Below are positions 1-41,373 of a stretch of 41,373 nt of DNA, piece by piece. How positions within the stretch are numbered: position 1 is the stretch's first letter; the number at the start of each line of letters is the position of its first letter. Position numbers and translations under genes: made by a program. The DNA is from a virus, in the IMG/VR virus record IMGVR_UViG_3300042402_002425, positions 1 through 41,373 of that record. One strand, given 5' to 3'. The notes under the pieces were generated by a model. It saw only the letters and a list, made by a program, of their open reading frames with translations, made no database searches and was not told the origin of the DNA.

Positions 1-127
1 CGTAGGTACTGGGCAAGTAGCCCAACACGTTCTTGCAGAGCTGCGCCGTCGGGCGCTGCCACATATTGTCTTCTCACGCTCGGCTGCGCCTATTGGCGAG
101 TCGGGCGTTTCTGTTTTGTACACGGAA
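1..127. repeat. Terminal direct repeat, left copy (circular junction)
   Basis: These 127 bases are identical to the last 127 of the window. Joining the ends restores one uninterrupted reading frame for the RmlD-like gene, so the repeat is best read as assembly overlap of a circular or circularly permuted molecule and not as a biological repeat. A length of 127 is also a common maximum k-mer in short-read assemblers, which supports an artefactual overlap. Confidence 0.95.
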
Positions 128-835
128 ACAACCCTACCCGACTTGCTCAGGGAGCACAAGGTGACGAGTGTCATCAACTGCGCGGCGCAGCGGGACATCG
201 TTGCCTGCGAGAAAGATCCAGGGTCGGCGGTCACGGCGAACGTCGTGTTGCCAACGATCATTGGCCAGCACGTCCGTCAGGTGTACATCAGCACCGACTA
301 TGTGTTTGACCGCAACGAAGAGTGCCGCCCACTCACGGAGTTCACCGAGAGCAAGGGAGCACTTAGCATCTACGGCACCACCAAGTGGAAGGGTGAGCAG
401 ATGGTGCTTGCCAACAACGGTGTCGTGGCACGGATCAGCAGTCCATGGGGGCTGTATCCGTCGCCGTTCAAGCCACACTTCGCTGACTTTGCGATCATGA
501 GTCCAAACACACTAGACCTACCGAATGACCAACACTTCAACCCAACGTACCTCCCCGATGTGGTCGGCACGATGGTGGATTTGGCAATCGACGAGCAGTA
601 CAACGGCATCTACCACTTGGTCTCCAGCGGCAAGACGGACTGGGCAGCCTTTGCTCAGATTGCTCGCAGGTTCCGCAAGAATAAGCAGAAGGTCACTGGC
701 TCCGCTCGCAACGACAAGACGCGACCGAGGCATGGTGCGTTGGTAAACGGCAGGCTCCTACCGTTCCGACATTGGATGATTGCTATGGAAGAATATTGCA
801 GAGGCCAGTTGGCTGAAGAAAGGATCAAGCGATGA
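2..835 (+). CDS. RmlD-like dTDP-4-dehydrorhamnose reductase / SDR sugar reductase (3' part; gene crosses the junction)
   Basis: This is the main part of a 281-residue protein whose ATG is at 41236; base 2 begins codon 5. It is an extended short-chain dehydrogenase/reductase of the RmlD type, which uses NAD(P)H to reduce a nucleotide-linked 4-keto sugar. Seen: a Rossmann start (MIGVVGTGQVAQ), the STDYVFD motif at residues 101-107, and the catalytic YxxxK pair Y128/K132. The length is close to the usual 280-300 residues of RmlD. The stop overlaps the next start (ATGA), so it is coupled to the epimerase gene. The exact substrate cannot be told from sequence; rhamnose or another deoxysugar is possible. 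No glucose-1-phosphate thymidylyltransferase (RmlA) or classical RmlB is seen, so precursors may come from the host. Confidence 0.85.
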   Translation, partial: VGTGQVAQHVLAELRRRALPHIVFSRSAAPIGESGVSVLYTETTLPDLLREHKVTSVINCAAQRDIVACEKDPGSAVTANVVLPTIIGQHVRQVYISTDYVFDRNEECRPLTEFTESKGALSIYGTTKWKGEQMVLANNGVVARISSPWGLYPSPFKPHFADFAIMSPNTLDLPNDQHFNPTYLPDVVGTMVDLAIDEQYNGIYHLVSSGKTDWAAFAQIARRFRKNKQKVTGSARNDKTRPRHGALVNGRLLPFRHWMIAMEEYCRGQLAEERIKR

Positions 836-1791
836 AAGCACTGATCGTTGGACATCGTGGCTACCTAGGGCCACTCGTCGTCAAGCACCTCAAGCGTGGC
901 GGCGTCACCGTCCACGGTCTGGATGAGGACTGGTACACCGAGACCCTCAACGGGCTGAAGGGCGAGCACGTGCCACACAGCGAGCGCAACGGGTTGGATG
1001 CTCGGCTGGTCGACCTTGACCCGCTCGGCTCTTACGATGTGATTGTCTGGCTGGCTGCTGTCTCCAACGACCCGCTGGGCGAACTCAATGTCCTAGACAC
1101 GCAGTGGTCTAACTACGAGCAGCCGATGCTCCAGGCGAAGCGGTTCTGGCACGAGAACCCATCGGGCAAGTTCATCTACATCTCGTCGGCATCCGTCTAC
1201 GGAGCTGGTGAAACCCAACCATCTACGGAGTTGTCGCCAGTCAACCCGCTCTCTGCCTATGGTCGCACCAAGGCGGCGATGGATGCGTGGCTGCTGGGGC
1301 AGGAGCACCACCCGTGGGTGTCCTTGCGCCTTGGTACGCTCTGGGGTGAGTCGCCCAATATGCGCCGAGACCTTGTGGTCAACGCCTTTGTCTGGGAAGC
1401 AATCCACAACGGCGTGATCAAACCAGCGTCGGATGCTCGGCGTCCGATCCTTAACGTGGACGACGCGGCGTGGTGCATTGCCCTTGCCGCCCTTAGCCCA
1501 GCCGTTCGTGGTATCCTCAACGTCTGCTCCGAGAACATCACGGTCTATGACCTAGCCAGTCGAGTTGGCGATGCGCTCGGTGTTCGTGTAGAGTACGGTA
1601 GTGGCGACGGCGACCGCCGTGATTACCACATGGACAATGCGCGAGCGTTGTACAACTTGGAGATTAGGGAGGGCGAGTTGAAGACGACACACAATCCAGA
1701 CAACCTCTGGCGCGTAGATAACTGCTTGCGCCGCTACGATGGCTACCTGCCAACGCGCACGGATATGTACAGGAAGTTGCTAGGCGAATGA
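832..1791 (+). CDS. NAD-dependent sugar epimerase/dehydratase (extended SDR)
   Basis: 319 residues, similar to nucleotide-sugar epimerases and dehydratases of the GalE/WcaG type. Seen: glycine-rich dinucleotide loop GHRGYLG near residue 7, a serine-rich strand FIYISSASVYG before the active site, and the catalytic YxxxK in SAYGRTK. The later part (RPILNVDDAAWCI, GILNVCSENITVYDLASRVGDAL) matches the conserved substrate half of extended SDRs. The start overlaps the upstream RmlD-like stop (ATGA), and its own stop overlaps the next gene, so the three are translationally coupled. The likely role is to modify a nucleotide sugar for phage or host surface glycan. Substrate unknown. Confidence 0.85.
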   Translation: MKALIVGHRGYLGPLVVKHLKRGGVTVHGLDEDWYTETLNGLKGEHVPHSERNGLDARLVDLDPLGSYDVIVWLAAVSNDPLGELNVLDTQWSNYEQPMLQAKRFWHENPSGKFIYISSASVYGAGETQPSTELSPVNPLSAYGRTKAAMDAWLLGQEHHPWVSLRLGTLWGESPNMRRDLVVNAFVWEAIHNGVIKPASDARRPILNVDDAAWCIALAALSPAVRGILNVCSENITVYDLASRVGDALGVRVEYGSGDGDRRDYHMDNARALYNLEIREGELKTTHNPDNLWRVDNCLRRYDGYLPTRTDMYRKLLGE

Positions 1792-2462
1792 ACGTCTCGC
1801 AGGTTCTTGATGTCGCGCTGAAGGCAAAGGCTGAGGTCGGTCGACCATCGGCTCGCCGTTGGCGCGGCTCACTCCTTGGGGCGTGTGTCCGCCAGCAATG
1901 GTACAACGCCGAGAAGGTAGAGCCAAGCAACCCATTCCCCGACAGCCTGTACCGCGTCTTTGAGCGCGGCCACGTTGTTGCCGAAGTCCTTAACCGAGCT
2001 GGGCGGGAAGCCGAGCGGCTCGGTCTGCTGGAGTCCTTCCGAGAGGAAGTGCCGCTAGTCTGGGACGAGTACAATTTCTCTGGCAACGCCGACGCGGTAG
2101 TCCTACGAAAGGATGGCATCAATGAGGTCTGGGAGTACAAGTCGATCAACAGCCGTGGGATGCAGTACCTCAAGGGCGTCAAGCCAGAGCACGCAATCCA
2201 GGCGTCCATCTATGCACATATCTTGGAGTTGCAGACGGGTGACCCGCACGAAGCCCGTGTGGTCTATGTCGCCGCCGACAACTTCCAGATTGTGGAGTTC
2301 ACGCTGGACAGGGCGTGGCGCGATAGAGCTATGAGGGTTCTTCGTGTGCTACAATACTTTGGTGAACGGAAGCCGCCCCGTTTGCCGTCCCGCAAGGGGA
2401 AGGATATGAAGGCGGAGTGGCCCTGCAAGGGCTGCCAGTGGTTGAAGGAGTGTAGAGGATGA
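1788..2462 (+). CDS. Cas4/RecB-like PD-(D/E)XK exonuclease with Fe-S cysteines
   Basis: 224 residues. The nuclease core is visible as GNADAVV (metal-binding Asp) followed by EVWEYKSI (E-x-K) and then HAIQASIYAHIL, the usual Q-x-x-x-Y helix of RecB-family nucleases. Four cysteines, C33 near the N-terminus and C213, C216 and C222 at the C-terminus, are placed as in Cas4/AddB-type nucleases that hold a 4Fe-4S cluster. It sits directly before an ERF annealing protein and an SSB-like protein with 4-base overlaps, the classic nuclease plus annealase pair of a phage recombination module. It probably resects dsDNA ends to expose single strands. No cas genes or CRISPR array are in the genome. Confidence 0.85.
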   Translation: MNVSQVLDVALKAKAEVGRPSARRWRGSLLGACVRQQWYNAEKVEPSNPFPDSLYRVFERGHVVAEVLNRAGREAERLGLLESFREEVPLVWDEYNFSGNADAVVLRKDGINEVWEYKSINSRGMQYLKGVKPEHAIQASIYAHILELQTGDPHEARVVYVAADNFQIVEFTLDRAWRDRAMRVLRVLQYFGERKPPRLPSRKGKDMKAEWPCKGCQWLKECRG

Positions 2463-2974
2463 CGCAGCCAATCAAACTCGCGGCGAAGATCGCCAAGGTT
2501 ATGGAAGCGGTCGGGTACGTTGCCAAGACGGGAACGAACTCGGCGCAGGGATACAAGTTCGTGCAGGCATCGGCAGTTGCCGACAAGGTGCGCGAGCAGT
2601 TGTCAAAGCTGAGCGTCTCGATGACGCCAACCAACATTGATGTGATCAGCGAAGGGGTTACCCCTAGCGGCAAGCAGGCGCTGCTGACGCTCCGCTTCAC
2701 ATGGACGCTGACGGATGGCGAGACGGGGGAGACCCTCTCGTTCCAGTCCATCGGCACGGGTGCTGACTCAGGCGACAAGGCGGCGTACAAGGCTGCCACT
2801 GGAGCATTGAAGTACGCGCTGCTCACTGGCTTCCTCATCCCAACGGGTGATGACCCAGAGGCTGACATCGCAACCGACAAGGTTTCGTCGGCGGCGAAGG
2901 CGTTGTTTGGGGATCAGGAGCGAGTGGCTCCAGCTCCAGCGAAGAAGGTTGAAGTAGGGGAGTTTGATTTCTAA
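2459..2974 (+). CDS. erf: ERF-family single-strand annealing protein
   Basis: 171 residues. The central block GTGADSGDKAAYKAATGA followed by LKYALL is the hallmark of the ERF superfamily of phage recombinases, which anneal complementary single strands during recombination and genome circularisation. The N-terminal part (IAKVMEAVGYVAKTGTN then YKFVQASAVADKVRE) also fits. The C-terminal tail is acidic and ends in EFDF, like tails that contact other replication proteins. The start overlaps the upstream Cas4-like nuclease gene (ATGA) and its stop overlaps the SSB-like gene (TAATG). Confidence 0.92.
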   Translation: MTQPIKLAAKIAKVMEAVGYVAKTGTNSAQGYKFVQASAVADKVREQLSKLSVSMTPTNIDVISEGVTPSGKQALLTLRFTWTLTDGETGETLSFQSIGTGADSGDKAAYKAATGALKYALLTGFLIPTGDDPEADIATDKVSSAAKALFGDQERVAPAPAKKVEVGEFDF

Positions 2975-3390
2975 TGACTGAGAACAAGCGCGGCCCACAG
3001 GTCGCAGTTGACGTATGGCTTTCTGACAAGAAGGAGCCGAAGGAGAAGACGTTCCAGAGCGGAACGACTGCCATCGAGTTCTTCGCCAGCCGTAGCACGG
3101 AAGAGTACACCACATGGCGTGCGCTTCCGAAGGAAGGCAAGCCAGAGGCTCCAGCCAACAAGTATGTCTATGTGACGCTCACCGTCTTTGACAAGAAGAC
3201 ACAGGAGCATCTCTACAAGATTTACTACAAGGTGCAGGAAGCCCGCGCAAAGAATCCAAACGAGAAGCGACCGAACCTGCACGTTACGGGCGAGCTGCGC
3301 AACGCTCGCATCTATGATGGCAAGTCATACGAGGACATCACCGTCCGCGACTGCTCGCCATTGATCTGGACTCCTGCGGAGCAGGCGTGA
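2974..3390 (+). CDS. Putative single-stranded DNA-binding protein
   Basis: 138 residues with no unambiguous motif. The segment YVYVTLTVFDKKTQEHLYKI followed by LHVTGELRNARIYDGKSYED resembles the OB-fold strands of SSB proteins, whose typical central strand reads V-x-V-x-G-x-L. It has no acidic SSB tail. Position supports the call: it follows ERF directly, and nuclease-annealase-SSB is a common phage order. Starts at the ATG of a TAATG overlap; its stop overlaps the GTG start of the next gene. Confidence 0.5.
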   Translation: MTENKRGPQVAVDVWLSDKKEPKEKTFQSGTTAIEFFASRSTEEYTTWRALPKEGKPEAPANKYVYVTLTVFDKKTQEHLYKIYYKVQEARAKNPNEKRPNLHVTGELRNARIYDGKSYEDITVRDCSPLIWTPAEQA

Positions 3391-3617
3391 TCTCCACGCC
3401 AGAGAGCGCAGTAGCAGCCGCTACCTGTGCGCTGGCGCGTATCTCGACATTCAAGTCTCAGGGTCAGCACAACGAAGGCTGCTCGTTCTGCAAGATTGAC
3501 CCAAGAGACCTCTGCCGAATGGTGGCTGAGTTCATGGACAACTCCGCGAACACGGCTGCCATTCGGCTCTACGAAAACAGCACGTCACAGAAACTGATGG
3601 AGTCAATGTGGCAGTAA
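3387..3617 (+). CDS. Small protein with Cys/His cluster, unknown function
   Basis: 76 residues, GTG start overlapping the upstream stop (GTGA). It contains HNEGCSFCKIDPRDLC, a Cys/His cluster that could bind zinc. I do not recognise a family. It is tightly packed in the recombination operon and overlaps the next gene by 10 bases. Confidence 0.6.
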   Translation: MISTPESAVAAATCALARISTFKSQGQHNEGCSFCKIDPRDLCRMVAEFMDNSANTAAIRLYENSTSQKLMESMWQ

Positions 3618-3796
3618 AGAAGCAAACAAAGCCAGAGGGGAGGAAGGCCGCAGTGTGGCTGAGTCCTGTCTGCTCTGAGTGCGCCACGGACATTGAGAAA
3701 GAAGGCGACGCAATGAAGGTGAAGCTCATCTTCTGGGTTCCAGAAGGTAGGCGCACAGGTTGGCGTTGGCAGCATCGAGTATGTCCGAAGAGATAA
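3608..3796 (+). CDS. Small putative zinc-ribbon protein
   Basis: 62 residues, GTG start just inside the previous gene. A CSEC pair near residue 22 and a later HRVC could form a CxxC...HxxC zinc site; the rest is basic. Function not recognised. It overlaps the next gene, whose ATG is at 3781. Confidence 0.5.
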   Translation: MAVKKQTKPEGRKAAVWLSPVCSECATDIEKEGDAMKVKLIFWVPEGRRTGWRWQHRVCPKR

Positions 3797-4077
3797 GACG
3801 CGACGGTCGCTTCCTGGATGACAACCTAGAGTTGATCCAGAAAGAGGATGTCTGCTGGGCTGCGGATACCAAGATGTTCCGCGTCTGGGCATTCCTCTCT
3901 CGTCGCTACCTTGACGAAGGTATCAAGCCACCAGAAGGTTGGTTCTTTTTGAGGGAGACGATTGAGAACAGGGTTCTCAACAAGCAGTTGCTTGAGGCTG
4001 GAGCCATAGAGTTGGGCGAGAAGGTCAACCTAGGCGACGGTCGCAGAGCACAGACAGCGAGGTTACTCCGTGGGTAA
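3781..4077 (+). CDS. Hypothetical protein
   Basis: 98 residues when started at ATG 3781 (MSEEIRRDGRFLDD); a TTG at 3760 is an upstream alternative. Mixed helical, charged protein with the segment KPPEGWFFLRETIENRVLNK. No family recognised. It lies between the recombination genes and a nuclease and overlaps the next GTG start at 4070. Confidence 0.6.
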   Translation: MSEEIRRDGRFLDDNLELIQKEDVCWAADTKMFRVWAFLSRRYLDEGIKPPEGWFFLRETIENRVLNKQLLEAGAIELGEKVNLGDGRRAQTARLLRG

Positions 4078-4441
4078 GATGAAAGACCTAGCCATTGACG
4101 AGGCAAACAGGGAGCGGTCAGTTCGTGGCAAGCGTGCGCGTCAGCGCGGCAATGCCTTTGAGCGTGAGGTCGCCACTCGACTGAACGGACAACGCACTGG
4201 GATGTACGGCGGCAAAGACGACGTGCAGGCTGGCGTGTTTGTGGTGCAGTGCAAGGTTGGCCTCTCCTATCCAGAGCGTCTGGATAAGTGGCTTCGTGAA
4301 CTGAAGCCAAAGGCTGGGCAGTTGCCTATCCTTGTGGTGGGAGATTCCCCTGGTGCTGGCACACGGCGCAGGGCATTGGCGGTCGTCGATTTTGACGACT
4401 TTGTAGCGTGGTTTGGAAGGGTGGAAACAAGTGAGCTTTGA
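4070..4441 (+). CDS. PD-(D/E)XK nuclease, Holliday-junction-resolvase-like
   Basis: 123 residues, GTG start. Seen: a conserved N-terminal glutamate helix (RQRGNAFEREVATRLNG), then GMYGGKDDVQAGVFVVQCKV, which fits the D-x(n)-Q/E-x-K metal-binding core of Hjc-like resolvases and related endonucleases, where Gln can replace Glu. The C-terminus (ALAVVDFDDFVAWFG) is typical of this fold. It may cut branched DNA made by the recombination module before packaging. Other PD-(D/E)XK roles cannot be excluded. Confidence 0.65.
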   Translation: MGKMKDLAIDEANRERSVRGKRARQRGNAFEREVATRLNGQRTGMYGGKDDVQAGVFVVQCKVGLSYPERLDKWLRELKPKAGQLPILVVGDSPGAGTRRRALAVVDFDDFVAWFGRVETSEL

Positions 4442-4976
4442 ACCGTCGATCATTAAGGGAAGCGTTCATACGGATGCACGCGGGTTCTTTACCGAAGTCC
4501 TCAAGGACTTTGGCTTCCGACAGATCAATATGAGTTGGTCAAAGAAGGGAACGGTGCGCGGCATCCACGCCCAGCGTCAGATGTCTAAGGCTATGTGGCT
4601 CTCATCTGGCAAGGCAACCATCTTTGCAGTCAACCTTGATCCAGCGTCGGCGCTCTTTGGCAAGACGATTGCTGAGGAGATGACCGCTGGCGACGGCAAG
4701 GTGTTCTACGCTCCGTGGTGGTGGGGTCGCGGCTTCATCGCCCACGAAGATACCAGCGTGGTCTACGCCACGACGGATGTCTACCGACCAGAGCACGAGA
4801 TTGCCGTTCGCTACACATCAATCCCAGAGGTTGATGCCATCGTAAAGGCAACCTCCCTGAACCTTATCGTGAGCGAGAAGGATCAGTCGGCAAATGTCTT
4901 TGGCATCATGGACACGATCAAGGCGCTCCAGGAGTGGAAGCGCGTTGGCGATGAGATTGCGTTCGACGAAGAGTGA
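4431..4976 (+). CDS. RmlC-like dTDP-sugar 3,5-epimerase (cupin)
   Basis: 181 residues from GTG 4431, chosen because GGTGG lies at good distance; a TTG at 4413 is possible. The pattern DARGFFTEVL, QINMSWSKKGTVRGIHAQ, MSKAMWLSSGKATIFAVNLD and SALFG follows the RmlC cupin signature (D-x-RG-x-F-x-E, Q-x-N-x-S, RG-x-H-x-Q, K, S-x-x-FG). The catalytic His of RG-x-H is kept. The family inverts C3/C5 of dTDP-4-keto-6-deoxy-glucose, the substrate step just before RmlD. With the RmlD-like and epimerase genes 3.6 kb upstream this makes a partial deoxysugar pathway. Some residues are unusual (HAQ where HYQ or HFQ is common), so another cupin isomerase is possible. Confidence 0.8.
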   Translation: MSFEPSIIKGSVHTDARGFFTEVLKDFGFRQINMSWSKKGTVRGIHAQRQMSKAMWLSSGKATIFAVNLDPASALFGKTIAEEMTAGDGKVFYAPWWWGRGFIAHEDTSVVYATTDVYRPEHEIAVRYTSIPEVDAIVKATSLNLIVSEKDQSANVFGIMDTIKALQEWKRVGDEIAFDEE

Positions 4977-5140
4977 GCGTCTCATATAGGAAGAAGAAGC
5001 CCGACGCGCTAAGTGTCTCTCAGCTCTGGCTTCAGGTCTATTCCATTATCTTGTCGGCGTTAGAGAACACGCCAAACAAGGAATCCATTGCCGCTAACGC
5101 GGCCAATGCAATCGTAAAGGAGATTGATCTTGGCGACTGA
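4973..5140 (+). CDS. Small hypothetical protein
   Basis: 55 residues, GTG start overlapping the stop of the RmlC-like gene (GTGA). It begins MSVSYRKKKPDALSVSQLW and ends KEIDLGD. The last codons contain the AGGAG used as ribosome site by the next gene. No family recognised; support is tight packing and an open frame filling an otherwise empty gap. Confidence 0.55.
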   Translation: MSVSYRKKKPDALSVSQLWLQVYSIILSALENTPNKESIAANAANAIVKEIDLGD

Positions 5141-5333
5141 ACCATTGGAAAAGGAAGAGTACACGGCAACGCAGGTAATCCGTCAGTTCATCACTTCGCC
5201 AGCCACTAGCCCGTCAACACGGATCACGCTGCTTTACGGAGCTGCTGCCGCGCTTGGCTCGCTTGCCCCGTTCCCTTTCGGTGCGATGGCGGCGTTCACC
5301 ATTGCCATCCTTGCCGCTGACCGTAAAAAGTGA
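5130..5333 (+). CDS. Small membrane protein
   Basis: 67 residues from TTG 5130, which sits seven bases after AGGAG at 5118-5122; the TTG at 5124 is too close to it. The C-terminal half (LLYGAAAALGSLAPFPFGAM then AAFTIAILAADRKK) is one long hydrophobic segment ending in a positive tail, so an inner-membrane protein is likely. A holin-like or exclusion role is possible but unsupported. Confidence 0.55.
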   Translation: MATEPLEKEEYTATQVIRQFITSPATSPSTRITLLYGAAAALGSLAPFPFGAMAAFTIAILAADRKK

Positions 5334-5539
5334 ACTCTGGACTTGAATGTCTGACCTGCAAAGGCGACATCAAGCCATCACGCAAGAAGCCGTATCGGTT
5401 GCAAGAGTATAGCCTTCGATTGTACGAGTGCTTGAAGTGCAACAGGAAGATGGCAGTTGCGTCGTTTGTTGTCGGCAAGAACAAGGCCAGATGGATGGAG
5501 AGGATATATGAAGAACACACCGAAGACCCAGGACTTTGA
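5330..5539 (+). CDS. Zinc-ribbon protein
   Basis: 69 residues, GTG start overlapping the upstream stop. Two CxxC knuckles (CLTC near residue 7, CLKC near residue 34) spaced as in zinc ribbons, with basic residues between them, suggest a small nucleic-acid-binding protein. It overlaps the following gene's start at 5508. Confidence 0.6.
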   Translation: MNSGLECLTCKGDIKPSRKKPYRLQEYSLRLYECLKCNRKMAVASFVVGKNKARWMERIYEEHTEDPGL

Positions 5540-5879
5540 GCAATACTTTACTACCCTCTACGACGAAGCCAAGGGCATCCTTGTAGAGCGACAGCGACAG
5601 TACGGCCCAGCGAACATTGAGTCGCTCGGCGTACCAGGTGTGTTCTCCCGCATGAGCGACGACAAGATGAGTCGCGTGAAGAAAGCTCTCAACGGTTCGG
5701 TAGTCAAGGGGCGCGTCGTCCTCTCCGATGCGTCCCTTGCCGAACTCCAGCACCCGTCGGTACGGGATGCTCTCATTGACTCAGCCAACTACGCGCTGAT
5801 TCTCCTTAGCCTCATCGATGGGCAGTGGTCGCATCTTCAGATCGACTACGACAACCCCAACGATGGCCCAGGGTATTGA
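5508..5879 (+). CDS. DUF1599-like protein (nucleotide modification associated domain 1)
   Basis: 123 residues from ATG 5508 (MKNTPKTQDFEQYF). The pattern F-x-x-YF-x-x-L-YDEAKGIL, QRQYGPANI, GVFSRMSDDKMSRVKKAL and VRDALIDSANYALILLSLI closely follows what I remember of DUF1599 (PF07659), a small all-alpha phage/bacterial domain linked by others to modified-base biosynthesis. Acidic residues in the first and last helices could bind metal and nucleotide, as in MazG-like folds. There is no thymidylate synthase or base hydroxylase nearby, so a modified genome is not shown here. Confidence 0.65.
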   Translation: MKNTPKTQDFEQYFTTLYDEAKGILVERQRQYGPANIESLGVPGVFSRMSDDKMSRVKKALNGSVVKGRVVLSDASLAELQHPSVRDALIDSANYALILLSLIDGQWSHLQIDYDNPNDGPGY

Positions 5880-6081
5880 TCTAGACTCTCTGGAGCAGGC
5901 ACTAGGATCGCTCCAGAGGGATTTAGGGGCCACGGAGAGCGCGATTGCTACGATGGGTAGTGTCCTACCCCTATTATCCCCACACGAGCGGCAGATCGCC
6001 GCTGTCGGGGTTCACCTTGCATTGGAGTTAATCCGCCGTGAGCGAGCAGGATCAAGAAATCAGGGAACTATTCCGCGCTAA
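5863..6081 (+). CDS. Small hypothetical helical protein
   Basis: 72 residues from ATG 5863, overlapping the DUF1599-like gene by 17 bases. It begins MAQGIDLDSLEQALGSLQRD and is predicted helical with heptad-like leucines. No family recognised. It overlaps the next gene by 44 bases. Confidence 0.5.
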   Translation: MAQGIDLDSLEQALGSLQRDLGATESAIATMGSVLPLLSPHERQIAAVGVHLALELIRRERAGSRNQGTIPR

Positions 6082-6244
6082 GGCCATCGCGGAAGGTAAG
6101 TCCCTGCGCCAGTGGTGTCGGGATAACGGCATCATCTACGAGACCCTTGTCGGTCGAGAGATCCCCTCTGACCTGCCGCTCTCCGCTATGCACGACCACG
6201 CTGGCAAATACTTTGGTAGCTGCCCAGCCTGCGAAAAGGAATGA
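6038..6244 (+). CDS. Small putative DNA-binding protein, last gene of the rightward unit
   Basis: 68 residues, GTG start. ELFRAKAIAEGKSLRQWCRD could form a short helix-turn-helix and the C-terminus ends in SCPACEKE, a CxxC pair. Function unknown. The stop lies on the edge of the hairpin at 6243-6274, so this is the end of the rightward transcript. Confidence 0.55.
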   Translation: MSEQDQEIRELFRAKAIAEGKSLRQWCRDNGIIYETLVGREIPSDLPLSAMHDHAGKYFGSCPACEKE

Positions 6245-6274
6245 CCCCCACCTGTCATGCCACAGATGGGGGTC
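6243..6274. terminator. Hairpin between converging transcription units
   Basis: Arms GACCCCCACCTGT (6243-6255) and ACAGATGGGGGTC (6262-6274) pair over 13 positions with one mismatch and a 6-base loop. It lies exactly where the rightward and leftward units meet, so it probably ends transcription from both sides. No T-tract follows on either strand, as in the hairpin-only terminators common in actinobacteria. Confidence 0.65.
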
Positions 6275-6311
6275 GGAGTTCGGGCAGGGGGGCCACCCGA
6301 TCTACTGCATA

Positions 6312-6596
6312 TTACTCCTCAGATAGAAGATCGTCAAGTTTGCCAAGTCGGATGTAGACAGGCGTGTTCACACCGACGTATGCGCCGACGATGTTGAACT
6401 CGAAGTACTCCTCTGCCTCTGAGTAGTGGTCGCAATCCGAGTCCTCAACAAGGGCATCCTCACAGTTCTCAGCAAACTCCTCGGCTAACTTCTTGATGAT
6501 CTTGTCTTGGTCGTAGACCACAACGTCATGGTTGAACTGTCGACCAATCCCCACTACGCAGTCATCGAATCCGTCTGCTTTCAATCCCTCAAACAT
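6312..6596 (-). CDS. Hypothetical acidic protein, last gene of the leftward unit
   Basis: 94 residues from the ATG at 6596, which follows AAGGAG; a longer frame upstream is open but runs into the helicase gene. Acidic, helical protein (KKLAEEFAENCEDALVEDSD) with a beta-rich end (NIVGAYVGVNTPVYIRLG). No family recognised. It starts two bases after the helicase stop, so it is co-translated with it. Confidence 0.6.
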   Translation of the reverse strand: MFEGLKADGFDDCVVGIGRQFNHDVVVYDQDKIIKKLAEEFAENCEDALVEDSDCDHYSEAEEYFEFNIVGAYVGVNTPVYIRLGKLDDLLSEE

Positions 6597-6597
6597 C

Positions 6598-7908
6598 TTA
6601 CAAGTCTCCTTCACTAAAGGTCGTCGTCGCCTTGACGAAGACCAGATCAATCTCACCCGTCGGGCCATTGCGGTGCTTGGCGAGCGACAACTTCACCCGC
6701 TCCCGTGCCTGACCATGCTCCTGCCCGTTGGGTCGCCAGAGTAGCATAACCAAGTCCGCATCCTGCTCAATCGCACCAGAGTCTCTGAGGTCAGCCAATC
6801 GTGGCTGGCCTCCTTCTCTATGCTCGGCGGCTCGACTGAGTTGCGAAAGGGCAATGACTGGAACGTTCAGCTCACGCGCCATCGCCTTTAGCCCACGGCT
6901 GATGTCAGAGGTCTCGACTACGCGGTTGCCCTCCTTCGTCTGCTTGGTCGGCATCATCAGTTGCAGGTAGTCCACCACGATCAGGTCAAGTCCGCCGTCT
7001 GCCGCAAGCCGACGCGCCTTTGAGCGCAGGTCTACGGGCGAGGCGACAGGGCTGTCGTCAATGAAGATCGCCGCCGTCTCTAGGTGGTACACCGCCGTGG
7101 CGATGCGAGCCAAGTCCATACCCTCTACGTCGCCGCGTCGGATACGGAAGATGTCTACGCCAGACACGCCAGCCATGAGGCGGGTAGCCAGCTGATCCTT
7201 GCTCATCTCCAACGAAAAGATCGCCACCCGCTTGCCTTCCTTGATGGCGGCGTGCTGCGCGATGTTGAGTGCCATTGCCGTCTTGCCCACGCTAGGTCGA
7301 GCCGCCAAGATGGTGAGGTCGGACTGCTGCCAACCCCCCGTCATCTCGTCAAGGGCGGCGAGGCCAGAGCCTACGCCCCTGCCGCTGCCCTTGTTGTGGC
7401 GAATCCAATCCAGCTTAGACACTGCATCTTGCACAAGCGACGACATACCAGCGAAGTCAGACTTCTTGACGGAGCGAGCGACGGCATAGATCTCCGCCTC
7501 TGCCTTGTCGAGTGCCTCATTAGCGTCGGCTGGGTCGGCGTAGGCAATCTCCGAGATGCGGCTCGCCGCAGCAAGGATACGCCGTAGCGTCGCCTTTGTG
7601 CGAACGGAGTCGGCGTACTGACTTGCGTTGGCGCTCGTCGGTGTCATTGCCATGAAGTCGGAGAGGCACGCATAGCCGCCGACATCATCGAGATGTCCGC
7701 TTCGAGCCAACTCCTCACCAACCGACACCACGTCAAGCACGTCGCCACGCTGCTGTAGGGCAAGGATTGCCTTCCAGACATAGCCGTTGCTTGGCTTGGA
7801 GAAGTCCGATGGTGTGATGTCTGATGCTAACGACGCAGCGTCTGCGTCAATAAGGCACGACCCGATGAGTCCTACCTCAGCTTCTACGCTTCTTGGCGGT
7901 TGCCGCAT
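6598..7908 (-). CDS. dnaB: Replicative DnaB-type helicase
   Basis: 436 residues from ATG 7908, preceded by AGGGGGAG; this start gives the standard DnaB N-terminus (PPRSVEAEVGLIGSCLID). Seen: Walker A in AARPSVGKTAMALNIA with K209, Walker B in LDLIVVDYLQLM with D313, and the later PVIALSQLSRAAEHREG and RDSGAIEQDADLVMLLWRP motifs, all diagnostic of DnaB. The family forms a hexamer that unwinds DNA at the fork. No primase, helicase loader or DNA polymerase is seen, so host partners are probably recruited. It lies far from the recombination genes and on the opposite strand. It overlaps the end of the upstream gene by 32 bases. Confidence 0.95.
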   Translation of the reverse strand: MRQPPRSVEAEVGLIGSCLIDADAASLASDITPSDFSKPSNGYVWKAILALQQRGDVLDVVSVGEELARSGHLDDVGGYACLSDFMAMTPTSANASQYADSVRTKATLRRILAAASRISEIAYADPADANEALDKAEAEIYAVARSVKKSDFAGMSSLVQDAVSKLDWIRHNKGSGRGVGSGLAALDEMTGGWQQSDLTILAARPSVGKTAMALNIAQHAAIKEGKRVAIFSLEMSKDQLATRLMAGVSGVDIFRIRRGDVEGMDLARIATAVYHLETAAIFIDDSPVASPVDLRSKARRLAADGGLDLIVVDYLQLMMPTKQTKEGNRVVETSDISRGLKAMARELNVPVIALSQLSRAAEHREGGQPRLADLRDSGAIEQDADLVMLLWRPNGQEHGQARERVKLSLAKHRNGPTGEIDLVFVKATTTFSEGDL

Positions 7909-8590
7909 TGCTACTCCCCCTTCTTGCTTGCGATGAATCTTCACCATAATCAACGGCGTGCTCTCGGTCAAAGGCTGACGCTGGGTCAAACGCCCTGCCA
8001 AATAACTTGTGCATCGCTTGCGGATCGCACGACTCAGCACTTAGCAGCGCACCAGACTCGTACTCCGTGGAGAACTTGTCTCGTGGCGACCGATGCCCGA
8101 TTGACGACCAGAGGCCGCAGTCGTCGCACGTTAGTGCCATTTCGTAGTGCAGGTCGATTACTGCGCGGGCTGCCTTATGACCTTTCTGGACTAGTAAGTA
8201 TACACGATTCTCCGCCTCTAAGACGGCTTTCACCCACGGCTCGTAGGAATACTTGTTCGTGCCAACCAGAATCTCGCTTGGTCGAGAGGCAATCCACACC
8301 ACGCCTTCTGGCGGCTGATCCTCAGAATAGCCGTCGTTCTCGTGCGGGTGTAGGTCGCCGCCGTCGTTCACCTTTGTATACGGCGAGTTTACCGCTTCCA
8401 TGATGAGCTTCATCGCCCTCTGCTCATCGCTCTGAACCTTATCCTCCCAAGCCCGCGTCTTGGCTCGATACCTAGCCCGCCTTTGGGAAAGATACTTCTC
8501 CCTGTTGCGCTCTTGGTAGGCGCGTAGTTGGGCTAGGCGCTTCTCCTTATTCTTGTAGTAATACGCTTTGCACTTCTCGGCATTGTTCAC
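7877..8590 (-). CDS. Hypothetical protein with basic coiled N-terminus
   Basis: 237 residues from GTG 8590, whose GTGA overlaps the stop of a 23-codon frame; an upstream GTG at 8644 would give 255 residues and I cannot exclude it. The N-terminus (AEKCKAYYYKNKEKRLAQ, then ERNREKYLSQRRARYRAK) is a very basic helix like those before HNH nucleases in many phage proteins, but no HNH follows. A CDDC pair sits in ALTCDDCGLWSS. The C-terminus is polar and basic. Function unknown; nucleic-acid binding is a guess from charge. Confidence 0.65.
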   Translation of the reverse strand: MNNAEKCKAYYYKNKEKRLAQLRAYQERNREKYLSQRRARYRAKTRAWEDKVQSDEQRAMKLIMEAVNSPYTKVNDGGDLHPHENDGYSEDQPPEGVVWIASRPSEILVGTNKYSYEPWVKAVLEAENRVYLLVQKGHKAARAVIDLHYEMALTCDDCGLWSSIGHRSPRDKFSTEYESGALLSAESCDPQAMHKLFGRAFDPASAFDREHAVDYGEDSSQARRGSSNAATAKKRRS

Positions 8591-8658
8591 TTTGTTGCCA
8601 TACCCATCGCAATGAGCAAGATCATCAGCTTCGCCATAAACCACAAGTCATCTTTCAT
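8587..8658 (-). CDS. Possible 23-residue hydrophobic coupling peptide
   Basis: ATG at 8658 overlaps the upstream stop (ATGA) and follows GAGG at fair distance. It encodes MKDDLWFMAKLMILLIAMGM plus ATK, a charged start and a membrane-like core. Its TGA overlaps a GTG (8590) of the next gene. It could be a leader that couples translation or a tiny membrane peptide. The alternative GTG start of the downstream gene at 8644 would overlap it, so the call is tentative. Confidence 0.3.
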   Translation of the reverse strand: MKDDLWFMAKLMILLIAMGMATK

Positions 8659-9080
8659 GGTTGGCTAGCCTCAAAGCAATCGTCGCAGAGGTCTACCGAT
8701 TCCTCATAGGCGTTCTCAAAGCCGTTCCAACCATACTTGAAGGGTCGAGGCTTGACGTTCTCATGCTTCCACTTCGGGTAGTGCTTGGTGTTCTCGCAGG
8801 TACGCTCCTCCTCGATAACTCCACGATCAACGGCGCACTCCTTGCAGCAGGCATACTTCACATGATCACCCTGAGAATCGGTTCCCTCCTCCCAGATTGG
8901 ATCAGATACTTTCCGATTTACGCACCAAGCGCAGTACCCTTCGTCTTTACCCCAGACTTCCTGCGGCTCAGACTCTTTATGCTCCTTCTCAATCTTCTTG
9001 CGCAAGGCCTTCTTGACATCGGCAGCTACCTTCTTGTTGCTGCTGCTCACGATAATGAAGTCATCAAAGTCGCCGCTCAC
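8655..9080 (-). CDS. Cys-rich putative zinc-binding protein
   Basis: 141 residues, GTG start overlapping the upstream stop. Three paired cysteine sites (CAWC near residue 50, CCKEC near residue 78, CDDC near the C-terminus) and several histidines suggest two or more zinc sites. The N-terminal third is basic and helical (KKVAADVKKALRKKIEKEHK). Function not recognised. Confidence 0.65.
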   Translation of the reverse strand: MSGDFDDFIIVSSSNKKVAADVKKALRKKIEKEHKESEPQEVWGKDEGYCAWCVNRKVSDPIWEEGTDSQGDHVKYACCKECAVDRGVIEEERTCENTKHYPKWKHENVKPRPFKYGWNGFENAYEESVDLCDDCFEASQP

Positions 9081-9466
9081 TTGACCACCTGATACACCTT
9101 TCCCGCGATCTTCGCTTCGACAATCGCGTCTGTTGGGATTGACTTATACATAGCCGAGCGTGGCTCCCAGACGATCATGAGGTTCATGGACTCAGGATCA
9201 TACGCTCGTGCTCCACCCTTGAGGTGCTTCTTGACCCCCAAGCGGCAGGTCATCGTGCGCTTCTCGCCCGTGCTGCGCTTGGTGAAGACGATGGTGAAGA
9301 ATCTTCCCATCGACTTCTTGATCTTCTCAAGCAAGGCCTCGGTGCTGACGCGGTTGTCGTGCTGCTCCTCATCGGGGCAGCGCGGCGTTGCGTCGGCTGG
9401 GTAATAGGCTGCGGCCTCAAACATCTTGCCGCAGTTGTGGCATCGGTACGCTGTTGTGAGCTTCAT
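9077..9466 (-). CDS. Zinc-ribbon plus Sm/SH3-like domain protein (WYL_2/DUF2693-like)
   Basis: 129 residues from ATG 9466, preceded by AGGAGGGGAAACT. The N-terminus has CHNC and a later cysteine, a possible zinc ribbon. The C-terminal half (FTIVFTKRSTGEKRTMTCRL, then GVKKHLKGG, YDPES, NLMIVWE, IPTDAIVEAKIAGKVYQV) follows a small beta-barrel common in phages and known to me as WYL_2 or DUF2693, an Sm/SH3-like fold often in nucleic-acid-related proteins. Role here unknown. Confidence 0.6.
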   Translation of the reverse strand: MKLTTAYRCHNCGKMFEAAAYYPADATPRCPDEEQHDNRVSTEALLEKIKKSMGRFFTIVFTKRSTGEKRTMTCRLGVKKHLKGGARAYDPESMNLMIVWEPRSAMYKSIPTDAIVEAKIAGKVYQVVK

Positions 9467-9603
9467 AGTTTCCCCTCCTGTGGGTGTTCGCAGTTTTCTG
9501 ATTGCTCTAACTCGTAGCACGCATTATCCCGAACGGGATTGTCTACACACTCGCAGACCACCTCGTTTCTATTGCACTCTTTACACCAGACCATCGTGCT
9601 CAT
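9463..9603 (-). CDS. Small Cys-rich protein
   Basis: 46 residues from ATG 9603. Six cysteines, including CKEC near residue 7 and CEC near residue 18, suggest a zinc knuckle. It ends in EGKL, encoded by the ribosome site of the next gene (GAGGGGAAACTATGA). Start and stop both overlap neighbours by four bases, which strongly supports it as a real gene. Confidence 0.65.
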   Translation of the reverse strand: MSTMVWCKECNRNEVVCECVDNPVRDNACYELEQSENCEHPQEGKL

Positions 9604-9785
9604 AGTTTCCCCTCCTTTGCTCCTAAAGCCTCAAACAAATCGCTTAGTTTGTAGCACAACTTCTCCTCGAAGCTGCCACGCTTCGCTTGCTCTGCGATGA
9701 TGAAAAGGCAACTCACCAAGTTCAGCCTTTCGCTTTCCGTCAGGACAATCGTCGTGAGGTTCTTGCCGCTTATTACCTCGCTCAT
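9600..9785 (-). CDS. Small helical hypothetical protein
   Basis: 61 residues from ATG 9785. Leucine-rich helix (ESERLNLVSCLFIIAEQAKR) and ending KEGKL, where the last codons are the ribosome site for the next gene. No family recognised. ATGA overlaps at both ends. Confidence 0.65.
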   Translation of the reverse strand: MSEVISGKNLTTIVLTESERLNLVSCLFIIAEQAKRGSFEEKLCYKLSDLFEALGAKEGKL

Positions 9786-9964
9786 AGTTTCCCTTCCTCT
9801 CTTGCGGCCTCAACACCGATCTCCTCGTGTGTTGAGATAGCCGCATCTGCTGCTGCTTCTTCCACGCACTTACCGACGTGAAAGTTTCCCCAATCTAGCG
9901 GTGAGTACGGCTCTCGAATCTCAATCGGAGCACCGCACCAATCGCAGGTAAGCTGGTCAGTCAT
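9782..9964 (-). CDS. Small zinc-ribbon-like protein
   Basis: 60 residues from ATG 9964. N-terminal CDWCGAPI and a later HVGKC give a CxxC...HxxxC pattern that could hold zinc; the rest is acidic. Ends in EEGKL like its two downstream neighbours. ATGA overlaps at both ends. Confidence 0.65.
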   Translation of the reverse strand: MTDQLTCDWCGAPIEIREPYSPLDWGNFHVGKCVEEAAADAAISTHEEIGVEAAREEGKL

Positions 9965-10317
9965 GCGTGTGCCTTCTCAGAATACTTCTCGCTGAATAGG
10001 TATCGAGAAGAGACGCACACATCAGCCTCTCGGTCGAGGTTGTAGACATACACCTCCATGTCTGTCGTTTCGTCTATGGCGTGAACCTCTCGGATAAGTT
10101 TCTCCGCCCACCCCTCTTCTAGTGTGCTCCACAAAACGCTGTATCCCTTGCACTCAATGATCATGCCTGAGTGGTATCTGCCAACCTTGTAGTGCTCGTT
10201 CTGCTTTGTGAAGAACCCAAACTCGTCAAGGGTTTCGGATACCCTCAACTCAATGTCTTCCCACTTATCCTTCTGCGATGCGTCGATCGTGATGTAGACC
10301 TCTGCTGATGCGCTCAT
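9961..10317 (-). CDS. Hypothetical protein
   Basis: 118 residues from ATG 10317. Alternating strands and charged helices (AEVYITIDASQKDKWEDIEL ... MEVYVYNLDREADVCVSSRY). I do not recognise a family. It overlaps the gene on each side by four bases (ATGA). Confidence 0.65.
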   Translation of the reverse strand: MSASAEVYITIDASQKDKWEDIELRVSETLDEFGFFTKQNEHYKVGRYHSGMIIECKGYSVLWSTLEEGWAEKLIREVHAIDETTDMEVYVYNLDREADVCVSSRYLFSEKYSEKAHA

Positions 10318-10478
10318 GAGATCGCACCCCCTACTGCTACGCCTGCAAAGAAGACGGCCAGTGCCGCGCAGGTGATTGACACCCGTCGCCAGAAACGCCG
10401 TCGATTATTCCAATCTTGGTAGTCCTTAGCCGCGTCGTAGATCATCTGCCTACGAAGCTCTTTACCTGTCTGTGCCAT
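10314..10478 (-). CDS. Small single-pass membrane protein
   Basis: 54 residues from ATG 10478. A basic, polar N-terminal half (GKELRRQMIYDAAKDYQDWN) is followed by RRRFWRR and one hydrophobic segment (ITCAALAVFFAGVAVGGAIS) at the very C-terminus, so it is a tail-anchored type protein. It is expressed with the helicase operon. Function unknown. Confidence 0.65.
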   Translation of the reverse strand: MAQTGKELRRQMIYDAAKDYQDWNNRRRFWRRVSITCAALAVFFAGVAVGGAIS

Positions 10479-10479
10479 G

Positions 10480-10677
10480 TTATTCCCCCTTCTTCTTTGG
10501 CGCGTAATGATTACGGGCTACGCCGTCAATCGTGTCAATGGCGTGCCAGACAACAACCACCAAGCCAATCGTGGCAAAGAGCGCAACGACGGCCTCTTGT
10601 AGGCTGCCGCTAAACCAGAGCCACGCCAGACCCCCTGCTACGGCGATCCCGTAGGCGATAATAGATTCCTTGTTCAT
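10480..10677 (-). CDS. Small two-pass membrane protein, first gene of the distal leftward operon
   Basis: 65 residues from ATG 10677, preceded by GAGAGGGGAATAAC. Two hydrophobic segments (IIAYGIAVAGGLAWLWFSG and AVVALFATIGLVVVVWHAI) and a basic C-terminus (NHYAPKKKGE). The size and shape fit a class II holin, but the position, first in the early-type operon with the helicase, does not fit a lysis role. It may act on the host membrane early in infection. Confidence 0.65.
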   Translation of the reverse strand: MNKESIIAYGIAVAGGLAWLWFSGSLQEAVVALFATIGLVVVVWHAIDTIDGVARNHYAPKKKGE

Positions 10678-10698
10678 GTTATTCCCCTCTCTTACTAT

Positions 10699-10714
10699 GT
10701 TGGCAAGCGCCAAC
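10699..10714. promoter_or_regulatory. Inverted repeat in the leader of the distal leftward operon
   Basis: GTTGGC-AAGC-GCCAAC, a perfect 6-base-pair stem with a 4-base loop, lies between the putative -10 box and the ribosome site of the gene starting at 10677. It could be an operator or an RNA hairpin that tunes translation. Confidence 0.4.
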
Positions 10715-10720
10715 TGCATT

Positions 10721-10750
10721 ACCTTAGAATACCCCCCATAGATTTGTCAA
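10721..10750 (-). promoter_or_regulatory. Leftward promoter of the helicase operon
   Basis: Reading the minus strand, TTGACA (10750-10745, exact consensus) and TAAGGT (10726-10721) are 18 bases apart; TCTAAG at 16 is an alternative -10. It is 44 bases before the first start codon. The -35 box overlaps the stop codon of the RlpA-like gene, right at the edge of the CpG-rich island. Confidence 0.55.
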
Positions 10751-11259
10751 TACCCCCGCCGTACACCTCCCAACTCGCTCACCTCGACGTACATGATGCC
10801 ACGCGAGAGCGGAACCCCAAGGGCGACCCAGAGATGCGGACTCAAATCTATGACGCGGCTCGCGCTAGTCCACGGCTTCCGCAAGGCCTTCCATGCGCCG
10901 TGGCAATAATCGCGCACGACGGCGATGACACAAGTTGTGCCACCCCGTACACACACCCGCACGCGGTACGGCTTGGCGTAGTAGGTGAACGTGCCGACGG
11001 CGGCATAGAGCACAAGCTCGCCGCCTCGACCGCCCTGCTCAACGCTCTTGTAGGGCGTGCAGGTATCGGTACGCCCATACACCGACACCCCTTGCGGGCA
11101 TCGTGCGCCGTACCACGTAGCAACGCCAGACATAGGTACGCCGTGCGGCGTGCGGGGAGGCTCCTCAGCCCCCCGCACGCCGTCGACGTAGCTCAGCATG
11201 ATGCACGCAACGATGAGGGCGGCCATACCATAGGCCGCCCACACCGCCCGATTATGCAC
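10747..11259 (-). CDS. RlpA-like double-psi beta-barrel protein with N-terminal membrane anchor
   Basis: 170 residues from GTG 11259; GTG 11280 is also possible. One N-terminal hydrophobic segment (AAYGMAALIVACIMLSYVDG) is a signal or anchor. The outer domain starts with MSGVATWYGARC and later has AVVRDYC and SRVIDLSPHLWVALGVPLSR plus MYVEV, following the RlpA order (G-x-A-x-WYG, V-x-D, R-x-IDLS, LG). Bacterial RlpA proteins bind or cleave glycan strands of peptidoglycan. Six cysteines could form disulphides outside the membrane. As part of an early-type leftward unit it could locally open or remodel the wall, or compete with a host RlpA. It is the only gene of the CpG-rich island with a recognisable domain. 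Confidence 0.7.
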   Translation of the reverse strand: MHNRAVWAAYGMAALIVACIMLSYVDGVRGAEEPPRTPHGVPMSGVATWYGARCPQGVSVYGRTDTCTPYKSVEQGGRGGELVLYAAVGTFTYYAKPYRVRVCVRGGTTCVIAVVRDYCHGAWKALRKPWTSASRVIDLSPHLWVALGVPLSRGIMYVEVSELGGVRRGY

Positions 11260-11602
11260 GCGCCGCCTCGACGCTTGCACGTAGGGTAGCGACGGCGTAG
11301 CGATCCGCCTCCCGCCCCGCCGCCATACCCTCGCGGTAGGCGCGGATCACGGCGAGGAGCTCCCGCCTCGATACGTAGCCGCCCGATACCGCACGCACGC
11401 CGCCGTGCTCATTGATCACCTGCACGAGCTGCCAGCCGCCATACGCCCCCATGACGTAATAGCGCCCGATAATCCACGCGCCCGCGCCGCCCTCGCCGTA
11501 GCGGTACGCCGTACCATCAGCCTCGTGCGGTTCTAGCCCTGCCCATAGATTTAGACCGCGCAGCGCCCCGTCGATGTCGCGCTGTGTGATTCTATCCGCC
11601 AT
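11252..11602 (-). CDS. Hypothetical protein of the CpG-rich island
   Basis: 116 residues from ATG 11602, preceded by a GGGGGTGTAGATC site. It contains no lysine, phenylalanine or cysteine, a strong sign of the island's base bias. The part RYYVMGAYGGWQLVQVINEH then GGYVSRRELLAVIRAYREG looks like a small beta hairpin plus helix. No family recognised. Confidence 0.6.
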   Translation of the reverse strand: MADRITQRDIDGALRGLNLWAGLEPHEADGTAYRYGEGGAGAWIIGRYYVMGAYGGWQLVQVINEHGGVRAVSGGYVSRRELLAVIRAYREGMAAGREADRYAVATLRASVEAARA

Positions 11603-11605
11603 GAT

Positions 11606-11908
11606 CTACACCCCCTCGATACTATCGCGGCATGGATCGCACGCCGCCACGATTATACCGCCGCAGGTGTCGCACGATAGGCCACACCCGCCGCGATGAT
11701 CGGAGTTATCCCGATAATCCGAAGCTTCGCCGTCGAAAATCGGCACGGGGCTATTATCCCCGCCCGCCTCGCCCGATAGCGTCGCCGCATCGTAGCGGCT
11801 ATCCGCGCACGCCGTGCATAGCCCGCCGCCGTCGAGCGTATAGCCCGCGATCGCCCAAGCTTTACCCGTATGGGCGCGGTTATACGTCGCCGTATAGCCC
11901 GCGCTCAT
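11606..11908 (-). CDS. Cys-rich hypothetical protein of the CpG-rich island
   Basis: 100 residues from ATG 11908, overlapping the upstream stop (ATGA). Cysteines in CTAC, CGLSCDTCGG and CDPC form two or three paired sites, so zinc binding is likely; the C-terminal part resembles a zinc ribbon. Function unknown. Confidence 0.6.
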   Translation of the reverse strand: MSAGYTATYNRAHTGKAWAIAGYTLDGGGLCTACADSRYDAATLSGEAGGDNSPVPIFDGEASDYRDNSDHRGGCGLSCDTCGGIIVAACDPCRDSIEGV

Positions 11909-12084
11909 GCTACGCCCCTCCCGTACGACGCTCGAAATAGCGTGATGCGGTAGGCGAGGCCGTGCCCATTACGCGCCGCCATGATCGCCTCGCGCTCGAC
12001 GCGCTTAGCTTCTTCATAAGTTGCGTGCACGGTGTCATGATCGCCGCCCGCCTTGTGGCGGCGTACAATCCACGCCGCCCTCAT
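11905..12084 (-). CDS. Small hypothetical protein of the CpG-rich island
   Basis: 59 residues from ATG 12084, preceded by GGGGGTGTAGC. A longer open frame runs upstream to 12327, but this ATG overlaps the upstream gene's stop (ATGA), so I use it. It is mainly helical (TYEEAKRVEREAIMAARNGH) with short strands at both ends. Function unknown. Confidence 0.6.
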   Translation of the reverse strand: MRAAWIVRRHKAGGDHDTVHATYEEAKRVEREAIMAARNGHGLAYRITLFRASYGRGVA

Positions 12085-12251
12085 GCTACACCCCCTGCCC
12101 GTACCGCCTCGCGGAATAGCCGCACGGCCTCGCGCCGTGTATAGCCCAAGAATAGCCGCGACACATACGCGCCGCCTACCATCGCGGCGATCCGATAGCC
12201 GCCGCCGTTTACGCCCGCCGTGCGGGTGATGGTGAGCTCGATCCTGCTCAT
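12081..12251 (-). CDS. Small hypothetical protein of the CpG-rich island
   Basis: 56 residues from ATG 12251, preceded by GAAGGGGGTAATC. It reads MSRIELTITRTAGVNGGGYR then IAAMVGGAYVSRLFLGYTRR and a short helix, like many small beta-beta-beta-alpha phage proteins. It is the first gene after a duplicated promoter-leader module. Function unknown. Confidence 0.6.
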   Translation of the reverse strand: MSRIELTITRTAGVNGGGYRIAAMVGGAYVSRLFLGYTRREAVRLFREAVRAGGVA

Positions 12252-12270
12252 GATTACCCCCTTCGATTCT

Positions 12271-12289
12271 GGCGGGGATTCTCCCCGCC
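12271..12289. repeat. Hairpin repeat, copy A
   Basis: Arms GGCGGGGA and TCCCCGCC around a TTC loop, all 8 pairs perfect. It is in the 5' leader of the gene starting at 12251, and is one of four related hairpins in the island. Confidence 0.6.
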
Positions 12290-12298
12290 CTACGCCAT

Positions 12299-12327
12299 AC
12301 CCTACGCCTAGCGGCGCGGGGTGTCAA
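12299..12327 (-). promoter_or_regulatory. Leftward promoter inside the CpG-rich island
   Basis: On the minus strand TTGACA (12327-12322) and TAGGGT (12304-12299) are exactly 17 bases apart. The -10 box fits the TANNNT form of actinobacterial promoters. The whole block down to the start codon at 12251 resembles the one at 14140-14216, so the promoter-leader unit seems duplicated. Confidence 0.55.
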
Positions 12328-12371
12328 TAGGGGGGCGAGCTCATGCCCGCCCCCCGTAGCCGTGCCGCCCC

Positions 12372-12704
12372 CTAGTAGGCGGGCGCCGTTGCGATTGTGA
12401 ACGCGTAGCCGCCCTCGATAGCTCCCGCCGATACTAGGGCGGGCGCGTACGCGTCGCCCTCGTGCCGCATACTATCGAGCAGGGCGAGCGCCGCCGCCGT
12501 GTGGCGGCCTAGATCGTCGAGCTCATACGGGTAGCCGATCGATACGCGAGGGCGTTTACCCTCCCCCGCTAGGCGGGCGACAATCCGCGCCCCGCGTGTA
12601 TTTGTCGCGCCGTAGTAGCGCGTGATGATCGCGCAATGCGTGCCGCCTAGCCGTGAAGCTTCGGCGGCTACCCGCGCCGCGTCGATTGTATAGCCCCTGC
12701 TCAT
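12372..12704 (-). CDS. Hypothetical protein of the CpG-rich island, of a type widespread in phages
   Basis: 110 residues from ATG 12704. The stretch ITRYYGATNTRGARIVA followed by RPRVSIGYPYELDDLGRH and a helix resembles, from memory, small proteins found in many phages and mobile elements that read GPTNTRGARIKA then YDY-x(4)-ENH; I know no function or reliable family name for them. It ends in a strand GGYAFTIATAPAY. Only one lysine. It is followed by a 120-base gap holding a promoter and hairpins. Confidence 0.6.
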   Translation of the reverse strand: MSRGYTIDAARVAAEASRLGGTHCAIITRYYGATNTRGARIVARLAGEGKRPRVSIGYPYELDDLGRHTAAALALLDSMRHEGDAYAPALVSAGAIEGGYAFTIATAPAY

Positions 12705-12961
12705 GATCGCGCCCCCTTCGTGCTATCGGCTACGGGGCGGGATTCTCCCGCCCTCGCGCCGTAGGTGTCGACATAATCGGCGGGCAAGAAGCTTGCATAG
12801 GCTACGCCCTGCAAGAATCCCCGCCGCGATTCTAGCGGCAACGTTGCCGCCTCGCGCCGTATCGCCTCGATAGCGGCGGCCTCGCCGCCATCGCGCCGCG
12901 CTACTAGTAGCCTATTAGCCGCCGCCCGCGCTTGCGTGCGGATAGCTTCGCCCGTGCTCAT
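12701..12961 (-). CDS. Hypothetical helical protein of the CpG-rich island
   Basis: 86 residues from ATG 12961, with ATGA overlaps on both sides. Alanine/arginine-rich helices (AIRTQARAAANRLLVARRDG) then a more polar C-terminus. Its last codons run through hairpin copy B, which encodes AGESRP. Function unknown. Confidence 0.55.
   Translation of the reverse strand: MSTGEAIRTQARAAANRLLVARRDGGEAAAIEAIRREAATLPLESRRGFLQGVAYASFLPADYVDTYGARAGESRPVADSTKGARS
12735..12753. repeat. Hairpin repeat, copy B (inside a coding region)
   Basis: GGGCGGGA-TTC-TCCCGCCC, 8 perfect pairs. It is preceded by TGCTATCGGCTAC, which copies C and D also carry in similar form, so the repeated unit is longer than the hairpin itself. 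Confidence 0.6.
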
Positions 12962-13296
12962 GATGCCCGCCCCGTGCAGGATACGGCGACGGCCTCGCCG
13001 CCTATGTCGATGCTATTAGGCGCGGGCGCCGTTTCGATTCTCACCGCCGCGCCGCACGCCGTGCACGCCGCATCGGAATAGCCGCCTAGCCCCGTCGATG
13101 GTAGCAGGGGCGAGAATCGCGCCATGCGATGCCCCCGCGATGCCGCCGCCGTGCGAGCTTCGCGCCGTAAGCGCCGCGCCGTTGCCGCGTGTAGCGCGTT
13201 GCCGCGCTTCATCGCGTCGAGCATGATCCCGTATAGCTTCTCGATCGCCCTCATGTCGTCGAGCGCCCTAGCGTCGAGCGTATCCTGCAAGCTCAT
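12958..13296 (-). CDS. Hypothetical protein of the CpG-rich island
   Basis: 112 residues from ATG 13296, preceded by GAGGGGAGAATAGGATT. A helical N-terminal half (DDMRAIEKLYGIMLDAMKRG) is followed by a CTAC pair and a further cysteine in the beta-rich C-terminal half, a possible partial zinc site. Function unknown. Confidence 0.55.
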   Translation of the reverse strand: MSLQDTLDARALDDMRAIEKLYGIMLDAMKRGNALHAATARRLRREARTAAASRGHRMARFSPLLPSTGLGGYSDAACTACGAAVRIETAPAPNSIDIGGEAVAVSCTGRAS

Positions 13297-13372
13297 AATC
13301 CTATTCTCCCCTCATGCTATCGGCTAAGGGGGCGGGATTCTCCCGCCCCCCGCCCTTCGATTGTAGCCCCTA
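13294..13372. repeat. Leader repeat with hairpin copy C
   Basis: Intergenic block with a perfect 10-pair hairpin (GGGGGCGGGA at 13328-13337, TTC, TCCCGCCCCC at 13341-13350) flanked by CTATTCTCCCCTCATGCTAT on one side and CTTCGATTGTA on the other. Copy D at 13676-13742 has the same parts in the same order. It forms the 5' leader of the gene starting at 13296. Confidence 0.65.
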
Positions 13373-13678
13373 GAATCGGCTAGCCGTGCGGCGTTGCGCG
13401 AGCGCGTCGTCGATCGCCCGCCCCGCCCCGTATGATCCCCCGCCGCTATCGGCTAGGGCGCTACGGGCGCGGCTAGCGGCTACCGCTACCGCGTCGAGGA
13501 AACGCCCCCCGTCGAACGTAGCGCCGCTATCGTGCAGGGTATCGGCTACCGCTAGGGCTACCCGATAGGCCGCCCCCGCCGCGCGGATACCCTCGCCGCC
13601 CCCCTCGATGGATTCTACCGCTACCGCCCGCCCTAGCGTATCGGCTAGCTTCACGTAGTCCTTCTTGCTCATGCTCAT
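13370..13678 (-). CDS. Hypothetical alanine-rich protein of the CpG-rich island
   Basis: 102 residues from ATG 13678 (a second in-frame ATG is two codons later). Alanine/glycine-rich helices (AYRVALAVADTLHDSG, FLDAVAVAASRARSALAD). No family recognised. Leader repeats C and D lie just after and just before it. Confidence 0.55.
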   Translation of the reverse strand: MSMSKKDYVKLADTLGRAVAVESIEGGGEGIRAAGAAYRVALAVADTLHDSGATFDGGRFLDAVAVAASRARSALADSGGGSYGAGRAIDDALAQRRTASRF

Positions 13679-13742
13679 GATTCTATTCTCCCCTCATGCT
13701 ATCGGGGCGGGATTCTCCCGCCCCCTTCGATTGTACCCCTAG
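13676..13742. repeat. Leader repeat with hairpin copy D
   Basis: Same layout as copy C: CTATTCTCCCCTCATGCTAT, then GGGGCGGGA-TTC-TCCCGCCCC (13704-13724, 9 perfect pairs), then CTTCGATTGTA. It is the 5' leader of the gene starting at 13678. Confidence 0.65.
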
Positions 13743-13900
13743 CACGCGTATCCCGCAAGGGGATCGCACGGGATCACCAGCGCCCCGATCGCCCCGATAA
13801 TGAGCGCCGCGCATAGTAGGCGGCGGATCATACGGGCGCGGCGCTCCGCCGCTCGATGCTCCGCAAGCGTGCGGAGCGATACGATAGGCCGCCCCCTCAT
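13739..13900 (-). CDS. Small membrane protein of the CpG-rich island
   Basis: 53 residues from ATG 13900, whose ATGA overlaps the upstream stop. A basic N-terminal helix (EHRAAERRARMIRR) leads into one hydrophobic segment (LLCAALIIGAIGALVIP). A longer open frame in another register covers the same bases (13683-13931) but has no membrane or domain logic, so I prefer this one. Confidence 0.55.
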   Translation of the reverse strand: MRGRPIVSLRTLAEHRAAERRARMIRRLLCAALIIGAIGALVIPCDPLAGYAC

Positions 13901-14142
13901 GCGTTGCACGCTTCGCCGCTACCATGCGCAAGCGCCGCCGCTTCGAGCTCGCCCGCGCGGGCCTCGATCATCGCAAGCGCGGCGCCCGCCGCGTTTACCG
14001 CTTCGCGGGCTACCGCTAGCGCCTCGATGAAGCGCCCTTGGCGATGCTGCAGCGCGTTGCATAGTCCGCACGCCTCGCGTTGCCGCTTCGCCTCGAGCGG
14101 GCTAGGGTATTGCCCCCGCGTATCGGGTATCCCCGTGGCCAT
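13897..14142 (-). CDS. Hypothetical helical protein, first gene of the leftward unit
   Basis: 81 residues from ATG 14142, preceded by GAAGGGGGTAATC. It has CGLC near residue 26 and a long alanine/glutamate helix (EALAVAREAVNAAGAALAMI). Being promoter-proximal, it would be expressed first in this direction; a role in takeover or regulation is only a guess. Confidence 0.6.
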   Translation of the reverse strand: MATGIPDTRGQYPSPLEAKRQREACGLCNALQHRQGRFIEALAVAREAVNAAGAALAMIEARAGELEAAALAHGSGEACNA

Positions 14143-14187
14143 GATTACCCCCTTCGATTGTGGCGAGGATAGCCCCCGCCTACCCCT

Positions 14188-14216
14188 AGCCTACACCCCC
14201 TGCACGGGATCGACAA
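14188..14216 (-). promoter_or_regulatory. Leftward promoter of the whole leftward unit
   Basis: On the minus strand TTGTCG (14216-14211) and TAGGCT (14193-14188) are 17 bases apart, matching in spacing and -10 form the promoter at 12299-12327. The 20 bases next to the start codon at 14142 are identical to those at 12251. Confidence 0.5.
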
Positions 14217-14249
14217 TAGGGGCAAAGGATAAGATTCCGCAACAATCCA

Positions 14250-14271
14250 GAATAGAACGGGCGTTCTATTC
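14250..14271. promoter_or_regulatory. 22-bp palindromic operator with a LexA-like core
   Basis: Arms GAATAGAACG and CGTTCTATTC are perfect inverted repeats around GG. The core GAAC-GGGC-GTTC matches the GAAC-N4-GTTC pattern of LexA/DinR boxes in Gram-positive bacteria. It lies 34 bases upstream of the -35 box of the leftward promoter. No repressor gene is recognised in the phage, so a host protein may bind it. Confidence 0.6.
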
Positions 14272-14389
14272 CAATAGGGGGCTAGGGGCGACGTAGCGGG
14301 GCGATAGCGTCGAGGGTAATGCGATCATGGCGGCGAGGGTATCGCGGGGCGTAGCGTTGCGCGGGGGGCGGTGTACGGCTAGGCGGCCT

Positions 14390-14500
14390 ATCGGCGGGGG
14401 TAGCTTGCGGGGGTAGCCCCTGCACGGGTACGGGGTAGGCCTACGGGCTAGGGTATCGGGTACGGGTAGGGGGTAGCCCTGCAACGGGTAGGGGGTATCG
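14390..14500 (+). repeat. G-rich GGGTA tract with G-quadruplex pattern
   Basis: Many runs of three to five G separated by TA, TAC or TATC. The segment 14451-14473 reads G3-TATC-G3-TAC-G3-TA-G5, which meets the usual rule for an intramolecular G-quadruplex on the plus strand. A short repeat GTAGCCC(C)TGCA(A)CGGGTA occurs twice here. Confidence 0.55.
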
Positions 14501-14524
14501 CCTACCCTGCCCCCCTCCCCCCCT

Positions 14525-14542
14525 CGACAAGGCCGCTTGTCG
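14525..14542. promoter_or_regulatory. 18-bp palindrome, copy 1
   Basis: CGACAAG-GCCG-CTTGTCG, perfect 7-base arms. The second copy is centred 23 bases away. It could be an operator, partition-like site or origin iteron. Confidence 0.6.
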
Positions 14543-14547
14543 CTGGC

Positions 14548-14565
14548 CGACAAGGGCGCTTGTCG
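14548..14565. promoter_or_regulatory. 18-bp palindrome, copy 2
   Basis: CGACAAG-GGCG-CTTGTCG, with the same arms as copy 1 and a one-base change in the spacer. Only five bases separate the two copies. Conserved arms with a changing spacer suggest protein dimers bound side by side. Confidence 0.6.
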
Positions 14566-14755
14566 TAGGTTGGCACGATTTATGCCACCCCCCTCCCCCC
14601 GTAGCGTTTTAGAACATGCGTTCGGTTTGTGTAGGAACACCCAACCCCGCAATGAACACCCCTTCTGATAAGGCCACCCCCCTTTTGACTAGGCTTTCAC
14701 CCCTATTTGTTAACGCAGCTCTGTTAAGTTGTGCTCGACAGCCTCCCTCATAAAG

Positions 14756-14771
14756 ATTAAGACATCTTAAT
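14756..14771. promoter_or_regulatory. 16-bp inverted repeat upstream of the rightward promoter
   Basis: ATTAAGA-CA-TCTTAAT, perfect 7-base arms, ending 10 bases before TTGACA (14782). The position fits an operator or activator site for the rightward unit. Confidence 0.45.
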
Positions 14772-14781
14772 GATGTTATTT

Positions 14782-14813
14782 TTGACATAAACCCCCCGTT
14801 TTTCTGGTTATAT
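14782..14813 (+). promoter_or_regulatory. Candidate rightward promoter of the late unit
   Basis: Exact TTGACA at 14782-14787, then an AT-rich TGGTTATAT at 14805-14813. The spacer to TTATAT is 20 bases, longer than ideal, so it may work as an extended -10 (TGG before the box) or need an activator. It is the only strong candidate before the 32-kb rightward unit. Confidence 0.4.
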
Positions 14814-14835
14814 GGGGGAGACACAGAGGGGGCAA

Positions 14836-14899
14836 CGAACTCACCCTCCGTAAGAACGGTCTCTCACTCAATAGAGTTCGCTCTGGCCGCTAGGCCAGA
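14836..14899 (+). ncRNA. Structured 5' leader of the rightward transcript
   Basis: An outer stem CGAACTC/GAGTTCG (14836-14842 with 14874-14880) encloses a small hairpin CCGT-AAGA-ACGG (14848-14859) and is followed at once by a second hairpin TCTGGCC-GCTA-GGCCAGA (14882-14899). It lies between promoter and first start codon. It may stabilise the mRNA, bind a regulator or attenuate. Confidence 0.45.
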
Positions 14900-14929
14900 T
14901 TAAGAATGGGGAAACCCAAGGAGTTAAAA

Positions 14930-15415
14930 ATGCCAAAGGGCAAGATTTCTATGGGGAAGAAGACCCCAGCACCAATCGGGAAGCAGACACAGCGAGGTCG
15001 GGCCTCAATCTACAAGGGAACGGACAAGACGACCAATAAGAAGGATCGAGTACGTTCGGGAAGCCAGGATGTAATCTACGCTGACGGAAGCAGGTTCAAG
15101 ATGGTCCCACTAGAGATTGGTGGTGGTCGTCCAGGAGCGGCAGGGAAGAACTCCCGCGTGTATTCCGAAAAGAAGGGCAACACGATTACATCTTACACGA
15201 ACACAAACAGTCCGTATATTAACCCAAGAACTGGTGGCCTTGAGACATTCCCATATCACAATCGAACCATCACCACCCTGGGAGAGGGCGGTCGACGCGA
15301 GTCGGTACTCAAGCGTTCTGGTCAGAATAATAGCGCCAACTATGTTGTGAGCGAAACCCAGTTGAACCGTGGTTCAGGCACCCGCAAGACGGGCGCGAAG
15401 AAGAAGGCGTACTAA
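14930..15415 (+). CDS. Basic hypothetical protein, first gene of the rightward unit
   Basis: 161 residues from ATG 14930, six bases after a strong AAGGAG at 14918-14923; the ATG at 14906 lacks a good ribosome site. Very basic, with lysine-rich ends (PKGKISMGKKTPAPIGK, TRKTGAKKKAY) and a polar Asn/Thr-rich centre. It could bind DNA or RNA or be a virion protein packed with DNA. No family recognised. Confidence 0.7.
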   Translation: MPKGKISMGKKTPAPIGKQTQRGRASIYKGTDKTTNKKDRVRSGSQDVIYADGSRFKMVPLEIGGGRPGAAGKNSRVYSEKKGNTITSYTNTNSPYINPRTGGLETFPYHNRTITTLGEGGRRESVLKRSGQNNSANYVVSETQLNRGSGTRKTGAKKKAY

Positions 15416-15448
15416 TAGTTACAACGCTACCGATTCAGAGGGGGTCGA

Positions 15449-15838
15449 ATGTCCAAGGCGATCACGCACTACGTCAATCGCTGCAAGGACATCCTCGGAT
15501 TGGGACATTGGACCATCACGGTAGGAGCTGGCGCTCCGCCTGACGATTCCTGGGCTGACGTAGAAGTCAGCACGAACCTGTATAACGCTACCATCCGCTT
15601 CTCTCCAGATCTCTGGAAGCAGAAGAAGGACGAGATCCGACGGGTGGTAGCGCACGAACTGATCCACCTACACCAGGCAGGGGTGGAGCGCCTTGTTGAG
15701 GCGTTGGAAGAGTCGCTGGGATCGGCGGCCCATAGCATCCTCAGCCACGTATGGGATGTTGAAACGGAGCGAGCGGCTGACTCGCTTTCCGTCCCGCTGG
15801 CTCGGCTCTTGCCGATGCCGAGTTTAGGAGAAGACTAA
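15449..15838 (+). CDS. HExxH zinc metallopeptidase-like protein (SprT/WLM-like)
   Basis: 129 residues from ATG 15449, preceded by GAGGGGGTCGA. The zinc motif HELIH is at residues 69-73, followed by a possible further ligand in DVETERAAD, about 30 residues later. The N-terminal strands (HWTITVGAGAP, ADVEVSTNLYNATIRFSP) are like SprT/WLM-type minimal metallopeptidases. It may process a virion or host protein. The stop overlaps the next ATG (TAATG). Confidence 0.65.
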   Translation: MSKAITHYVNRCKDILGLGHWTITVGAGAPPDDSWADVEVSTNLYNATIRFSPDLWKQKKDEIRRVVAHELIHLHQAGVERLVEALEESLGSAAHSILSHVWDVETERAADSLSVPLARLLPMPSLGED

Positions 15839-16047
15839 TGCCAATGGTCGGTGGGAAGAAGTTCCCGTATACAAAGGCTGGTAAGGCTGCGGCAAAGAAG
15901 GCCGAAACGGGTCTGTATGCAAACATCAACGCCAAGCGCAAGCGTATCGAAGCTGGATCTGGCGAGAAGATGCGAAAGCCAGGCAGCAAGGGCGCCCCTA
16001 CCGCCAAGGCATTCAAGCAGTCTGCCAAGACCGCGAAGGGCAAGTAA
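15838..16047 (+). CDS. DUF5872-like small basic protein
   Basis: 69 residues. The block GLYANINAKRKRIEAGSGEK followed by MRKPGSKGAPTAKAFKQSA closely resembles the short domain I know as DUF5872, common in marine and freshwater phages and some giant viruses. About a third of its residues are Lys or Arg, so nucleic-acid binding is likely. Role unknown. It has a DUF6321-like partner at 22028. Confidence 0.7.
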   Translation: MPMVGGKKFPYTKAGKAAAKKAETGLYANINAKRKRIEAGSGEKMRKPGSKGAPTAKAFKQSAKTAKGK

Positions 16048-16049
16048 TC

Positions 16050-16667
16050 GTGGCAAAAGAAATGAATCGGACATCGGGGGCGGCTCGTCGAAAGATTAGC
16101 AAAGCCGAAGAGATTCGCTACGCCATGAAGACAGGTAAGCCGTTGACTGGCTCTGCCTCTGGCGTGAAAAGCATTACCCCAAAGCAGGCTGGTGAGGTCC
16201 TCACCCAAGGAATCGTCAGCCTTCGTGGTAATAAGCTCTCCGTTGATCCCGCTGGCCTTGCCATGGCGGTATCTCCATTTAAGATCCTCGGCGGCATTGC
16301 TGGAAAGAGCGCAGCCAAACTCTCAAAGATGAGCGGATTTATTGATGAGGAGAAGGCAGCACTGGATGCTGCTGGGAAGTTTATGCTTGCTGCCAAATTT
16401 CCAAAGTCAGCTGGTGCAAAGAGCATGGAATCCTCTATCGTCAAAGAGGTTCTTAAGGTCAAGGGAACTGGCGACCCAAATAGCAGTGGCATTATGAATG
16501 CGGTACGTCTTGGCGGAGAAAACCTATGGACTAATGCCATAGACGAAAGATCAAAGAAGCAAGCCTATAAAGCAGTAGCAAAGATCTTTGGCAAGGCTGG
16601 TCGTTCAGAGCCATCTCTTAGGGGTATTGGTAAAGAGTTGAGAAAAATTGGAAAAAGGAAGTATTAG
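16050..16667 (+). CDS. Hypothetical basic protein, possibly a virion component
   Basis: 205 residues from GTG 16050. Basic (KAEEIRYAMKTGKPL; ends KELRKIGKRKY) with small hydrophobic stretches (AGLAMAVSPFKILGGIAGKS). Codon use is more A+T-rich than its neighbours. It lies just before the tail fibre. No family recognised. Confidence 0.65.
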   Translation: MAKEMNRTSGAARRKISKAEEIRYAMKTGKPLTGSASGVKSITPKQAGEVLTQGIVSLRGNKLSVDPAGLAMAVSPFKILGGIAGKSAAKLSKMSGFIDEEKAALDAAGKFMLAAKFPKSAGAKSMESSIVKEVLKVKGTGDPNSSGIMNAVRLGGENLWTNAIDERSKKQAYKAVAKIFGKAGRSEPSLRGIGKELRKIGKRKY

Positions 16668-16670
16668 CTC

Positions 16671-18266
16671 TTGTCCCGCTTTACCTCAACCAAGGTAATC
16701 AACACCCGCTGGCGAAACAATGATTTCGTCGGAGCGGCTGGTTCTACCCACACGTTCCCAGATGCGTTCCATGAGGAGTTCCTTGTGGACTGGGCGTTGC
16801 AGATCTCCGATGGTTCGATTGTCATTACCGAAACCCCGACGACGGGGAACATCCAAGTATCTACCCTTACCGTTGGGGATATTGTCCTCACTGGTACGGC
16901 GACTGGGTTTCCTGGTGCGCCAACGATTATTGGCACATCTCCGATGTCAGTTGCAACATCTGGTGGAACATCAACAATTAGCCTTAACGCTAACTACCAG
17001 ACGGCTGGTACCTACATTACTGCCATTAACGGCACTGCTCCAATCGCAGCGTCGACGAACTCTGCTGGTATCTCGACCGTATCCATTACGGCATCGTATT
17101 CAACCTCCACCCACCTTCATGACGCTGACTATGTAAACGTCGGTGGGGACACGATGAGTGGGCAGTTGCTTGTCTCATCAGCAACGACCACGAGCACCGT
17201 TGGATTTGGCGAGATCATCGTTGCCAAGGGAACGGCCTATGGCTCCATTACGGTCAATGCCACAGACGACCACTTGCACCTTCGATCAAAGAACGCGATT
17301 GAGGTCCTTCAGCAGTCTGGTCCAACCATGCAGGGCCTTCGCGCACGCGGCCTTGGGGTAAACTCATCGCATACCTACCCAACACTCGTAGACGACGGCA
17401 TCACGTTTGGTGAAGACGCTAACCTCTACCGAGTATCGGCCAACGCACTCAAGACGGATGACGCACTAGAGGTAGTTGGATCACTGACGAATGGCGGTAC
17501 ATCCGTCAGCCTTTCCACCCACACCCACGCCTACCAGCCTGCTGGAACCTACGTCACCGCCGTCAACGGTACTGCCCCAATTACCGCCTCAACCGACACC
17601 GCTGGCATCGTTACGGTTGGATTGAGCGCAAGCTACGCCTCTAGCGTCCACACCCACGCTACAAGCAGCATTACCAGCGGAAACTTCGTCGCTACCCTTG
17701 CCGCTGGTACTGGCGTTACCGTTACTGGCGCAGATGCTAACGCAGCAGCAAAGACTGTCTCCATTGGCCAAGCGGTTGCTACATCAAGCAACGTATCGTT
17801 TAATAATTTGGATATCAATGGAACTAATTCGCTGTGGGTGGCGCGAATCTCATACACAGCAACACAGTCGCTGACCAACAACACTGCAACTAAACTGACA
17901 TTTGACACTGCCAGCGCCACGCCCACCACTGACTCCTACGACCCAAAGAGCTGGTTTGATAACGCAAACGATCGAATCACCATTGGGCAGGCTGGCTTCT
18001 ATACGATTAGCGCCAATGTCGGCTTTGCGTCAAACGCAACAGGTCGTCGGCTCGTGCAAATCTATGTCAACGGATCAGACCGTGGCGGAGTGCAGGTAGC
18101 CGCACTTTCTGGAGCCACAACAATCCTAAGCGCTTCAACCAATGTGTATCTTGCCGTCAACGACTATGTGGAAGTATTCGCGCTGCAGCAGTCAGGCGGA
18201 GCACTTAACACAGTCTCTGTGACAGGCGTGTATCCATCACTAAGCGTCGGAAGGATTGGTGCGTGA
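16671..18266 (+). CDS. Tail fibre / receptor-binding protein with C1q-like tip
   Basis: 531 residues, TTG start. Thr/Ser/Ala/Gly-rich beta structure typical of trimeric fibres. Two copies of a module start at residues 110 and 289 (Q-x-AGTY-x-TA-x-NGTAPI) and each ends with an HxH motif (H148/H150, H327/H329), like the metal-binding HxH sites of long tail fibres. From about residue 390 the sequence (ARISYTATQSL, ITIGQAGFYTISANVGFAS, RLVQIYVNG, VYLAVNDYVEVFALQQSGG) fits a C1q/TNF-like jelly roll used as a receptor-binding head. It probably decides host range. It sits far from the other tail genes, just downstream of the main promoter. Confidence 0.8.
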   Translation: MSRFTSTKVINTRWRNNDFVGAAGSTHTFPDAFHEEFLVDWALQISDGSIVITETPTTGNIQVSTLTVGDIVLTGTATGFPGAPTIIGTSPMSVATSGGTSTISLNANYQTAGTYITAINGTAPIAASTNSAGISTVSITASYSTSTHLHDADYVNVGGDTMSGQLLVSSATTTSTVGFGEIIVAKGTAYGSITVNATDDHLHLRSKNAIEVLQQSGPTMQGLRARGLGVNSSHTYPTLVDDGITFGEDANLYRVSANALKTDDALEVVGSLTNGGTSVSLSTHTHAYQPAGTYVTAVNGTAPITASTDTAGIVTVGLSASYASSVHTHATSSITSGNFVATLAAGTGVTVTGADANAAAKTVSIGQAVATSSNVSFNNLDINGTNSLWVARISYTATQSLTNNTATKLTFDTASATPTTDSYDPKSWFDNANDRITIGQAGFYTISANVGFASNATGRRLVQIYVNGSDRGGVQVAALSGATTILSASTNVYLAVNDYVEVFALQQSGGALNTVSVTGVYPSLSVGRIGA

Positions 18267-18469
18267 TGGACGCTGAACTTCAGGCACTCAACAACGCGGC
18301 TGCTGCGGCTGCCGTCCACGGCTGGCAGGTCACGCTGCTCGACCAGATTGATGGCGTGTGGACTGCCCAGGCTTCAGACAACATCTTCGGCGAGCCACTC
18401 GTCACAGGCACTGGCGCAACTAGAACTGACGCGCTTGTCGCGCTGACTGACGAAGTAAAGTCAAGATAA
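18266..18469 (+). CDS. Small hypothetical protein downstream of the tail fibre
   Basis: 67 residues from ATG 18266 (GTG at 18263 is an alternative). Alanine-rich helix, then a beta-rich part (GWQVTLLDQIDGVWTAQASD) and a last helix starting ATRTDALVAL. Such small genes after fibres can be chaperones or fibre caps, but there is no direct evidence here. Confidence 0.55.
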   Translation: MDAELQALNNAAAAAAVHGWQVTLLDQIDGVWTAQASDNIFGEPLVTGTGATRTDALVALTDEVKSR

Positions 18470-18471
18470 CC

Positions 18472-18960
18472 GTGACTGACCTCGCGCCAGTCCTGACGGG
18501 CTGCCACGTCTGCCGAAGCCCTCTGGTTGAGGCCATCAACAAGAAGATGCGCGACGGAATGTCCGATGTGCAGCTCTCCAAGTGGCTTGCAGACGCTGGT
18601 CACTACATCTCCCGCATCACCCTTGGCAAGCACAAGCGTGACCACCTTACCGAAGACCACGAACACAAGCGTATCTCCGCAGTAAAGCACCTACAGAAGC
18701 AGAAGAAGACCATCAAGGCAACGGGCGACCTGGCAATGCTGGTGCGAGACTACGTACACAGCGCGGTGCAGGACGGGGATTTGACCCCATCGCTCGCAGA
18801 GGGCCTTCGCGCACAGGAAATGATCGACCGACGCCAGGAAAAGGGCGCAGATCGAGAGGTTGCACTGCAACTAGCGGGCATCTTGGGCGGCGGCGCTACC
18901 TACCAGATTATTGAAGCGACAGAAATCAAGCCATTAGGGGTCGGAGAATCGGAGTCATGA
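18472..18960 (+). CDS. Putative small terminase subunit / HTH protein
   Basis: 162 residues, GTG start. It has a CHVC pair at residues 11-14 and then [40 protein letters not shown], a helix-turn-helix-like arrangement also seen in small phage packaging proteins (a short zinc knuckle before an HTH). The rest is helical and could oligomerise. It lies 3.4 kb before the large terminase with lysis and sugar genes between, so the assignment is tentative; a transcription regulator is the alternative. Confidence 0.45.
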
Positions 18961-19779
18961 TTGCGTTCCGCAGCCCTATTGGTACTTCTAGTCGCAGTAA
19001 GCCTTGTTCTTCCAAAAATTGCACGTGCAGACCAGCAGGAAATCTGGTGCGGGGGAACGAATCCGTACACGGGGGAGTGGAAACTATGGGGTCCATTCTG
19101 GTGGGCGGACGAGCCAGCCGACGAACTGTGGGTGAGGCTGTGCTTGCCAAATCGACCATGGGATCCGATTCCGTGGGAACCGAACCCAACTCCGAGCGCG
19201 AGTGTGGAGCCTAGCCTTGAGCCGACACCAGAGCCTACACCCAGCCCGACGCCTGAGCCGACGCCAGAGCCAACACCAGAGCCGACTCCGACTCCGACTG
19301 AAGAACCGACGCCAAGTCCTACGCCAGAACCGACTCCTACTCCGACGCCTGAGCCAACGCCACAGCCAACTCCAGAGCCTACGCCAGAGCCTACCCCAAC
19401 TCCAACTGTAGCTCCAAGTGAGCGACCATCACCAACTCCAACGCGAACTCCAGATCCTAGTCCAGAACAAAGTGGAACGCCGACTCCAAGCGCGAGTCCA
19501 AGCGAAGAAGTCACTCCGAGTCCTGAACCAGTTCCAAGCCCTAGCGTGGCTCCTGATGGGCCAGCGGACGCAGTAGCGGAAGCCGTCGGCGAGGCAGTCG
19601 CAGCAATCTCAGAAAGCATTGGGGAAGCGGTCACTGCGGTGACCACCCTAGGCAAAGATCTCTCGGTCGAGGAGAAGAAGCAGGCTCAACCAGTTGCGGT
19701 GGCAATCATCGTAGGCCAGGTAGCCCAAGCAGCAGCGGCTGCTGTCGTAGCCTCCAACACAGGGAGAAATAAGAAGTGA
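18961..19779 (+). CDS. Secreted Pro-Thr repeat protein with hydrophobic C-terminus
   Basis: 272 residues, TTG start right after the upstream stop. Residues 1-23 form a clear signal peptide ([20 protein letters not shown], cleavage after A23). Then a Trp/Cys-rich module ([20 protein letters not shown] ... [17 protein letters not shown]), a stretch of about 115 residues of PEPTPTP-type repeats, and an Ala-rich hydrophobic C-terminus ([20 protein letters not shown]) with a basic end. The proline arm could span the cell wall, as in Gram-positive surface proteins. It sits first in the lysis-like cluster, so an outer lysis factor or surface exclusion protein are both possible. Confidence 0.65.
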
Positions 19780-19946
19780 TTACAAGAATTATTAACGATC
19801 TAGTCGGTGGGTCTTGGACGATCCTCGGACTTCTCTTCGCAGTCGTGGTGCTACCAGAAGGGGCAACACGAGACACAATGGCATCAATCTTCACGGGGTT
19901 GACACTAGTATGGTTCTTGACGGGACCACTACGCTGGAAGGATTAA
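19776..19946 (+). CDS. Small two-pass membrane protein, holin candidate
   Basis: 56 residues, GTG start overlapping the upstream stop (GTGA). Two hydrophobic segments ([17 protein letters not shown] and [18 protein letters not shown]) with a short turn between them and a basic end (RWKD). It ends four bases before the peptidase-like gene, so position and shape fit a small holin. Confidence 0.6.
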
Positions 19947-19949
19947 CGA

Positions 19950-21065
19950 ATGCAGTATCGGGTCAAGTCGCAACTCTACGCTGACGCTGAGGCACAGCAG
20001 AAGGGCGCCAAGCAGGTGCTGGATGACTGCACCTGGTCATCGTGCGCTGCCGCAGTCTCGTGGGCTTCTGGCTACACGGTGGACTACACCGCTGCCCAGG
20101 GCGTTGCCGCGTTTGAGAAGGCGACTGGCCGCAAGGATAAGCAAGGCGTCAGCGATGCTGGCGGCTCACTCAAGGAAGCCGCGCAGACCATCGCCGTCCT
20201 CGGCGGCAAGGCACGCTACGCAAAGTCGTGGGCTGACGCCGTTGCCGCTGCCAAGGCTGGTGCCGCACTGATGGTGTGGGTGCAGCAGCCAGTCGGCTAC
20301 CCAGCAGGCGTAGCGATTAGCAAGTGGCACGACGGTTGGCGACGCTACTGGACCAAGAAAGACGCCAAGAAGATTACTGATGGCTATGGTCATATGACTT
20401 CCGCAGGCTGGTGCGAAGACCACGGATGGCAGTGGGCGTGTCCTACTCGTGACGAGAAGGTTGCCGCCGAGAAGTTTGGCGTACCAGTTACCGAAGAGCA
20501 GCTCAAGCAGATTGCCAACAGCAAGGTCAAGGCGAAGAAGGTGGCAGTCGATTACAAGTGTTTGCTCATCGTGACGCACCCAGGCAAGGTCGCCGCTCCT
20601 GCTCCAGTGGTCGCGCAGGTAGCCCCCACAATCAACGTAGAGGCACCTAGGAAGCCCGTAGAGGCTCCGAAAGTAGAATCTGGTACTAAGACACCATCCC
20701 AGTTGGATGTTGCGGTAAAAGCCCTGGAAAAGGTCGACTGGGCATCAATCGGAGCAAAGGGTCTGGCTCTGGCAGGAAGCGCGGCTGAGGCCGCCAAGAA
20801 GGAGAAGACCACCGTGGGTAAGATTGGCGCATGGTTTAAGTACATCGCAGACAACAGCAAGATTGACGAGATGATTCTTGACGCGGTTCGGACATTCCTG
20901 ACCGTCAGCATCTCGGTTGCCCTTGGATTGGGCATTCCGCTCCTAGACATCAACGGGGGAGATTTCCGTCTGGTGCTCTCCGCTGGACTCGCTTCGGCGC
21001 TCCAGGTTATCGTGAAGGCGCTTGATCCAAGCTCCACAGACTACGGCGTTCAGAAGAAGAAGTAA
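19950..21065 (+). CDS. Papain-like (C39/NlpC-type) putative endolysin fused to a C-terminal membrane domain
   Basis: 371 residues. The N-terminal part has DDCTWSSCAAAVSWASGY (candidate nucleophile C27, or C32) and GYGHMTSAGW with H148, the Cys-then-His order of papain-like peptidases such as C39 or amidase folds. After a Pro/Ala/Val linker (about 215-245) comes a helical part and then two hydrophobic stretches at about 315-332 and 341-358 (LTVSISVALGLGIPLLDI and FRLVLSAGLASALQVIVKAL), like a phage holin or anchor. So one chain may combine wall cleavage with a membrane segment. It follows a holin-like gene. Which bond it cuts cannot be read from sequence; a non-lysis protease is possible. Confidence 0.6.
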   Translation: MQYRVKSQLYADAEAQQKGAKQVLDDCTWSSCAAAVSWASGYTVDYTAAQGVAAFEKATGRKDKQGVSDAGGSLKEAAQTIAVLGGKARYAKSWADAVAAAKAGAALMVWVQQPVGYPAGVAISKWHDGWRRYWTKKDAKKITDGYGHMTSAGWCEDHGWQWACPTRDEKVAAEKFGVPVTEEQLKQIANSKVKAKKVAVDYKCLLIVTHPGKVAAPAPVVAQVAPTINVEAPRKPVEAPKVESGTKTPSQLDVAVKALEKVDWASIGAKGLALAGSAAEAAKKEKTTVGKIGAWFKYIADNSKIDEMILDAVRTFLTVSISVALGLGIPLLDINGGDFRLVLSAGLASALQVIVKALDPSSTDYGVQKKK

Positions 21066-21586
21066 TGCCCGACAAGTGGGTCTATGTCGGTGGAACATTT
21101 GATCTCTTCCACTCTGGACACATCAACTTCCTCAGCAAGTGCGCGGAGTACGGCAAGGTAATCGTTGCCCTCAACACAGACCAGTTTGCTGCTCGGTATA
21201 AGCGGCGACCAATCCTCTCTCTTGCAGAACGCTACGATGCGTTGGGTGCGTGTCGATTTGTGGACAAGGTTGTTGTCAACATCGGCAACGAAGACAGTTG
21301 GGTCACCATTGACGCAATGCCGCGTGATTGTACAATCAAGTACATTGCCCACGGCGATGACTGGACTGGCAATAGCCTTCTGACCCAACTCAACATCAGC
21401 CAGCATTGGCTAGACACCAAAGATATCTCAATGCTGTACATTCCATATACCGCTGGTATCTCCACCAGCGACATTATAGGGAGAATCAATGGCGAGCATC
21501 ACCGTCGTGGTAACTGCTCATGCGGACTCGGAGAACCTTGTTCGTATCCTGGAGCTACTGGGAAAGCAAACCCAAAAGCCCGATGA
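21065..21586 (+). CDS. TagD-like cytidylyltransferase (nucleotidyltransferase)
   Basis: 173 residues, ATG in a TAATG overlap. GTFDLFHSGH (H16, H19) is the HxGH nucleotide site; HGDDWTG and GISTSDIIGRI match the later motifs of glycerol-3-phosphate cytidylyltransferases, where ISTT is usual and ISTS is a mild change. The family joins CTP with a sugar- or polyol-phosphate to give CDP-glycerol or a similar donor, used for teichoic-acid-like polymers. The last 33 codons go past the normal domain end and overlap the next gene by 98 bases. With the GT2 gene behind it, it forms a two-gene glycan unit inside the late operon. Confidence 0.8.
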   Translation: MPDKWVYVGGTFDLFHSGHINFLSKCAEYGKVIVALNTDQFAARYKRRPILSLAERYDALGACRFVDKVVVNIGNEDSWVTIDAMPRDCTIKYIAHGDDWTGNSLLTQLNISQHWLDTKDISMLYIPYTAGISTSDIIGRINGEHHRRGNCSCGLGEPCSYPGATGKANPKAR

Positions 21587-22028
21587 GATCATTGCCCTCT
21601 GCTCTGAGATCGATCTTGAGGGCGTTTGGCAGCGGTTTCCGTGGGTCAGGTTCTACGAAGAACCCAACCTCAACGATTGGGGTCACGACAAGAGGGCCAA
21701 GGGGCTTGACCTGGCGACATCTGAATACACCGCGTGGTTCAACCACGACGACTCCTACGACCAGACCTTCATCCAAGAAATGATGGAATCTGCATCAGGC
21801 GGCGCAGATGTGCTATACTGCGGCTGGAGCAAGAACCACACCCCGTCCTTTGCTCTTGGGCAATCCACTTCTGGCAACTACATTGCCAAGACCAGCTACG
21901 CTCGCAGGGCTGGCTACACCGACCGCCACTACGAAGCGGACGGAACCTTCATCAATCGATTGGCCGCACTTGGCGGCAAGATTGAGTTCCTACCCAAAGT
22001 CCTATATTCCCACAATGAGGTGAAGTAA
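21489..22028 (+). CDS. Family 2 (GT-A) glycosyltransferase
   Basis: 179 residues. It starts with ITVVVTAHADSENLVRILEL and has the metal/nucleotide motif NHDDSYDQTFIQEM in place of the usual D-x-D, with a later EADGTFINRLAALGG acceptor region. Shorter than typical GT2 enzymes (about 220-300), so it is a minimal catalytic domain with no membrane segment. The acceptor may be a phage protein, DNA or host surface polymer. It overlaps the TagD-like gene by 98 bases and the DUF6321-like gene by one base. Confidence 0.8.
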   Translation: MASITVVVTAHADSENLVRILELLGKQTQKPDEIIALCSEIDLEGVWQRFPWVRFYEEPNLNDWGHDKRAKGLDLATSEYTAWFNHDDSYDQTFIQEMMESASGGADVLYCGWSKNHTPSFALGQSTSGNYIAKTSYARRAGYTDRHYEADGTFINRLAALGGKIEFLPKVLYSHNEVK

Positions 22029-22327
22029 TGCCCAAGAGTGCTGCATGGCAACGCAAAGAAGGCAAGAATCCGCAGGGCGGATTGAATGCCAAGGGTCGTG
22101 CGTCCTACAAGGCGCAGACTGGCGGAACTCTGAAGGCTCCAGTCAAGAGCGGAGATAATCCGCGACGAGCCTCTTTCCTCGCCCGTATGGGCGGTATGCC
22201 TGGTCCTGAGCGCGACGAGAAAGGTCGACCGACGCGCTTGCTCCTTAGCCTTCAGGCTTGGGGCGCCAGCAGCAAGACGGATGCCCGTGCAAAGGCAGCC
22301 GCGATCAGCAAGCGCAACAAGGCTTGA
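22028..22327 (+). CDS. DUF6321-like small basic protein
   Basis: 99 residues. Nearly the entire protein follows the short domain known as DUF6321 (KEGKNPQGGLNAKGRASYKA, APVKSGDNPRRASFLARMG, GPERDEKGRPTRLLLSLQAW, GASSKTDARAKAAAISKRN), which I know from cyanophages and other aquatic viruses, often near the terminase as here. Strongly basic. Role not established. Its TGA overlaps the TTG start of the large terminase. Confidence 0.8.
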   Translation: MPKSAAWQRKEGKNPQGGLNAKGRASYKAQTGGTLKAPVKSGDNPRRASFLARMGGMPGPERDEKGRPTRLLLSLQAWGASSKTDARAKAAAISKRNKA

Positions 22328-23823
22328 AGCAACTAGCCAATGAAGTTGCGGTCGATCTGGCTCGTGGTCGCTCTGACATCGAGTTCTTTGCTCGCAGGTG
22401 GCTTGGCATCCAGGGCAATCCTGGACAGGTTGCATGGTGGAAGTCCTGCTCCGAGCGCGATGAGTCTGGGTACCGACCGAAATACATCACAACAGTTGTA
22501 TCCGCTGGGAACCGTGCGGGTAAAACGATGGCAATGGCGGTGGTCTGTTTCCACCACGCCTTGTACAAACTGGGACTTCCAAACCCGAAATATGGTGATT
22601 CCAAGTCCCACCTTGAATGGCTAGATTCTCCCTATGAATGGTTCCACATTGGTATTCAGCAGGAGACCGCAGAGCTAGTCTTCCGAGAGATTGAAACCAT
22701 CCTCACTGGCCAGCACCCCGCCCAAAAAGGTCGTGGTTGCCCAATGGTCACAGAACTTGGTAAGATCGTAGAGACCACCAAGAAGTATCGCGGTGAGTAT
22801 CCGTGGATCAAGTTCAATCCCATTGTCGGTGGGGCAAGCATCCACTTCCGCACCACGCAGGATCGAGCGAAGGCTCTCCTTGGTAAGGACATGAACGGCA
22901 TCTCCTTCGACGAAGCGGCGTTTGAGCCGCACTTGCTGATGATCTACCAAGAGGTGCTGAACCTCCGACGACTCTCCACTGGCGGACCACTCCACTTCAT
23001 TGGAACGCCGACCGAAGGCTTCAACGAATACGCGGATCTGTGGGAGAAGGGGAACCCCGACAACCCAGCCCGCGACGACAAGTTCATCTCGTTCCGATTG
23101 TCCACTCGTGATAACATTGGGTACGGGTTGACCCAGGAGAACTTTGATGACGTCGTTCGGCAGCAAGCCGAGTACCTCATCCCACAGAACATCGACGGAT
23201 TCTTCATTGAGGCTAGGGACGCATTCTTCTGGTCCCAGTCCATTCAGGCAGTATTCAAATCAGGAGTCGAAGAGTTAGGCCCGACACGTCACCATAAGTA
23301 TGTCCAGGGTGTAGACCCAGGGATTTCACATGACGCAACGTGGGCGATCACACTCGACATTACTGACAGAAAACTCCTTCGCGGCACGCGGATTAGAAAG
23401 CGTGGCGGCAAGCAGAGTATCTCTGCCGTCGTGAACATGGTCCGCGAAGGACATCTCCTCTACCAACAGGACGGTGCGTACTGCACCACCATCGTCGACT
23501 CCACAGGACTCGGTGGACGACTATTTCAACAGGAGTTCAGCATCATCCGCCCCCTCCGAGGGTTTGACTTCGGTGGCACCAAGGCGAAGAAGGTGGAACT
23601 CCTTAATGACTTGAAGGCGGTCCTAGACAAGGGACAAATCGAACTGCCAACTGGCGGTGCGTGGGATGAGATGCGAAGGCAACTCCTCACCTACAAATTG
23701 GATGATAAGAAGCTGGAGCAAGATGCAGTGATGGCACTGGCCATTGCTGTGCGACACGCTTTGCGAAACCCAGAGAAGCCCGTGAACGATCCAGTGTTCA
23801 CATATTTTGGAGTGAGTGACTGA
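22324..23823 (+). CDS. terL: Large terminase subunit (TerL)
   Basis: 499 residues from TTG 22324, which overlaps the upstream stop (TTGA). ATPase: Walker A-like SAGNRAGKT (residues 60-68) and Walker B GISFDEAA with D196/E197. Nuclease: D331 in QGVDPGISHD, D392 in IVDSTGLGG and D467 in QDAVMALAIA, the three-acid RNase-H-like set. It is the motor that fills the procapsid and cuts the genome. Circular permutation or closed ends of the contig would fit headful packaging, but this is not proved. Confidence 0.93.
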   Translation: MKQLANEVAVDLARGRSDIEFFARRWLGIQGNPGQVAWWKSCSERDESGYRPKYITTVVSAGNRAGKTMAMAVVCFHHALYKLGLPNPKYGDSKSHLEWLDSPYEWFHIGIQQETAELVFREIETILTGQHPAQKGRGCPMVTELGKIVETTKKYRGEYPWIKFNPIVGGASIHFRTTQDRAKALLGKDMNGISFDEAAFEPHLLMIYQEVLNLRRLSTGGPLHFIGTPTEGFNEYADLWEKGNPDNPARDDKFISFRLSTRDNIGYGLTQENFDDVVRQQAEYLIPQNIDGFFIEARDAFFWSQSIQAVFKSGVEELGPTRHHKYVQGVDPGISHDATWAITLDITDRKLLRGTRIRKRGGKQSISAVVNMVREGHLLYQQDGAYCTTIVDSTGLGGRLFQQEFSIIRPLRGFDFGGTKAKKVELLNDLKAVLDKGQIELPTGGAWDEMRRQLLTYKLDDKKLEQDAVMALAIAVRHALRNPEKPVNDPVFTYFGVSD

Positions 23824-26072
23824 TGGCCGACAAGGTACGAAAGATCCCCGCAGCGTTCGAAGGAACGCGGGCGATTCCAGCGCAGTACACGACTGACCCT
23901 GATATCGCCACGCCTGAGCAGATTGCCTCTATTGGCTCTGCCACCGAGAAGGCGCGTAAACTCGCCAAGGGTCAGCGTATCGTTGCAGCGGCTGCTGGCG
24001 GCAAGCCAATTGCTACGGCTCCAATCTTTACCAATATTACCAACAACAAGCAGGCTTCGGTCAAGGGTCAGGCTAACCGACCAGTCGCTGGCGGTGCTGG
24101 CATTGGTATCAACGACCCATCCATCACGGCACGCAACCGCGCCTCCTCACGCATCAAGCCGAACTTTGAGAAGCTCACCCTTGGCGAACAGGCTTCCGTC
24201 AAGATGTTGGAGACCTCACTCAGCGGTCAGGGTATTGATCCGAACCAGAACGAAGAGCATCTCCTACTTCAGGAAATCCTTGGCCGCAAGCAGTTGGTTG
24301 AGCCAGAGCAGAACCGACTCCGCTCGCTCTTCCGCCGCATGGACAACCTGTACCACCCAGAGACCATCACTCTTGGTGGTGCCGACCACTGGGCAGATGA
24401 TCCAAGCGCACGACTTGCTGGTCGAGCGCACGTCTCGGTCAACATCCACCACGCCTATGTGCAGATCCCAGCCTCTATCCAGGCTGTGCGACCAGTCATC
24501 AACTACGTTCCAACTGGCTCAACAACCGAAGACCGAGAAGCCGCGCAGATGCGCGAGCAGCTTTACTTCCGTTGGTGGGACGCCAATGAGATGGACCTGC
24601 TCCACGAGCACGCTGCCCTCCTCAAGGAACTCTACGGCCACACCGCAGCCAAGGTGTACTGGGATCCAGTCGCGGAACTTCCAAAGGTCACCGTTATTGA
24701 GCGACCAGAGAACCTCTACCTTGGGTTCGGTGATAGCGACTTCAATCGCCTAGACTGGGCGCTCTACTGCTACGGAATGTCACCACAGTCGGTCCAGGAG
24801 GACTACGGCGTGGACGTCATCCCTGTCAAGCAGGGCGACAAGTATTTCCCATACACCACCCGTGGCACGCACGCAGACCCAATTGGCAACGTGTGGTCCA
24901 ACACCTTTGAGCGCAATCCGCTCCGCCGCGAGACTGCCTACGAGCAGATGCAGGTTGAGGTCTACGACTACTGGTACAAGGTGCCAACTAAGCCAGGTAA
25001 GGCTCCGCTTGTCTACAATGCCATCTTTGTTGGCAACTCGCTGGTAAAGAACGACTCGCACCCTGAGTATCAGGGAATGATCCCGTATGTCCACCTACCT
25101 AACGGCAAGATCCCTGGTAGCCCATACGGTAAGCCAGCACTCTACGATGCCGAGCAGTTGCTCCGCGAAAAGGACGAGCGAGTCACCGCTATGGCGCAGA
25201 TGATTCAGTCCATCGTTGGTGGGCAGATGTGGCAGCTCGTTGGGCCAGAGGCTCCTGATGAGGTACCGCCAAACGCGCTACCAAAGCCAGGTCGCGTCGC
25301 AACCCCTGGACCTGGCAACGAACTCCGTGCCATCCAGCCGTTCATCCCATCGTTCCAGATTGAGCAGTACATTGCTCGTATCGACCGAGAACTTGCTGTG
25401 GCAACTGGATTGAACGACCTGCTCCTTGGTCTCGCGCCCGCGCAGGTGCTTGGTTCGTCACGAGCCATTGCCGCGTTGATTGCCAACTACGAAGCACGAC
25501 TTGCCCCGAAGCGCAAGGTCTTCTACCAGTGGATGCGACAGGTTTGGGAGATGTGCGCACGCATTTGGGAAATCAAGAACCCAGCTGTTGCAGAAATCAT
25601 TGGCGGCGAATACCGCATTGATGTCGTTGCCCCAGAACTGACACCACGAGACACGCTGGAACTTGCCAGCACCGCGATCAACCTAGTCCAGAACCGACTG
25701 TGGAGCGCCGAGCGTGCCATGGATCGAGTGGGCGTGGAAGATCCGATTGGCGAGAAGGACCTCATCCGCGATGAGCAGACTGACGCCACACTGAACCCTG
25801 CATCCGTCGCAACGATGGCGCAGGTCATGCAGCAGATGCAGCAGATGCAGATGCAGGGACAGGCCCAACTTCAGGAGCAGGCGATGATTACCCAGCAGCA
25901 GGCTGCCAATGCGCAGCGCACGATGCAGCAGGGTGTTCCTGGAAGTCAGTCCCTAAACCAGCCAGAGAATCAGGCGCAATTGCCGCCAGAGGCTCTGCCA
26001 GCAAACGCCGCCGCGCCAGGGGAAGAGAACCTTCTCCCAGCGCCGACTGGCACCAATGAGGTACCTGCATAA
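23823..26072 (+). CDS. Portal protein
   Basis: 749 residues, directly after TerL with a one-base overlap. Middle part has RRMDNLYHPETITLG, VNIHHAYVQIPASIQAVRPV, YFRWWDANEMDLLHEHAALL and later RIDRELAVATGLNDLLLGL, in keeping with large portal proteins that form the dodecameric DNA gate. The C-terminus is glutamine-rich (MQQMQQMQMQGQAQLQEQAM). Longer than most siphovirus portals (about 450-550), nearer to large podovirus portals. Confidence 0.85.
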   Translation: MADKVRKIPAAFEGTRAIPAQYTTDPDIATPEQIASIGSATEKARKLAKGQRIVAAAAGGKPIATAPIFTNITNNKQASVKGQANRPVAGGAGIGINDPSITARNRASSRIKPNFEKLTLGEQASVKMLETSLSGQGIDPNQNEEHLLLQEILGRKQLVEPEQNRLRSLFRRMDNLYHPETITLGGADHWADDPSARLAGRAHVSVNIHHAYVQIPASIQAVRPVINYVPTGSTTEDREAAQMREQLYFRWWDANEMDLLHEHAALLKELYGHTAAKVYWDPVAELPKVTVIERPENLYLGFGDSDFNRLDWALYCYGMSPQSVQEDYGVDVIPVKQGDKYFPYTTRGTHADPIGNVWSNTFERNPLRRETAYEQMQVEVYDYWYKVPTKPGKAPLVYNAIFVGNSLVKNDSHPEYQGMIPYVHLPNGKIPGSPYGKPALYDAEQLLREKDERVTAMAQMIQSIVGGQMWQLVGPEAPDEVPPNALPKPGRVATPGPGNELRAIQPFIPSFQIEQYIARIDRELAVATGLNDLLLGLAPAQVLGSSRAIAALIANYEARLAPKRKVFYQWMRQVWEMCARIWEIKNPAVAEIIGGEYRIDVVAPELTPRDTLELASTAINLVQNRLWSAERAMDRVGVEDPIGEKDLIRDEQTDATLNPASVATMAQVMQQMQQMQMQGQAQLQEQAMITQQQAANAQRTMQQGVPGSQSLNQPENQAQLPPEALPANAAAPGEENLLPAPTGTNEVPA

Positions 26073-28777
26073 TGGCACGACGAGGACGCTTCACAAGCCC
26101 GAATTCGGGTGGACAGAACCTTACCGCGCTAATTACTAACCTCCTGCGCGAGCGAAACTCCGCAGAGGAGCAGGCGCTGCTGAATGCCTATCGAACTGGA
26201 ACTGCCTACAATGGTGCCGTTCCGACTGCCGATGACATTCAGGCGTTCTACGATAACTGGGCATCAAATGCTGGTTATGCCCCTGGAAGCCTAGAGTACC
26301 AGGCCATTGTTCAGAAGAAGTCTGAGCTGAATAACTACGACATCAAGAAGCAATACAATAGTTTAATTACCGACTTCAATAATGGTAGCGGGGAAAACTA
26401 CGACGAGATTGTAAACTTCCTAGAAACTAGGGCAAACCAATCAAGCGATCCGCAGGATCTTGAGACGTATAGAAGCGCAATGAGCGACATCAATAAGTCT
26501 TACATTGGATACCAGGGTGAGGCGCTTGGTCGCGGTGAGATCACTGCCGCTGAGTACCGAGAGCTGGCCGCAGAGATCATTGCCCAAATGGACCCAGAAG
26601 ATCCAAAGCGTTACGAGACGCTGGTAAATGCCTACACCTACGAGTGGAACGCCGAGAAGACCAAGTGGGACAACCGACTGCTTGCTGGAACCATTAACGC
26701 TAGCCAATATGCTAACTGGGCAAGCGGCTTCCAGAGCGCGCTCCTTGCGGCTGGGGTCAAGAAGGACAGCGTGCTGTATACAACCGTTGTTGCTGCTAAG
26801 GCAACGGCAAACAATGGTGGTGGCGTTGGCTCTGGGTCAGTTGTGGGTGAAAGAATTAGCACCACACTTAGCGAAATCGACGCTGTTGTTGATGTCGCCC
26901 TATCGCTTAATCCAGACACAAAACCACGCTCAATCTCAGAAATTCTTGACAGCGGCAAGGATAGCCTTGGGGCCGTTACGGATGACCCAGCACTTATCCT
27001 TATGCTTGGTCAGGCTTTGGACGAAAACCCAAATGCGTTCCCAACGCTTTCCGCTCTCGGCATTACCGATAGCTCCAGTCTAAATGTTTACTTTAACGAT
27101 AGGCTTACTAGCGGGTATGCGGACGCATATCTGCTTGCATCAAATGGCGGAGCAAACAACACGCAGGAATGGTACGGCGCAAACGTTGCTGCTGGAGCAC
27201 TAAGTGAAGTTGCTCAGTTTGATTTCCAGAGCACTCAATGGCTGAAGGATATTGCAGCTTCGCAGGGTAATGTTGCAAAGATTCAGGAACTCAACAGTGA
27301 GTGGACAAAGTATCTTTCTGGTCAGGATTCAAAGTACGGAAAACTTGATGCCACAAGGCTTGGGGACTTCCTTTCATTAGCGCAGAACGAGTATGACGCA
27401 ATGACTGGCCAGTCAGACGGATCATTGCCAACATTGAGCGGAACAGTCAATGCAAACATCCCGCTTGACTTTACAACCGTTCAGGAGAATACCAACAATA
27501 TTAACGCAATGACATCTGGAAATGGATTCCAGCAGTGGAACCCAAAGACCCAGGAGTTTGAGTTTGTTTCTGGTCGACCTGCTGGACGAACGGCAACTGG
27601 TAGTTACCAGTTTGTTGAGTTCGGAAGGGTCAACGGTCAGATTATTTCTTACGTAACTTCCGTTCAAGGAGTCAAAGTATCGGATAAAGATGGTGTTCAG
27701 ATCGGATGGGTTTACGACCCACATAATGGATCTGCGCCAATTATTTCAAATCTCAAGGGGCAACTTATGGAGACACCAGAGGCTGGGTTAAATGGAAACA
27801 CTACTTCTGGATTTGTTCTTCCAGATGGTGCAACCTTTAATCAGAGCGACGGTTCAATCCCGCTTTACAGCACGGTTGGCCTTGCAACCCAAACGCCAGT
27901 AACGTTTGGCGCTAACAGCAGAAACGAGCTTGCCCTCATTCGATCTGGTATTGCTCAAACGGAGTCAACTATCTCCCCAGATGATCTGCGTACCGCATCT
28001 GGTCTCATTGCCAATGTTCTACCTGCCCTTGGGGGCAATGCCCTTGATGGAGCCAACATTGCAACTGACATTCTTGCTGACGCGGACGGAATTGAGATTC
28101 AGCAGATTAGCGAAAGCCCAGCCGCAACCACCCCAGAGGGACGAGCAGAGATTGCTCGGCTTGCTGGAAATAGCGACCTAGAGAAGGCGTGGCTGTTTGT
28201 TGCTGCCAATGCGAGCAAGTTGGAAATCGTCAACGGTGGATATCGATGGAAGGCTGGAACACCAGAGGCAACCCAGCCACGATCTGATGCTCTTGGGCAG
28301 GGCGCCGCAGCCGCTGCCGCAGGATTTATCGGCGGTGGATTTACTGGAATCGGAGCAATCCCAGCAGCCGTTGGTCTTGGAATTGCAGGATTTGCACAGG
28401 GACTTATTAGTGGAGTGCAAAGCCCGCTAGATACGATTAGTGATATCAATAGAACAATCCTCAACCAAGATCCATCTATGGAGCAGCAGCGGTTGCAGTT
28501 CTATTACACAACTCCTTCCCTCACCCCAAATGCTGGTAAGCAAACTCCAGCCATTGGTGATCGTTTCTTTAGGAAGCTTAATGCTCCAGTAGTTTCAGAC
28601 AATACTGGGGTTCGACCAGGTATTCCAGATCTTTCAGTTGATATTCCAAAGCCAGCAATCCCAGCACCAGTGGTTCCGTCGGTTAGCCCAATGACCCAGA
28701 AGTATGAGTCTGCTGCGTTTAAGGCAACTCTACCACCTGCTCCAATTCTGCCACCTGAAAGACGGGGTGGCGTGTAA
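26072..28777 (+). CDS. Large putative virion protein (901 aa)
   Basis: No family recognised. N-terminal third is helical and polar; the middle is Asn/Ser-rich with beta character; the C-terminal part has a long small-residue hydrophobic stretch (AAAAAAGFIGGGFTGIGA followed by IPAAVGLGIAGFAQGL), then a proline-rich tail. The place between portal and scaffold and the membrane-like stretch suggest an internal head or ejection protein that reaches the host envelope. More A+T-rich than its neighbours in the middle part. Confidence 0.6.
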   Translation: MARRGRFTSPNSGGQNLTALITNLLRERNSAEEQALLNAYRTGTAYNGAVPTADDIQAFYDNWASNAGYAPGSLEYQAIVQKKSELNNYDIKKQYNSLITDFNNGSGENYDEIVNFLETRANQSSDPQDLETYRSAMSDINKSYIGYQGEALGRGEITAAEYRELAAEIIAQMDPEDPKRYETLVNAYTYEWNAEKTKWDNRLLAGTINASQYANWASGFQSALLAAGVKKDSVLYTTVVAAKATANNGGGVGSGSVVGERISTTLSEIDAVVDVALSLNPDTKPRSISEILDSGKDSLGAVTDDPALILMLGQALDENPNAFPTLSALGITDSSSLNVYFNDRLTSGYADAYLLASNGGANNTQEWYGANVAAGALSEVAQFDFQSTQWLKDIAASQGNVAKIQELNSEWTKYLSGQDSKYGKLDATRLGDFLSLAQNEYDAMTGQSDGSLPTLSGTVNANIPLDFTTVQENTNNINAMTSGNGFQQWNPKTQEFEFVSGRPAGRTATGSYQFVEFGRVNGQIISYVTSVQGVKVSDKDGVQIGWVYDPHNGSAPIISNLKGQLMETPEAGLNGNTTSGFVLPDGATFNQSDGSIPLYSTVGLATQTPVTFGANSRNELALIRSGIAQTESTISPDDLRTASGLIANVLPALGGNALDGANIATDILADADGIEIQQISESPAATTPEGRAEIARLAGNSDLEKAWLFVAANASKLEIVNGGYRWKAGTPEATQPRSDALGQGAAAAAAGFIGGGFTGIGAIPAAVGLGIAGFAQGLISGVQSPLDTISDINRTILNQDPSMEQQRLQFYYTTPSLTPNAGKQTPAIGDRFFRKLNAPVVSDNTGVRPGIPDLSVDIPKPAIPAPVVPSVSPMTQKYESAAFKATLPPAPILPPERRGGV

Positions 28778-31700
28778 TGGGCGGAGTCCTTGGGCCAAAG
28801 AATGGTTCGTCTGGCGGTGGATCAGCTCCTGCCCAGAACAGTCCATTCTTTAAGCAGAACACCCAAAAGACCGTCACCTCCGCTGGTAAGATTGCGGTAA
28901 GCATTGCCGACCCATCGGGGACAATCAAGAGTTCTATTGGCAATACCAACAATGCCATTATTGGTCTTGGCAAGGGACTTGTCTCTATCGTTGAGAATCT
29001 ACCAATCCTTGGCGGTGTCACTAAGCCAGTAATCGGAGCCGTTGGCACCATTGCTGACGCAACAATTGGAACTGGGGTTCGGGCGCTAGAGGGTGTCCAA
29101 GTTGATGTTGGTGGAAAGAAGAACCTTGCAGAGGTTGCTGGCATTCCCCTAGACATCGTTGGCGCAGCACTTGAAGGTGGACTGACTGCCCTTGGTGCTC
29201 CGCTTCGTTTTGTTGGAGAGCAGGTTGCCAGCGCAAGAATCCGAGAGACCCAAAGCGGCAACAGAAGTTTTGCAACAACAATCTTCGGCGACGCTCCGCA
29301 GGCCGCTATCAATTCAATCAAGGCTGGTGGTTCCATTGAGGATGCCGCTCGGCAGCTTGTCAAAGACGGCAAGGGCTTCTCTGAAAACGGGGCAATGAAC
29401 TTCATCTACGAGATGCTCCTTGACCCAGCAAACATCATTCTCCCTGGAGTTGGCAAGTTTGCCTCCATCGGTAAGGAGGCAATGCTTCTCAACGCAATGG
29501 GGGAATCAAAGTTGCTTGGCCTTGCAGAAAGTGCGGCTAAGGCAGGAAATAAGGAGATCGCCGCTGGCTACCGTGCTCAGGCTGAATTCCTACAGAAGTG
29601 GGACTGGGCTGGCGGAATCTACAAGGCCACGCTTGGTCAGGTCAATGGTTCGGCAAGAAGGCTAACCTCGACCATTGTTAAGGAAGTTGCGACTGGTGCG
29701 CTTCGGGCGTATCGTCCACGAGTCATTGATGGTTTCCTTGACGACATCACCGCTATCGGCGGTCGTGAGTTGGCAAATAGGGGTTTGACCAACCACGCTG
29801 CAACCTTTATGAACGCAGTCAAGTCTGGCGCAGTTCGCGCAAAGACCGCCATCATTGGATCTGTTTCCCGTGACTTCTCGGATAACGTCATTAGTGACAT
29901 TATCCGACTAACCTCAGAGGGAAAAACCAAGGCGCAGATCCTAGCCACCGCTGCTGGTCGAGAGGGCGACAACCTTGGCAAGATCCTTATTGACCTAAAT
30001 GTTCCAACAAAAGTCGTAGATGACCTGTTTGCCAATATCGCCGATAATCTAAAACGAAAGGTTCGCGGTGACGAACTGCGTCGCAAGTTGATTGACCAGA
30101 GAGATCAGGTGCAGACATTCGTTGCCAACGCTCAGGTTCGCAGGCAGAAGGATCTTATTACCAGAGTATCCCAATACAAGGTAGAACTTGACGCTCGCCT
30201 TGCAACCGAAGACGGCATCCGCGTTATTTCCGAAGCAAAGCTTGACCGCGTGCCAGCAGCAAGCAACCCAGCAGTCGGCATCCAAGAGTTGACGCAGGAC
30301 CTTGCCGCTGGATTTGGTATGAAGGAAGCGGACGCTGCCAACCTAGCACGATCCCTCTTTGCCAAGCATCAGGGTGACGTTGCGGCCTTGACGGATGTCC
30401 TTGCATTTGCCAGAAGCGCCAACCTTGGACAGGCGATGCGAGAACTCGGAAGCCTGAGAAGCCTCCTCAAGGGCAAGGTACTTCGCGTCGGCAACAAGGA
30501 GATTGATCTTTCCCGCATTACTATTACATCTACGCGCAGCATTACCCAGACCGACACCAAGAGAATCCTTGCTCGTATCAAGGAACTAAAGGCAATCGTT
30601 CGATCTAAGGGTAGCGGCGTTGCTGCTGCCAAGAAAGAACTGGACGAGATTTCAGATGGACTTGTTTCCAACTACGACGAGTTCGGTGTCTTTGCTGGAT
30701 CGGGCGGAACGCATACACGAGATAGCGTCTTTGAATACCTTGAGAAGATCAAGGACCGAACGGTCCGAGAAGTAAGCACCAGCGAAAGAACTGCCATCAT
30801 TGCGGCAGCAGCCAAAGACCAGAGCTTTGCTCAAATCAAAAACGTTGAAGAGCGCCTGCTGGCAATGGGATATCGTCTTGGAATTGCCCCAGAGGATGGA
30901 TTGGTTACCGTCAAGTCTCTTGTAACCGATCACCACGGTCGAGAGAAGATGGCAGAAGTGCTCACTCCGTTCTCGGACATGATCGACAACGTAGACACTA
31001 ACCTCAAGGGTACTGGTGCGTTTGACCAAGCCATTGCCAACGAAGCCCTGCGACCATCAAAGCTGGGAAGAATCTGGAGTTCCCTTACTAGGGAGTACGG
31101 ATCAGAGATTACCAAAAACAACATCGTTGAGCGATTTGTCACTGGCATGGTGTCAAAGACTGGCATTTCGGTAAACGCCTCACGAAGGATTATGTCCCGC
31201 GTCACATCTCTCGCTGCCGAAAAGGGCATCCAGCCCAAGGCCCTCTTCCTTGACCGAGTTGAGGTCGAGAAGATCTTCCGAGAGGAAATGGGCGACGCCT
31301 ATGGTAGACTCGCGGAAAGCGGAAGTAGCCCAATCAAGATGATTGTAGACGCTGCTGCTGGCGACATCTCCTCTGCTGGACTTACCTCTGGATTCACTGG
31401 CAGGGTCAAGGCCATCTTCCCAGAGATTACCGTGATCACAGACCGACTCTACCCAGAGGCACGATTCGGTCGATTGAACCCATTCTTCAACCTTGTACTT
31501 GAGCGAACAGAAACAAACATTATGAATATCGTCCACAACGTTCGCAAGGAAGTTGCCATTGAGGGGCTTGCCGATGTCAGGGGTGGAATCCTTCGTAAGG
31601 CCCACCTAGACCCACGAAACGTTAACCGCGAGATCAATGATGGCATGATGAATATGCGCGCACGAGCAGCAAAGAGCATGGTGGCTGCCGTTGAGGGATC

Positions 31701-32757
31701 GCCGTCATTCAAGGAGCGAATCGCCAGCAGAATCCTTTTGCTCAAGACTGGTGGCGTTCGTGCTGCGACACAGGGGGTTGTCAGCAGGGAAGGGGTAAGG
31801 AACGTCTTCTCCATTGATAGCGTCAAGGCGGCAAAGGAACTCTCCAGAGACATTATGTCCGACCAGTTTGCTGCTCGTGAAATCCTTGACAACATTAACC
31901 GTATGGCTCCAGGTAAGCTTGATGAACTTGCGTCTCACTACGGAGTAACCAGCGCGGATCAGGTTGCCGAACGGCTTATTGCCGACTACCTGCTTCAGGC
32001 AGACCCAATTCGATTTGCGGCAGTAGTTAAGGCAGAAGGCAAGATGGCACGCACCCTTGCCGAGCAAGCCCTCAAGGATGTTGGCGTCAACGGCAATGCC
32101 GCTCTTGATATCGCTGCCTCAACTATTGCGGCATACGAGACAGCGTTGCTCCGTGGCAGCCGAGCCGCAGACAAGGCCCAATACTTCTCTAGTCACAGAA
32201 GTTGGTTTGAGCGAAGTCTCAACCATCCATTCCTTGGCGTATATCCATACTCCTACATGACGCAGAAAGCGATCCCAGGATTGCTTAGGATTATGTTCAA
32301 GACGCCAGTTGGCAAGAACGTCTATGCGCCAGCACTTGGCTACTACACTTGGGACAAGGTTGTTGAAGAGATAAACCTTTCAATCAACAGTGACAGGGGA
32401 TTGGTTAGCGAGATCGTTAAGAACGATGCTCTCCTGTACCTCTTGACCACGCTGCTCCCAGTAACCCCAGACGGGATGGGCTTCTCGCTCCCAGCATGGC
32501 TCCGACGCGGCGTCATTCAGCCTGGTATGCGTGGAGAAGAGCTTACTCCTGGCGCACTTGCTCCAACACTTACTGAGGTTGTATCCCAGTTTGGTCGAGG
32601 TACCGTGCTTGGTCAAACCAGAACTGTCCTTGAGGGTGCCCAATCCGTTTCGGATATTACGCAAGCCAACCAGAACATTACTGATTTTATTGAAACTAAT
32701 CTTCCAACTCCAGAAGAGATCCAAAACGCGGTCTCTGGCATTCGCGGAAATGAATAA
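28777..32757 (+). CDS. Very large putative ejection or tape-measure-like protein (1326 aa)
   Basis: Largest gene of the genome. N-terminus has weakly hydrophobic Gly/Ile/Val stretches (NTNNAIIGLGKGLVSIVENL; VGAVGTIADATIGTGVRAL-like); the long centre is helical and charged (KRKVRGDELRRKLIDQRDQV), and the C-terminus has hydrophobic stretches (YLLTTLLPVTPDG). No enzymatic motif recognised. Size and helical, membrane-containing nature fit internal virion proteins of podoviruses, or a tape measure, although a tape measure would normally lie next to the tail genes. It starts where the 901-aa protein ends (TAATG). Confidence 0.6.
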   Translation: MGGVLGPKNGSSGGGSAPAQNSPFFKQNTQKTVTSAGKIAVSIADPSGTIKSSIGNTNNAIIGLGKGLVSIVENLPILGGVTKPVIGAVGTIADATIGTGVRALEGVQVDVGGKKNLAEVAGIPLDIVGAALEGGLTALGAPLRFVGEQVASARIRETQSGNRSFATTIFGDAPQAAINSIKAGGSIEDAARQLVKDGKGFSENGAMNFIYEMLLDPANIILPGVGKFASIGKEAMLLNAMGESKLLGLAESAAKAGNKEIAAGYRAQAEFLQKWDWAGGIYKATLGQVNGSARRLTSTIVKEVATGALRAYRPRVIDGFLDDITAIGGRELANRGLTNHAATFMNAVKSGAVRAKTAIIGSVSRDFSDNVISDIIRLTSEGKTKAQILATAAGREGDNLGKILIDLNVPTKVVDDLFANIADNLKRKVRGDELRRKLIDQRDQVQTFVANAQVRRQKDLITRVSQYKVELDARLATEDGIRVISEAKLDRVPAASNPAVGIQELTQDLAAGFGMKEADAANLARSLFAKHQGDVAALTDVLAFARSANLGQAMRELGSLRSLLKGKVLRVGNKEIDLSRITITSTRSITQTDTKRILARIKELKAIVRSKGSGVAAAKKELDEISDGLVSNYDEFGVFAGSGGTHTRDSVFEYLEKIKDRTVREVSTSERTAIIAAAAKDQSFAQIKNVEERLLAMGYRLGIAPEDGLVTVKSLVTDHHGREKMAEVLTPFSDMIDNVDTNLKGTGAFDQAIANEALRPSKLGRIWSSLTREYGSEITKNNIVERFVTGMVSKTGISVNASRRIMSRVTSLAAEKGIQPKALFLDRVEVEKIFREEMGDAYGRLAESGSSPIKMIVDAAAGDISSAGLTSGFTGRVKAIFPEITVITDRLYPEARFGRLNPFFNLVLERTETNIMNIVHNVRKEVAIEGLADVRGGILRKAHLDPRNVNREINDGMMNMRARAAKSMVAAVEGSPSFKERIASRILLLKTGGVRAATQGVVSREGVRNVFSIDSVKAAKELSRDIMSDQFAAREILDNINRMAPGKLDELASHYGVTSADQVAERLIADYLLQADPIRFAAVVKAEGKMARTLAEQALKDVGVNGNAALDIAASTIAAYETALLRGSRAADKAQYFSSHRSWFERSLNHPFLGVYPYSYMTQKAIPGLLRIMFKTPVGKNVYAPALGYYTWDKVVEEINLSINSDRGLVSEIVKNDALLYLLTTLLPVTPDGMGFSLPAWLRRGVIQPGMRGEELTPGALAPTLTEVVSQFGRGTVLGQTRTVLEGAQSVSDITQANQNITDFIETNLPTPEEIQNAVSGIRGNE

Positions 32758-32761
32758 ATAA

Positions 32762-32783
32762 ACCCCTGACGCTGTGTTGGGGT
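32762..32783 (+). terminator. Weak hairpin after the 1326-aa gene
   Basis: ACCCC and GGGGT (32762-32766 and 32779-32783) form a 5-pair stem with a 12-base loop just after the stop and before the scaffold ribosome site. It could lower read-through or protect the 3' end; it is too weak to be sure. Confidence 0.25.
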
Positions 32784-32808
32784 GGTTTGTAAAGAAGGAG
32801 AAAATGCT

Positions 32809-33366
32809 GTGGCTGAAGAAGTCGTGAACAGCGTCGTGGACCAGTCGGCTGAGGTAGTTGCCCCAGAGGTAGCTACTGTGCCCACTGAGAACGACGGTGA
32901 TGTCGCCACTTGGAAGAAGCGTCTAGCAGGCAAGGATCAGGCGCTCACCGCTGCCAAAAAGGAACTTGATGATATCAAGTCCAAGGCAGAGGAACTCTCT
33001 CGCTGGAAGGCAGAGCAGGAGCAGGCTCAGATGACGGAGTTCGAGAAGGCGCAAGCCAAGATTCGAGAACTGGAGTCAAAGGCCGCTGCTGCCGAGCAGT
33101 CCGCAAAGGAGGAGCGATTAGCGCGGGAATTCCCTCTCGCTTACCAGTTCAACAAGGATACCAGTGGTCTTGATGAGACCTCTCGCGCTGCTGCGCTAGA
33201 GAAGTTCATTCGAGATGCTGCATCATCCAAGGAACAGGTCGAGACGGCACCCGCTATCGTTGATCCAAACAATGCGCGTCGGGCAACCGCTGCGCCAATT
33301 ACTAAGCCAGATTCTAAGGGCATCTCTGAGAAGCTCAGGAATCTGGGTAATCCATTCGCTGATTAG
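32809..33366 (+). CDS. Capsid scaffold protein (Gp20-like coiled coil)
   Basis: 185 residues from GTG 32809, eight bases after AAGGAG; an in-frame GTG at 32782 lies before that ribosome site. A central coiled coil (KKRLAGKDQALTAAKKELDD, then KAQAKIRELESKAAAAEQSA) with an acidic N-terminus and a basic C-terminus (KGISEKLRNLGNPF) is typical of phage scaffolds, where the C-terminal end binds the capsid. It sits right before the major capsid gene. Confidence 0.8.
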   Translation: MAEEVVNSVVDQSAEVVAPEVATVPTENDGDVATWKKRLAGKDQALTAAKKELDDIKSKAEELSRWKAEQEQAQMTEFEKAQAKIRELESKAAAAEQSAKEERLAREFPLAYQFNKDTSGLDETSRAAALEKFIRDAASSKEQVETAPAIVDPNNARRATAAPITKPDSKGISEKLRNLGNPFAD

Positions 33367-33380
33367 GAAGGAGTAGCTTC

Positions 33381-34352
33381 ATGGCTACCACAACTACCAG
33401 CACGTCGGGTTTCTCTGATCTCGTACAGGAACTTGTTTCTGCACGCGCTCTAGAGGAACTGCGCGCACGTGCTGTTCACGCGATGCCAGGGATGTATGTC
33501 CCAGCTCGCTTTATCAAGGGGACGAACACCCTCCGCTACGCTCGTTATGCTGACCTCGCGGTCAACACGACGCCGCTGACGGAAGGCGCCCCACCTGTTG
33601 ACCAGGCTCTGACGATTTCATCCGAGTACTTCACTGCTACGCAGTACGGTTCGACGATTGCGATTTCGGACCTTGCCAACATTGACTCGCCACATGATCT
33701 CGTCAGCATTGCTGCCGAGCGCGTGGCGTATCAGGCAGTTCGCTCGATGGACCAGCTGGTCCGCGACAACCTGCACTCGAACGCGGCAACCGCTGCCGTC
33801 TTTGGTGCGACTGCATCTGGTACACTGACCCAGAACGCCGCCAACAGCGCAGTTGCTGCTGCTGGTATTCTTAACGGCACCTTCGTCAAGCAGATCGTTG
33901 CTCGACTCAAGGGTTCCAACGTTCCTCAGTTTGCTGATGGCACGTATCGCGCAATCATCCATCCTTCACAGGAGTATGACTTGATTAGCGATACCGCCGT
34001 AAACGGCTGGATTGAGTCGCGCAAGTACGTGGACAACACCGACCTGCTCACGGGCGAGATTGGTATGTTCGCTGGCGTGCGTTTCATCGTGTCTTCGGAC
34101 GCCAAGGTCTACACGACCGCTGGCGCTTCGGCTGGCAACGTGTACGCCGCTCTGTTCCTTGGCCCTGACGCCTACGCAATTGGCGACAGCCAGACCCTCC
34201 AGAGCTACTTCGTAGCCCCTGGTGGCGACCACACCGACCCACTCGCACAGAAGGCGCTGTTGGGTTACAAGATGCGTTTCGGCTCCCTCCTCCTCGATGA
34301 GGCAGGCGCCCGTTACCGCGTCGTCAAGACCCAGGCCACGGTCGGAGTCTAA
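33381..34352 (+). CDS. Major capsid protein (N4-gp56-like, HK97 fold)
   Basis: 323 residues after GGAAGGAG. Sequence such as RFIKGTNTLRYARYADLAVN, TPLTEGAPPVDQALTISSEY, ATQYGSTIAISDLANIDSPH, YRAIIHPSQEYDLISD and GEIGMFAGVRFIVSSDAKVY is characteristic of the N4-gp56 type of capsid proteins. More G+C-rich synonymous codons than the two genes upstream, as often in highly expressed phage genes. It follows the scaffold and is followed by a hairpin. Confidence 0.9.
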   Translation: MATTTTSTSGFSDLVQELVSARALEELRARAVHAMPGMYVPARFIKGTNTLRYARYADLAVNTTPLTEGAPPVDQALTISSEYFTATQYGSTIAISDLANIDSPHDLVSIAAERVAYQAVRSMDQLVRDNLHSNAATAAVFGATASGTLTQNAANSAVAAAGILNGTFVKQIVARLKGSNVPQFADGTYRAIIHPSQEYDLISDTAVNGWIESRKYVDNTDLLTGEIGMFAGVRFIVSSDAKVYTTAGASAGNVYAALFLGPDAYAIGDSQTLQSYFVAPGGDHTDPLAQKALLGYKMRFGSLLLDEAGARYRVVKTQATVGV

Positions 34353-34370
34353 TCGGTCGGGACGCCGATA

Positions 34371-34399
34371 CCCCCACTCAGTCCTAGACTGGGTGGGGG
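34371..34399 (+). terminator. Strong hairpin after the major capsid gene
   Basis: CCCCCACTCAGTC and GACTGGGTGGGGG pair over 13 positions (one T-G pair) around a CTA loop. It lies 18 bases after the capsid stop and has no T-tract. It may end part of the transcript, so that capsid mRNA is more abundant than tail mRNA, or protect its 3' end. Confidence 0.65.
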
Positions 34400-34427
34400 A
34401 GTCCCACTAGAATCAACGGAGAGGCAC

Positions 34428-34447
34428 CTAGGAGCCACTAGGAGCCA
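34428..34447 (+). repeat. Tandem 10-bp repeat before the glycosyltransferase gene
   Basis: CTAGGAGCCA occurs twice head to tail in the gap between the capsid gene and the GT-B gene. Too short for a firm role; it could be a slippage product or a binding site. Confidence 0.5.
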
Positions 34448-34488
34448 CAAAAAGGGTCAAGGTGGCACTTAGCCACAAGAGGGTCGAT

Positions 34489-35721
34489 ATGCTGAAAGTC
34501 CTAGTTTGGGGACACGTTGAGGAAGGGCCATGTGCCTACTTCCGTGGTCACCAGTTTACCGAAGAACTCAAGAAGCTCGGCGTAGAGTATCGCGGTCTGA
34601 ACAAGGTCGGAATGAAGATCAAAGAGGGCGGGGAGAAACTACTCCTTCCCGAAGCAATGGCTAAGGGCCTTGTGGACTTTGACACTTCCGATGTGGACTG
34701 GGCAGATGTCGTCGTCTTCCGACGCTACTACAACACCACGATCTGCTGCAAGACAGAAGCGTGTCCATTCGTCACTTTCTCCTACGCAGAAGCAATGAAG
34801 CATGAGCACGGCTGGAAAGAGCGCGACCTTATTACGCGGCTCCTCTGGCCCACCTTCCAGTATGCAAACCACGGCAAGGCTATTGTCTACGAGACGGACG
34901 ATGACCACTTCAACATCCGACCGTGGAACGGTTACCTCAAAGATGTGATCCCAGAGTACGAGATGATTGAGCAGATGGCAAAGCGTGCTGATCTTGTCAC
35001 CACCTCCACCAACACCATCGCTCGGCGCTATGCGCGGTTCAATGACAACATCCGTGTCATCCGCAACGCAATTGACCCAGAACTGTACAAGCCAACGGTT
35101 GAACGCCCAGCAGGGGACAAGCCACGGGTTGTCTACTACGGCAGCACCGCTCGACTCCGAGACTACGCTGGGTACCCAGAGGGTCCACGCAACAAGATTG
35201 CTGGCGGATACGCTGGCAAGGCAGTCATGGATCTCCGCAATGAACTGCACAGCGTCTTTGTCGGAACCAATGCTGGCACAGAGTCAGTCGTAGCCCAGTT
35301 CTTTCAAGAGCAGTATGGCTACGTTGAGGGCATCAACAAGTTCTGCGAGACCCTTGCCAACACCCACCCAGACATCGGCATTGCCCCACTGATGGGCGAT
35401 GACTTTGACCAGGCCAAGTCCGAACTCCATTGGCTTGAGTACGCCATGACGGGTGCCGCCTTCATTGGTGAGCGGTTCCGTGGCGATGGTCCGTACCAGA
35501 TGGTCCGCGACGGCGTGGACGGGCTGCTTGCCCGTGGTCGCGGCGAATGGTACGACGCAATGAAGAAGCTCACACGCAGCAAGGATCTACGAGAACAACT
35601 CGCAGGTGCGGCGCGTGAGCGTGTGCTAAAGGAATATCACTACAAAGATCGAGCAAAGGAATGGGCTGACGCCTTCAAATGGGCAGCCGAGAATAAAGGC
35701 AAAGGAGCCAAGATCGCATGA
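34489..35721 (+). CDS. GT-B glycosyltransferase (GT4-like), between capsid and tail genes
   Basis: 410 residues from ATG 34489, after GAGGGTCGAT; GTG 34462 is an upstream alternative. Rossmann-type start (KVLVWGHVEEGPCAYFRGHQ), a middle part AIVYETDDDHFNIRPWNG, the domain switch RVIRNAIDPELYKP, and in the C-terminal half IGIAPLMGDDFDQAKSELHW and EYAMTGAAFIGERFRG, which follow the donor-binding E-x(7)-E region of GT4 enzymes. It stands inside the structural cassette, so the capsid or tail may be its target. It overlaps the adaptor gene (ATGA). Confidence 0.8.
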   Translation: MLKVLVWGHVEEGPCAYFRGHQFTEELKKLGVEYRGLNKVGMKIKEGGEKLLLPEAMAKGLVDFDTSDVDWADVVVFRRYYNTTICCKTEACPFVTFSYAEAMKHEHGWKERDLITRLLWPTFQYANHGKAIVYETDDDHFNIRPWNGYLKDVIPEYEMIEQMAKRADLVTTSTNTIARRYARFNDNIRVIRNAIDPELYKPTVERPAGDKPRVVYYGSTARLRDYAGYPEGPRNKIAGGYAGKAVMDLRNELHSVFVGTNAGTESVVAQFFQEQYGYVEGINKFCETLANTHPDIGIAPLMGDDFDQAKSELHWLEYAMTGAAFIGERFRGDGPYQMVRDGVDGLLARGRGEWYDAMKKLTRSKDLREQLAGAARERVLKEYHYKDRAKEWADAFKWAAENKGKGAKIA

Positions 35722-36860
35722 GCACGACATTTTCCAGCCTACTCACTTCGCTGCGGCTCTCCCTACGTGACCCGAACGGGACCACGTGGTCGGATGGCCA
35801 ACTCGGTGAACTCATCAACCGTGGTATTGACGCCATCAGCGATGTTTACCAGTCAGAGGCAATCCAAGCTACCGCTTTTACCCAGCCAGTAAGCGGCTCG
35901 GTGTTCAGCGTTGATCTTTCCACGGTCACGTGGCCAGTTCGCGTTGATGTGTACGACGCAATCAGCAAGAGCGCAACGATTACCGCTGCTGCTGGCTCTG
36001 GTACCACAAACGTCTACACCTATTCGTCGCTCTCTGCGCCAGTAAACGTAAGCGCGTTCTCGGTTGGCGACGCCATCTCCGTCACTGGGGTCAGCCCATC
36101 GGTGTTCAATATCACTGGGACTGTGATCTCGGCAACGTCTTCAACGTTCCAAATCTCTAGCCTGAAGAGCGCACAGATTACCAATGCCGTAGCAGACGGA
36201 ACGAATATCACATACACCTATGGTGGGTTCTCTACCGAGACTGGTCGATCTGGATTTGAGAATGGCGACAATGTGGCTATCTCTTCATCAACCGTTACTG
36301 AATTCAACATTAGCGGCCAGGTTGCAAACGCAACACAGTATTCGTTCACTATCTCTAACGCACTGTCCAGCAGCACCACGTTCACTGGTCGGGCTGTGGT
36401 TTCGTCCACTGCCGTTACTAGCTCATATTCATCGGGAGGCTCCGTGGCTACGACTGCGGTGCCAAAATATCGTGAGACGGTTCGACCCTCGTCTGGCGAT
36501 GGCCCCGATTCGGGTTGGGAGACGCATGGAGGAATCCTGTATCTCCCAACCCGCTACACCCTAGCGGTGGGGACGGGTACGCTCAACGTCGTTGGCTATG
36601 GCCCTTGGACGCAGATCAACACCGCGCAGACCAGCTCCATCACAAACCTAGACACAACCGCACAGAACGCGGTCAAGGTCTTCGTTGAGGCAGAGGCGCT
36701 CACAATGCTTACCTTTGACCGAGCGCAGTACCAGCAGTGGCAGGTATCGTCTGGATCGTCAGACATCTCTGCCCTTGGTATGAACAACCTTGCCCTTGCT
36801 GCCCAGCAGCGATGGCGCCAGGAGAAGAACCGAATTCGACGATTCCGTAAGGGGGGCTGA
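35718..36860 (+). CDS. Head-tail adaptor-like protein with inserted beta repeats
   Basis: 380 residues. Both ends look like a neck/adaptor protein: helix WSDGQLGELINRGIDAISDV at the start, and EAEALTMLTFDRAQYQQWQV ... ALAAQQRWRQEKNRIRRFRK at the end. In between are two related beta modules, about residues 117-150 and 183-215 (GD-x-I/V, then FNI-x-G-x-V, AT, F-x-IS), probably an exposed insertion. Position after capsid genes and before Dit supports a connector role. Confidence 0.6.
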   Translation: MSTTFSSLLTSLRLSLRDPNGTTWSDGQLGELINRGIDAISDVYQSEAIQATAFTQPVSGSVFSVDLSTVTWPVRVDVYDAISKSATITAAAGSGTTNVYTYSSLSAPVNVSAFSVGDAISVTGVSPSVFNITGTVISATSSTFQISSLKSAQITNAVADGTNITYTYGGFSTETGRSGFENGDNVAISSSTVTEFNISGQVANATQYSFTISNALSSSTTFTGRAVVSSTAVTSSYSSGGSVATTAVPKYRETVRPSSGDGPDSGWETHGGILYLPTRYTLAVGTGTLNVVGYGPWTQINTAQTSSITNLDTTAQNAVKVFVEAEALTMLTFDRAQYQQWQVSSGSSDISALGMNNLALAAQQRWRQEKNRIRRFRKGG

Positions 36861-36862
36861 TC

Positions 36863-37759
36863 GTGGATTTCAACAGGGAAATCAAGATCGCCACTGGGTC
36901 GGCGACCTCAGCGTATCTCAATCTCAACAGCATCACGACCGCGCCCACGGTCGGCACGCCCTTCAGTGGCTATGTGGTTGAGAGCGTCGCCTACGCCAAC
37001 GCTGGCGTGAGCGGCTTCCTAGATTCCCTAGCCCAGCGCGACGGCGCTGAGGCCAACATTGCCCTGCTCGGAACGCGGCAGGTGCAGATGATCGTGCAGG
37101 TGTACGGCTCGTCGTCTGCCGACTTCTTTGACAAGCTCAATGCTCTTAACTCGTCGCTGCAACCATACCCGTCATTCGCCACAAGCGATGATGGGTTTCG
37201 TGCGTTGGACTTCGACCAGGCAACAGTGAGCACCGCCTCCTACACGAGCGGGTTCATTGATATGCGGATGAAGGTTCGACCAACCAGCATCCCAACATAC
37301 AACCTAAACAATGACCTAGTGACCCCACGGACGACGGACCGTGGTATCTCCACCAAGGCTGCAATCTCCCTGATGGCCAAAGATCCACGCAAGATTAGGC
37401 AGACGGCAACGACAGGAACGATTAACGTTTCTTCATCTTCGGCAACAACCACGACGCTGACAAACAATGGAAACTATGTGGCGTATCCAACCTTTGTCTT
37501 TGTGAACGCTGCGACGGCGGCACGGACGGCAACGATCAGTAGCAGCACATGGACCAGCGTCTTCACGCTGCCAGCATCCTCGACCGTTACGATTGATTCC
37601 GACGCTCGGACGGTAAAGGTTGGCACCACCCTGCGAATGGATCTGGTCACTACTAGCACAACCAGTATGCCGTATCTCCTTGCTGGGGCAACGGTGATTA
37701 CGGTGTCTGCTATGGCCTCCGTTACTGGGACATTCAGCTTCAATGAGGCGTGGCTGTGA
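36863..37759 (+). CDS. Distal tail (Dit)-like protein
   Basis: 298 residues, GTG start. N-terminal half (VVESVAYANAGVSGFLDSLA, NIALLGTRQVQMIVQVYGSS) fits the ring domain of Dit proteins; the C-terminal half (NGNYVAYPTFVFVNAATAAR, TVTIDSDARTVKVG) fits the galectin-like domain, with the typical YP-x-F and IDSD-R-x-V blocks. It would form a hexameric ring at the tail tip. It overlaps the next gene by four bases. Confidence 0.7.
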   Translation: MDFNREIKIATGSATSAYLNLNSITTAPTVGTPFSGYVVESVAYANAGVSGFLDSLAQRDGAEANIALLGTRQVQMIVQVYGSSSADFFDKLNALNSSLQPYPSFATSDDGFRALDFDQATVSTASYTSGFIDMRMKVRPTSIPTYNLNNDLVTPRTTDRGISTKAAISLMAKDPRKIRQTATTGTINVSSSSATTTTLTNNGNYVAYPTFVFVNAATAARTATISSSTWTSVFTLPASSTVTIDSDARTVKVGTTLRMDLVTTSTTSMPYLLAGATVITVSAMASVTGTFSFNEAWL

Positions 37760-39807
37760 GCGATCAGAAGAAGTTCCGCATCACCCTTTTTGCGATTGAT
37801 ACTACGGCTGGAACGACTGGTGGCTGGCGTGGGGATCAGAAGGCTGTTGTCTTTGACGCCACGGCTATCGGTGTAGAGGAGCACGCCAACGATGTTGGCT
37901 CTGCGTTCTGGACGCTAGAAAACAATCACCCGCAGATTGCGGAGTTTGTTCCCCTTGCTCGACACTACGAGATCTGCCGATGGTCTGATGCCCGATCACG
38001 CTGGGAGTTCGTCGGTGCTGGAATCCTTAACGACTACTCGGTGACGGAGTACGAGACCACCTTCCAGGGCATTGACTACAAATCTGTGCTCAACCAGTTG
38101 TATACGCCGCTCTCTGGAATCACTACCGACAATGCCAGGCCGCTCTCTGGAAGGCTTGGCACTGGCGTTGCGGCGCTGAATACTGTCTTTGATATTGCGG
38201 TGGCAACCTCAACTGGGGCACTGCGCTACATCAATACCACGGCGTTCTCCGTAACTGGACCGACGATTAGCGCCTACGCTGGAGTTGTTCGTCAGATTGA
38301 TTTCGCAGAGGCCACTGCAATTGCTGCCCAGTACGGAAACACTGGCTACGATGACTTCTCCCCAACCCCAGGACTCTTTGAAAATGTAATGTGGAGAGGG
38401 ACACCAGACGAATACCGAACGTATTGGACGACACCAGAACTACAACTAAGTTGGTCGGCAGTTTGGAATGGCGGAGCTGCATCGACGGCATATGACAAGA
38501 CATCTCTTCAGTGGCGCGTATACGCCTCTCCGCCAACGGACGAAGACCAAGGCAATCCTCCGCTTGTAAAGGCTGGAATGATTGGCGACTTCACGCTGGA
38601 TTACGCATTTGCTACTGGCACAACGTTGCCTGACGGTACGAGCCTTGGATCCCAGAATTTCAGGCTCTTCCCCCAGGAGCTAGAAGACGCAATTACCGCG
38701 CTACCAGATCCCGCTGGTCTAACGCCAGATGGGAAGGCGTACTTTGACGGTAGTGCGTATCTCGCCGCAAGCAGTGATCCATCGCTATTTGAATACAACA
38801 ATGCAGCACCACTTCGGATTGGGGTCAGTTACGGGTTTCAGATCTATGCGGCCATCTATCGCTCTACTGGTAACGGCATTTGGTACCGCAGCGAGAACGG
38901 CACAATCATGAGTTCCACTGATACCTCTAGCCCAAGATACAATCTTCCGTATCAATTCACTCTTGGCCAAGCCAACGAAAACGCAAATACCATGGTTGGG
39001 CGAATCTTCAATCAGGCAGTAACTGCGACGGACTCAGACTACTCTCGACTAAGATACTCTGGATTGACGGTAATCAACTCTGGATCAACCGCAACGACAC
39101 ATACGGTGCTGACTGCTGGCGAGCCAGTTCTTGATCATATTGCCAGCATCTGCGACCTTGAGATGGGCGCAAAGACAGACGGTAGCAAGGTCGTCTTTGG
39201 GATCAAGAAGCCCACGGGCGGAGCAACATACGACGGCGACTTCCAGCTCAACTTGTCGGTATCTAGTGCCGCGTCCACGGCGCTGGCTTTGAGATACCCA
39301 GAGAACATCCGATCGTTCTCGTTTACCCCAGGGTACTCTCGTGTCCGCAATGACATCAAGGTCATCCCGACAACAGGGTATCTCGCTGGATCTAGCGGGC
39401 AGAATGTTGGGGGAGTCAGCCTCATCGGGGCTACGGCAGTTGACCAGTCAAGCATTAGCGTCAACGGTCGGCTCACCCTACTGGCGCCCAAAGATAATCT
39501 CCTCAACGCCGCCGCTGCCCAGAACGAAGCCAACCGTTTGCTCAACACGTACAAGGTTGCCAATAGCAAGCAGGTTGGAATCCGTGCCGTGCTGGATGGC
39601 GTGGACCTCTGGAATGGTTGGGATGTGGGCGATTCTGTCCGCGTAACCATCAACCAAGGACTAGCCGTTGTGGACGAGCCGTTCGTCATCTCTGGCGTCC
39701 GCTGGTTCGGTGAGTCCGATGGACACGAGCGCATTGAACTAGACCTGGTGCAAGGTAGTGCCTTTGCTGCTGCATATACCGCACCCCCTGCTACCACCGC
39801 CTCATGA
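37756..39807 (+). CDS. Tail hub / Tal-like baseplate protein
   Basis: 683 residues from GTG 37756 (GTGA overlap, GAGG at good distance); GTG 37750 is possible. N-terminal part (FWTLENNHPQIAEFVPLARH, YEICRWSDARSRWEFVGAGI, TFQGIDYKSVLNQLY) is like the hub domain of gp27/Tal proteins, and the C-terminal part (WDVGDSVRVTINQGL, FVISGVRWFGESDGHERIEL) also fits. A middle insertion (about 280-420), rich in Asn, Ser and Tyr, may be a carbohydrate-binding or concanavalin-like domain (SYGFQIYAAIYRSTGNGIWY). No lysozyme or peptidase motif seen. Confidence 0.7.
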   Translation: MSDQKKFRITLFAIDTTAGTTGGWRGDQKAVVFDATAIGVEEHANDVGSAFWTLENNHPQIAEFVPLARHYEICRWSDARSRWEFVGAGILNDYSVTEYETTFQGIDYKSVLNQLYTPLSGITTDNARPLSGRLGTGVAALNTVFDIAVATSTGALRYINTTAFSVTGPTISAYAGVVRQIDFAEATAIAAQYGNTGYDDFSPTPGLFENVMWRGTPDEYRTYWTTPELQLSWSAVWNGGAASTAYDKTSLQWRVYASPPTDEDQGNPPLVKAGMIGDFTLDYAFATGTTLPDGTSLGSQNFRLFPQELEDAITALPDPAGLTPDGKAYFDGSAYLAASSDPSLFEYNNAAPLRIGVSYGFQIYAAIYRSTGNGIWYRSENGTIMSSTDTSSPRYNLPYQFTLGQANENANTMVGRIFNQAVTATDSDYSRLRYSGLTVINSGSTATTHTVLTAGEPVLDHIASICDLEMGAKTDGSKVVFGIKKPTGGATYDGDFQLNLSVSSAASTALALRYPENIRSFSFTPGYSRVRNDIKVIPTTGYLAGSSGQNVGGVSLIGATAVDQSSISVNGRLTLLAPKDNLLNAAAAQNEANRLLNTYKVANSKQVGIRAVLDGVDLWNGWDVGDSVRVTINQGLAVVDEPFVISGVRWFGESDGHERIELDLVQGSAFAAAYTAPPATTAS

Positions 39808-40040
39808 CAGGGAGCCAGTTCACCACGCTCCTCAACGCCATTGAGGATGTCCGCAAGGACCTCTCTGCCAAGCTGGACACCATTGAGGAGCGCCTCAGAA
39901 TCGTTGAGGTAGATCAGGCTAAGGCTTCCGCTATTGTGGAAAACAACAATGACCGCACCATTGGTGTACAATGGAAACTAGGGATCGCCGTGTCCGCTGT
40001 GGGCGTGGTGGCAACCCTGATCGTAAGCCTATTACCGTAG
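39804..40040 (+). CDS. Coiled-coil plus membrane-anchor protein (XhlA-like)
   Basis: 78 residues, ATGA overlap with the hub gene. A helix with heptads (LNAIEDVRKDLSAKLDTIEE, RLRIVEVDQAKASAIVE) is followed by one C-terminal hydrophobic segment (LGIAVSAVGVVATLIVSLLP). This is the shape of XhlA-type hemolysin/holin helper proteins. It may join lysis or sit at the tail; note that the main lysis-like cluster is 19 kb away. Confidence 0.6.
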   Translation: MTGSQFTTLLNAIEDVRKDLSAKLDTIEERLRIVEVDQAKASAIVENNNDRTIGVQWKLGIAVSAVGVVATLIVSLLP

Positions 40041-40053
40041 GCTGGGAGTATAC

Positions 40054-41205
40054 ATGAGTCTAGAACAGGACATCCACGAGCTTCGGCAGATGGGCCTTTC
40101 GTTCTCGATTATTGGAACTAAGCTGGGTCTGACCAAAGATCAGGCACAGAAACGATACCAGAGATTCCTTTTGGAAAACCCCCTCCCCCACACCCCCTCC
40201 CCAGAGGGGGACTGGTCTTCTTTAGAGGGGGATCGGTCTTTTAGAGGGGGTCTGGTTAAGAGAGATACCCCCCCTTACCCCCCCAAGGTCGAGGATCTTA
40301 TCACACCAGTAGAGCCAGTGCAACTAGACTACATCCCAAGGATTGGCTCTCGTGAGGAAACCACGAACGAACTGGTTGTTGCAGCGGGGGACTTCCAGTT
40401 CCCCTTCGAAGACCCAGAGGTCTACGCATCCTTCCTCACCTTCTTGGCAGCAGAGCGACCAGATCGCATCGTGCTGACGGGTGACATCCTAGACCTCACG
40501 GCGGTGTCGGCGTATGACCGAGACCCACGGCTAGGGATGCCCGTGCAGGAAGAACTCAACCACACACACCGACGACTTGCTGAGATCCGCGCATCGGCTG
40601 GGCCAGAGGCGCAGATCTTTTTCTTGTACGGCAACCACGAAGCTCGCCTCTCCAAGTGGTTGGCAAAGCGTGCGCCTGAGTTGGTGGGCATGACCGACTC
40701 CGAAGGTCGAGAGATTCTCTCGCTCGCAAACCTGCTTCGGCTAGACACGCTGGACATTACGCCGTGCCTTTCCGAAGGCTTGGCGTATGCTGGGCCAGAG
40801 CACTTCCGCTCGTACTACCAGATTGCCCCAGACCTCATCTCCACGCACGGGACATACTCCCGTAGCACAGGCGGTGGCGCAAGCATCCTGCCGATTGTGG
40901 ACGCCGCTGGTGTCTCCGTCGTCGGTGGTCACGACCACTCGCAGGGCGTAGCGTTCAAGACGGTCGGCGGGTTCGCTGGCATTGAGCAGCGCCGCACCGC
41001 CGCCATCTCCACGGGGATGATGTGCCGACGGACGGAGCTGGGCTACCTTGCCCAGCACCAGGTCAGCCGCTGGGCTGCTGGCTTTGCGGTCATCGAACTG
41101 TGGGGTGAAGAGGCTGGCCAGTGGCAGCCTGACTTCGCATCATGGACAGGGACGGAACTGGTATGGCGTGGAAAACGCTACCAGCCCAAGAGTGTGGTAA
41201 AGTAA
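40054..41205 (+). CDS. Metallophosphoesterase with N-terminal HTH
   Basis: 383 residues. Residues 1-45 look like a small helix-turn-helix (FSIIGTKLGLTKDQAQKRYQ). Then comes a low-complexity linker from G-run DNA repeats. The calcineurin-like phosphoesterase core shows GDFQ (D113, Q115 where His is usual), GDILD (D144), GNHE (N194/H195), STHG (H265) and GGHDH (H293/H295). Only the first metal-ligand His is replaced by Gln, which also occurs in some active members. It could act on DNA ends, nucleotides or sugar phosphates. It precedes the RmlD-like gene by 30 bases. Confidence 0.8.
   Translation: MSLEQDIHELRQMGLSFSIIGTKLGLTKDQAQKRYQRFLLENPLPHTPSPEGDWSSLEGDRSFRGGLVKRDTPPYPPKVEDLITPVEPVQLDYIPRIGSREETTNELVVAAGDFQFPFEDPEVYASFLTFLAAERPDRIVLTGDILDLTAVSAYDRDPRLGMPVQEELNHTHRRLAEIRASAGPEAQIFFLYGNHEARLSKWLAKRAPELVGMTDSEGREILSLANLLRLDTLDITPCLSEGLAYAGPEHFRSYYQIAPDLISTHGTYSRSTGGGASILPIVDAAGVSVVGGHDHSQGVAFKTVGGFAGIEQRRTAAISTGMMCRRTELGYLAQHQVSRWAAGFAVIELWGEEAGQWQPDFASWTGTELVWRGKRYQPKSVVK
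40177..40285 (+). repeat. C- and G-run repeats inside the metallophosphoesterase gene
   Basis: C-rich runs, then three copies of AGAGGGGG followed by an (A/T)C(T)GGTCTT-like tail at 40203, 40224 and 40243, then more C-runs. Coding in frame (EGDWSS, EGDRSF, RGGLVKR). C-runs and G-runs can pair in several alternative ways, so strong RNA hairpins are possible within the message. Confidence 0.6.
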
Positions 41206-41235
41206 TCACAACAAATCCGTAACGAAAGGGTCGAA

Positions 41236-41373
41236 ATGATTGGGGTCGTAGGTACTGGGCAAGTAGCCCAACACGTTCTTGCAGAGCTGCGCCGTCGGGC
41301 GCTGCCACATATTGTCTTCTCACGCTCGGCTGCGCCTATTGGCGAGTCGGGCGTTTCTGTTTTGTACACGGAA
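41236..41373 (+). CDS. RmlD-like reductase (5' part of the gene at 2-835)
   Basis: ATG at 41236 follows GAAAGGGTCGAA, a purine-rich ribosome site also seen before two other starts in this genome. It encodes the Rossmann nucleotide-binding start MIGVVGTGQVAQ of the 281-residue reductase and runs off the window end; the frame continues at base 2. Only 30 bases separate it from the metallophosphoesterase gene upstream, so both are probably on one transcript. Confidence 0.85.
   Translation, partial: MIGVVGTGQVAQHVLAELRRRALPHIVFSRSAAPIGESGVSVLYTE
41247..41373. repeat. Terminal direct repeat, right copy (circular junction)
   Basis: Exact copy of bases 1-127. It lies wholly inside the RmlD-like gene that starts at 41236, which continues at the left end of the window. 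The unique genome length is therefore 41,246 bp. Confidence 0.95.

Follow-up and report, generated by a model that had tools for sequence, protein, structure and literature searches.

The only control region of an uncultured phage, situated between its divergent left (early) and right operons, contains an array of three palindromic elements arranged in steps of approximately 22.5 bp: two dyads with identical arms (hereinafter A-type) and a third dyad of a different sequence (B-type). Comparison of this region across related phages points to an operator-like array for a dimeric DNA-binding protein, most likely one encoded by the host or a phage regulator that is not conserved, a reading to which we assign a probability slightly above one half (about 0.52). 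A dimer of a sequence-specific protein would bind each dyad, probably cooperatively and on one face of the helix, and the bound array would set the expression of the left operon and perhaps that of both operons.

Genome organization and the divergent control region

The window, that is, the entire stretch of DNA analyzed here, comprises 41,373 bases and corresponds to a complete virus contig (IMGVR_UViG_3300042402_002425). Positions 1-127 and 41247-41373 are identical, and this 127-base overlap of the ends indicates a complete circular genome of 41,246 bp. Plus-strand genes extend from 14906 round the circle to ~6244, and minus-strand genes, which include a DnaB-like helicase and many small unknown genes, run from 14142 down to 6598. 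These gene directions identify the non-coding segment 14143-14905, from either side of which the two operons start, as the single divergent control region of the phage. The genes that orient the map are:

13897-14142, minus strand: first gene of the left (early) operon
14906-15415, plus strand: first gene of the right operon
22258, plus strand: large terminase
23823, plus strand: portal
33381, plus strand: major head protein
36863, plus strand: Dit
1788, plus strand: Cas4-like exonuclease
2459, plus strand: Erf

The Pfam and PHROGs scans of the gene products yielded no match to an integrase or to CI/Cro, ParA/ParB or O-like proteins; the early products scanned showed no recognizable DNA-binding regulator domain, and no regulator gene adjoins the array. 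The lack of a ParA/ParB-like match among the scanned products speaks against a partition site, one of the functions proposed in the first-pass annotation. The major head protein shows ~30% matches to phages of Streptomyces and Bacillus, which hint at Gram-positive hosts; the terminase, when queried for host clues, gave no match, and the tandem pattern and the SprT query returned nothing from the bacterial genomes searched.

The segment 10500-14500 is an early accessory island with a GC content of ~67%, compared to ~55% elsewhere, and a gene set that varies strongly between relatives; it encodes, in particular, an RlpA-like double-psi barrel protein (10747-11280). A hairpin with an identical TTC loop, GGGGCGGGA-TTC-TCCCGCCCC, occurs at four mostly intergenic places in the left operon (12271-12289, 12735-12753, 13328-13350 and 13704-13724).

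The palindrome pair and the larger array

The array and the tracts that border it consist of the following elements:

14510-14523, plus strand: left C-tract, CCCCCCTCCCCCCC
14525-14542, unstranded: A-type dyad 1, CGACAAG-GCCG-CTTGTCG, kept in relatives
14548-14565, unstranded: A-type dyad 2, CGACAAG-GGCG-CTTGTCG, 23 bp from dyad 1
14571-14587, unstranded: B-type dyad, TGGCACGATTTATGCCA, of the form TGGCAC-N5-RTGCCA, 22.5 bp from dyad 2
14588-14600, plus strand: right C-tract, CCCCCCTCCCCCC

The two A-type dyads had been described in the first-pass annotation as tandem 18-bp palindromes with identical arms and different spacers in a non-coding region, and both the coordinates and the non-coding location are exact. 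The 7-base arms are the same in both 18-mers, the spacers differ (GCCG and GGCG), and the 5-base linker CTGGC places the centers 23 bp apart. A search of the complete circular genome, as the annotation had proposed, yielded exactly two perfect matches to CGACAAG-N4-CTTGTCG and no further match below 3 mismatches; two matches with 3 mismatches correspond to the chance level. Single palindromes of the 7-N4-7 form are common in this genome (7 observed against 3.6 expected from Markov-1 simulations), but a tandem pair with the same arms appeared in none of 300 such simulations, so the pair is not expected by chance.

The third dyad, overlooked in the first-pass annotation, lies in register with the pair, which means that the two palindromes belong to an array of at least three dyads. 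The tract that had been named a G-quadruplex is a C-tract on the plus strand that occurs on both sides of the array, with the G-runs on the minus strand.

Conservation in related phages

Relatives were collected in two ways that do not depend on the palindromes: a scan with the conserved stretch to the right of the array yielded 16 contigs, and a protein query with the neighboring SprT-like gene yielded 67 loci. Of the 16 contigs, every one extending across the site has two or three copies, apart from G006 and the more distant G014. The element is present also in G018 (66% identity in the SprT-like protein) and, with four sites, in G016 and G017 (63%), and is absent from other relatives at 61-69%. 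The proposed search for the arms in relatives thus revealed 2-4 copies per carrier recovered without the palindrome, with fixed arms and the core GACAA-N6-YTGTC. No A-site was found elsewhere in the genomes searched at up to 2 mismatches.

The consensus, derived from 34 A-sites in 15 genomes, 14 of which were found through flanking DNA or a protein and not through the palindrome, is GACAA[G28/C5/T1]-N4-C[T23/C11]TGTC, with 9 of the 12 arm positions invariant and the spacers free to vary. Four carriers selected by the motif itself (L135, L138, L139 and L144) contribute only to the spacing and variant data and to the comparison of L139 with G006. Half-site changes affect mostly the right arm (11 of 34), and in L144 it is the left arm that carries this change; the occurrence of both GACAAG..CCTGTC and GACAGG..CTTGTC is compatible with a symmetric half-site GACARG.

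Centers of adjacent A-sites are 22 bp (8 cases) or 23 bp (16 cases) apart, with no other value, even though the search patterns allowed 18-29 bp. In eight phages, this one among them, the last A-site is followed after 22.5 bp by a B-type dyad of the form TGGCAC-N5-GTGCCA (the A-B distance is 22.5 bp in 8 of 14 cases). In five relatives it is replaced by a C-type element, GTTGCGGATTCTTAAY, at 21.5 bp (5 of 5 A-C distances), and in other phages a B-type dyad precedes the array, the left B-A distance being often 43.5-44.5 bp. Fixed arms, free spacers, 2-4 copies and a 22-23 bp register together predict a sequence-specific, probably cooperative dimeric DNA-binding protein, in line with the dimeric regulator suggested in the first-pass annotation.

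Related contigs whose ends fall within or beside the C-tract/palindrome region are unusually numerous (L010, L014/L030, L033, L035, L065, L074, L077 and others); these ends may reflect assembly breaks at the G/C-tracts, strain variation or physical genome ends.

Other elements of the control region

Several further elements accompany the array:

14228-14243, minus strand: left copy of the C-type element (GTTGCGGAATCTTATC on the minus strand), by the probable left promoter
14250-14271, unstranded: 22-bp palindrome GAATAGAACG-GG-CGTTCTATTC, containing GAAC-N4-GTTC, near the probable left promoter
14486-14507, unstranded: inverted repeat GGGTAGG-N8-CCTACCC, which includes the conserved GGGGGTATCGCC
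14612-14623, unstranded: second LexA-box-like site, GAACATGCGTTC
14756-14771, unstranded: palindrome ATTAAGA-CA-TCTTAAT, in the conserved right leader
14782-14814, plus strand: probable right-operon promoter TTGACA-N21-TATATG

The promoter scan found no sigma-70-like promoter, and the right-operon promoter is proposed from conservation: its TGGTTATA stretch is kept even where the flanking C/G runs are not. The motif TTGWCA-N21-TATAWG upstream of the right operon has a spacing that is unusually long for a sigma-70 promoter and is kept in distant relatives. The array is located ~220-280 bp from either probable promoter, with the conserved promoter-like stretch ~220 bp away, and at this distance it would not be a classical promoter-overlapping operator.

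The GAAC-N4-GTTC motif within 14250-14271 resembles a LexA-type box. This site and the one at 14612-14623 are the only two GAAC-RNRY-GTTC sites in the genome; they flank the array and are partly kept in relatives, which suggests, at the level of sequence, that the control region is wired to the SOS response. The dyad CCC(C)TGCA(A)CGGG is present in three copies (at 14197, 14417 and 14477), all in the control region and none elsewhere in the genome. Two additional candidate elements were considered and rejected. A sigma-54 promoter (TTGGCACGATTTATGCC, resembling GG-N10-GC) is contradicted by GTTGCGGATTCTTAAC, which holds its place in five relatives, and by the dyad symmetry of the element itself. 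As to DnaA boxes, the A-type arms share only TTGTC with the actinobacterial TTGTCCACA.

An exchangeable cassette and its candidate ligands

A discriminating comparison is that between L139, which has the array, and G006, which lacks it. These phages share core DNA, the helicase gene included, at 97% identity across 3.0 kb and 96% across 1.3 kb, and the 210 bp directly to the right of the array are 98% identical; at the protein level, the helicases are 99% and the early Zn-ribbon proteins 97% identical. Likewise, the late proteins of G016 (four sites) and G006 (none) are ~97% identical, including the homologue of the HTH-like protein 18472-18957. The first-pass annotation had named, as evidence against its reading, the loss of the palindromes from close relatives that retain the flanking genes; one such case was observed, G006 versus L139. 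Judging from these alignments, the array behaves like a component of a control cassette that is swapped as a module together with neighboring early accessory genes, so that its loss would reflect replacement of the cassette rather than absence of function.

The same comparisons bear on the identity of the ligand. Among the early and island gene families compared, none occurs in every site-bearing phage while missing from the site-less ones, so the suggestion that an unknown island protein binds the array is not supported. Near-identical core proteins with and without sites, combined with the lack of an early gene that tracks the sites, make a core phage ligand unlikely and leave a host-encoded protein, or a phage protein not conserved across the group, as the more likely candidate. 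Two specific candidates were dismissed on these grounds: the early Zn-ribbon protein (9077-9520), near-identical in L139 and G006, and protein 18472-18957, near-identical in site-plus and site-minus phages. The latter contains invariant C-x2-C and H-x3-H motifs and an HTH-like N-terminal domain in its AlphaFold model (mean pLDDT 63, ~80 for the N-terminal domain; the best VIA match, to 7s03, is weak, with Z 3.9), so that a small terminase or a regulator is a possible identity for this protein.

Relationship to known systems and alternative explanations

A close formal parallel is with CI/Cro operators of the 434/lambda style, which likewise consist of two or three tandem dyads ~20-24 bp apart between divergent transcription units, with the core ACAAG-N4-CTTGT and 23-24 bp steps; the A-A distance of 22/23 bp and the third dyad at 22.5 bp fit this layout. 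In the unrelated temperate phages L015 (24 bp) and L017 (23 bp), a Cro/YdaS-like gene adjoins tandem ACAAG-N4-CTTGT and stands opposite a gene for an XRE-type or CI-like (HTH_3 + Peptidase_S24) repressor, and the same tandem motif is found near HTH genes in L013, L018, L022 and the L005 group. The present array differs in that the Pfam and PHROGs scans revealed neither an adjacent CI- or Cro-like HTH repressor gene nor an integrase, in its location >200 bp from the probable promoters, and in the second site class (B/C) in register. LexA/SOS boxes are of the GAAC-N4-GTTC type and resemble the A-type dyads in their combination of arms with an N4 spacer and in the presence of LexA-like sites in the same control region, but the arms are different (GAAC versus GACAAG) and the LexA-like sites, at 14250 and 14612, are separate from the array. 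The recurrence of the B/C element and of the LexA-like palindromes in the control region that holds the array favors operators, whereas the lack of an adjoining regulator gene and the absence of the array from G006, despite 96-98% identical flanks to L139, count against them. An array of this kind is thus a known type of element; in the literature searched, to a limited extent, no operator matching the arm sequence and no report of this array with its third dyad were found.

The main alternative, though unlikely, is that the dyads serve as iterons for an initiator that loads the DnaB-like helicase encoded in the left operon, binding them as lambda O does its own tandem imperfect inverted repeats. 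In lambda, an iteron is an imperfect inverted repeat of 19 bp, and two iterons with the adjacent AT-rich region are enough for unwinding (PMC7466680). The tandem arrangement of two or more imperfect inverted repeats of 18-19 bp and the variation of copy number between 2 and 4 agree with such a role. Moreover, in the unrelated L134 (4776-5942), L136 (3-485), L146 (246-890) and L147 (2560-3291), tandem GACAA-N6-YTGTC is contained within genes whose products match PHROGs replication initiation/O-like proteins, and it probably marks the origins of those phages; L143 has similar-looking repeats without a PHROGs match. Here, in contrast, the dyads are outside any initiator gene, no O-like gene was recognized among the scanned products, C-tracts rather than an AT-rich stretch flank the array (the nearest AT-rich sequence is ~180 bp to the right), GC skew at 4-fold sites gives no consistent origin signal, and the sites are missing from G006 with its near-identical helicase and Zn-ribbon protein. 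The near-identity of the cores with and without the array disfavors an essential core origin and weakens the origin-binding protein proposed in the first-pass annotation, although a replaceable origin could still be accommodated. Because unrelated phages use the motif as operators or as iterons, its shape does not by itself decide.

That the dyads act as tandem RNA hairpins (a terminator, antiterminator or stability element) in the left-operon leader appears improbable. Both strands of the 51-base core fold better than shuffled sequences (z -4.4 and -5.7), and the commonest arm variant retains a G-U pair on the minus strand; however, compensatory arm changes are missing from the 34 sites, where it is the primary sequence that stays fixed, and DNA recognition accordingly fits better than an RNA hairpin. 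The right-arm T to C changes (11/34) suggested a hairpin on one strand, an idea countered by site 3 of L144, where a change in the other arm breaks minus-strand pairing. Furthermore, in the predicted fold the two dyads pair with one another by way of their spacers, which lack complementarity in relatives such as G001, no T-run of an intrinsic terminator follows the dyads on either strand, and Rfam gives no match. It is very unlikely that the array is a packaging or genome-end site (pac/cos) recognized by a small terminase such as protein 18472-18957: the clustering of contig ends and the HTH-like domain of this protein would fit, but the ends are spread across hundreds of bases, a pattern that strain variation and assembly breaks at G/C-tracts would produce, 7 kb separate the array from the gene for the large terminase, and the protein is ~97% identical in G016 and G006. 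Finally, a recently duplicated palindrome without function, carried along with the cassette, would account for the lack of palindromes in G006, yet is very improbable, given that the arms are kept, the spacers have diverged and the 22-23 bp spacing is fixed in phages only ~60-70% identical in the neighboring protein.

Implications

Since GACAA...TTGTC tandems serve some phages as repressor operators and others as origin iterons, likeness of motifs cannot alone assign function. For the operator-like array described here, a precise predicted binding motif is combined with a natural presence/absence pair, L139 and G006, which separates a host or accessory ligand from core phage proteins. Tentatively, the multi-site array (A-A-B/C, in 22-23 bp register, flanked by C-tracts) might be a new type of array that, across a family of uncultured phages, wires the divergent operons to a host DNA-binding protein, with the cassette being swapped among phages that are otherwise nearly identical as the host or the regulatory wiring changes. 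The position of the array would mark the master control point of this uncultured phage group.
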